Source: a virus
Length of the DNA stretch: 33,350 nucleotides
Virus record (IMG/VR): IMGVR_UViG_3300047300_000016
Span: 1-33,350 of that record
Reading direction: 5' to 3' (one strand)
This document shows, one piece after another, positions 1-33,350 of this stretch (within the stretch, counting starts at the first letter, position 1; every line of letters begins with the position of its first letter). Made by a program: the position numbers and the translations under genes. The notes below the pieces were generated by a model that worked only from the letters and a program-made list of their open reading frames with translations, did no database searches and was not told the origin of the DNA.

Positions 1-1
1 G

Positions 2-985
2 CCTCCTCCTGTGGTGACGCCAGAGCCTCCGTCACCACCGCCTCCTGCGCCTGTGGCTGCTCCTGCTGTGGCTGCTCCCGCACCTGTGGCAACCCCAACA
101 CCTGTAGCGGCAAGTACACCAGCTATTGAAACACCCGCTACCCCTGTAGCACCTACTACGACTGCGAGTCCTACCATGGGAAACACAACTTCAAATATTG
201 ACCCAACAATTCAGCCTTATCTCAGCTATGGTCTGTCAGAAGCCCAGAAGCTATACCAAGCTGGTGGCCCTCAGTACTATGGTGGTCAGACTTATGTAAG
301 CCCATCACAGCAAACCCAGACTGGTCTGCAAGCCCTTGAGCAACGAGCCTCTCAGGGTAGCCCTTTGACTGGTGCGGCTCAGAGCCAACTGCAAGGAACT
401 ATTCAGGGTAACTACCTAAGTGGCAATCCTTTCTTCCAAGGTGCGTTTAACCCTGCGGCACAAGCGGCTGAGTCAAAGTTCAAAGAGTCACTAGGAAGCA
501 TTGGTTCTGCGGCATCTAAAGCGGGTCGTTATGGCTCTGGTGCTATGTCAACCATGCAACAAGGTGCAAGCGGTCAGTTTGCTAAGACATTGGCTGACAC
601 AGCAGGTAAATTGGCATACGAAAACTATGCTGATGAGCGTACTCGCCAACAAGCGGCTACGATGGCTGCCCCTGCAATGGCTCAAGCTGACTACGCTGAC
701 ATTCAGAATATGCTTAAAGCAGGTCAAATGCGTGAGGGCTACACAGGTGCTCAACAGCAAGCTGATATTGCTAAGTTCAACTTCCAACAAACTCAGCCAC
801 AGCAGAACTTGGCTAACTTCTTGTCTGGTGTTTATGGCAACCCAATGGGTCGTGCTGGCGCTGTAAGTAATGTTCAACAACCCTCTGGTTGGCAAAACTT
901 CTTAGGTACAGCCGCTACATTAGGTGGTATCGAAAAAGATACTGGATGGTTGAGTAAGGGTTGGAACGCTTTAACTGGCCCATAA
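2..985 (+). CDS. Pro-rich virion protein, C-terminal part (5' end cut by window)
   Basis: The frame is open from base 2 and ends at a TAA at 983-985. The first 50 or so residues are almost all Pro, Ala, Val and Thr; a Gly/Ala/Gln-rich helical region follows, with a GRYGSGAM motif. I know this arrangement from uncharacterised virion proteins of podophages, often proposed to leave the capsid with the DNA. A GTG at 11 could be called as a start, but it sits inside the Pro-rich tract and has no ribosome site, so the gene very probably begins elsewhere, most likely at 33015 at the other end of the window. It lies 10 bases before two more candidate ejection proteins. The ejection role is inferred from context. 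Confidence 0.75.
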   Translation, partial: PPPVVTPEPPSPPPPAPVAAPAVAAPAPVATPTPVAASTPAIETPATPVAPTTTASPTMGNTTSNIDPTIQPYLSYGLSEAQKLYQAGGPQYYGGQTYVSPSQQTQTGLQALEQRASQGSPLTGAAQSQLQGTIQGNYLSGNPFFQGAFNPAAQAAESKFKESLGSIGSAASKAGRYGSGAMSTMQQGASGQFAKTLADTAGKLAYENYADERTRQQAATMAAPAMAQADYADIQNMLKAGQMREGYTGAQQQADIAKFNFQQTQPQQNLANFLSGVYGNPMGRAGAVSNVQQPSGWQNFLGTAATLGGIEKDTGWLSKGWNALTGP

Positions 986-995
986 GGAAAAAATC

Positions 996-2330
996 ATGGC
1001 AGGATTACTAGACATTTTTGGCACAGGCGGTGTAGAGACAATGGGTCTTTTAGGTATGTCTCCAGAAGACGTACAAAAGAGCCGTGACAGCGCACAAGCA
1101 CAAGCACTTTACGCATTAGCAGGACGAATGTTCCAAGGCGGTAGAGGTGCTTCTTCCGTATTGGAAGGCTTGCAACAAGGCAGACAAGCATATAACCAAG
1201 CTATGCAAGGTGGTCTGCAACAGCAATTGCAAAACGCACAACTTCAAGAGATGTTGCGTAAAAAGAAGCAAGAAGAACAAGCGTTATTGCGTCAACAAGG
1301 GATTGAGCAAGAGATTGCCCAAGCATATCGTCCTAAGACATTTGCTGAGACACCATTGACAAACATCATGGGTCAAGAGATTGCAGGGCCAAATATGCCA
1401 CAAGAAACAGGACTTGGCTTAGAAGCGCTTGCACCTAAGTTGATGACAAGCCCAGAAGGTCGTAAGTCTCTTGCTGATTTGCTTGCTACACAAAAAGCAA
1501 TGACAGGTGATCTTACAAAACTTGGTAAAAATGAACAACTTGTAAGAATTAACCCTATTACTCAAAAACCTGAAGTTGTTGCTGGTGGACAAAAACCTGC
1601 ACAAATTCAAGATAACCCATTTGATATTTTTGCTAATGACCCTAATGTGCCACCTGCTTTACGAGCAACCGCACAAAGATATAGTCTAAGCTATGCAAGT
1701 GGCGCTATTGATGATGAGACTGCTGATAAGCGGTTTGCAGAATTGTCAAACAGAATTCAATCATCTGAGCAATTTAAGGCCTCACAAGCACAAGCTGCGG
1801 CATTAGCACAAGGAAGCCAAGCAACAAGCAGAATGTTGGCTGAGTTTAATATTGGTCAAAAGAAAGAAAAAGCACAGGAAAAAGAAGACATAAAAGCTGA
1901 AGCCAAAAAACAATTATCTGATGTTGTTGGTCAATTAAAATCAAGTTATGACACGCTTCTTGAAGGTGGTGGTATTACTAGCACAGCAACTGGTGGTCGT
2001 GAAAACATTGGCGCAAAGATGGGAACATCTGCTGTTGGTCAATTTATGGGTAGTGCGCTTGGAACTAAAAACCAAGAGCAACGTCAAATAATTGAACAGA
2101 CAAGACCTTTGTTGTTGAACTTGATTAAAGAAGCAACAGGTATGTCAGCCTCTCAAATGAACTCAAATGCTGAAATGCAAATGTATTTGAAGGCTGCTAC
2201 AGACCCCAAACTTAGCTACGAGGCTAACGTGAAGGCTTTGCAAAATCTTGATAAAACATTTGGTCTTGGTCTTTTGAAGGACATTACTCCTCCAAAGAAA
2301 AAAACTGAGCCAACATCTAGCGGGTGGTAA
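996..2330 (+). CDS. Candidate internal virion / DNA-ejection protein
   Basis: This 444-residue protein is rich in Gln, Ala and Lys. It has a Gly-rich N-terminus (MAGLLDIFGTGG), a likely coiled coil over about residues 60-105 with many Gln, Lys and Glu, and a second charged helical stretch near residues 255-310. There is no signal peptide or clear membrane segment. It starts at an ATG 10 bases after the previous stop, and its last codons adjoin the next start. Long, helical, low-complexity proteins between nozzle and fibre genes match the position of P22 gp7/gp20/gp16-type ejection proteins. I recognise the general type, not a named family; the function is inferred from context. Confidence 0.6.
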   Translation: MAGLLDIFGTGGVETMGLLGMSPEDVQKSRDSAQAQALYALAGRMFQGGRGASSVLEGLQQGRQAYNQAMQGGLQQQLQNAQLQEMLRKKKQEEQALLRQQGIEQEIAQAYRPKTFAETPLTNIMGQEIAGPNMPQETGLGLEALAPKLMTSPEGRKSLADLLATQKAMTGDLTKLGKNEQLVRINPITQKPEVVAGGQKPAQIQDNPFDIFANDPNVPPALRATAQRYSLSYASGAIDDETADKRFAELSNRIQSSEQFKASQAQAAALAQGSQATSRMLAEFNIGQKKEKAQEKEDIKAEAKKQLSDVVGQLKSSYDTLLEGGGITSTATGGRENIGAKMGTSAVGQFMGSALGTKNQEQRQIIEQTRPLLLNLIKEATGMSASQMNSNAEMQMYLKAATDPKLSYEANVKALQNLDKTFGLGLLKDITPPKKKTEPTSSGW

Positions 2331-2332
2331 AT

Positions 2333-3931
2333 ATGGCTGACATTACAGTAACCTTTGATGATGGCAGCTCTCATGTTTATAGAGATGCACCAGAAAATCT
2401 AACTAAAGACGATGCTCTTGCTCGTATTGCAAAAGACTTTTCAGGAAAGCAAGTTACTAGCCTAGATAGAGTTGCAGGTGGGAAAAAACTATCTACTGAA
2501 CAAGTTTTGACAGGAGCTGTTACTAACTTTCCTAGCTCTGTTGGCAGTATGGTTGGTGATATTTACCAAGCAGTTACAAGTCCAGTACAAACAGCTAAGG
2601 CAGTTTTAGACTTAGGTGCTGGCGCTTTACAAAATGTATTGCCAGAAAAACTTGTCCAAATGATTGGCGAAGACAGGCCAAGTCGTGATGTAGCCGCTAA
2701 AGTTGGTCAATATTATGCTGATCGTTATGGTAGCGTAGAGGGCGCTAAAAGAGCATTGGCTACTGACCCAGCAGGTGTAATGGCTGATCTTTCTACTGTG
2801 CTAACTGGTGGCGCTACTTTGCCTACTCGTGCAGCCCCCGCATTGGCTACTGCGGCTCGTGCTGTTGACCCATTGATGTTGTCAGCTAAAGCCATTGGTA
2901 AAACAGTAGATGTTGCTGGAAATGTTGCAAAACCATTATTAGGTATGCAAACAGGTGCTGGTGTAGATGCAATAGGCCAAGCCTACCAAGCAGGAAAAGT
3001 TGGTGGCGAAACTGGAGAAATGTTTAAAGCCAATATGCGTGGCGAAGTTCCTCAAACTGATGTTTTAGATGCTGTTAAACAAAATTTAGCGGCAATGAGT
3101 GAGCAACGTCAAAAATCATATCGCACAGATATGGCAGATATTAGTAAAGACAAATCTGTATTGTCTTTTGATGGTATTGATAAAGCTGTTCAAAATGCAA
3201 TGAACAAGGTTTCATTTAAAGGTGAAATTGTTAATGAGAAAGCATTTGATAAGGTTGTTAAGGCAAAGGCTGAGATTGATGCTTGGAAACAATTAAACCC
3301 TGCCGAGTTTCATACGCCAGAAGGTCTTGATAAGTTAAAACAAAAAATTGGTGCAATTCTTGAGGATATTCCTTTTGAGCAAAGAACATCTTTAACAGTA
3401 GTCAATGATGTTTATAACGGTATCAAGAATGAGATTAAAAAGCAAGCGCCAACATACGCAAAAACAATGCAAGCGTATTCAGAAGCTACTGATTTAATTC
3501 GTGAAATTGAAAGAACATTGTCACAAGGAAAGAATGCTTCTATTGATACGCAAATGCGTAAGTTGCAATCAATCATGCGAAACAATGTGAATACTAATTG
3601 GGGTCAACGAATGAGTTTGGCTAAACAATTAGAGCAAGCAGGTGGCAAGCAAATGATTCCCGCATTAGCTGGTCAAGCATTAAACACATATACGCCTAGA
3701 GGACTGCAAGGTGCTTCATCAGTACCTACAGCTTTGATGGCTGGTAGCTTGTTTGGAAACCCTGCTGTACCACTATCATTAGCTACATCATCTCCTCGTT
3801 TGATGGGAGAAGCCGCTTATGGTGCAGGACGAGTAGGTAAAGGCTTGCTTGATGTGCAAAACAGACTACCTGAATTAGACTATCCAACAATGTTCAATCT
3901 GCTTTATCAAGCAAATCAACCCAAGGAATAA
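2333..3931 (+). CDS. Candidate internal virion / DNA-ejection protein
   Basis: This 532-residue protein starts at the ATG at 2333, preceded by a GGTGG ribosome site; a GTG at 2324 is possible but poorer. The first 40 residues (ADITVTFDDGSSHVYRDAPE) look like a small beta domain seen at the start of some phage virion proteins. Residues about 60-240 are Ala/Gly/Val-rich with amphipathic helices. Residues about 240-420 are charged and helical, and the C-terminus is again Ala/Gly/Pro-rich. Size and place fit the largest ejection protein of a podovirus. Base composition is more AT-rich than in the fibre gene downstream. I see no lytic transglycosylase motif. Confidence 0.6.
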   Translation: MADITVTFDDGSSHVYRDAPENLTKDDALARIAKDFSGKQVTSLDRVAGGKKLSTEQVLTGAVTNFPSSVGSMVGDIYQAVTSPVQTAKAVLDLGAGALQNVLPEKLVQMIGEDRPSRDVAAKVGQYYADRYGSVEGAKRALATDPAGVMADLSTVLTGGATLPTRAAPALATAARAVDPLMLSAKAIGKTVDVAGNVAKPLLGMQTGAGVDAIGQAYQAGKVGGETGEMFKANMRGEVPQTDVLDAVKQNLAAMSEQRQKSYRTDMADISKDKSVLSFDGIDKAVQNAMNKVSFKGEIVNEKAFDKVVKAKAEIDAWKQLNPAEFHTPEGLDKLKQKIGAILEDIPFEQRTSLTVVNDVYNGIKNEIKKQAPTYAKTMQAYSEATDLIREIERTLSQGKNASIDTQMRKLQSIMRNNVNTNWGQRMSLAKQLEQAGGKQMIPALAGQALNTYTPRGLQGASSVPTALMAGSLFGNPAVPLSLATSSPRLMGEAAYGAGRVGKGLLDVQNRLPELDYPTMFNLLYQANQPKE

Positions 3932-3934
3932 ATC

Positions 3935-5809
3935 ATGCCCAAGCAAAAAATTAGTGAATTTAACAGTAACCCAGCACTTAATACTGATATTGACAGCATC
4001 AATATTGCGGAGGGATGCAGCCCGAGTGGCATCAACGATGCTATCCGTGAGCTAATGGCTCAACTGAAAGACTGGCAATCTGGTACATCTAATGACCCAA
4101 TGGTTATAGGCTCGTCTGGTAGCCTTACATTGAATCAAGGTACTGCTAATGGTGTTGCTTATTTAAACGGCTCTAAAGTTGTTACAAGTGGCTCTGCGCT
4201 TACTTTTGATGGGACTAACTTAGGTGTTGGTGGTACTGGTGCAGTTCCTCTTGATGTTTATGCAAACTCATCTGCTTTGAATTTGCGTTTGCGTGGTCGT
4301 TCTGCTGACTCTATTGGTCAAATGGAGTTTTGGAATAACGCAGGTTCTACACGCTATGGATATTTGAGTTCTGAATCTACGGCAATTACATTGGCTGGCG
4401 GGACATCAATTCCTTTGGTGTTTGCAACTAACGGCTCTGAAGGTATGCGCCTAACCTCTACAGGTCTAGGTATTGGTACAAGTTCACCTAGCGCTAAGTT
4501 ATCCGTAAAAACAACAGGCGCTCAAGTTGATATATCTACATCCGCTACTGATTTAGTTTTTGAGGCAATTGATAGAACGACCACTTCAAACCCTATTGAC
4601 ACAAAGTTCTACACAAGAAACGGAACTTTCCAATGGTACAACGGTCAATATACCGAGCGTATGCGTATCGACTCCTCTGGCAACCTTGGATTAGGAGTTA
4701 CTCCTAGTGCTTGGCAATCTGGCTTTAAAGCGCTTGATATTGGTACAGCAACATCCTTATTTTCAAGTGCTTCAGGTCAGCCAGTTCTTGCGTACAACGC
4801 TTATTACAACAGCGGTGACAAATATAAAGGCACAGGCCTTGCCTCAGCATACGAGCAGGCCTCAGGACAGCATCGCTGGTACACAGCCCCATCAGGCACA
4901 GCAGGAAACGCCATTACCTTTACTCAGGCAATGACTCTGGATGCTAGTGGTAATTTGGGTGTTGGTACTACAACTCCGTATTCAAAACTTGACCTTGGTT
5001 CATACGGAAGTAATAGCCAACTTTCTTGGCATCAAGACTCAACAACATCATACGGCACATTGGCCATTCAAAATAGCTCTGCCGCTGTAGGTCTGATGGC
5101 TGGATTAAAAATGGGTTCCAGCTCAAATTCCTTTGCTAGTTCTATTTCTGGTCTATGGGCTAAATCCGCCATATTGTTGGACTACGGCAATATTAAGTTT
5201 TTTACAGATACTGCCGACACAGTTTCTTATGGAACAACTTACACACCAACAGAACGTGCCCGTATAGACTCATCTGGTAATTTGCTAGTGGGTACTACGA
5301 GTACAACTGTTTCAGATGCAGGTTTTAGATATACAACTAATAGCTCTGGTGGTGGTCTTTCAGTTGTAAAAAGTGGTGGTAGTTGGGGAACGACTTTATT
5401 TGTTGGGAGAACATCTGCAGTAGGAACAGGAACTCTTGTTGAGTTTTGGTATGACGGTGCAACAAAAGGTTCAATCTCAACAAATGGCTCAACTGTTGCC
5501 TACAACACCTCCTCTGACTACCGCCTTAAAAACTCTATTGCACCAATGACGGGTGCTTTGGCTAAAGTGGCTCAACTAAAGCCAGTCACTTACAAATGGA
5601 ACGCTGACGGCTCTGATGGCGAAGGCTTTATCGCTCACGAACTTGCTGAAGTTGTGCCTCAATGCGTGACTGGTGAGAAGGATGCTGTTGACGAGGAAGG
5701 TAATCCTAAGTACCAAGGCATTGACACATCATTCTTGGTGGCTACATTGACTGCGGCTTTACAGGAACTCAAAGCAGAATTCGATGCCTACAAAGCATCA
5801 CACCCTTAA
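3935..5809 (+). CDS. Tail fibre with C-terminal S74 intramolecular chaperone
   Basis: This 624-residue fibre protein begins 3 bases after the previous stop. Residues 1-55 form a short attachment region containing SPSGINDAIRELMAQLKDW. The middle is beta-rich, with degenerate repeats of the type RIDSSGNLGVGTTTP near residues 170-190, 240-260, 330-350 and 440-460, as in trimeric fibres. From about residue 520 there is a peptidase S74 domain: S527-D528-Y-R-L-K532 gives the Ser/Lys dyad that in this family cuts the chaperone off just before the serine after trimer folding. The helical tail (LVATLTAALQELKAEFDAY) is also typical. It should recognise the host surface. The exact receptor cannot be read from sequence. 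Confidence 0.88.
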   Translation: MPKQKISEFNSNPALNTDIDSINIAEGCSPSGINDAIRELMAQLKDWQSGTSNDPMVIGSSGSLTLNQGTANGVAYLNGSKVVTSGSALTFDGTNLGVGGTGAVPLDVYANSSALNLRLRGRSADSIGQMEFWNNAGSTRYGYLSSESTAITLAGGTSIPLVFATNGSEGMRLTSTGLGIGTSSPSAKLSVKTTGAQVDISTSATDLVFEAIDRTTTSNPIDTKFYTRNGTFQWYNGQYTERMRIDSSGNLGLGVTPSAWQSGFKALDIGTATSLFSSASGQPVLAYNAYYNSGDKYKGTGLASAYEQASGQHRWYTAPSGTAGNAITFTQAMTLDASGNLGVGTTTPYSKLDLGSYGSNSQLSWHQDSTTSYGTLAIQNSSAAVGLMAGLKMGSSSNSFASSISGLWAKSAILLDYGNIKFFTDTADTVSYGTTYTPTERARIDSSGNLLVGTTSTTVSDAGFRYTTNSSGGGLSVVKSGGSWGTTLFVGRTSAVGTGTLVEFWYDGATKGSISTNGSTVAYNTSSDYRLKNSIAPMTGALAKVAQLKPVTYKWNADGSDGEGFIAHELAEVVPQCVTGEKDAVDEEGNPKYQGIDTSFLVATLTAALQELKAEFDAYKASHP

Positions 5810-5845
5810 TCTTTAACAGTTACGAAGTAACGAAAGGAAAACATC

Positions 5846-6139
5846 ATGTCTATTACTTACAACTGGTCAGTCTCAACAATGGATAGAAATGTAGCAACAG
5901 GGTTTGTGGACTGTGTGCATTGGCAAGCTACCGCAGTAGATGGTGAGCATACCGCTTCCGTTTACGCAACAGTCTCATGGGCTGAAGGTACTCCTACAGT
6001 ACCCTATGCAAATCTTACAGAAGCTACTGTATTAAATTGGGTCTGGGAGAGCGTAGATAAAGCCAGTACAGAGTCTGCATTGGCTGCTCAGATTGCTTTG
6101 CTTAAAGCGCCTGTAAAAGCCTCTGGCACACCTTGGTAA
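5846..6139 (+). CDS. Small conserved phage protein next to tail fibre
   Basis: This 97-residue protein follows an AAAGG ribosome site. It begins SITYNWSVSTMDR and has WQATAVDGEHTASVYATV and then TEATVLNWVW; it ends in a helix (ALAAQIALLKAPVKASG) and the terminal residues GTPW. I recognise this pattern from small proteins encoded beside tail-fibre genes in many aquatic phages (I believe DUF7936). No function is established that I know of. Its position directly after the fibre suggests a fibre accessory or virion protein, which is inference. Confidence 0.75.
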   Translation: MSITYNWSVSTMDRNVATGFVDCVHWQATAVDGEHTASVYATVSWAEGTPTVPYANLTEATVLNWVWESVDKASTESALAAQIALLKAPVKASGTPW

Positions 6140-6147
6140 AACGAGAA

Positions 6148-6169
6148 GCCATCACTCGATCTTGATGGC
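6148..6169 (+). other. Inverted repeat upstream of 6186
   Basis: GCCATCA (6148-6154) and TGATGGC (6163-6169) pair perfectly around an 8-base loop in the 46-base gap before the next gene. No T run follows, so it is unlikely to be a terminator. It could protect or mark an mRNA end. Confidence 0.3.
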
Positions 6170-6185
6170 ACATTAAAGGAAAATC

Positions 6186-6395
6186 ATGGGCGAGAAAAAA
6201 ACAAACCCTGTGACAATTGACGGAGTTGAGTACATCGTTGAAGACATGACACCAGAGCAACAAACCTTGCTCAACCATGTCATTGACTTGGAACGGAAAC
6301 TTAACTCTGCTAAGTTCAACACAGATCAACTTCAGGTAGGCAGAGACGCTTTCTTTAACCTACTGAAAACTTCACTAGAGAAACCAGAGGAATAA
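6186..6395 (+). CDS. Small DUF6447-like protein
   Basis: This 69-residue protein follows an AAAGGAAAATC ribosome site. It has a short beta hairpin (PVTIDGVEYIVEDM), then helical segments over residues 24-65 (PEQQTLLNHVIDLERKLNSA). This layout of TIDG..Y, then SxE/TPEQ, then a helix with a late LL is typical of small phage proteins labelled DUF6447. The function is unknown. It ends two bases before the holin start, so it is co-transcribed with the lysis genes. Confidence 0.7.
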   Translation: MGEKKTNPVTIDGVEYIVEDMTPEQQTLLNHVIDLERKLNSAKFNTDQLQVGRDAFFNLLKTSLEKPEE

Positions 6396-6396
6396 A

Positions 6397-6615
6397 ATGG
6401 AACAGCACACCGCAGAAGCAGCATCAGCAATAGCTGGTAAAGCATCAACATTAGCAACCTATGGCGGTGCTAGTAGTGCCATCTTCTTTGGTTTAACAGC
6501 CAATGAATTTGGTGCTATCTGCGGTGTGGTTATCGGTTTTATTGGTCTAGTGGCGAATATCTGGTTTAAGTATCAACATCTACAAGTTGCCAAAAAAGAG
6601 GCAGGACTGAAATGA
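6397..6615 (+). CDS. Holin, class II-like
   Basis: This 72-residue membrane protein has two hydrophobic segments, about residues 18-34 and 37-57, joined by a short turn (LTANEFG), and a charged Lys-rich tail (FKYQHLQVAKKEAGLK). Size and topology match two-segment holins such as the S protein of phage 21 and HP1-type holins, which open or depolarise the inner membrane to trigger lysis. It lies upstream of spanin and endolysin genes. Its stop overlaps the next start as ATGA. Family assignment rests on topology and context. Confidence 0.75.
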   Translation: MEQHTAEAASAIAGKASTLATYGGASSAIFFGLTANEFGAICGVVIGFIGLVANIWFKYQHLQVAKKEAGLK

Positions 6616-6725
6616 GTTGGGTGCTTGTACTAGCACTAAAAGCTGAGTACAGGTGCGTTAGATGGACATGGACAGGTGATGTGTACAACCGCAAGGTTAT
6701 TTGCCTAGAGTGGAAGAAAAAATGA
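6612..6725 (+). CDS. 37-residue conserved small protein
   Basis: This tiny ORF starts in an ATGA overlap with the holin stop and ends in an ATGA overlap with the following gene. After a short hydrophobic start (MSWVLVLALKAEY) it carries CVRWTWTGDVYNRKV and a Lys-rich end. I recognise the CVxWTWTGDVxNRxVxCxEW pattern from small genes near the lysis region of many aquatic phages. The function is unknown; the N-terminus could be a short membrane anchor or signal. The double overlap and the motif are the reasons for calling so short a gene. Confidence 0.7.
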   Translation: MSWVLVLALKAEYRCVRWTWTGDVYNRKVICLEWKKK

Positions 6726-7225
6726 TACCTCTTGACCCGATTTCTGCGCTAAACGGCCTCCAGAGTGCCATCTCGATGGTCAAGAAGGCCAGTAAGGTAG
6801 CCAATGATTTAAATGGTCTTGCCCCGATGATTGGCAAGATGTTTGATGCCAAGAGTAACGCCACCAGAGCTTTGATTGAAGCTAAGAAGTCTGGCAAAAA
6901 AGGCTCAAACATGGGTGAGGCTCTCCAGATTGAAATGGCTATTGAGCAAGCCAGAGCGTTCGAGGAAGAACTCAAGATGCTCTTTATGCAGACAGGCAAG
7001 ATTGATGTCTGGAACAAGATCAAAGAGCGTCAAGCACAAATGGACTTAGATGACGCTAAAGAGATGCGTAAGCTAAGAGAGCAAGAGAAAAGAGAGAAGG
7101 AAGCCGAGGAAGAACAGATGACTTACCTGATTGCAGGTTTGGCAGTTGTTGGTGTTCTGGTTGCTGTCTTTATTGGTGTCAATGAGATAGCTGAGATGTG
7201 CGCTAAGACAAAGTGCGGTAGATGA
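6722..7225 (+). CDS. Conserved phage protein with C-terminal membrane anchor
   Basis: This 167-residue protein starts at the ATG at 6722, inside an ATGA overlap with the previous stop; a TTG at 6701 would also be open but is less convincing. The N-terminus has MIPLDPISALNGLQ, followed by a helical Lys/Glu-rich body with a likely coiled coil at residues 100-132. A hydrophobic segment at about 134-153 (YLIAGLAVVGVLVAVFIGV) is the probable membrane anchor. Similar proteins occur in T4-like cyanophages in the same gene neighbourhood. The function is unknown; membrane location suggests a lysis or entry role. Confidence 0.7.
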   Translation: MIPLDPISALNGLQSAISMVKKASKVANDLNGLAPMIGKMFDAKSNATRALIEAKKSGKKGSNMGEALQIEMAIEQARAFEEELKMLFMQTGKIDVWNKIKERQAQMDLDDAKEMRKLREQEKREKEAEEEQMTYLIAGLAVVGVLVAVFIGVNEIAEMCAKTKCGR

Positions 7226-7371
7226 ATGAGTACCAGAAACAATTTGATCTGTTTTGCAAGATCATGTGCTATGGATGGGCGGCACATTGGTTTCTGGGTT
7301 TTCTAAGGTTCTTACCTGATGACCTATCCAACAGAATTGTTAACCTTTTATTGGGAAAGATTGGGTTATGA
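7222..7371 (+). CDS. 49-residue small protein
   Basis: This ORF is ATGA-coupled at both ends. It encodes MNEYQKQFDLFCKIMC, an aromatic hydrophobic stretch (GWAAHWFLGFLRFLP), then DDLSNRIVNLLLGKIGL. The hydrophobic part could be amphipathic or a short membrane helix. I do not recognise a family. It is supported only by the tight coupling and by filling the space exactly between its neighbours. Confidence 0.55.
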   Translation: MNEYQKQFDLFCKIMCYGWAAHWFLGFLRFLPDDLSNRIVNLLLGKIGL

Positions 7372-7538
7372 AAATCAACACTTACCAACAAAATGCTCAA
7401 ATGTTGTGGGAGGCTCACCGAGTGATCCACCAACAGAATATGCAAAGGCTTGCGGAGTTGAACAGACAATGCCAAGAAAAGCAAAAAGTCCAAGAGATCA
7501 AGACTCAATGGGCTAAGTCTGTGGATGTAATGGTATGA
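7368..7538 (+). CDS. 56-residue Gln-rich small protein
   Basis: The start overlaps the preceding stop as ATGA, and the next gene starts before its stop in the same way. The protein is mostly one predicted amphipathic helix rich in Gln, Lys and Glu (NTYQQNAQMLWEAHRVIHQQ, then LAELNRQCQEKQKVQEIKTQW). No membrane segment or signal is visible. Family unknown. Translational coupling supports it as a real gene. Confidence 0.55.
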   Translation: MKINTYQQNAQMLWEAHRVIHQQNMQRLAELNRQCQEKQKVQEIKTQWAKSVDVMV

Positions 7539-7744
7539 GATATATCTTATTGATATCAGCGTTAGTTTTGTCTGGTTGCTTTGATGACAGATACAGGTAC
7601 TTTTGCCAAAACCCTGATAACTTTATCCATGCAAGCTGCCAAAAACCTAAGTGCCAGTTTACCCAGACTTGCCCAGAATACTTAGTTGCACCAATTCTTG
7701 AAAAAAAGGTTAATGATGTCCCTCCAGAAAAGACCAACAATTGA
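7535..7744 (+). CDS. Small lipoprotein
   Basis: This 69-residue protein has a lipoprotein signal: a hydrophobic start (MRYILLISALVLSGC) with lipobox LSGC, predicting acylation of Cys15. The mature part has RYRYFCQNPDN and further cysteines (ASCQKPKCQF, TCPEY). I recognise the motif RYRYxCQxPxN...CxxPxC...TC from small lipoproteins of T4-like cyanophages. It should sit in a membrane facing the periplasm. The function is unknown; location beside the holin and spanins suggests lysis or superinfection control. It overlaps the next gene. Confidence 0.75.
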   Translation: MRYILLISALVLSGCFDDRYRYFCQNPDNFIHASCQKPKCQFTQTCPEYLVAPILEKKVNDVPPEKTNN

Positions 7745-8219
7745 GGAAGTAGAAACCTATGTCTGGGGCTTTGTGGTCATTATGGTCACATTGATTCTCT
7801 GCTTCATTGTGGTTGCACTTCTGTACTCTGTCACCTTTGTGACTCAGCCAATCAAGAGCATGGCCCCGATAGATATGGCCTACACCAAGATGCTGAACGA
7901 CATTGTTCTGCTGATCGTTGGCGGCATTGGTGGTGTTATCGGTAAGAAGGGTGTAGGAACGGCTTTAAACGCCATCCAAGGCACTCCAACACCTCCGCCC
8001 ACATTTACACCGCCACCAGTAGCTCAAGCCCCTGTAGCGCCTCCAGTACAAACATCCACTTGGAGTCCAACAACGTCAGCGCCTAACTGGTTGAACTTTA
8101 AGAATCCTGATCTTGATGAATCTTGGACACCACCACCTCCACCGACTACACCTCCTGAGTTGCTAGAGGATGACCATGACAGAGAACAGCTAGCGATGGC
8201 TAGAAAAGAGGTAGGCTAA
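7716..8219 (+). CDS. Membrane protein with Pro-rich tail
   Basis: I place the start at the ATG at 7716, about 6 bases after an AAAGG; ATG 7713 and an upstream ATG at 7686 are alternatives. The first 80 residues are the conserved part: EEVETYVWGFVVIMV begins a membrane segment (about 16-38), then QPIKSMAPIDMAYTKMLNDI and a second hydrophobic stretch (about 62-78). From residue 90 on it is Pro/Thr-rich and probably disordered. Close relatives of the N-terminal part are common in cyanophages, where function is also unknown. It overlaps the lipoprotein gene by 29 bases and the next start (TAATG). Confidence 0.7.
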   Translation: MSLQKRPTIEEVETYVWGFVVIMVTLILCFIVVALLYSVTFVTQPIKSMAPIDMAYTKMLNDIVLLIVGGIGGVIGKKGVGTALNAIQGTPTPPPTFTPPPVAQAPVAPPVQTSTWSPTTSAPNWLNFKNPDLDESWTPPPPPTTPPELLEDDHDREQLAMARKEVG

Positions 8220-8683
8220 TGTTTGGCATACCACTACCTTGGCTATTGGTTGGGATATTCTTTGCCTTGTTTGGCACATACCGAGGTGGCTACCATTACG
8301 GATGGACAGACAGAGATGCTGAGATGCAGATTGCTATTGCTAAAAAGAATGAGGAAGCAAGAGCGTTAGAGCAAAATATGGCCTCTAAACTGGCTGACAA
8401 AGAAACTCTACTTAGAAAGGCACAAGATGACATTGTTAAAAAGCAGTCTGCTATGCATGAGCTTGCTAGGACTGGTAAGCTGCGCATCCCAACCGCAAGT
8501 TGTCCACAAGCCAGCACAAATTCCACCCCTGCCACAGGAGATCGCCCCGATGCAAGCGAATCTGAGCGAGCGCTTATCAATGCTCTTATCGACATCACAG
8601 CCGAAGGAGACAAAGCCATCACAAGACTCAACGCCTGTATCTCAGCCTACGAAGAAGTGAGGAATGTCATAAATGGTCAGTAA
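8219..8683 (+). CDS. Rz: i-spanin (Rz-like)
   Basis: This 154-residue protein has an N-terminal hydrophobic anchor (about residues 5-20), then a charged helical periplasmic domain with likely coiled coil at about residues 35-80, then a Pro/Ser/Thr-rich linker and a last helix. That is the plan of inner-membrane spanins, which join an outer-membrane lipoprotein to fuse the two membranes in the last lysis step. The assignment is much strengthened by a lipoprotein gene fully nested in the +1 frame (8427-8660) and by the endolysin that follows. The start overlaps the previous stop (TAATG). Confidence 0.8.
   Translation: MFGIPLPWLLVGIFFALFGTYRGGYHYGWTDRDAEMQIAIAKKNEEARALEQNMASKLADKETLLRKAQDDIVKKQSAMHELARTGKLRIPTASCPQASTNSTPATGDRPDASESERALINALIDITAEGDKAITRLNACISAYEEVRNVINGQ
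8427..8660 (+). CDS. Rz1: o-spanin lipoprotein (Rz1-like), nested inside Rz
   Basis: This 77-residue ORF lies entirely within the i-spanin gene in another frame. It has an AGAAAGG ribosome site 6 bases before its ATG. The signal runs MTLLKSSLLCMSLLGL with lipobox VSC (Cys19), then a Pro-rich mature part (KPAQIPPLPQEIAPM) followed by QANLSERL, which is the classic Rz1 pattern. The mature lipoprotein would sit on the inner leaflet of the outer membrane and bind the i-spanin across the periplasm. The nested layout matches lambda Rz/Rz1. Confidence 0.88.
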   Translation: MTLLKSSLLCMSLLGLVSCASQPQVVHKPAQIPPLPQEIAPMQANLSERLSMLLSTSQPKETKPSQDSTPVSQPTKK

Positions 8684-9272
8684 AGAACAATTAGCCAAAC
8701 TGCACATTGGTGAACAATGGGTAGATGCGCTTAACGAGACATTCGCTAGGTTTAACATTCTTACGCCTATTCAACAAGCCTCATTCATTGGTCAATGTGG
8801 GCATGAGTGTGGTAACTTTAAGGTCTTAGAGGAGAACTTGAACTATCGTGCTGAGACGCTAATGAAGTTATGGAAGTCTAGGTTTCCAACAATAGAAGTG
8901 GCTAACGAGTACGCAAGGAATCCTAAAAAGATTGCTAACAAGGTCTATGCCTCAAGGATGGGAAACAGAGATGAATCGTCTGGAGATGGTTACCGCTTTC
9001 GTGGTCGTGGGTGCATTCAACTTACTGGTCATGCTAATTATTTTCATGCTGGTAATGCTTGCGGTGAAGATTTTGTTATGAATCCTGATCTGGTAGCGAC
9101 TCCTAAGTATGCTGCTATGACTGCGGGATGGTTCTGGAATACTCACAAGCTAAACCAGTACGCTGACATTAAAGACTTCACAATGATGACAAAAAAGATT
9201 AACGGAGGCACGATAGGATTAAATGATCGAATCAAGCACATCAATCATGCCTTAGAGGTTTTAAATGGCTAA
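8673..9272 (+). CDS. Endolysin, glycoside hydrolase family 19
   Basis: This 199-residue protein is a GH19 chitinase-like lysozyme that cuts peptidoglycan glycan chains. The key region is GQCGHECGNFKVLEENLNYR at residues 40-59, with E45 the likely general acid and E53 or E54 in the usual second position. DGYRFRGRGCIQLTG at 105-119 is the substrate-groove signature. There is no signal peptide, so export should depend on the holin upstream. It overlaps the spanin stop by 11 bases and the next gene by 8, so translation is coupled. Length is normal for the family. Confidence 0.92.
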   Translation: MVSKEQLAKLHIGEQWVDALNETFARFNILTPIQQASFIGQCGHECGNFKVLEENLNYRAETLMKLWKSRFPTIEVANEYARNPKKIANKVYASRMGNRDESSGDGYRFRGRGCIQLTGHANYFHAGNACGEDFVMNPDLVATPKYAAMTAGWFWNTHKLNQYADIKDFTMMTKKINGGTIGLNDRIKHINHALEVLNG

Positions 9273-9636
9273 TATCCCAACCCAAGACGATGCACAAGTA
9301 TTTGCTGAAAGCGTAAAAAAATGGCAAGAAGTGTTAAACCTTGGTGATTGGAGAATAGAGAAGGGCATCAAACCCGCCAAACAAGCGATGGCCTCTGTTG
9401 AGTTTAACGAGAGCGCCAGACTTGCTGTTTACCGATTGGGTGACTTTGGTGCTGAAAAAATAACCAATGATTCGCTAGACAAAACTGCACTCCATGAGTG
9501 TCTGCATATTTTCTTGCATGACTTAATGATGGTAGCGACTGATCCTAAATCCTCAGACGAGGATATTGAAATGCAAGAGCATAGGGTTATCAATCTTTTG
9601 GAAAATCTCTTAAAGGATGTTCATGGGCAATCATAA
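9265..9636 (+). CDS. Putative zinc metalloprotein with HExxH motif
   Basis: This 123-residue protein has H77-E78-C-L-H81 within TALHECLHIFLHDL, the classic zinc-binding HExxH signature. A later EMQEHRVINLLENLL (E105, E108, H109 region) could supply a third ligand. The N-terminal half contains WQEVLNLGDWRIEKG and EFNESARLAVYRLGD. The size fits small single-domain minigluzincin-like proteins encoded in some phages. Whether it is a peptidase is unknown. It lies between the endolysin and a phosphoesterase, overlapping both, so it is probably made late. Confidence 0.7.
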   Translation: MANIPTQDDAQVFAESVKKWQEVLNLGDWRIEKGIKPAKQAMASVEFNESARLAVYRLGDFGAEKITNDSLDKTALHECLHIFLHDLMMVATDPKSSDEDIEMQEHRVINLLENLLKDVHGQS

Positions 9637-10609
9637 TCAAGCCTGTACTGATGTTGAGTTCATCAAGTTATGGGGAGAATATCAGTCTGCGGCTAAACTT
9701 GCAGAGCATCTTAAGATTGCAATCAGAGCAGTCTATTTGCGTAGAAGGTGGATTGAGGAACACTATAAGGTCAAATTAGGTGCTTCTGACCATCGAGGTG
9801 CTAAATATGACCTTAAAAGGCCAAAGTCATTCTCTCCTTTGAAGCAGATTAACTTAGGCATTGAGGATGGGACAGTTATCGTATTCTCTGATGCTCACTT
9901 TATTCCTAGCCAACGCTCAACGGCCTTTAAAGGGCTTTTATGGGCTATCCAAGAGTTCAAACCCAAGGCGGTGATATGTAACGGAGATGCGTTCGATGGA
10001 GCGTCTATAAGCCGTTTTGACGCTTCTGACATTCCGCAGACTTCTGTCATTCAGGAGTTAAAGGCTTGTCAGGCAGCGCTTGAGGAAATCGAGGAAACGG
10101 CTAAAGCTGAGAGACACAATGTCAAGCTAGTGTTTACATGGGGAAATCACGACTCTCGATTTGCCAATAGACTAGCCCAACACGCGCCTCAGTTTAAAGA
10201 TGTTCATGGCTTTAAGCTGACAGACCATATTCCTAATTGGGAATTCTGTTGGGCTTGTTGGCCTACTGAGAACACGATTGTTAAGCATCGTTATAAAGGC
10301 GGTGTTCATGCCACTCACAACAATACTGTTAACGCTGGTGTCAACATCGTAACTGGACACCTACACTCTCTCAAGGTAACGCCATTTGATGACTATAACG
10401 GCACTCGATATGGTGTGGATACTGGAACACTTGCTGAGACTGATGGCCCACAGTTTACTTATGGAGAGTTAAGCCCTAGCAACCACAGATCAGGTTTTGC
10501 AGTACTTAACTTCTTTAATGGAAAGTTATTGTGGCCTGAACTCGTGCATAAGTTTGACGAGGATATGGTTGAGTTCCGTGGCGAAGTTATAGATGTGAGT
10601 GCATTTTGA
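9623..10609 (+). CDS. Metallophosphoesterase with N-terminal HTH-like segment
   Basis: I choose ATG 9623 because the AAGG at 9613-9616 lies 6 bases away; ATG 9617 is too close to it. The calcineurin-like metal site is complete (numbered from 9623): D90-x-H92, GDAFD at 121-125, GNHD at 174-177, and a C-terminal GHLH at 245-248. Residues about 15-50 (AAKLAEHLKIAIRAVYLRRR) look like a helix-turn-helix. Such enzymes hydrolyse phosphodiesters or phosphomonoesters using two metal ions. In phages, related genes are annotated as DNA-related phosphoesterases, but no substrate can be read here. It overlaps the HExxH gene by 14 bases. Confidence 0.88.
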   Translation: MGNHNQACTDVEFIKLWGEYQSAAKLAEHLKIAIRAVYLRRRWIEEHYKVKLGASDHRGAKYDLKRPKSFSPLKQINLGIEDGTVIVFSDAHFIPSQRSTAFKGLLWAIQEFKPKAVICNGDAFDGASISRFDASDIPQTSVIQELKACQAALEEIEETAKAERHNVKLVFTWGNHDSRFANRLAQHAPQFKDVHGFKLTDHIPNWEFCWACWPTENTIVKHRYKGGVHATHNNTVNAGVNIVTGHLHSLKVTPFDDYNGTRYGVDTGTLAETDGPQFTYGELSPSNHRSGFAVLNFFNGKLLWPELVHKFDEDMVEFRGEVIDVSAF

Positions 10610-10749
10610 GCGCTTGGCTAATCATCCTCACAGGGGCGATATACGCCTACATAGCTGGTGAACAACTATGGAAAGACAACCCACACATGGCGATTGTGTA
10701 CGCAGGGTACGCCTTCTCGAATGTGGGTCTTTACTTACTCGCCAAGTGA
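10606..10749 (+). CDS. 47-residue two-helix membrane protein, TTG start
   Basis: This ORF starts at a TTG inside the previous gene's stop (TTGA). It encodes two hydrophobic segments, about residues 2-17 (SAWLIILTGAIYAYIA) and 28-46 (MAIVYAGYAFSNVGLYLLA), separated by a charged loop (GEQLWKDNP). Small proteins with a TGAIYAYI...YAGYAFSNVGL pattern are familiar from aquatic phages. The function is unknown. Its last 15 bases overlap the end of the convergent MazG-like gene. Confidence 0.65.
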   Translation: MSAWLIILTGAIYAYIAGEQLWKDNPHMAIVYAGYAFSNVGLYLLAK

Positions 10750-11046
10750 CTTAACGAACAATCCGTTGGACAATAGTGTGCCCTTCCGATTCTTAATCTG
10801 ATCGTATGCAACTTCCATGCAGTCTACCAGATTCAAGTCTTGTAGAGCGCAATAATTAACCAGACAAACCATGACATCTCCCACAGCGTCCACAATTGCA
10901 TCACGATCTTTTTTAATGGTTGCATCGGCTAATTCTCCAAGTTCAGACATTGCTTTGAGTAGCTGAGTCTCTGGATTGCTATTAGGGATAATTTTGCGAG
11001 CTTCCGCCCATTGAATTATCTTTATTTCTACGTCTGCGTAACTCAT
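10735..11046 (-). CDS. MazG-like nucleotide pyrophosphohydrolase
   Basis: This 103-residue all-helical protein has the MazG/dUTPase-type metal site: E35-L-G-E38 in MSELGELADA, then D53-A-V-G-D57 in AIVDAVGDVMVCLVNY. This fold hydrolyses NTPs or dNTPs to monophosphate and pyrophosphate, and may clear damaged or unwanted nucleotides or change (p)ppGpp levels. The length matches single-domain phage MazG proteins. Its start overlaps the upstream stop by 4 bases, and it is the last gene of the leftward block. Confidence 0.82.
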   Translation of the reverse strand: MSYADVEIKIIQWAEARKIIPNSNPETQLLKAMSELGELADATIKKDRDAIVDAVGDVMVCLVNYCALQDLNLVDCMEVAYDQIKNRKGTLLSNGLFVKSLGE

Positions 11047-11375
11047 TTGATACCTTTCATAACTCGTTGTTTCTTACCAGAGCGTCCTACTCTAGCGCCA
11101 ATGATTTCAATATAACCTTTGTCTAGCAAAGCACGATACCTCCCTGTTATTGAGGAGTAAGGATAGTCTGGATACATCTCTAGTATCTCGTCTGAGATAC
11201 ACCCATCAGGAAAGCCCTTTATAGCCTCATAGACGAGACTTTCCATCTTCTTGGTATCAACTGCTTGGGCAGCGTCAATAGAGGTTTCTGGGCTGTCTTT
11301 ACGATGCAACTTAAATGGCGCTGTGCCAAAGAAGTTATCCATTGAAAGTTTCATTCTGTTAAACATATCATTCAT
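11043..11375 (-). CDS. Winged-helix DNA-binding protein
   Basis: This 110-residue protein has an unstructured N-terminus with FFGTAPFKLHRKDSP and then a likely winged helix at about residues 43-105: helix SLVYEAIKGFPDG, recognition region YSSITGRYRALLDKGYIE and basic wing GARVGRSGKKQRVMKG. I place it among MarR/Lrp-like winged-helix folds by pattern, not by a named family. It could regulate early genes. A strong AAAGGAG lies upstream, after a 173-base non-coding stretch, so its expression may be set separately from the recombination genes. Confidence 0.65.
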   Translation of the reverse strand: MNDMFNRMKLSMDNFFGTAPFKLHRKDSPETSIDAAQAVDTKKMESLVYEAIKGFPDGCISDEILEMYPDYPYSSITGRYRALLDKGYIEIIGARVGRSGKKQRVMKGIK

Positions 11376-11548
11376 TACTTTCTCCTTTGGGTGGGCGGTA
11401 CTAACGTTCGTCCGACAAAATTGTCCGCTTTCCCGCCCGTAAACATTAAATTGGTGAGGCTACTCGCTGCGTCTGGGCGGGATTCGATACCCACGATTCA
11501 ACTGTTAGATTTCGCCAACTTCTCAGCATCCGCTTTTGCCTCGTAAAC
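11376..11548 (-). other. 173-base non-coding stretch with GC-rich inverted repeat
   Basis: This is the only sizeable gap in the leftward block. TCCCGCCC (11431-11438) and GGGCGGGA (11475-11482) are perfect complements separated by 36 bases. The minus strand also carries GTGGG...CCCGC around a T-loop-like TATCGAAT, and a GAGGC...GCCTC pair. A structured RNA or leader is possible, but no complete tRNA can be folded by hand. Confidence 0.35.
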
Positions 11549-11800
11549 TTAAAACGGAAGGTCTGAATCGTCAAATTCTTCTTGCTTAACCTTTTTCTTA
11601 GGTTGCAAAGAAGCGTCTGCGTTCTTGTTTTTGACAGACAAAGACATAAACTTGTTTCCGTCCTTGCTGATCTTAATCCAAGCAGATAGCCAGTAGTCTG
11701 TACCATCTACATTAATTGAGCCTTTGTAATCAGGAAACTTAGCATCGTCCTTGCGGTCGTTCTTGAAAAGGCTTCCTCGATTGGTTGAATCGTATTCCAT
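11549..11800 (-). CDS. Probable ssDNA-binding protein (DUF736-like fold, SSB-type tail)
   Basis: This 83-residue protein begins MEYDSTNRGSLFKNDRK, with DFPDY-like strands and GTDYWLSAWIKISKDGNKFM, a pattern I know from DUF736-type small beta proteins. The C-terminus is acidic and ends DDSDLPF, like the DDDIPF tip of bacterial SSB that recruits replication and repair partners. The start is directly after the ERF stop, with AAGGAG inside the ERF end. Pairing of an ERF annealase with an SSB-like protein is common in phages. ssDNA binding is therefore well supported by context, though not proven. Confidence 0.72.
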   Translation of the reverse strand: MEYDSTNRGSLFKNDRKDDAKFPDYKGSINVDGTDYWLSAWIKISKDGNKFMSLSVKNKNADASLQPKKKVKQEEFDDSDLPF

Positions 11801-12418
11801 TTATAACTCCTTAGCTTTCTTTAAAGCACTTCTTACTTTACTAGGAAGCAGAGTCCACAATGCTATTTTTTGCTCGGCATCTAGGTTCTCAGCTTCCAAC
11901 TTCACCCAAGCTGTCTTAGGTTCTTCTTGCTCACAGATAGCAATTAGATCAACTGCTAACTCTTGCAAATACTGTAGTTCCTCTGGAGGAATGTTATCTG
12001 TTGCACCCTGTGTTGGTGTAATCACAGGCGCTTTTTCTTCTTTGTTTGGCGCAGAAGCATCAAAGCTATCATTTTCCACGAGGTCACAGGCACACATATA
12101 AAGGTAACGGCGCTGATAAGTCTGAATTCCACCCATGGACTGGATGGGTGATGCGCCTTTCATGTTTGACTCAACCATTGGACTTGTAATCACAATCATT
12201 GTGCCATCGTCAACATCAGTAATTGTCAAACTTGCATATTCAGCATCAAACGACACTACGCTGCACAAACCGATGCGGTTAAAGATTGCGTTTACTTGAG
12301 GGAGAAAGTCTCCCAATTCAAAGTAGTGGTAGTTGCCAAACTTGTTGTGGCCTGACTTCTTGAGTGGCATTGACTGTAATTCCACTCGTGCTTGCATTAA
12401 CTTCTTATGTACCATCAT
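11801..12418 (-). CDS. erf: ERF-family single-strand annealing recombinase
   Basis: This 205-residue protein matches the P22 Erf family. Early helices (KLMQARVELQSMPLKKSG, then NKFGNYHYFELGDFLP) lead to the core signature GGIQTYQRRYLYMCACDLVE near residues 96-115 followed by NDSFD. ERF proteins form rings, coat ssDNA and anneal complementary strands, and in P22 they circularise the injected genome. Residues 125-145 are a Pro/Thr-rich linker, and the remainder is a small helical C-terminal domain. The ATG overlaps the upstream stop. Confidence 0.88.
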   Translation of the reverse strand: MMVHKKLMQARVELQSMPLKKSGHNKFGNYHYFELGDFLPQVNAIFNRIGLCSVVSFDAEYASLTITDVDDGTMIVITSPMVESNMKGASPIQSMGGIQTYQRRYLYMCACDLVENDSFDASAPNKEEKAPVITPTQGATDNIPPEELQYLQELAVDLIAICEQEEPKTAWVKLEAENLDAEQKIALWTLLPSKVRSALKKAKEL

Positions 12419-12588
12419 TCTTCCTTTAAATATTCTTCAATTAAGTTTTCTTTGTCTTCTTCATAGAGGTCTGCAAACTCTACAAAGTGGTTCTCTCCAC
12501 AGCATGAGCCGTAGGTCTTTGGCTCACAGCAGTAGCAGCAGTAAAGCGTATGTGATAAATCCTTGATTGCGTCTTCTCTTGTAATCAT
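12415..12588 (-). CDS. 57-residue Cys-rich small protein
   Basis: This short ORF is ATGA-coupled on both sides. It encodes MITREDAIKDLSHTLY, then a cysteine cluster (CCYCCEPKTYGSCC) and an acidic helical tail (FADLYEEDKENLIEEYLKEE). Six cysteines in 14 residues suggest metal binding, for example a compact zinc site. I know no family. It is supported by overlap with the ERF start and with the gene upstream. Confidence 0.6.
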   Translation of the reverse strand: MITREDAIKDLSHTLYCCYCCEPKTYGSCCGENHFVEFADLYEEDKENLIEEYLKEE

Positions 12589-12740
12589 TGGATTCTCTCC
12601 ACTTGTTTAGCCACAAGCCATTTGTCGCCTAGTCTGCGTACAGACCTTACCCATTGCTTTTGGTAGGCTCTAATGACCTCTGGAGGCGCTTGGTAGGTGC
12701 TGAATATCTTACGGACATGGGTTAGGAATCGTGTGTTCAT
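12585..12740 (-). CDS. 51-residue basic small protein
   Basis: This ORF starts at the ATG at 12740 after a G-rich ribosome site and ends in an ATGA overlap with the Cys-rich gene. It encodes MNTRFLTHVRKIFSTYQAPP, VIRAYQKQWVRSVRRLGDKW, then LVAKQVERIQ. It is strongly basic and probably helical, so nucleic acid or host-protein binding is possible. A longer reading from 12803 is open, but the ATG is better placed. Family unknown. Confidence 0.55.
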   Translation of the reverse strand: MNTRFLTHVRKIFSTYQAPPEVIRAYQKQWVRSVRRLGDKWLVAKQVERIQ

Positions 12741-12742
12741 GC

Positions 12743-12835
12743 TTACCCCCGATAGGCCAATAACACACCCCAACCACCAAAGATGATGATTGCCAATGTC
12801 CACTCAACTAGAGTTTGAATAATCTTACTTTTCAA
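12743..12835 (-). CDS. 30-residue single-span membrane protein, TTG start
   Basis: A perfect AAGGAG lies 7 bases before a TTG at 12835. The product has a short basic start (LKSKIIQTLVEW), a hydrophobic segment (TLAIIIFGGWGVLLAY) and RG at the end. One membrane helix with the N-terminus probably in the cytoplasm is predicted. The longer frame reaching 12976 has no good start. The function is unknown; such micro-membrane proteins in early phage operons often target host membrane enzymes, which is only speculation here. Confidence 0.5.
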   Translation of the reverse strand: MKSKIIQTLVEWTLAIIIFGGWGVLLAYRG

Positions 12836-12875
12836 TTTGGTTCTCCTTAGATGGGGGACTAAGCCCTCTATTGAT

Positions 12876-13082
12876 TTATGCTGTGGTTGTTTCTTTTTGC
12901 ATTGCGTCCCATTCTGTGAGACTGACAATCTTATAATTTTTGTGAAACACATGACCATGTGTAACATGAATAACAAATTTAATTGCTTGATTTAATGTCA
13001 ATGGAATTGTTTTGCAAGACCAAGTGTTGTCGTAATCGTTGAAGCAAATTACAACTTGATTTTTTGTCCATGAAGTAGCCAT
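12876..13082 (-). CDS. 68-residue early protein, first gene of leftward block
   Basis: AAGGAA precedes the ATG by 6 bases. The protein (MATSWTKNQVVICFNDYDNT, then WSCKTIPLTLNQAIKFVIHV and THGHVFHKNYKIVSLTEWD) is probably a small alpha/beta fold and has no membrane segment. It is the first gene after the leftward promoter at 13129-13156, which suggests very early, strong expression. I recognise no family; first-position early genes are often host take-over proteins. Confidence 0.6.
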   Translation of the reverse strand: MATSWTKNQVVICFNDYDNTWSCKTIPLTLNQAIKFVIHVTHGHVFHKNYKIVSLTEWDAMQKETTTA

Positions 13083-13100
13083 TTGATTTCCTTAATTGCC

Positions 13101-13146
13101 CGTTTACAAAGTGTTGCGGGTTGAGGGAAGTATAGCAAAGTAAACG
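13101..13146. promoter_or_regulatory. Inverted-repeat candidate operator in divergent control region
   Basis: CGTTTAC (13101-13107) and GTAAACG (13140-13146) are perfect inverted repeats. They flank the leftward -10 box, and the right arm lies between the leftward -35 and -10. Binding of one regulator to both arms would block leftward transcription. The neighbouring Cro-like protein is the obvious candidate. Confidence 0.4.
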
Positions 13147-13156
13147 AGCAGGTCAA
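13129..13156 (-). promoter_or_regulatory. Leftward sigma70-type early promoter
   Basis: On the minus strand, TTGACC (13156-13151) and TATACT (13134-13129) are separated by 16 bases. Both boxes are close to consensus. Transcription would start near 13122 and give a leader of about 40 bases before the gene at 13082. This is the only clear promoter serving the whole 13082-10735 block. Confidence 0.65.
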
Positions 13157-13182
13157 CAATTATTTTCTAAGTATTTTCCCTA

Positions 13183-13211
13183 GTGTTGTATTTTGTTAAC
13201 TAAGCTATACT
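13183..13211 (+). promoter_or_regulatory. Rightward early promoter with -10 TATACT
   Basis: TATACT lies at 13206-13211, and only a weak -35 (GTGTTG, 13183-13188, 17 bases away) is visible. The expected start site, 7 bases past the box, is position 13218, the A of the Cro-like gene's ATG. The octamer GCTATACT (13204-13211) is the exact complement of AGTATAGC (13129-13136) in the leftward promoter. Confidence 0.5.
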
Positions 13212-13217
13212 CTAAGG

Positions 13218-13370
13218 ATGGACATTAAAAAAGCTATCACACTTGCAGGCTCACAGAGTGAGCTAGCTCGTATCTTTGGCATTACAAGGGCGGCAGTCAA
13301 CCATTGGAAGACTATCCCTCCTTTACGCCTTTATCAACTCAAAGAACTCAGACCAGATTGGTTTAAATGA
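13218..13370 (+). CDS. Cro-like helix-turn-helix regulator
   Basis: This 50-residue protein reads MDIKKAITLAGSQSELARIF, GITRAAVNHWKTIPPLRLYQ, then LKELRPDWFK. SQSELARIFGITRAAVNHWK is a textbook HTH of the Cro/YdaS type: helix 2, turn at G, recognition helix RAAVNHW. It sits divergently from the leftward block beside candidate operators, as Cro does in lambdoid phages. I see no matching cI-like repressor, so it may only time early genes. The AAGG abuts the ATG, leaving no spacing for a normal ribosome site. The next gene overlaps as ATGA. Confidence 0.8.
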   Translation: MDIKKAITLAGSQSELARIFGITRAAVNHWKTIPPLRLYQLKELRPDWFK

Positions 13371-13744
13371 CACAAGCAAAAGTAATTAAAGCCCTCCAGA
13401 ACGGCCCACTAACCTCACATGAGGTAGCTAACCTGACTGGTATGCCACAAGCCACAGTCTTATCAACAGCAAAGAAACTACGCCACCAAGGTAAGCTGAC
13501 CACAGAGATCATCAAAGTCGGTCGCCATTGGGTAGCTCAGTACACCTTGGATGAGAGCCTGATCGAGTACAAGCCTAAGAAGGATGACGAGGAAACTCGC
13601 TGCAAGCTAAACCCATTTGACATTCGTAACGCCAAGGGTATCTTTACACCTGCTGAGTATCGAGTGATGAACGCCCAAGCCAGAAGGCTTTACAAGGCCA
13701 ATCCAGACTTTACGAAAACAATTACCAACAATCAAAGAATCTGA
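13367..13744 (+). CDS. Winged-helix DNA-binding protein
   Basis: This 125-residue protein opens with a clear winged helix: VIKALQNGPLTSHEVANLTG, then MPQATVLSTAKKLRHQGKL, and a wing IIKVGRHWVAQYTL (residues about 5-60). The C-terminal half is basic and polar, with TPAEYRVMNAQARRLYKANP. It is coupled to the Cro-like gene and precedes the replication gene, so a role in early regulation or replication is likely. It resembles small phage proteins annotated as MarR/IclR-like HTH, with no closer identity. Confidence 0.7.
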   Translation: MTQAKVIKALQNGPLTSHEVANLTGMPQATVLSTAKKLRHQGKLTTEIIKVGRHWVAQYTLDESLIEYKPKKDDEETRCKLNPFDIRNAKGIFTPAEYRVMNAQARRLYKANPDFTKTITNNQRI

Positions 13745-13750
13745 TATACA
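13722..13750 (+). promoter_or_regulatory. Weak candidate promoter before replication gene
   Basis: TTACCA (13722-13727) and TATACA (13745-13750) have 17-base spacing. The -35 matches consensus at four of six positions. It would drive the replication gene with a leader of about 95 bases containing the hairpin at 13770-13791. By-eye call only. Confidence 0.3.
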
Positions 13751-13769
13751 ATGTTTTGAAACACGGCTA

Positions 13770-13791
13770 GGTGGGGGGTAGCTACCCCACC
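13770..13791 (+). other. GC-rich hairpin in leader of replication gene
   Basis: GGTGGGG (13770-13776) pairs with CCCCACC (13785-13791) around GGTAGCTA; the centre GGTAGCTACC is itself a palindrome. No T run follows, so it is not an ordinary terminator. It stands out sharply from the AT-rich surroundings. Confidence 0.5.
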
Positions 13792-13851
13792 GAAAAGCGA
13801 ACTCCCCGCCTGCCGATTGTTTCTTTTTTGGGAGATTTGCGGAGATGCTTT

Positions 13852-14637
13852 ATGCACTACTATCAACACCATATTGGTGATTTCATCAAGGATACTTCGT
13901 TTTTAACAAATGAAGAAATTGGGATTTATCTTAAGTTAATTTGGCTTTACTACGACACAGAAAAGCCATTGCCAAACAATTTATTTGAACTTGGGATGAA
14001 GACAGGAACTCGTGACAACACGGAAATGTTGTCAGGATTGCTTGAAATGTTTTTTTCATTTCACTCAGTTGAAGATTGTTGGCATCACAACAGATGCGAC
14101 AAAGAAATTGAACACTACAAACAGCAACTAACTACTGCTTCTAAAGCTGGAAAAGCATCAGCACTTAAACGAGCGATGAACAAAAATTCAACAAGCGTTG
14201 AACGAGCGTTGAACGAGCGTTTAACAGATGTTCAACCAACCAATAACCAACAACCAATAACCAATAACCAAGTTAAAGAAAACAAGCGTGGCTCACGCCT
14301 CGCTAAAGATTTAATTTTTCCAGAAGAATGGTTTTTGTTTTGTAAACAAGAAAGACCAGACTTAGAGCCATTGATTACTTTTAATAAGTTTCAAGATTAC
14401 TGGATAGCCCAAGCTGGTCAAAAGGGTGTCAAGCTAGATTGGTTTGCCACATGGCGTAATTGGGTGAGAAACACAAATGCACCGAAAGTTAATCCTGCTG
14501 ACATTGTGAGGCTCACAGTTCCATTAAAGAATGAGCCTGACCCTGCATTGGAAAAGATTAAGGCTGATGAAAAGAAGGCTACACCAATGCCAGACCACAT
14601 TCGCAAATACATTGCAGAAGTAGTAAGGAAAGCATGA
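13852..14637 (+). CDS. DUF1376 replication-initiation-type protein with internal iteron-like repeats
   Basis: I choose ATG 13852, with GGAG about 7 bases upstream, because the DUF1376 domain starts there (MHYYQHHIGDFIKDTSFLTN, then EEIGIYLKLIWLYYDTEKPL). Residues 1-95 are this winged-helix-like domain, typical of phage and prophage replication proteins. Residues 110-145 form a low-complexity linker encoded by direct DNA repeats. Residues 150-210 (DLIFPEEWFLFCKQERPD to DWFATWRNWVRN) resemble the C-terminal region of lambda O-like and other initiators. It probably marks the origin and recruits host helicase, since no phage helicase is present. The 261-residue length is normal for the type. Confidence 0.78.
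   Translation: MHYYQHHIGDFIKDTSFLTNEEIGIYLKLIWLYYDTEKPLPNNLFELGMKTGTRDNTEMLSGLLEMFFSFHSVEDCWHHNRCDKEIEHYKQQLTTASKAGKASALKRAMNKNSTSVERALNERLTDVQPTNNQQPITNNQVKENKRGSRLAKDLIFPEEWFLFCKQERPDLEPLITFNKFQDYWIAQAGQKGVKLDWFATWRNWVRNTNAPKVNPADIVRLTVPLKNEPDPALEKIKADEKKATPMPDHIRKYIAEVVRKA
14197..14270 (+). repeat. Iteron-like direct repeats, candidate replication origin
   Basis: GTTGAACGAGC occurs twice in tandem (14197-14207, 14208-14218), followed by the degenerate GTTTAACAGAT. Next comes an AT-rich run with three copies of CCAATAACCA (14240-14249, 14254-14263, 14261-14270). The position inside the initiator gene, between its two domains, is the same as the lambda origin inside gene O. Confidence 0.55.
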
Positions 14638-15290
14638 AAGTCCTCCCAATTAACAATTTTGAAGTTGAGCCTTGGTTACTTGAAAAACACTATGCCAAGC
14701 GTATGCCTCAGATCATGCACGCCTTTGGTCTTTACAAGGATGACATCTTGGTTGGTGTCGTAACATACGGAATACCCGCTTCACCACCACTTTGCATGGG
14801 AATTTGTGGAAAAGAGTACTCAGACAAGGTTTTAGAGCTAAACAGAGTCTGTTTACTGGACAACCACAAAAACGAAGCATCTTTTCTTGTTGCAAACTCT
14901 ATTAAGTTGTTGCCAAAACCAATGATTGTGGTTTCGTTTGCCGATACAAGCCAAGGTCATGTTGGCTATGTCTATCAGGCTACCAACTTTCTCTATACTG
15001 GTTTATCAGCAAACAGGATTGATTGGACAATCAAAGGCCAAGAGCACAAACACGCCAAAACTATTGGTGACGGATTAACCCTTGCTGAGATTAAAGAGCT
15101 TCATGGTGATGACTTTTACTATGTTGAGAGGTCAAGAAAGCACAGATATATCTTGTTTCATGGATCAAAAACAGACAAGAAGGTCTTGCGTTCTAAGTTG
15201 AAATACGAAGTGTTGCCCTATCCAAAGGGTGACTCTCAAAGATACGATTCTGGAACTACTGTAAAAACTCAACAACTTTTATTCGCATGA
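14634..15290 (+). CDS. Mom-like DNA adenine modification protein
   Basis: This 218-residue protein has the pattern of phage Mu Mom, which converts adenine in DNA to a carbamoylmethyl form and protects phage DNA from many restriction enzymes. Visible motifs are H19-Y20 near the N-terminus, ELNRV at 68-72, SFADTSQGHVG at 101-111, YQATNFLYTG at 114-123, and RKHRYILF at 168-175. The fold is GNAT-like, and the HY pair and the SxADTxxGHxGxxYQAxNF block are the most telling. It overlaps the replication gene by 4 bases. I do not see a Com-like translational activator nearby. Chemistry of the product here is inferred. Confidence 0.82.
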   Translation: MKVLPINNFEVEPWLLEKHYAKRMPQIMHAFGLYKDDILVGVVTYGIPASPPLCMGICGKEYSDKVLELNRVCLLDNHKNEASFLVANSIKLLPKPMIVVSFADTSQGHVGYVYQATNFLYTGLSANRIDWTIKGQEHKHAKTIGDGLTLAEIKELHGDDFYYVERSRKHRYILFHGSKTDKKVLRSKLKYEVLPYPKGDSQRYDSGTTVKTQQLLFA

Positions 15291-15391
15291 ATTACTTTGA
15301 AGCCATGAAACTACTGGACAAGGTGCGTGAAGGCGTACCTTTTCCTCTACACCTGATAAACAAAGCATTGGAGCTTACTGGTGACCTTTAG
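15287..15391 (+). CDS. 34-residue small protein
   Basis: This ORF starts in an ATGA overlap with the Mom-like gene. It encodes MNYFEAMKLLDKVREGVPFP and LHLINKALELTGDL, probably two short helices. Similar tiny proteins with EGxPxPxxLINxALxLTGDL occur in other phages, as far as I remember. It overlaps the next GTG start by 11 bases. The function is unknown. Confidence 0.6.
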   Translation: MNYFEAMKLLDKVREGVPFPLHLINKALELTGDL

Positions 15392-15593
15392 TCGCAGAAA
15401 TGTAGAAAACCCAAGCGATAGACAAATCCTCGAGATCGCAGAGGCTCGGGAGCTTTATCACAACTGGATGCAAAGCAAAAAAGCTGATCTGATTCGTGCC
15501 AGATTGGAACGAGCAGAACGAATCTACGGCTCTGGTGCTAGAGACAGAATAAGAGCATATATGGCGCAAATGAAAGAAGGGAAACTCGAATGA
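15381..15593 (+). CDS. 70-residue basic helical protein, GTG start
   Basis: The start is a GTG with GGAG 8 bases upstream, and the stop overlaps the next ATG. The product (TFSRRNVENPSDRQILEIAE, ARELYHNWMQSKKADLIRAR, LERAERIYGSGARDRIRAYM) is nearly all helix and rich in Arg, Lys and Glu. I recognise no family. Position between the modification gene and a nuclease suggests an early DNA-related role. Confidence 0.65.
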   Translation: MTFSRRNVENPSDRQILEIAEARELYHNWMQSKKADLIRARLERAERIYGSGARDRIRAYMAQMKEGKLE

Positions 15594-15862
15594 GATATGC
15601 CGCTAGAGTTGATGCTAACCAAACCCAGATAGTTTCTGCCTTGCGAGCCGCAGGTGCTTATGTCTGGATTATTGGCTTACCTGTTGACCTTTTGGTTGGC
15701 TACAAGAATCACACTTTTCTGGTGGAGATCAAAGATGGCTCTAAAAAGCGTTTAACCAAGCTACAAGCCGATTTTTTTGAAGGGTGGATAGGTGGGACGC
15801 TATGCAGGGTAGATAACGCTGAGAGCGCCTTAAGAATGATTGGGGTAAAAAATGATTCTTAA
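15590..15862 (+). CDS. VRR-NUC-type nuclease
   Basis: This 90-residue protein has a minimal PD-(D/E)xK core: VDANQTQIVSALRAAGAYVW, then PVDLLVGY (D33 region), FLVEIKDG (E46 and K48 region) and a following Gln (TKLQADFF). This is the pattern of small VRR-NUC and related phage nucleases that act on branched DNA. Next to NinB and upstream of a Ref-like nuclease, it likely resolves recombination or replication intermediates. It overlaps genes on both sides. Confidence 0.82.
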   Translation: MRYAARVDANQTQIVSALRAAGAYVWIIGLPVDLLVGYKNHTFLVEIKDGSKKRLTKLQADFFEGWIGGTLCRVDNAESALRMIGVKNDS

Positions 15863-16253
15863 CCTGACAAGCACAGAACAGGCGAAAACCACTATCCGTC
15901 TTCATTGGGACAAAATAACCAAGGCTTTGGACTCTGGTAAACATCTAACAATGGAGATCAAGCTGGCAAGCAAAAGCCGTGAGCAAGAGGAAAAGTACCA
16001 TGCAATGATTGGCGACATTGCCAAACAAGCACAGCACATGGGTGCTAAGTGGTCTGCCGAGGATTGGAAGCGTTTACTGGTTGACCAATACTTGCGTGAA
16101 ACAGAGAACATACAAGGGAAGATCATTCCTAACCTTGATAGCTCTGGCATCGTTCAACTAGGGATGCAAACAAGGAACTTCACCAAGGAACAAGCAAGCG
16201 AATTTGTAGAGTGGCTTTACGCTTGGGCAGCAAATAACGGAATAAATTTGTGA
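15852..16253 (+). CDS. ninB: NinB recombination protein (lambda Orf family)
   Basis: This 133-residue protein matches NinB, which binds ssDNA and helps recombination by replacing host RecFOR functions. Telling parts are EQEEKYHAMIGDIAKQAQHM, AKWSAEDWKRLLVDQYLRE, IIPNLDSSGIVQLGMQTRNF and the C-terminal EQASEFVEWLYAWAANNGI. Length fits the family. It overlaps the nuclease by 11 bases, and a candidate operator-promoter follows its stop. Confidence 0.88.
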   Translation: MILNLTSTEQAKTTIRLHWDKITKALDSGKHLTMEIKLASKSREQEEKYHAMIGDIAKQAQHMGAKWSAEDWKRLLVDQYLRETENIQGKIIPNLDSSGIVQLGMQTRNFTKEQASEFVEWLYAWAANNGINL

Positions 16254-16270
16254 TTAGGGTAAGTCCCTAG

Positions 16271-16299
16271 ACTAAACATCTTGTTTAGTTTGCTATACT
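16271..16299 (+). promoter_or_regulatory. Extended -10 promoter with perfect palindromic operator
   Basis: ACTAAACA (16271-16278) and TGTTTAGT (16282-16289) form a perfect 8-base inverted repeat with a 3-base spacer. Just downstream is TGC-TATACT (16291-16299), an extended -10. The palindrome occupies the -35 region, so a bound regulator would directly repress, or activate, the small-gene cluster from 16346. Confidence 0.6.
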
Positions 16300-16345
16300 A
16301 ACGTCAGCCCAAACAATTCGTGAGGGTACTTTTAAGGATTAAGTC

Positions 16346-16603
16346 ATGGAATACGAATTTGAAACAACTACTGGTGCTGGTGGCGAGACTGTGCAATGCG
16401 TCTTGGAGTACGAGATGGACGAGGAAGGTACATACGCAGAGAATCTTAAGTCAATTCACTTTGAAGGCGTAGATGTATTTGCTTTGCTGTCTGATGAACA
16501 ATTCATGCAGATTGAGATGGATGGCACTATGAAGCTGGCAAGTCACTTGTTGGCTGAGTCTGACCATTCTGCATCTGTTGAATACGACTTGAGAGCCGTA
16601 TGA
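16346..16603 (+). CDS. 85-residue acidic small protein
   Basis: This protein is strongly acidic (MEYEFETTTGAGGETVQCVL, then EYEMDEEGTYAENLKSIHFE) and probably mixed alpha/beta. AAGG lies 9 bases before the ATG. It is the first gene after the operator-promoter at 16271-16299. Its charge recalls DNA-mimic or host-inhibitor proteins, but nothing specific supports that. Family unknown. Confidence 0.65.
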   Translation: MEYEFETTTGAGGETVQCVLEYEMDEEGTYAENLKSIHFEGVDVFALLSDEQFMQIEMDGTMKLASHLLAESDHSASVEYDLRAV

Positions 16604-16752
16604 TTCTTGGTTGCAAGCCAAAAGAGCCTGATGCAAAGTGTTTGAACTGCAAAAGGCTTTTTTTACCTAATGCTGTCAATGTCAAGAACTCTAAGGACAA
16701 GGCTTGCATTTATGTACCTAAATCTTTACAGGTGAAAACGACACATCGCTAG
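16600..16752 (+). CDS. 50-residue protein with zinc-ribbon-like Cys pair
   Basis: This ORF is ATGA-coupled to the acidic gene. It encodes MILGCKPKEPDAKCLNCKRL, FLPNAVNVKNSKDKACIYVP, then KSLQVKTTHR. Four cysteines, including CLNC, suggest a small metal-binding knuckle. It is basic. I know no family; the coupling is the main support. Confidence 0.5.
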   Translation: MILGCKPKEPDAKCLNCKRLFLPNAVNVKNSKDKACIYVPKSLQVKTTHR

Positions 16753-16765
16753 AACGTGTCGATTT
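16736..16765 (+). terminator. Weak hairpin after 16600 gene
   Basis: CGACAC (16739-16744) pairs with GTGTCG (16756-16761), with AAA and TTT able to extend the stem. There is no long T run, so termination would be weak at best. Confidence 0.25.
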
Positions 16766-16782
16766 AATAGAGAAAAACAAAC

Positions 16783-17007
16783 ATGACTAAAAAAGACATA
16801 GTTCGCATGGCACAAGAGGCAGGATTGGTTAATTGGGAAGCTACTGCATACGCAAATGAACTTGAACGCTTTGCTAAGTTAGTAGCTTCTGCTGAACGAG
16901 AGAAATGTGCAAAAGTGTGTGAAAAATTAAAAAAAGATATGACACCTATTGCTGCACTAAGTGCATGGGCTTGTGCAGTAATGATAAGAGCAAGGGGACA
17001 AGCATGA
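16783..17007 (+). CDS. 74-residue conserved phage accessory protein
   Basis: The protein reads MTKKDIVRMAQEAGLVNWEA, ANELERFAKLVASAEREKCA, KVCEKLKKDM. The pattern MTKxDIxRMAxEAG...LERFAxLVAxAEREKCAxVCE is common in phages of Burkholderiales and relatives, where the genes are of unknown function. It is almost all helix, with paired cysteines. It is coupled by ATGA to the next gene. Confidence 0.7.
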   Translation: MTKKDIVRMAQEAGLVNWEATAYANELERFAKLVASAEREKCAKVCEKLKKDMTPIAALSAWACAVMIRARGQA

Positions 17008-17450
17008 CTAAAGACGAAGCATTGAAGCTGGCGCTGGAGGCGTTACAACATGAAGCAGACACAGGAAATGATGATGCTTATAAATTAGAGCGTGATGCCA
17101 TCAAAGAAGCCTTGGCACAGCCAGAGCCTTGGGAGAAGTTCTGCGATTCAAATTGTGTTTGGACTGACCATTATCCTGATTGCAAGTTGGCAGAGCAGGA
17201 GCCTGTGGCGTGGTTAAAAGTTGTGGAAACGCACGGAGGTTGGGGGAAGTTTGTAGAAGCCAAGCCAAATGACAAAGATGCAAAGCCTGTCTACACCACC
17301 CCACCACCCGTGGCGGAGCCACATAAGCGCAAGCCGTTATCGGATGAGAAGATTAACGAGTTCTTTCAAGGCATGGAACCAAATAACGGATTCTGGCTTT
17401 CATTTGCCCGAGCCATCGAAGCCGCACACGGCATTAAGGAGAACACATGA
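17004..17450 (+). CDS. 148-residue conserved phage accessory protein
   Basis: I start it at ATG 17004, in an ATGA overlap, rather than at an upstream in-frame codon at 16965. The N-terminus MTKDEALKLALEALQHEADT and the central EQEPVAWLKVVE are recurring elements of a modular phage protein found in many proteobacterial phages. Cys residues cluster at about 46-62 (FCDSNCVWTDHYPDC). The last 40 residues are another helix pair. The function is unknown. Confidence 0.7.
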   Translation: MTKDEALKLALEALQHEADTGNDDAYKLERDAIKEALAQPEPWEKFCDSNCVWTDHYPDCKLAEQEPVAWLKVVETHGGWGKFVEAKPNDKDAKPVYTTPPPVAEPHKRKPLSDEKINEFFQGMEPNNGFWLSFARAIEAAHGIKENT

Positions 17451-17680
17451 CTGAATGGACAAAAGAGGAAGACGAAGCCTTTAACGATGTTGAAAGGCAA
17501 TCTAACCTTGGTAAGCAAATACTGAGAGATTTAGGTCAGCCTTACTACTATGACACTTATGTCTCACCAACACAGAGAAACGAAGTGTTAGAGGAAGTGG
17601 CTAAAGAGTTTGACAAGATGAAAGCCTTTGGCACTACTGCTGAGTCGTTCGCAACATTTGTAAGGAATATGAAGCAATGA
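17447..17680 (+). CDS. 77-residue acidic helical protein
   Basis: This ORF is ATGA-coupled at both ends. It reads MTEWTKEEDEAFNDVERQSN, a Tyr-rich patch (GQPYYYDTYVSP), then EEVAKEFDKMKAFGTTAESF. It is likely helical and acidic with no membrane segment. Family not recognised. Confidence 0.6.
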   Translation: MTEWTKEEDEAFNDVERQSNLGKQILRDLGQPYYYDTYVSPTQRNEVLEEVAKEFDKMKAFGTTAESFATFVRNMKQ

Positions 17681-17871
17681 CTGATGCTGAAATTTATATA
17701 AATTACCCTCACATTCCTGAAATAGCTTTAGGAGTATTTTGGGGATGGTTTCTTATCAAGTTGTTTTTAAAGTTAAATGGTGGAATAAAAAATGTTATTT
17801 ATTTGCTAAAAAAATACTTTGAAACAGAAAAAATGGCAATTGATGCTTTGAAAAGGAAAAATCATGGGTAA
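17677..17871 (+). CDS. 64-residue membrane protein, AT-rich gene
   Basis: The product has a hydrophobic segment at about residues 13-32 (PEIALGVFWGWFLIKLFLKL) followed by a basic amphipathic helix (GIKNVIYLLKKYFETEKM). One membrane span is likely. The gene is more AT-rich than those beside it, which may point to separate origin. It is ATGA-coupled upstream and overlaps the next start. The function is unknown. Confidence 0.6.
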   Translation: MTDAEIYINYPHIPEIALGVFWGWFLIKLFLKLNGGIKNVIYLLKKYFETEKMAIDALKRKNHG

Positions 17872-18061
17872 AGGCTCAACCCCAAGACCATTCAATGTAA
17901 GCAATCAAGAATACGCAAATAGATGGGATGCCATTTTTGGCAGAGATAATGAGAAAAAGAACGAAGCGCAAAATCTGGAATCTGATCGACCCCTGCACTC
18001 ATGCGATAGTGGGAGCAGCGATAACCCAGAGGGACAAGCTGGACAAGCTCAGGATGCTTGA
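17864..18061 (+). CDS. Small conserved phage protein (MGKGS type)
   Basis: The N-terminus MGKGSTPRPFNVSNQEYANR followed by WDAIFGRDN is a widespread small phage protein of unknown function; I know it from many Caudoviricetes with nearly the same start. Relatives usually end soon after the WDxIF motif. Here an extra polar tail of about 30 residues overlaps the start of the next gene in another frame. AAGG AAAAATC precedes the ATG. Confidence 0.72.
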   Translation: MGKGSTPRPFNVSNQEYANRWDAIFGRDNEKKNEAQNLESDRPLHSCDSGSSDNPEGQAGQAQDA

Positions 18062-18407
18062 GTATTCCGCTCTTGAGGCCATCACTAAGGGCAATGGGAC
18101 TATCCATGACTGGCGAGTTCTAGTCGATGTTCTAAACCTATCTGAAATGATGGGAAAGAACGGAGTAGGCCCAGAGGTGCTACCTATCTGCCAAAAAGCC
18201 CAGACAAGCCTCCATAAAGCCGCTATGCGCTACCAAGAGACATTGAGCATGGGATTGGACGGAGAAGGAATAAAAGCCTGTAGAGACTTGATCGAATACG
18301 CTGATCTACAGCAAGGAAGTATCTCAAGAAGTGAGTTTGAGAGATACATTCAGAAAACAAAAGACTACATTCGTTCACATGGCGACAAGGTGGTAGAGAT
18401 TGAATAA
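17949..18407 (+). CDS. 152-residue conserved phage protein (Fis-like annotation in relatives)
   Basis: I prefer ATG 17949 (MRKRTKRKIWNLIDPCTHAI) over an ATG at 17928, since relatives begin with a basic RKRxKxK stretch. It continues with HAIVGAAITQRDKLDKLRML, ALEAITKGNGTIHDWRVLVD and LNLSEMMGKNGVGPEVLPIC, and is helical throughout. Similar phage proteins are often labelled Fis-family regulators on weak grounds. Most of its start overlaps the previous gene by 113 bases. It may bind DNA through the basic N-terminus; function unproven. Confidence 0.65.
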   Translation: MRKRTKRKIWNLIDPCTHAIVGAAITQRDKLDKLRMLEYSALEAITKGNGTIHDWRVLVDVLNLSEMMGKNGVGPEVLPICQKAQTSLHKAAMRYQETLSMGLDGEGIKACRDLIEYADLQQGSISRSEFERYIQKTKDYIRSHGDKVVEIE

Positions 18408-18657
18408 CAACCCTACAAAGCGTGAAAGACTGCACCTAGCAAGAATCAAAGAGATGCCTTGCGGTGTTTGTGGTCAGTCTGGGCCATCGGATGCACATCA
18501 CATTAAACAGCATCACCAGTATCTCTGTATTCCGCTTTGCAAAGACTGCCATCAAGGGTCGCACAATGGAATCCATGGTCAAGCACGAATTTGGGCAGTT
18601 TATAAACATGACGAAATGTCTGTTTTAAACGACACATTGGCTAAGTTGATTGGATAG
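18400..18657 (+). CDS. Ref-like HNH endonuclease, TTG start
   Basis: This 85-residue protein begins at a TTG overlapping the previous stop by 8 bases. It carries CGVCG (residues about 21-25), DAHHIKQHHQY (31-41) and PLCKDCHQGSHNGIHGQ (45-61): a zinc-bound HNH/beta-beta-alpha metal core. The C..C / AHH / PLCxxCH..GIHG layout matches the P1 Ref recombination-enhancing, RecA-dependent nuclease group and related phage HNH proteins. Here it closes the early rightward operon just before an intrinsic terminator. Confidence 0.78.
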   Translation: MNNNPTKRERLHLARIKEMPCGVCGQSGPSDAHHIKQHHQYLCIPLCKDCHQGSHNGIHGQARIWAVYKHDEMSVLNDTLAKLIG

Positions 18658-18682
18658 AATCTAGTTGAGTTGCCAAGGTTTT

Positions 18683-18708
18683 AGAGGGATTGAGTTCCCT
18701 CTCTTTTT
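18683..18708 (+). terminator. Intrinsic terminator ending early rightward operon
   Basis: AGAGGGA (18683-18689) and TCCCTCT (18696-18702) form a perfect 7-bp stem around TTGAGT, followed by C and five Ts (18704-18708). It separates the early block from the late small-protein and packaging genes. Confidence 0.85.
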
Positions 18709-18718
18709 GTGCGAAAAT
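18690..18718 (+). promoter_or_regulatory. Weak candidate promoter overlapping terminator
   Basis: TTGAGT in the terminator loop (18690-18695) and GAAAAT (18713-18718) are 17 bases apart, each with four of six consensus bases. Something must start transcription of 18745 onward if the terminator is efficient. This is the best candidate I see, and it is weak. Confidence 0.25.
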
Positions 18719-18744
18719 ATCACAAACTCCTTGAGGATTCGAAA

Positions 18745-19251
18745 ATGAGCGGTTTACTTGAGCCATCAGTAAAGATTGAAATTGAGATACAAAGCCAAGA
18801 AAAGAATGGCGATGCGTGTCCTGTTGCTACAGGCGATGTAGAGGTAAACCTTGAGAATCGTCAAAAAGCCATTGATAAGGCCAACTACGGCCCAATGAAT
18901 CCTAACGAATCCAACATGGATTACTGGCGTGAAATCTCTAAGACTTGGAGAAATTCACCAGAACAAGCCAAAAAGTCTCGTTGCGGTAACTGTTCCGCTT
19001 TCATCCAGACCCCTAAGATGCTGTCTTGTATCGAGACTGGTCTTGAGATGAATGGCGAGGAAATGGACGCATGGGAAGTTATTGATGCTGGTGACTTAGG
19101 ATATTGCGAAGTTTTCGACTTTAAGTGTGCTTCCAAGAGAACTTGTGAGGCATGGATTGCAGGTGGGCCAATTACCGAGGAGAAAGACAATGGGAACGAC
19201 AAATCAGCAAGCTCTGGAGATGATGCAGAAACTTATGCAGAAGAAGACTAA
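18745..19251 (+). CDS. Conserved Cys-rich phage protein upstream of packaging genes
   Basis: I start it at ATG 18745, after GAGG, rather than GTG 18709. The N-terminal 75 residues are acidic and polar. The conserved part is CGNCSAFIQTPKMLSCIETG, a DAWEVIDAGDLGYCEVFDF segment, KCASKRTCEAW and IAGGPITEE, with six cysteines spaced as for a zinc or iron-sulfur site. I recognise this C-terminal pattern from many aquatic T4- and T7-like phages, always of unknown function. It is the first gene of the late rightward block. Confidence 0.75.
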   Translation: MSGLLEPSVKIEIEIQSQEKNGDACPVATGDVEVNLENRQKAIDKANYGPMNPNESNMDYWREISKTWRNSPEQAKKSRCGNCSAFIQTPKMLSCIETGLEMNGEEMDAWEVIDAGDLGYCEVFDFKCASKRTCEAWIAGGPITEEKDNGNDKSASSGDDAETYAEED

Positions 19252-19312
19252 ACCCATGCCAGTCAGGGGTGAGCGTACTGCAAAGAACAAAGCAAAGAAG
19301 CCTAAAAAATGA
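19190..19312 (+). CDS. 40-residue basic small protein
   Basis: A GAGGAG ribosome site inside the previous gene precedes the ATG by 7 bases. The product (MGTTNQQALEMMQKLMQKKT, then KPMPVRGERTAKNKAKKPKK) is a short helix followed by a Lys-rich tail, likely to bind nucleic acid. It overlaps the Cys-rich gene by 62 bases and the next gene by ATGA. Confidence 0.6.
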   Translation: MGTTNQQALEMMQKLMQKKTKPMPVRGERTAKNKAKKPKK

Positions 19313-19467
19313 ACGGACTTTACGCAAACATTCATGCGAAACAAAAACGCATTGAAGCGCAAAAGGCTGCTGGAAAGACTCCAGAGCGTATGCGTAAAGT
19401 TGGCTCGAAGGGTGCGCCAACTGCGAGTGCGTTTAAGCAAGCGGCTAAGACTGCTAAAAAGAAATGA
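19309..19467 (+). CDS. 52-residue conserved basic protein (YANIHAK type)
   Basis: The sequence NGLYANIHAKQKRIEAQKAA followed by ERMRKVGSKGAPTASAFKQA is a small basic protein found in very many aquatic phages. It is commonly seen beside the SHAVLAK-type protein, as here. The function is unknown; high basicity suggests DNA binding or packaging with the genome. ATGA overlaps on both sides. Confidence 0.78.
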   Translation: MNGLYANIHAKQKRIEAQKAAGKTPERMRKVGSKGAPTASAFKQAAKTAKKK

Positions 19468-19715
19468 TTAAACGAGGCTCAGAGCAGTTTTCTGGCTATA
19501 ACAAGCCTAAGAGAACTCCTAACCATCCAACCAAGTCTCACGCTGTTTTAGCGAAGTCTGGTGATGATGTGAAGCTCATCCGTTTTGGTCAACAAGGTGT
19601 TAAAGGCTCTCCTGATGGTTCAGCAAGGAACGAAGCATTTAAGGCTCGCCATGCTGAGAATATCGCCAAGGGCAAGATGTCTGCGGCATATTGGGCTAAC
19701 AAGGTTAAGTGGTAA
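19464..19715 (+). CDS. 83-residue conserved basic protein (SHAVLAK type)
   Basis: Residues 25-83 carry SHAVLAKSGDDVKLIRFGQQ, then GVKGSPDGSARNEAFKARHA and ENIAKGKMSAAYWANKVKW, a highly conserved phage module. Some phages fuse it to the YANIHAK protein; here the two are separate and ATGA-coupled. It may be a small virion or DNA-associated protein, but I know of no proven function. Confidence 0.8.
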   Translation: MIKRGSEQFSGYNKPKRTPNHPTKSHAVLAKSGDDVKLIRFGQQGVKGSPDGSARNEAFKARHAENIAKGKMSAAYWANKVKW

Positions 19716-19734
19716 AAAAACAACAGGTGATACT

Positions 19735-19908
19735 ATGAAAACTCCTAAACTTACAAAAGCTGGTCAGAAAAAAGTTGGTGCTGTAATGCACGAATTTAAA
19801 ACTGGCACATTGCACTCTGGTAAGGGTGGTAAAGTCGTTAAGAATCCTAAGCAGGGAATTGCCATTGCTTTGAGCGAAGCTGCTCGCAAGATGGGCAGAA
19901 TGAAGTAA
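19735..19908 (+). CDS. 57-residue DUF6496-type protein
   Basis: The ORF begins at the ATG at 19735. It has GQKKVGAVMHEFKTGTLHSG, KGGKVVKNPKQGIAIALSEA and ARKMGRMK. The KVMHEFKxGxLHSGxGxxVKxxKQAIAIALSEAR pattern is DUF6496, common in phages and some bacteria; function unknown. Basic. Its stop overlaps the next ATG (TAATG). Confidence 0.82.
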   Translation: MKTPKLTKAGQKKVGAVMHEFKTGTLHSGKGGKVVKNPKQGIAIALSEAARKMGRMK

Positions 19909-21254
19909 TGCCACAATTCATTAGGGAAACCCCTTATGCCAATCCTTTAACTGGATTGTCTAACGATGTTATTCAAGGTTTACTTGGATACATGAAGGAC
20001 AAGCAACGAACTCAACAAATGCAGGGTTTGGCTAGTTTATTGGAAAGCACAGGAATCCCTCAGACAGTAGAGCGAGCCGCATACGCTGAAAGTCCTGCTG
20101 GTTTGCTAAACGCATTAACCAATGTAAATCGTGCCAATGTGCCATTGCTAAAACCTGAGACTGCTGATGCATTGATGACACTAGCTCCAGTACCATCAGG
20201 CGCAAATAAAGCTGCTATGGCTGTTGGTCGTGCAGGTGAGCGCTATGCTGAGAAGGTAGTGCCACAAATCATGGAGCGTGGCGGTCTGCCAGCAGGGTTA
20301 CTTCAAGACTTGGCTCAAGGAACACAAAGACAAATTTTTGTTCCTGCTACAAAAGATGAAGCATTTAAAGCCTCAAAAATGCTTAAAAATGACAAATCAG
20401 CAAAAGAAGTATGGCAAGAACTTGGTGTAGTTAAAGCGCCTGATGGAGAGTGGCGTAAAGAGATTAGCGATCAATCTGCTCATGTTAAAGGTAGTAAGCC
20501 GTACGAAGATATTTTGATGCGAGCTTATTTCCGTGGGGAAAATGAAACTGGAGATAAACTTTATAAAACTACTGTTGATGATGTTTTTTGGCATGGAAAA
20601 CTTAAAGAAGCATATCCAGAATTGATGGGAATTGAAACGCAAATGCTTCCAAAAACATCACAAGCCAGAGGAAGTTTGTCAATGGATACAAGAACTGGAG
20701 ATCAAATTTTAAAAGCTAGAGAAGATTTATCGCCAGAACAAGCAAAATCAACGATTCTTCACGAATTGCAACACGCCATTCAAGAAAAAGAAGGATTTTC
20801 AGTAGGTGGAAATACCGATACGATGGATAGGATGATTGCAGATGCTAAATTTAGAGCTTATATGCTCAAAGAATCTGATGATTACAAATTGGCAGAAAAA
20901 GAATTAAATAAAATTTACGATGATTTTTTTGTTGGAAATATAGACAAAGAGCAATTTAAAAAAGCAAATGACAATTTGTTACAAAAGTATCCAATAGTTA
21001 ACGAATATCGTTCTGCTAATGATGTTGTATTTGATCTTGGTAGAAAACCTGAAGAAGCATATAAAAGACTTATGGGTGAAGCTGAAGCAAGATTGACACA
21101 AAGACGAATAGATTTAACTCCAGAGCAACGACTTCAAAACTATCCATATGAATATACAGGTAATGTTGGTTATGGATTAGATGTTTATCCTAACAGTCTG
21201 ATACACTTAGACAACAAAGGAAATCTTATCGGAATAGGATTGCTAGGTCAGTAA
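19908..21254 (+). CDS. Large polyvalent-type protein with metallopeptidase domain
   Basis: This 448-residue protein has an N-terminal half (MPQFIRETPYANPLTGLSND and an Ala-rich stretch to about residue 130) that looks like a virion-association region. A charged AT-rich middle follows. The metallopeptidase motif is H285-E-L-Q-H289 in STILHELQHAIQEKEGFSVG, with GEAEARLTQRRIDLTPEQR (E391, E393) downstream as likely third ligand and family signature. HELQHxxQ...GExEAR...R..L is typical of domains found in phage large polyvalent proteins (I believe LPD23-like). Such proteins are thought to be injected and act in the host. Gene position, before terS, supports late expression. The target is unknown. 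Confidence 0.75.
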   Translation: MPQFIRETPYANPLTGLSNDVIQGLLGYMKDKQRTQQMQGLASLLESTGIPQTVERAAYAESPAGLLNALTNVNRANVPLLKPETADALMTLAPVPSGANKAAMAVGRAGERYAEKVVPQIMERGGLPAGLLQDLAQGTQRQIFVPATKDEAFKASKMLKNDKSAKEVWQELGVVKAPDGEWRKEISDQSAHVKGSKPYEDILMRAYFRGENETGDKLYKTTVDDVFWHGKLKEAYPELMGIETQMLPKTSQARGSLSMDTRTGDQILKAREDLSPEQAKSTILHELQHAIQEKEGFSVGGNTDTMDRMIADAKFRAYMLKESDDYKLAEKELNKIYDDFFVGNIDKEQFKKANDNLLQKYPIVNEYRSANDVVFDLGRKPEEAYKRLMGEAEARLTQRRIDLTPEQRLQNYPYEYTGNVGYGLDVYPNSLIHLDNKGNLIGIGLLGQ

Positions 21255-21297
21255 TTACTAACTTAACCTTGACCAACCCTAGAGGAGTCAAACACAA

Positions 21298-21636
21298 ATG
21301 AATAAATTAGAGGCGGGAAAATCCGAAAACTTGACCAATAGGGGTCGAGGAAGACCCAAGGGTGCGGTTAATCGGGTCACCAACGAGTTCAGAGAGACAG
21401 TTAGATGTCTACTAGAGGATAACTCTGAAAATGTCTCTAAATGGCTAGAATTAGTAGCCGAGGGTGACCCAGAGCGAGACATTCGCCCAGACCCTTATAA
21501 AGCCCTAGACATGATCTCTAAGTTAGCTGAGTATGCAACTCCTAAGTTAGCTAGGACTGAGATGACTGGTGCTAATGGTGGGCCAATGCAAATCTCAGGT
21601 ATCAATATCAATCTAAAGCGTCCTAATGCAGATTGA
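21298..21636 (+). CDS. Terminase small subunit (putative)
   Basis: This 112-residue protein follows AGAGGAG and overlaps the large terminase start by 11 bases. It has a basic arm (NRGRGRPKGAVNRVTNEFRE), a helix pair (TVRCLLEDNSENVSKWLELV), then DPYKALDMISKLAEYATPKL and a short beta tail. This GRPKGxxNKxT...Y..PKL layout is common to small terminases of the PBSX-type packaging pair, which recognise the packaging site and feed the motor. Identification rests on this pattern and position. Confidence 0.78.
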   Translation: MNKLEAGKSENLTNRGRGRPKGAVNRVTNEFRETVRCLLEDNSENVSKWLELVAEGDPERDIRPDPYKALDMISKLAEYATPKLARTEMTGANGGPMQISGININLKRPNAD

Positions 21637-22876
21637 TCTAGACTTTCCTGAAAAGCTAGGATTCTTATTTGAGCCATCACGATACAAGATTCTCTACGGA
21701 GGTAGAGGGTCTGGTAAGTCTTGGGGTGTTGCTCGTGCTTTGATAGCCATGGCTGTCCAAAATCCTATTAGGGTGCTTTGCGCTCGTGAGCTACAAAACT
21801 CAATATCAGACTCAGTTATTGCGTTGTTGCATGACCAAATTAAGGCTATGGGGCTAGACTCATTCTTTGATGTACAGAGAACGGCTATCTATGGCCTCAA
21901 TGGGTCAGAATTCTCATTCGCAGGTTTAAAGCACAATGTGACATCAATCAAGTCATTTGAGGGTGTTGATATTTGTTGGATTGAGGAAGGCCAAGCGGTA
22001 TCTAAAGCCTCATGGGAGGTTCTTATCCCAACTATCCGTAAGCCTAACTCAGAGATATGGGTGACATTTAACCCTGACTTGGATACTGACGAAACTTACA
22101 AAAGGTTTGTGATTAACCCTCCTCCAAGCGCTATGGTGGTTAAGGTTAACTGGTCTGACAATCCATGGTTTCCAAAGGTTCTAGAGGAAGAACTACAAGA
22201 CCTAAAGAATAAGAACATGGATTCTTATCTGAATGTCTGGGAAGGTCATACAAGGCAAATGCTTGATGGCGCAGTCTATGCCAATGAGTTGCGCTTAGCT
22301 CAAGAGGAAAACCGCATAAAGGACTTGATTATTGACAAGACTATCCCTGTTCAAACATTTTGGGACTTGGGATGGGCTGACATGACATCAATCTGGTTTC
22401 TTCAGGTTGTTGCTGGTGGTGAGGTTAGGGTGATCGACTTCTATCAGAACTGCCAAAAGCCAATTGACCACTATGCCAAGGTTTTGCAAGATAAAGAGTA
22501 CATCTACAAGGATTGGTGGTTGCCTCACGATGCTGAACACAAGAATATGACTGGAAAATCGGTTAAGGATATTCTTACAGCCATGGGTTTCCCAATCAGG
22601 ATTACACCTAAATTGTCTGTAGCTGATGGCATCAATAGCGCCCGTATGCTGATGAATCGGTGCTTCTTTGACGCTACTAGATGCGCTGATGGCCTCCAGA
22701 ACTTGAGACACTACCGATACGATGTAGACCCAAGTACCAAGATGTTTAGCAATAAACCGCTGCATGACCAACATAGTCACGCAGCAGACTCGTGGAGATA
22801 TGCCGCTGTTGGCTTAGACGAGGGTGGCTCATCGTGGGGCAAGCCTATCAATGTCGCACCCAAATGGATTGTTTAA
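21626..22876 (+). CDS. terL: Terminase large subunit (packaging ATPase-nuclease)
   Basis: This 416-residue protein is a PBSX/Terminase_3-type motor. ATPase: Walker A GGRGSGKS at 25-32, Walker B VDICWIEE at 114-121 with E120/E121 catalytic, and coupling motif TFNP at 147-150. Nuclease (RNase H fold): D247 in FWDLGWAD, D302 in PHDAEHK, and D388 in SHAADSWRYA. It pumps DNA into the prohead at the portal and cuts concatemers. Length and motif order are normal, and nothing is missing. Confidence 0.95.
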   Translation: MQIDLDFPEKLGFLFEPSRYKILYGGRGSGKSWGVARALIAMAVQNPIRVLCARELQNSISDSVIALLHDQIKAMGLDSFFDVQRTAIYGLNGSEFSFAGLKHNVTSIKSFEGVDICWIEEGQAVSKASWEVLIPTIRKPNSEIWVTFNPDLDTDETYKRFVINPPPSAMVVKVNWSDNPWFPKVLEEELQDLKNKNMDSYLNVWEGHTRQMLDGAVYANELRLAQEENRIKDLIIDKTIPVQTFWDLGWADMTSIWFLQVVAGGEVRVIDFYQNCQKPIDHYAKVLQDKEYIYKDWWLPHDAEHKNMTGKSVKDILTAMGFPIRITPKLSVADGINSARMLMNRCFFDATRCADGLQNLRHYRYDVDPSTKMFSNKPLHDQHSHAADSWRYAAVGLDEGGSSWGKPINVAPKWIV

Positions 22877-22889
22877 CAGAAAGAAAACC

Positions 22890-23063
22890 ATGTACATAAT
22901 GCCTCAAGGCCAAAACTTAGCGCCTAAAGTAAAAGAACTTGAAAAGCGCATCGAAATGTTAGAAAATGCCATTAATCAATTAAAATCGGACAAACCCAAG
23001 ATGGGTCGCCCTCCAAAGGATAAACATGGTACAGAACGACTTGAAGTCGATATTACAGGCTGA
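22890..23063 (+). CDS. 57-residue coiled-coil small protein between terminase and portal
   Basis: I choose the ATG at 22890, following AGAAAG, because the frame open from 22824 would otherwise overlap terL. The product has VKELEKRIEMLENAINQLKS, a clear heptad coiled coil, then a basic KPKMGRPPKDKHG and a short end. The last 38 bases overlap the portal start. Similar small proteins with an LExRIxxLE helix plus GRPxK tail occur at this location in other phages. The function is unknown; it might assist prohead or terminase docking. Confidence 0.65.
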   Translation: MYIMPQGQNLAPKVKELEKRIEMLENAINQLKSDKPKMGRPPKDKHGTERLEVDITG

Positions 23064-25161
23064 GATCGACGACTCTTTGGGATTTTTGGAGACGGAGACA
23101 GTCGAACAACGCAAACAAGCGTTACAGGCTTACCTCCGTCAGCCATATAACAATGAGGTCGAAGGCAAGAGCCAGATCGTTACTGGTGAGGTTGCAGAGG
23201 CCATTGACGGTGCTTTGCCCTCACTTGTTCGCATTTTTACAGGCTCAGATCAGATTGTTGTATTTGAGCCACAAGGCCCTCGTGACGAAGCGTCTGCCAA
23301 GCAAGCCACAGATTACTGCAATTGGGTATTCCACAGGGATAACAATGGCGTGTCTATCATGCACGACTGGTTTAAAGATGCTCTGATGCAGAAGGTCGGA
23401 ATTGTCAAAGCCTATTGGAATACAGAAGAAAACATCACCAAAGAGCGTTACTTCAATCTGTCAGACGATGAACTGGCAATGCTCATGTCTGACGATACGA
23501 TGGAGATCGTTGAGCAAGATACAGAAGAATTCCCTATCCTAGACCAAATGGGTAATCAGGCGATTGACCAAATGGGTCAGCCAATGGTTAACTCCATCCA
23601 TAATGTTGTTGTCCAACAGAAAAAGATGGTCGGCAAGGTGGTGATCGAGAATGTTCCACCAGAGGAGTTCTTGATTAGCAAGAAGGCTAGAACGATTGCA
23701 GACAGCCCATTTGTAGCCCATCGTCAAATGTTAACTCGTAGTGATCTGGTCGCTATGGGCTTTAACAAGAAGCAAGTTGAAGGCTTGCAAATGGACGATG
23801 CTTTGGCTTACACACCAGAGCGTGTGGCTCGTTTCTCAGCAGGTGAGCAGCCTTACCAAGTCCAGACCGATGACCCATCAATGCAAGAGATTGAGGTCTT
23901 TGAGTGCTATGTCAAGACTGACTTGAATGGCAAAGGTATTGCTACACTCGTTCAGGTGTTCTACGCAGGTAACGAGATTCTTGAGGATGCCAAGGGTAAG
24001 GAAATGATCGAGGAAGTGGACTATGTTCCTTTCCATTCAATCTGCCCCATCCCAATTCCGCACAAGTTCTTTGGTAACTCACTTGCTGACAGAACTGTTG
24101 ATCTCCAACTCATCAAAACAACTATCACTCGTCAGATTCTGGATAACCTCTATCTGACAAACAATGCCCGAGTGGTAGCCGTTGAAGGACAGGTAAATCT
24201 TGACGACTTGCTTACATCTACTGCTGGTGGTGTTATTCGTGCTAAGTCTCAAGGAGCTGTGTCGCAACTTGCGGTAACGAATGTAGCCCAAGCCGCTTTC
24301 CCAATGCTTCAGTATCTGGACACTATCCAGTCTAAGCGTACAGGCGTATCTGATGCTTCTCAGGGCTTAGACCCATCTATCTTGCAGAACGTGACTGCTG
24401 CGGCTATTGCTTCTATGCAACAAGCAGGGTCAGGCAAGATCGAACTAATGGCTCGAATCTTTGCTGAGACAGGTGTTAAGTCTCTGTTCAAGGGCATTTT
24501 GCATCTTCTCTGTAAGTACCAAGACAAGCCTCGTTTGGTTCGTATGCGTGGCGAATTCGTAGAGTTTGACCCTCGTACATGGGCTAACCAGTACGATGTA
24601 GCCATTAACGTTGGTTTGGGTGCTGGTAACAGACAAGAGCAAATGGCTATGTTGCAAATGATCGTTGCCAAACAAGAGCAATTGATCGGGCAATACGGCC
24701 CTGCTAATCCTTATGTCTCTCCTGCTCAGTATCGTTCTACCTTGGGCAGAATGATTGAGGCGGCAGGGTTTAAAGATAGCGCTGAGTTCTACAAGACGAT
24801 TACGCCAGAGCAAGATCAGCAACTGTCTAATCCACCACCTCCACAACAGCCACAAATGCCTCCAGAGGTACAGGCTTTGATGCAGAAGACACAAGCTGAG
24901 ATTCAGGCTAACCAACAAAAAGCCCAAGCTGATATGCAACTGCAACAACAGCAAATGCAGATTGATATGCAAATGGCTCAACAGAAGGCGGCTCTTGAAA
25001 TGCAAATGATGCGTGAAAAAGAAGCGGCTAAGTTGCAATTAGAGCGTGAGAAACAACAGGCTTATTTTGCTATGAAACAGCAAGAGTTCGAGGTTGAGGC
25101 TCAATTGAAGGCCATGAAGGTAGGCGCTGGTATCACTTCTAACGTAGAGATTAAGGGTTAA
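23026..25161 (+). CDS. Portal protein, P22-like
   Basis: This 711-residue protein forms the dodecameric portal through which DNA enters and leaves. The N-terminal region (RQPYNNEVEGKSQIVTGEVA, then AIDGALPSLVRIFTGSDQIV) and KDALMQKVGIVKAYW are typical of P22-type portals. PPEEFLISKKARTIADSPFV and VDLQLIKTTITRQILDNLYL mark the wing and stem region. Residues about 595-690 are an unusually Gln-rich, helical tail (MQLQQQQMQIDMQMAQQ) that could form a long barrel like the one in P22. It is large, as expected for podovirus portals. The next gene starts 2 bases after its stop. Confidence 0.9.
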   Translation: MVQNDLKSILQAEIDDSLGFLETETVEQRKQALQAYLRQPYNNEVEGKSQIVTGEVAEAIDGALPSLVRIFTGSDQIVVFEPQGPRDEASAKQATDYCNWVFHRDNNGVSIMHDWFKDALMQKVGIVKAYWNTEENITKERYFNLSDDELAMLMSDDTMEIVEQDTEEFPILDQMGNQAIDQMGQPMVNSIHNVVVQQKKMVGKVVIENVPPEEFLISKKARTIADSPFVAHRQMLTRSDLVAMGFNKKQVEGLQMDDALAYTPERVARFSAGEQPYQVQTDDPSMQEIEVFECYVKTDLNGKGIATLVQVFYAGNEILEDAKGKEMIEEVDYVPFHSICPIPIPHKFFGNSLADRTVDLQLIKTTITRQILDNLYLTNNARVVAVEGQVNLDDLLTSTAGGVIRAKSQGAVSQLAVTNVAQAAFPMLQYLDTIQSKRTGVSDASQGLDPSILQNVTAAAIASMQQAGSGKIELMARIFAETGVKSLFKGILHLLCKYQDKPRLVRMRGEFVEFDPRTWANQYDVAINVGLGAGNRQEQMAMLQMIVAKQEQLIGQYGPANPYVSPAQYRSTLGRMIEAAGFKDSAEFYKTITPEQDQQLSNPPPPQQPQMPPEVQALMQKTQAEIQANQQKAQADMQLQQQQMQIDMQMAQQKAALEMQMMREKEAAKLQLEREKQQAYFAMKQQEFEVEAQLKAMKVGAGITSNVEIKG

Positions 25162-25163
25162 TC

Positions 25164-26762
25164 ATGGCTGCTATTGACGATCTGATTAAGCAAATCCTTG
25201 GTCAAAATACGACTGCCAAGTGGACTGGCGAGGGTTATGGCGGTGCTGAAGCCAATGCCAAAGCCATGGCTAAACTGTTGGCTGACGCTGGAATTACTGA
25301 CATCAAGCAGTTTGGCAAGATCGACAAGTATGAGCCAGTAGAGATTACTGGTTATTCGCTGAATGGCAATACAGTACAAAACCCAGAAAAGGGTGTTTTC
25401 TACGAGATGGTTCCTCAGTATGATGGGGAAGGCGGAACTGTATATACCAACCGATTTTTATCTCCTCAAGAAGCCTCACAAGTAAAACCTCAGTATGGCA
25501 TTGTTGAGTCCGATGCTGATGGTGGTCGAGTAGTAAGACCTGTAACCAATGTTGTCGAAAAGAATGGACAGCTTCTAGGTGTTACTGGTCAGACATACGG
25601 AAACAAGGCTACTGGTCAAGCAATTGAAAGCGGAACTGGTAGATGGCAAAAACAAGGTGGTGAAGACTTGTTTGGTGGCACAGGAGAAGGCAAGGGGAAT
25701 ACTGGTTTCCGTGTGCAAATGTCTCCTGATGGAACACCTGTCTTCTATACGACACAAGGCTCAAGTTCTGATCTGGCTGGCATTATGCCTATTGTGCAAC
25801 TTGGCTTAATGGCTACTGGTGCGGGTGGTTTGCTAGGCAATGCACTATTGGGTGCTGGCGCTAATCAAATAGCCGCAGGTGCTTTAGGTGGTGCATTGTT
25901 GGGCGGTGGTACTGCTGCGCTATCTGGTCAAGATGTGCTTAAAGGCGCTTTACTTGGCGGTGCTGGTGGTGCTTTATCTGGCTACCTAAACCCTGCTACT
26001 GGTGAGATTTCAGCTACACCTACAGAGGGTGCTATTCCTCTAACTGGCGAGGAAATCGCTGGTCTAGGTGGTGCAAATACAGCAGGGTACTATGACGAGA
26101 TCACAGGCGCTTTTGTTCCTGATGTTAATGGCGGTCTTCAAGGCCCATTGACTAACGCGACAAGTGGAACAAACATTGGCTCAATGTCTGGTTATGACTA
26201 TGACCCTACAAGTGGTAATTGGACAACACCAGACGGAGAGATTGTTAACACATTGGTGACAGAAAACCCTGTTACAAGTGGTGGCGACATCATGCGAAAC
26301 GCTGGCGCTATGCCTCCAGTAGCAGATAAAGTTGCGTCTAAATCTCCACTAAGCGTATCTGATGCAATTCGCCTTGCAGGTATCGGTGCAACATTGGCGG
26401 GTGGTGCTAAGTTAGCAAGTGGTGGAGGCGGTGGATACGATATTGTACCTATACCTACAGATTGGACTAGCCCAATTAAACCTACAGGTACAGCAGAGTT
26501 CACACCTTTAGCCCCAATTGACTTTGGCAACAAAGAGATGCTCCGTGGCACTCAATGGGAGCAGCTACTAAGCCCTGACTACGGCAAAGCCCCTGCAATG
26601 CCATCCATGCCAACAAACCCAAGCAACATGGACTTCAATCAATTGATGGGCATACTAGGGAATACCCGAACATCTATCCCAACTCAGAGCGTTTCAATCA
26701 ACGATGTAATTGCAGGAATTCAAAGCCAATATGGACAAACACCAACAAGCTCAATGGGCTAA
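25164..26762 (+). CDS. Gly/Ala-rich structural protein candidate
   Basis: This 532-residue protein has an N-terminal mixed domain (about 1-200). A strongly hydrophobic Gly/Ala-rich stretch follows at about 205-275 (PIVQLGLMATGAGGLLGNAL, then GALGGALLGGGTAAL), with several possible membrane-active helices. A Thr/Gly/Pro-rich, probably disordered C-terminus runs to the end. It sits between portal and scaffold, where virion components are usual. Glycine-zipper hydrophobic segments suggest membrane insertion during entry, but no family is recognised. It overlaps the next gene by 32 bases. Confidence 0.6.
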   Translation: MAAIDDLIKQILGQNTTAKWTGEGYGGAEANAKAMAKLLADAGITDIKQFGKIDKYEPVEITGYSLNGNTVQNPEKGVFYEMVPQYDGEGGTVYTNRFLSPQEASQVKPQYGIVESDADGGRVVRPVTNVVEKNGQLLGVTGQTYGNKATGQAIESGTGRWQKQGGEDLFGGTGEGKGNTGFRVQMSPDGTPVFYTTQGSSSDLAGIMPIVQLGLMATGAGGLLGNALLGAGANQIAAGALGGALLGGGTAALSGQDVLKGALLGGAGGALSGYLNPATGEISATPTEGAIPLTGEEIAGLGGANTAGYYDEITGAFVPDVNGGLQGPLTNATSGTNIGSMSGYDYDPTSGNWTTPDGEIVNTLVTENPVTSGGDIMRNAGAMPPVADKVASKSPLSVSDAIRLAGIGATLAGGAKLASGGGGGYDIVPIPTDWTSPIKPTGTAEFTPLAPIDFGNKEMLRGTQWEQLLSPDYGKAPAMPSMPTNPSNMDFNQLMGILGNTRTSIPTQSVSINDVIAGIQSQYGQTPTSSMG

Positions 26763-26970
26763 AAACCTATTGAATGATGACTTTTTCAAAGAAGTCATAG
26801 ATAATTTGAAAAAAGAGCAGATTAGTGTGATAATTAACACAAGTAGTTCTGATATTGGTGTAAGAGAAGATGCTTACCGCCATATCAAGACGATTGAATT
26901 GATTACAGGACACCTAGAAGGCTTGGCCTCGGAAACCTTAATCAAAGAGAAAAAGTGGAAAATTCTTTAG
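26731..26970 (+). CDS. 79-residue small protein before scaffold
   Basis: I choose ATG 26731; a TTG at 26710 is an alternative. It reads MDKHQQAQWAKNLLNDDFFK, EVIDNLKKEQISVIINTSSS, then REDAYRHIKTIELITGHLEG. It is helical. Phages with this capsid type often encode a small protein of this pattern (AxxLLNDxxFxxVxxxLxxxxI...R..AYxxIxxLxxIxxxLE) in the same place. The function is unknown. The stop codon lies in the first of two tandem hairpins. Confidence 0.7.
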   Translation: MDKHQQAQWAKNLLNDDFFKEVIDNLKKEQISVIINTSSSDIGVREDAYRHIKTIELITGHLEGLASETLIKEKKWKIL

Positions 26971-27012
26971 GGGAAACCCTAACCTCCGTCCAGAAGGTGT
27001 CTGGCGATTTTT
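26967..27012 (+). terminator. Tandem hairpins before scaffold, possible weak terminator
   Basis: TTAGGG (26967-26972) pairs with CCCTAA (26977-26982) around a GAAA tetraloop. A second hairpin, CCAGA (26990-26994) with TCTGG (27000-27004), is followed by CGA and five Ts (27008-27012). The second stem is short, so termination would be partial; RNA processing is equally possible. Confidence 0.4.
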
Positions 27013-27022
27013 GAGATGACAA

Positions 27023-27961
27023 ATGGAAAACACCAACCCAAGCGGGAGTGAAAGCCTAAATGTAAACCAAGCCGCTTCAGCGTTTGAGAGTCTGATGGGT
27101 GATGATGACGGAGCTAGTGATAGCCAACCTGAAAGTCAGTCTGAGGAATATCAAGCGAGTGATGAAGCTGAACAAGAGTATTCAGAGGAATCTGAGGAAA
27201 TTGAACAACCAAAGCCAAGATTTAAAGTCAAGGCTGCTGGTGAGGAAATCGAGGTTGACGAAGATGAACTCATCAAAGGTTATCAGCAAGGTGTAGATTA
27301 CACTAAAAAGTCTCAGGCTCTAGCTGAACAACGTAAGGCTCTCGAAGCTGAACGTCAACACTTAGAGTATGTGAAACAAGAGCGACAGGCATACGCCCAG
27401 AAATTGCAAGCGTTGGATAGCTTCCTTACGCAACAAGATCAGGGTGTTAACTTAGATGTTCTAAAGGAAACAGACCCCATTGGCTATGCCGTGGCGGTTG
27501 CTGAACAGAGTCAGCGTGAGAAGCAGTTAGCAGTAGTTAGAGCCGAACAGCAACGCCTTGCCCAACAGCAACAAGCGGAGCATCAAGCCTCTCTGCAAAA
27601 CCATCTCCGTCAAGAGTCTGAGAAGTTAACTAGTCTGATTCCTGAGTTAGCTACGCCACAGGGTGATGCGGTTCGGAAACAAATCCGTGACTATGCGAAG
27701 TCTGTTGGGTGGACTGACCAAGAACTCGGTCAACTGTATGACAGTCGTGCTGTGCTGACTTTGTATAACGGAATGAAGTATGCGCAACTTCAAAAGAGTA
27801 AGCCAGAGGTTACCAAGAAACTTCAAGCAGCTCCTAAGATGATGCGTTCTGGAACTTCAGCCCCGCCTACTAAGTCATCACAAGATAAAAACGCTATGCA
27901 GCGATTGCGTCAGACTGGAAAAGTCGCAGACGCAGCCAAAGCATTTGAACGATTCTTTTAA
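27023..27961 (+). CDS. Scaffolding protein
   Basis: This 312-residue protein has an acidic Ser/Glu-rich N-terminus (about 20-62) and a beta hairpin (FKVKAAGEEIEVDEDELIKG, about 67-87). Long Gln/Glu/Arg coiled coil follows over about 95-205. The basic C-terminus has AMQRLRQTGKVADAAKAFER. This is the standard plan of scaffold proteins lying just upstream of the capsid gene; the C-terminal RLRxTGxxxDAAxxF motif recurs in this type and probably binds the capsid shell. It ends 15 bases before the capsid start. Confidence 0.82.
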   Translation: MENTNPSGSESLNVNQAASAFESLMGDDDGASDSQPESQSEEYQASDEAEQEYSEESEEIEQPKPRFKVKAAGEEIEVDEDELIKGYQQGVDYTKKSQALAEQRKALEAERQHLEYVKQERQAYAQKLQALDSFLTQQDQGVNLDVLKETDPIGYAVAVAEQSQREKQLAVVRAEQQRLAQQQQAEHQASLQNHLRQESEKLTSLIPELATPQGDAVRKQIRDYAKSVGWTDQELGQLYDSRAVLTLYNGMKYAQLQKSKPEVTKKLQAAPKMMRSGTSAPPTKSSQDKNAMQRLRQTGKVADAAKAFERFF

Positions 27962-27976
27962 TTTTGGAGTTTTAAA

Positions 27977-28927
27977 ATGGCTACATATCAAACCTACACC
28001 GCTATTGGTCAGCGTGAAGACCTGTCGGATGTTATCTATAACATCAGCCCCACAGACACACCTTTCATGTCTTCTATCGGCAAGACTAAGGCAACTGCTG
28101 TTTACCATGAGTGGCAGACTGACAGCTTGGCTGCCGCTACTCTGAGCAACTTTGCTGTTGAAGGCGACACCGCTTCTGACGCTACCATGTCTCCAACCAC
28201 TCGTGTTGGCAACCGCACTCAGATCGCTCAGAAAACTGTGAAGATTTCTGGCACTTTGCAAGCTGTTGACAAAGCTGGTCGTAAGTCTGAAAAGGCTTAT
28301 CAGTTGGCTAAAGCCTCTGCTGAGATCAAGCGCGACATGGAAACAACCTTGTTGAGCAACCAGATCGCTGCTAACGGCAATAGCTCTACTGCTCGTAAAT
28401 TGGGCGGTCTGCAAGCATGGTTGTCCACCAATGGCGACTTCGGCACTTCTGGCGTTGCTGGTTCAGGTGGTACTACTGCTCGCACCAACGGCACAAACCG
28501 CACTTTCACAGAAGACATCCTGAAAGTTGTTGTTAAGGAAGTTTACGCTTCTGGTGGCAATCCTAAAGTGTTGATGGTCAATCCTGCTCACAAGCAAGTT
28601 GCCTCTACATTTGCTGGTATTGCTGCACAGCGTTTCATGGCCCCATCAAACGAGCCAACAACCATCATTTCGTCGGCTGATCTTTATATGAGTGACTTCG
28701 GTACAATTTCTATTGTTCCCAACCGTTTCATGACTTCTACCAACTCATGCGATGAGACAGCATTTGTGCTTGACCCCGACATGGCTGCTGTTGCTTACTT
28801 GCGTCCTTTCCAGACCAACGAGTTGGCTGTGACTGGCGACAATGAGTCCACACAACTGTTGTGCGAGTACACCTTGGAAGTTAAGAACGAAGCTGCTCAC
28901 GGCATCATCGCTGACTTGACACCCTAA
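27977..28927 (+). CDS. Major capsid protein (SU10/DUF5309 type)
   Basis: This 316-residue protein has the HK97-like fold variant of the SU10/DUF5309 family. The telling region is DLSDVIYNISPTDTPFMSSI near residues 15-34, followed by WQTDSL and VGNRTQIAQKTVKISGTLQ. The later KVLMVNPAHKQVASTF and DFGTISIVPNRFM are the P-domain and E-loop side. Codon use is the most regular in the window, as expected for a highly expressed gene. TTTTGGAGTTTTAAA gives a good ribosome site. A strong terminator follows. Confidence 0.92.
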   Translation: MATYQTYTAIGQREDLSDVIYNISPTDTPFMSSIGKTKATAVYHEWQTDSLAAATLSNFAVEGDTASDATMSPTTRVGNRTQIAQKTVKISGTLQAVDKAGRKSEKAYQLAKASAEIKRDMETTLLSNQIAANGNSSTARKLGGLQAWLSTNGDFGTSGVAGSGGTTARTNGTNRTFTEDILKVVVKEVYASGGNPKVLMVNPAHKQVASTFAGIAAQRFMAPSNEPTTIISSADLYMSDFGTISIVPNRFMTSTNSCDETAFVLDPDMAAVAYLRPFQTNELAVTGDNESTQLLCEYTLEVKNEAAHGIIADLTP

Positions 28928-28943
28928 TCTGGTGTAACCTCTA

Positions 28944-28983
28944 AAAATGCCTCAGAATTAAAACCTCTGGGGCATTTTCTTTT
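28944..28983 (+). terminator. Strong intrinsic terminator after capsid gene
   Basis: A 13-base arm (28944-28956, AAAATGCCTCAGA) pairs with 28966-28978 (TCTGGGGCATTTT) with only a T-G wobble, around a 9-base loop, and is followed by CTTTT. It probably sharply lowers expression of neck and tail genes relative to capsid. Confidence 0.9.
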
Positions 28984-28993
28984 CTAGTCAAAC

Positions 28994-29009
28994 TGATAGA
29001 ATTGAGTTA
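28994..29009 (+). promoter_or_regulatory. Extended -10 promoter giving a possible leaderless transcript
   Basis: TGA-TAGAAT (28994-29002) is an extended -10. Six bases later comes the ATG at 29009, exactly where transcription should begin. It lies immediately after the capsid terminator and would restart transcription for neck genes. Confidence 0.4.
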
Positions 29010-29314
29010 TGCAAAACTTTAGACAAACTGCTGTTCATTCTGATGGTGATGGTGGCATCATTATTGAGACTCGCCAAGACATTACAGCTATTCTTGAACA
29101 GAATAAAAAAGAGTACAACTCATTTGATGAACGAGCAAAATGGTCAGACGAATTGCTTGGCAACAAGATTGCCTCGATTCCAATGACTGTTATTGATGAT
29201 CTAAACAAACAAGGCATCATGCGTGGCTTTCACATTGTTGATGAGAAGCGCATGAAGGCGTGGTTAAACGAGCGTGACAACAGAGTTTTTAGAACTCGGA
29301 CTGGAGTAGTATGA
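29009..29314 (+). CDS. 101-residue neck-region protein
   Basis: The protein reads MQNFRQTAVHSDGDGGIIIE, TRQDITAILEQNKKEYNSFD, then ELLGNKIASIPMTVIDDLNK and MKAWLNERDNRVFRTR. The early turn plus T-R-Q-D and late RGxxxxDxxxxxxWLN...R patterns resemble small proteins located between capsid and adaptor genes in other podophages. No ribosome site with proper spacing is seen before the ATG. It overlaps the adaptor start by 4 bases. A head completion role is inferred from position. Confidence 0.65.
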   Translation: MQNFRQTAVHSDGDGGIIIETRQDITAILEQNKKEYNSFDERAKWSDELLGNKIASIPMTVIDDLNKQGIMRGFHIVDEKRMKAWLNERDNRVFRTRTGVV

Positions 29315-29931
29315 GTTTCGCAACATACTCTGATTTACAAACCTCAATTGCAGGTTATCTAGCTCGGTCTGATCTGACTACTCAGATTCCAGACTTCATT
29401 ACCTTTGCTGAGAATCGTCTCCGCAGAGAATTGCGTATCCGTCAAATGCTCAAGTCTGTAACGACTGCAACTGTCTCAGGTGACTCAACTGTTGAGCTAC
29501 CTAGCGACTTTTTGCAAGTGCGTGATTTTGTCGTGCTGACAAACCCAATCACACCACTCAGTTACTCTAGCCCCTCTGCTTTGTCTAATGACCCAAGAGC
29601 CTCAGAAGTTGGCGTTCCTAAGTCTTACACAATCTTGGCTAATGACTTTCTAGTGTCTCCAGTTCCTGATGGTGTTTATACGGCTAGATTGCTGTACTAC
29701 GCTGCTCCTGCTTATCTCTCGTCAACAAACACTAGCAATGTGTTCCTGACAACAGCGCCTGATGCACTCTTGTATGCGTCTTTGCTTGAGGCAGAGCCTT
29801 ACTTAATGAATGACGCACGAATCAATACATGGGGTTCTATGTATGACAGAGCGATCACAACTCTTGCCAAGTCTGACCAAGAAGGTCAATACTCTGGCGT
29901 TCCTTTAGCAATGAAATTAACTCCAAGGTGA
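29311..29931 (+). CDS. Head-tail adaptor protein
   Basis: This 206-residue protein has FATYSDLQTSIAGYLARSDL, then IPDFITFAENRLRRELRIRQ. That start and the later beta-rich half (TVELPSDFLQVRDFVVL) and helical end (APDALLYASLLEAEPYLMND) are typical of podovirus adaptors of the T7 gp11/P22 gp4 group, which bind beneath the portal and hold the tail. Length fits. It starts in an ATGA overlap with the preceding gene. Confidence 0.8.
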   Translation: MSFATYSDLQTSIAGYLARSDLTTQIPDFITFAENRLRRELRIRQMLKSVTTATVSGDSTVELPSDFLQVRDFVVLTNPITPLSYSSPSALSNDPRASEVGVPKSYTILANDFLVSPVPDGVYTARLLYYAAPAYLSSTNTSNVFLTTAPDALLYASLLEAEPYLMNDARINTWGSMYDRAITTLAKSDQEGQYSGVPLAMKLTPR

Positions 29932-29935
29932 AACT

Positions 29936-30322
29936 ATGGCTGAAATGTCCAATTTTTTGGAAAACTCGCTGATTAACGGCACATTACGCGGCACTACTTA
30001 CACAGCACCAACAACTGTGTATTTGGCTCTCTACACTTCTGACCCAACAGACGCTGACACAGGTACTGAGGTATCTGGTACTAGCTACGCTCGTCAGTCA
30101 ATCACATTTGGTGCGCCTAGCAATGGTGCGACTACCAACTCTGCGGCTATTGAGTTTCCTCAAGCTGGTGGCTCATGGGGTACTGTTGCCTACATCGGTA
30201 TTCGTGATGCTTCTACTGCTGGCAACTTGCTGTATCACTCACCTCTGGATGCGTCTAAGACGATTGCAACTGGTGATGTGTTCCGTATTGCTGCTGGTTC
30301 ATTGAGCGTCACATTGGCGTGA
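29936..30322 (+). CDS. Phage tail/decoration beta protein (gp80-like)
   Basis: This 128-residue protein is wholly beta-rich: ENSLINGTLRGTTYTAPTTV, then YLALYTSDPTDADTGTEVSG and SYARQSITFG, ending GDVFRIAAGSLSVTLA. The LxGT.YT.P...YLALYTSxPT...GTEV.G.YARQ pattern is common among phage structural proteins of unclear role, often near tail genes. It could be a fibre-base or decoration protein. A stop followed at once by the next start implies the same transcript. Confidence 0.78.
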   Translation: MAEMSNFLENSLINGTLRGTTYTAPTTVYLALYTSDPTDADTGTEVSGTSYARQSITFGAPSNGATTNSAAIEFPQAGGSWGTVAYIGIRDASTAGNLLYHSPLDASKTIATGDVFRIAAGSLSVTLA

Positions 30323-30323
30323 G

Positions 30324-31214
30324 ATGGCTGATTTACTGCCACCATGGACGATCGATTCGCTAGACCAATTAAAGTCTAGCATTGATGACTTAACACTCAC
30401 ACTCGATAGTTCACTTTATACAACCTCAGTAACCCTATGGGATGCCTATGGGTCTGTGAGCGCTTCTGCAAGCGTTACAGCCAATGGCACTCGGGTTCAG
30501 CTAGGTGTAGCGGCAGTAAATGGAACGGCAACAGTTACGGCTGATGCTGTCAGGATTCAATACGCTAGTGCAAGCATTACGGCCTCTGCAAGCGCTTCTT
30601 GTGCAGGGACAAGGGTACAGAACGCCTCAGTAGGAATTGACGCTGTAGCAATCGTTATATGCGATGCAATTAGGGTTCAGTTTGGTAGTGCAAGTATTAC
30701 CGCTAGTGCTGATGTAATAGCGACTGGAACTAGAGTTCAGTTTGGTGATGCGTCTGTTACTGGTTATGCCGATGTAACTGCTGTTGGCGGCATCGTAGCT
30801 AATGGTTCTGCTTCTGTAACTGGAAATGCAACAGTAACTGCTGATGCCATAAGAGTTCGTGACGCTGTAGGTACGATTACTGGTAGTGCAACAGTAACGG
30901 CTAATGGTGGATTGGTTGCTGAAGGCAATGCAAGTATTGTTTGCAATACAGATTTTACGGCTTCTGCTTCCGTAATTTACGCAGGTGTTGCTAGTGTTTC
31001 TGGTACGGCTACGATCACAGCTAAAGGCGTGATTATTGGTGACAACTGGACACCAGAGACAGAGAATACAAATACATGGACACCAGTATCTGTTAACTCA
31101 AATACTTGGACAGCAGTTTCTCACAATGCAAACACATGGACTGATGTTGCGGTAAACGACAATACTTGGACAACACAAGAATATGGAACTAACACATGGC
31201 TACGACAAAACTAA
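30324..31214 (+). CDS. Repeat protein: ten 20-residue and five 10-residue repeats
   Basis: This 296-residue protein has three parts. Residues 1-41 contain LDQLKSSIDDLTLTLDSSLY. Residues 42-241 are ten repeats of exactly 20 residues, with a rough consensus SASVTGSATVTADGTRVQFG, strongly suggesting stacked beta strands. Residues 242-291 are five repeats of exactly 10 (WTPVSVNSNT type) and then WLRQN. It lies between neck and nozzle genes, so a virion surface or tail-spike role is likely. There is no signal peptide or catalytic motif. The function is inferred; I know no named family for the whole. Confidence 0.78.
   Translation: MADLLPPWTIDSLDQLKSSIDDLTLTLDSSLYTTSVTLWDAYGSVSASASVTANGTRVQLGVAAVNGTATVTADAVRIQYASASITASASASCAGTRVQNASVGIDAVAIVICDAIRVQFGSASITASADVIATGTRVQFGDASVTGYADVTAVGGIVANGSASVTGNATVTADAIRVRDAVGTITGSATVTANGGLVAEGNASIVCNTDFTASASVIYAGVASVSGTATITAKGVIIGDNWTPETENTNTWTPVSVNSNTWTAVSHNANTWTDVAVNDNTWTTQEYGTNTWLRQN
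30447..31046 (+). repeat. Ten in-frame 60-base repeats (20 residues each)
   Basis: Units begin YGSVSASAS, VAAVNGTAT, SASITASAS, SVGIDAVAI, SASITASAD, DASVTGYAD, SASVTGNAT, VGTITGSAT, NASIVCNTD and VASVSGTAT. There are no insertions between them. DNA copies have diverged, whereas the protein register is exact. Confidence 0.9.
31047..31196 (+). repeat. Five in-frame 30-base repeats (10 residues each)
   Basis: Units are WTPETENTNT, WTPVSVNSNT, WTAVSHNANT, WTDVAVNDNT and WTTQEYGTNT. The Trp-Thr start and Asn-Thr end are fixed, and the middle varies. It follows directly on the last 20-residue unit. Confidence 0.9.
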
Positions 31215-32641
31215 CATTTGGTGAGTGGATGCCTGACCAGACAAGCATCTCTGGTGCTTTGGTTGACGCTAAAAATGTAGTGTCTCAGGCTATTGGTTAT
31301 GGCCCACTTCCTACTGCGGCTACGTTTTCTGCTCAAGCGGCAGAAGACCTTACTACACTTGTAGCAGGGAAAACCCCTACTAACGACACTAAGTTGTTTG
31401 CGGCTGGTTCTACCAAGATTTACAGCGTCTCTGGTGTTGGTGTTCTAACTGATGTCTCTAAAACTGGTGGCTACACACCAAACGCCTCAAGCGATAGATT
31501 TCGTTTTACTCAGTTTGGCAATGCGATCATTGGCACTAATAATAGTGACCCAATGCAAGTATTCACCTTGGGTACATCTACAGGATTCACAGACCTAGCG
31601 GCTACTGCACCAATTTGCAGATATTTGACTGTTGTTCGTGATTTCGTGGTGACTGCGTTTACTACTGAAAGTTCTGTCATTTACCCATCTCGGGTTCGTT
31701 GGTCTGGTATCAATGATGAGACTGAATGGACGGCAGATCAAGTAACTCAAGCTGATTACCAAGATATTCCTGATGGCGGTCAGATCGTTGGCATCCGTGG
31801 CGGTGAGTTTGGTCTTATCCTGATGGAAAAGGGTATCAGCCGAATGAGCTACATCGGCACACCTTTCATTTTCCAGTTTGACAATATCTCTAGGGGTAAG
31901 GGCTGTATCGCTGCGGGTTCTATTGCTCAAGTTCAAGGCATTACCTTTTTCTTGTCAGACGATGGTTTCTACTCATGCGATGGTCAGACAGTTACCGCCA
32001 TTGGCTCAGAAAAAATAGATCGTTGGTTCTTTAACAATGCTGACGAGAGCCAGTTCAACATCATGTCCTCTGCTGTTGACCCTGTTCGTAAGTTGATTAT
32101 CTGGAACTTTAGAACTACTTTTGGCAACAGACAGTTGTTAATTTACAACTTCAAGAATGGTAAATGGACATACGGAGACGCTGGCGCAGACTACATTTCT
32201 GACGCTTCTACCTCTGCTGTAACGCTAGAGAACTTAGATTCTATTTCTGCAAGCATTGATGCTTTGACAGTATCTTTGGACTCTATCCTGTACATGGGTG
32301 GAAAGTACTTTCTTGGTGGCACAAATGGTAGGTATGTCGTTACTTATAACGGAGCAAACGCTACTGGCAACATTGTGACTGGCGACTTAAACGCAGGTGG
32401 TAGATCAGTAGTAACCCTAGCTAGACCTTTGATTGACGGAGGCTCGGCAAGTGTTGCTGTTGCTTCTAGGAAGCTATTGAGTGAACAAGCTATTTTTGGA
32501 ACGGCTGTAGCGGCTGATTCTGACAATCGAGTGTCTTTAAGGGCTAATGGTAACTTCCACCAGTTTCAGGTAACGCCTACTGGACAATGGAAAACTGCTG
32601 TTGCCTTGGACGTTGATATTCAAGGTCAGGGGACTCGATAA
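31196..32641 (+). CDS. Tail nozzle / gp10-like stabilisation protein candidate
   Basis: This 481-residue protein begins TKLTFGEWMPDQTSISGALV and has repeated short beta blades throughout (VRWSGINDETEWTADQV, GIRGGEFGLILMEKGISRMS, IAQVQGITFFLSDDGFYSCD). These patterns recur in propeller-like podovirus tail proteins, such as P22 gp10 and its relatives, that extend the adaptor and plug DNA. GSEKIDRWFFNNAD and NFKNGKWTYGDA are further blade markers. Residues about 345-367 carry an inserted segment resembling the neighbour's N-terminus. The start overlaps the repeat-protein gene by 19 bases. Confidence 0.78.
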   Translation: MATTKLTFGEWMPDQTSISGALVDAKNVVSQAIGYGPLPTAATFSAQAAEDLTTLVAGKTPTNDTKLFAAGSTKIYSVSGVGVLTDVSKTGGYTPNASSDRFRFTQFGNAIIGTNNSDPMQVFTLGTSTGFTDLAATAPICRYLTVVRDFVVTAFTTESSVIYPSRVRWSGINDETEWTADQVTQADYQDIPDGGQIVGIRGGEFGLILMEKGISRMSYIGTPFIFQFDNISRGKGCIAAGSIAQVQGITFFLSDDGFYSCDGQTVTAIGSEKIDRWFFNNADESQFNIMSSAVDPVRKLIIWNFRTTFGNRQLLIYNFKNGKWTYGDAGADYISDASTSAVTLENLDSISASIDALTVSLDSILYMGGKYFLGGTNGRYVVTYNGANATGNIVTGDLNAGGRSVVTLARPLIDGGSASVAVASRKLLSEQAIFGTAVAADSDNRVSLRANGNFHQFQVTPTGQWKTAVALDVDIQGQGTR

Positions 32642-32943
32642 TGTTTAGAACACTACCTCCTTTTGGTGGAGATCAGCGTCAGACAGCAGAGGTTGTCCGT
32701 GGCATCATGGACGGAAAAACCAACAATACTGGTGAAATAACGCTAACTCAGTCTTCTACGACAACCACTTTGAACGACAGAAGAATTGGCGCTAATACAG
32801 TTATTCTGTTTAGCCCAATAAATCAAAAAGCCGCTCAAGAGATTGCTAGTTTATATGTTTCCTCAAGAGGCCAAGGGACTGCTACTTTGACTCATGGAAG
32901 TCATAACTTTGATATGAAATATGCGTATGCACTTATTGGTTGA
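32641..32943 (+). CDS. 100-residue conserved tail-region protein
   Basis: The protein reads MFRTLPPFGGDQRQTAEVVR, GIMDGKTNNTGEITLTQSST, TTTLNDRRIGANTVILFSPI and ends THGSHNFDMKYAYALIG. The TGxxTLxxxxTTTTxxDxRxxxxxxIxxxPxxxxAA...T..H......FxYxxxG pattern is widespread in podophages, with unknown function. It is probably a virion component next to the nozzle. Start and previous stop overlap (TAATG). Confidence 0.75.
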   Translation: MFRTLPPFGGDQRQTAEVVRGIMDGKTNNTGEITLTQSSTTTTLNDRRIGANTVILFSPINQKAAQEIASLYVSSRGQGTATLTHGSHNFDMKYAYALIG

Positions 32944-32964
32944 TTTTAGTAATTTATGTATAAT
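32936..32964 (+). promoter_or_regulatory. Promoter before Pro-rich virion gene
   Basis: TTGGTT (32936-32941) and a perfect TATAAT (32959-32964) are 17 bases apart. Transcription would begin near 32971 and lead into the 33015 gene, and from there to the ejection and fibre genes if the genome is circular. Confidence 0.6.
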
Positions 32965-33019
32965 TGCGTCCAAGGATGACGCATCTCGCAGTCCAGAACT
33001 CATTGGAGGAATAGATGCG
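32965..33019 (+). promoter_or_regulatory. Leader with two mutually exclusive hairpins
   Basis: TGCGTC (32965-32970) can pair with GACGCA (32978-32983). Alternatively, CGCATCT (32980-32986) can pair with AGATGCG (33013-33019), which covers the start codon and leaves GGAGGA in the loop. The two pairings share bases 32980-32983 and cannot coexist. Confidence 0.4.
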
Positions 33020-33350
33020 TAAGATTGCTAGACAAAGACCAAAAGAATTTGACAATTTAGAATTTGGCGGTATTAACCCCGATGTAGAGCGTCAAGCCAG
33101 AGATGAATTTATGACGCAGCCGATGCAGTCTAATTTTCTGTCTGGTAATGCCCCTGTAGCGCCTCCTACACCAGTAGCGCCACCTCCGCCACCTCCGCCA
33201 CCAGAGCCTGTATATCAAGCGCCTCCTGCGCCTGTACAGACCCCTGCGCCATTAGCGCTACCACCAGAGCCTGTTTACCAAGCTCCATTGGCTGCGCCTC
33301 CACCTCCACCTCCTGTGGCAGCGCCTGTATTTACGCCTCCACCAGTAGAG
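33015..33350 (+). CDS. Pro-rich virion protein, N-terminal part (3' end cut by window)
   Basis: ATG 33015 follows GGAGGA. The first 45 residues are charged and ordered-looking (MRKIARQRPKEFDNLEFGGI, then NPDVERQARDEFMTQP). After that the sequence is a Pro/Ala/Val tract with a repeated PPEPVYQAP motif, open to the last base. The same kind of tract opens the window at base 2, so this is very likely the beginning of the gene that ends at 985, with the joint in low-complexity DNA. Together they would encode about 440 residues. Probably an ejected or internal virion protein. Confidence 0.75.
   Translation, partial: MRKIARQRPKEFDNLEFGGINPDVERQARDEFMTQPMQSNFLSGNAPVAPPTPVAPPPPPPPPEPVYQAPPAPVQTPAPLALPPEPVYQAPLAAPPPPPPVAAPVFTPPPVE

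Follow-up and report, generated by a model that had tools for sequence, protein, structure and literature searches.

The window, the whole stretch of DNA analysed here, is a virus record of 33,350 bases. Its terminase is 83-84% identical to those of the uncultured Manatee Spring phages MW202710, MW202462 and MW202544, and the first named isolate among the matches listed stands at 43% identity. A palindrome, termed element B below, lies between ninB and a run of small open reading frames starting at 16346 (Table 1). It is made of ACTAAACA (16271-16278), TCT and TGTTTAGT (16282-16289), and a single T separates it from the extended -10 TGCTATACT of a promoter, P3. The original prediction had described a perfect 19-base palindrome (8+3+8) joined to an extended -10, and both are there to the base. 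It had further taken the palindrome for an operator-like dyad in the place of the -35 box, which is supported, and the start that it put at 16306 is the +1 predicted by the family alignment.

Table 1. Features of the window around cro and downstream of ninB
Feature	Position	Strand	Sequence or detail	Basis
P1 mRNA 5' hairpin leader	13098-13123	-	CAACCCGCAACACTTTGTAAACGGGC
P1 (leftward)	13129-13158	-	-10 TGCTATACT 13129-13137; -35 TTGACC
P1 half-sites	13139-13146; 13151-13158	-	AGTAAACG; GGTCAACA (+ strand letters)
Element A common to P1 and P2	13168-13182	.	TAAGTATTTTCCCTA (1 mismatch)
P2 (cro)	13194-13211	+	half-site TGTTAAC 13194-13200; -10 AGCTATACT 13203-13211
cro-like gene, probable binder of element B	13218-13370	+	50 aa	Pfam
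ninB	15852-16253		phrog_72 NinB/Orf
Element A at P3, probable activator site	16255-16269	.	TAGGG-TAAGT-CCCTA, centre -44	read directly
Element B, probable Cro operator	16271-16289	.	palindrome, centre -26	read directly and comparative
Extended -10 of P3	16291-16299	+	TGCTATACT; no -35 (best 2 of 6); absent from two-hexamer scan output
P3 mRNA 5' hairpin leader	16305-16327	+	CAGCCCAAACAATTCGTGAGGGT (16305 = -1)
Predicted P3 transcription start	16306	+	A of CAGCCC	family alignment
P3 ribosome binding site	16334-16338	+	AAGGA
Probable P3 operon	16346-18657	+	nine selected ORFs	ORF list
Terminator-like stem	18683-18702	+	followed by CTTTTTG

By itself the palindrome does not exceed chance. Perfect 8-base arms occur 8 times in the window with gaps of 0-12 (8.6 expected in first-order random sequence) and once with a gap of 3 (0.65 expected). 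ACTAAACANNNTGTTTAGT within 3 mismatches has one match in the window, the palindrome itself, and 21 of 100 shuffles contain at least one. With arms at chance level, the meaning of the palindrome rests on its placement and on its conservation in relatives, and it is because of this context that we set aside mere chance as its origin. In the 43 nearest ninB loci (L019-L061, among the best 80 of 306), the gap downstream of ninB contains TGTTTAGTTTGCTATAC in 36 cases and variants in six, and is cut off in one; a hairpin leader follows the P3 dyad in 42. The perfect 8+3+8 form is found in two of them (L019 and L032). The leader core GGGTACTTTTAAGGA is absent from the + strand of the remaining 37 loci of the same best 80, which are more distant (L062-L098), and a blastn comparison of 16200-16360 with INPHARED returned no matches.

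Three promoters and their common parts

The comparison covers 80 loci each for ninB and cro, the best of 306 and of 384 respectively, and additional loci chosen by a 33-base leader core, at least 120 stretches. The counts given from here on refer to distinct sequences or loci and not to genomes, and one contig may give several loci. Three promoters emerge from the relatives: P1 (leftward), P2 (cro) and P3 (after ninB). TGTT-N-A-S-T followed by TTTGCTATACT is common to many of them, and, as read from these alignments, a predicted promoter module recurs in many related freshwater phages. The original prediction, right about the palindrome and the -10, had missed the upstream dyad, the modules at both cro-region promoters and the hairpin leader. 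P1 and P3 classes were assigned by script, and the P3 class includes promoters that do not follow ninB, at least one of the two of L020 and the inner leader of L064. In the latter phage a second full module (element A, ATAAG dyad, hairpin) lies within the leftward operon, at ~1600-1700 on the minus strand.

Of the distinct leader promoters (n = 226), 193 have a TANNNT hexamer at -12 to -7; base -1 is then C (182) or T (11), one of which the leader pattern itself requires there. At P2, transcription is predicted to start at the A of the cro start codon, with hexamer and ATG 5-6 nt apart in the 80 sequences that extend far enough upstream, and the cro mRNA is probably leaderless. The -35 box is poor at two of the three window promoters (P3 2, P2 2, P1 5 of 6). 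Among relatives, P2 scores at most 3 of 6 in 72 of 72, and the P1 promoters that have element A reach 5 of 6 in 32 of 67; their P3-class counterparts average 3.08, against 2.56 in shuffled sequence, with 4 or 5 of 6 in 30 of 105. At P3, L027, L034 and others have variant cores, TATACA or AAACTATAC; taking TACAAT or TAGAAT as their -10 leaves the distance to the hairpin nearly fixed.

Upstream of these promoters stands element A, a dyad of the form TAGG-N7/8-CCTA whose centre lies near -42, -52 or -62. Among distinct promoters, 105 of 117 in the P3 class and 67 of 76 in the P1 class have it, as do 23 of 28 P3-class clusters (80% ungapped identity). The looser TAGG-N6..8-CCTA, with at most one mismatch, precedes 59 of 60 P1, 69 of 72 P2 and 113 of 121 P3 promoters (distinct 96-mers), against 6% in shuffles; as one physical copy serves both P1 and P2, their counts are not independent. 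In the P1 class (n = 76), the centre is at -42/-43 in 7, at -52 to -54 in 59 and at -62 in 1, with 9 lacking the element. In the P3 class (n = 117), it is at -42/-42.5 in 61, at -44 to -45 in 16, at -52 to -53.5 in 25 and at -62/-63 in 3, with 12 lacking it; the window copy is two bases from the main class. Centres near -42, -52 and -62 are spaced by about one helical turn. The period is about 10 bp (R 0.81 at 10.3), and none of 20,000 uniform draws was as high, a figure that is not a clean probability because ungapped clusters still hold related sequences.

Activator-dependent promoters of class II and class I are exemplified by those of CRP, by lambda CI at PRM and by P2 Ogr. Like them, P2 and most P3 promoters have no -35, and element A sits near -42, -52 or -62, in phase with the helix. 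As predicted from sequence, element A plus an absent -35 is the anatomy of class II/I activation, and A is probably an activator site standing in for the missing -35. Unlike in those cases, the activator is represented here by a candidate site. Several phages depart from the scheme. The P2 of L179 has A 38 bp from its -10, off phase; phages of the L219 type lack A at P1 and P3; and type-2 phages (defined by their Cro, see below) have it at none of 9 distinct P1 and at 7 of 11 distinct P3. In MW202710, A lies 21 bp from GATAAT, a -10-like box (spacing by eye). Inspection by eye showed no A upstream of cro in MW202484 or in Pantoea phage PdC23 (Cro 43-49%).

As for the protein that would read A, L219 and L251, whose P1 and P3 are without A, keep all of the genes at 12415, 12585, 11043 and 13367, none of which thus discriminates its presence. 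The winged-helix protein at 13367 was rejected as the reader of A, since L064 and L065 have A and no match to this protein (a diverged copy is possible). The nearest genome match of the window Cro, at 76%, is the L179 contig in a Comamonadaceae MAG bin, a weak hint at the host; the other two genome matches are at 36% and over 27 residues. A host regulon motif was likewise rejected: in 81 genomes related to that sole MAG match, TAGGGWAARYMCCTA is not enriched, its 3 matches (in 2 genomes) being equalled by 3 matches of the control, a null result that speaks for that clade only.

The 5' hairpin leader

The predicted P1 and P3 RNAs begin with A[G/A]CCC, and a hairpin starts 1-2 nt from their predicted 5' end and stands directly before the ribosome binding site. 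Scored in whichever of up to four registers fits best, all 58 distinct leaders, which represent 370 instances in overlapping loci, have two inner pairs. The ungapped alignments A3 and A4 take in 38 of 40 distinct hairpins, with two of middle length left out. The 20 short forms are 99.2% paired, a value reached by none of 500 shuffles, and their inner pairs vary (G-C 11, A-U 5, G-U 4 for one; C-G 18, A-U 2 for the other). In the 18 long forms, pair 7-22 is A-U in 11 and G-C in 7 and is never broken. Eight of the 18 cannot form pair 8-21, and overall pairing is no higher than in shuffles (88.2% vs 88.1%; 188 of 500 reach the score). An earlier covariance model (R1, from MAFFT alignment A1) had 4 pairs only, with short and long forms misaligned, and was set aside. 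Of 193 promoters, 177 combine G at position 2 of the leader with U as the closing base of the stem, and 16 combine A with C; mixed combinations do not occur. G.U and A.C pairs can be isosteric.

The placement, 1-2 nt from the predicted 5' end, recalls the stabilising 5' stem-loops of the ompA/papA type. The leader differs from these in its two-part stem with an A-rich internal loop and in a P3 sequence that hardly varies. The hairpin would probably protect the mRNA or tune its translation, and 5'-end protection is the role that we favour, with control of translation or antitermination as serious alternatives. According to a review on decay (PMC3997798), Bacillus subtilis RppH requires at least two unpaired nucleotides at the 5' end.

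That the leader is instead an antitermination (nut/put-like) or translational control element, and not a stabiliser, has not much less than an even chance, a judgement that concerns the leader alone and is not to be added to those on the palindrome below. Its presence at P1 and P3 and its absence at P2, predicted to be leaderless, would fit such a role, and identity of the 33-base P3 core in at least 120 stretches is stricter than protection from decay should require. Against it, and at variance with lambda nut/boxB, Rfam returned no match in the window, nor in 16290-16350 at E 1, and a general scan, not specific for antiterminators, found no antiterminator among 33 of the 57 listed open reading frames. 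The leader pattern is found in none of the 81 MAG-related genomes.

Element B and its candidate readers

The consensus of element B is TYAACA-N3-TGTTRA. The window has the full dyad at P3, and half-sites only at P1 and P2. Many relatives have perfect dyads at P2 (arms of at least 6 bases), such as AAGTCAACATTTTGTTGACTT, or GTCAACA-TTT-TGTTGAC, and type-2 phages have TTTAAACA-TTC-TGTTGA at P1. At 0-1 mismatch, B is missing from 42 of 117 P3-class and 40 of 76 P1-class promoters. In the P3 class (n = 117) its centre is at -20 in 8, at -26 in 48, at -28 in 16 and at -29/-30 in 3; since it shifts relative to the -10, B lies outside the promoter core, as a repressor site may.

We put at roughly two in three the probability that element B is the operator of the phage's own P22-Cro-type repressor; among the proteins considered, Cro would be the best candidate reader. 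The window Cro matches P22_Cro in Pfam with 35.7 bits (cut-off 30.2) and YdaS_toxin with 37.6 (cut-off 30), and also phrog_409/35. By tblastn, Cro falls into type 1 (177 loci), type 2 (19) and type 3 (3), and between these types the predicted B differs while the predicted A persists. As cases in point, L064 and L065 (type 3, one lineage, Cro 57% identical) have ATAAG-N4-CTTAT dyads at both leader promoters and have kept element A (TAGGGTAAGTCCCTA / TAGGGTTTGTCCCTA); MW202462 (Cro 50%) has TTAAG half-sites and has kept A, 22 bp from TACAAT. Two type-2 phages with Cro helices unlike the others, L033 and L265, have arms of the TAAAC/GTTTA type at P1 and P3, and the remaining phages of this type have TCAAC/GTTGA arms at P1. 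At P3, the latter are of the TCAAC type in L219, L190, L185 and L291 and of the TAAAC/TGTTTAG type in L011, L043, L294 and L020, so that in type 2 the joint change of arm and Cro rests on P1. These mixed P3 sites, together with type-2 Cro proteins under the P22_Cro cut-off (26.3 in L014, no listed match in L011 and L017), weaken the Cro reading. Within type 1, the P3 right arm is mostly TGTTTAG or TGTTGAG over 11 variants of the recognition helix and does not track the helix; most phages with the recognition helix IERSAVHQW do have a P1 and a P2 unlike those of the others.

A blind scan of 2.9 million viral contigs for the exact palindrome found 17 stretches in 16 contigs, L006 and L011 being members of the window's phage group. 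Of 24 window proteins, L013, L014 and L017 have few or none. They have a type-2-like Cro (tblastn E 3e-11 to 2e-17) and four to six dyads (0-1 mismatch), of which two lie between cro and the gene diverging from it and the other two to four elsewhere, where a shuffled locus is expected to hold 0.58; L014 and L017 also have an S24-type CI gene. No such Cro was found in the other 11 contigs, within the stretch examined: six are one homologous locus (L004, L005, L008, L010, L015 and L016), two have the palindrome inside a 303-codon open frame, and L009 and a two-site contig (L002/L018) are unassigned. In the last, L003, the exact palindrome (1475-1493) is flanked by a divergent pair of HTH regulator genes of a different kind.

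One could suppose that only the right arm TGTTTAGT matters, as a spacer element read by RNA polymerase or by a phage sigma factor or activator, the left arm being luck. This would account for a right arm that is nearly fixed at P3 (bases 0.87-0.96 conserved) next to a less conserved left arm, most commonly TAAATA (n = 85), and the rarity of the perfect palindrome in near loci, with arms at chance level, goes the same way. We hold it unlikely, as the dyad stands at -20, -26 or -28 to -30 depending on the phage, both arms are perfect at P2 of many relatives, and the same class of dyad is found beside cro in L013, L014 and L017.

It is quite unlikely, in our estimate, that B is bound by the winged-helix protein at 13367-13744, or by a host protein, in place of Cro. 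That protein is present in 26 of 28 cro loci with wide flanks, and type-1 and type-2 Cro differ while the class of dyad is common to both. By contrast, it has no match in L064 and L065 and no tie to the dyad, the changes of operator track the type of cro, and in other contigs dyads have an operator-like position beside cro and CI. The second winged-helix protein (11043-11375) was rejected as a binder of B, being present in just 7 of the 28 wide cro loci. Of the binders named in the original prediction, comparison thus retains the Cro-like protein and disfavours the winged-helix ones. Finally, a weak terminator or RNA hairpin ending the ninB transcript is highly improbable: the palindrome does come after the ninB stop and TTT follows, but it has two G-C pairs only, is absent from the terminator scan list, loses its pairing in most relatives, where the left arm is TAAATA, and occupies -34 to -17 of a promoter that is conserved.

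To come back to the Cro operator, the preferred reading, some protein on the A dyad (centre -44) would probably switch P3 on, in class II/I manner. The transcript would start at 16306 with the hairpin at its extreme 5' end, probably slowing decay or tuning translation. Cro on the palindrome would cover about -34 to -17 and block RNA polymerase, shutting off the 16346-18657 operon in parallel to its own promoter P2 and to the leftward P1. The sequences show the elements, their conservation, their spacing and their change with Cro type; Cro binding, the direction in which it acts and the function of the RNA are inferred.

A possible cassette and the genes downstream

The nearest parallel is P22 Cro with its OR/OL operators, the lambdoid CI-Cro switch. 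There too a small protein of the P22_Cro family is encoded divergently from a leftward operon, and dyads lie over early promoters; here full dyads do so at P3 in the window and at P2 in many relatives, while P1 and P2 of the window have half-sites only. The contigs L013, L014 and L017 have the same class of dyad beside cro, with CI in two of them (L014 and L017). The window phage differs from that switch in that no CI-type match or integrase was found among the 33 of 57 listed open reading frames scanned, in a third dyad promoter, after ninB, and in a cro mRNA predicted to be leaderless. The operator itself is of a known kind; the combination of a phased dyad with a 5' hairpin, as predicted here, is a new promoter arrangement. 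The literature searched contained no description of the leader or of the A dyad, a weak negative.

We tentatively propose, as possible rather than probable, that early and accessory operons are run from a transferable cassette. It would be composed of a phased site for a phage or host activator not described before, a Cro operator that can be exchanged, an extended -10 and a hairpin of a new 5'-terminal RNA family, nearly invariant in its P3 copy. The repressor/operator pair would be exchanged while the activator site and hairpin are kept, so that, if this is true, swapping the pair would change immunity-type specificity without rewiring the remainder. The result is a map of regulation that can be put to the test in a large group of uncultured freshwater phages, and it names their probable repressor and operator. 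It also raises two leads, the protein reading the phased TAGG-N7/8-CCTA dyad and the role of the 5' hairpin, and the operator/Cro pairs make a natural data set on the Cro recognition code.

Concerning the genes downstream of P3, a cluster of about ten small genes with likely anti-host functions had been expected. The count is close, with nine selected open reading frames before the terminator-like stem (the terminator scan lists 8 such stems in the window, against 8.2 in shuffles). The supposed function finds no support, none of the nine matching PADLOC at E 0.01 or rising above a Pfam cut-off. The first (16346-16603), present in 28 of 28 wide cro loci, codes for an acidic protein of 85 residues with 20 D/E against 3 K/R. 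Its predicted fold is beta-beta-beta-alpha (mean pLDDT 78), with no PDB match at E <=0.001, and a role as DNA mimic is conceivable. Downstream of cro, 14634-15290 codes for a Mom-like DNA modification protein (phrog_1384, E 6e-56), which is variable cargo, as it is found in only one of the 28 wide cro loci.
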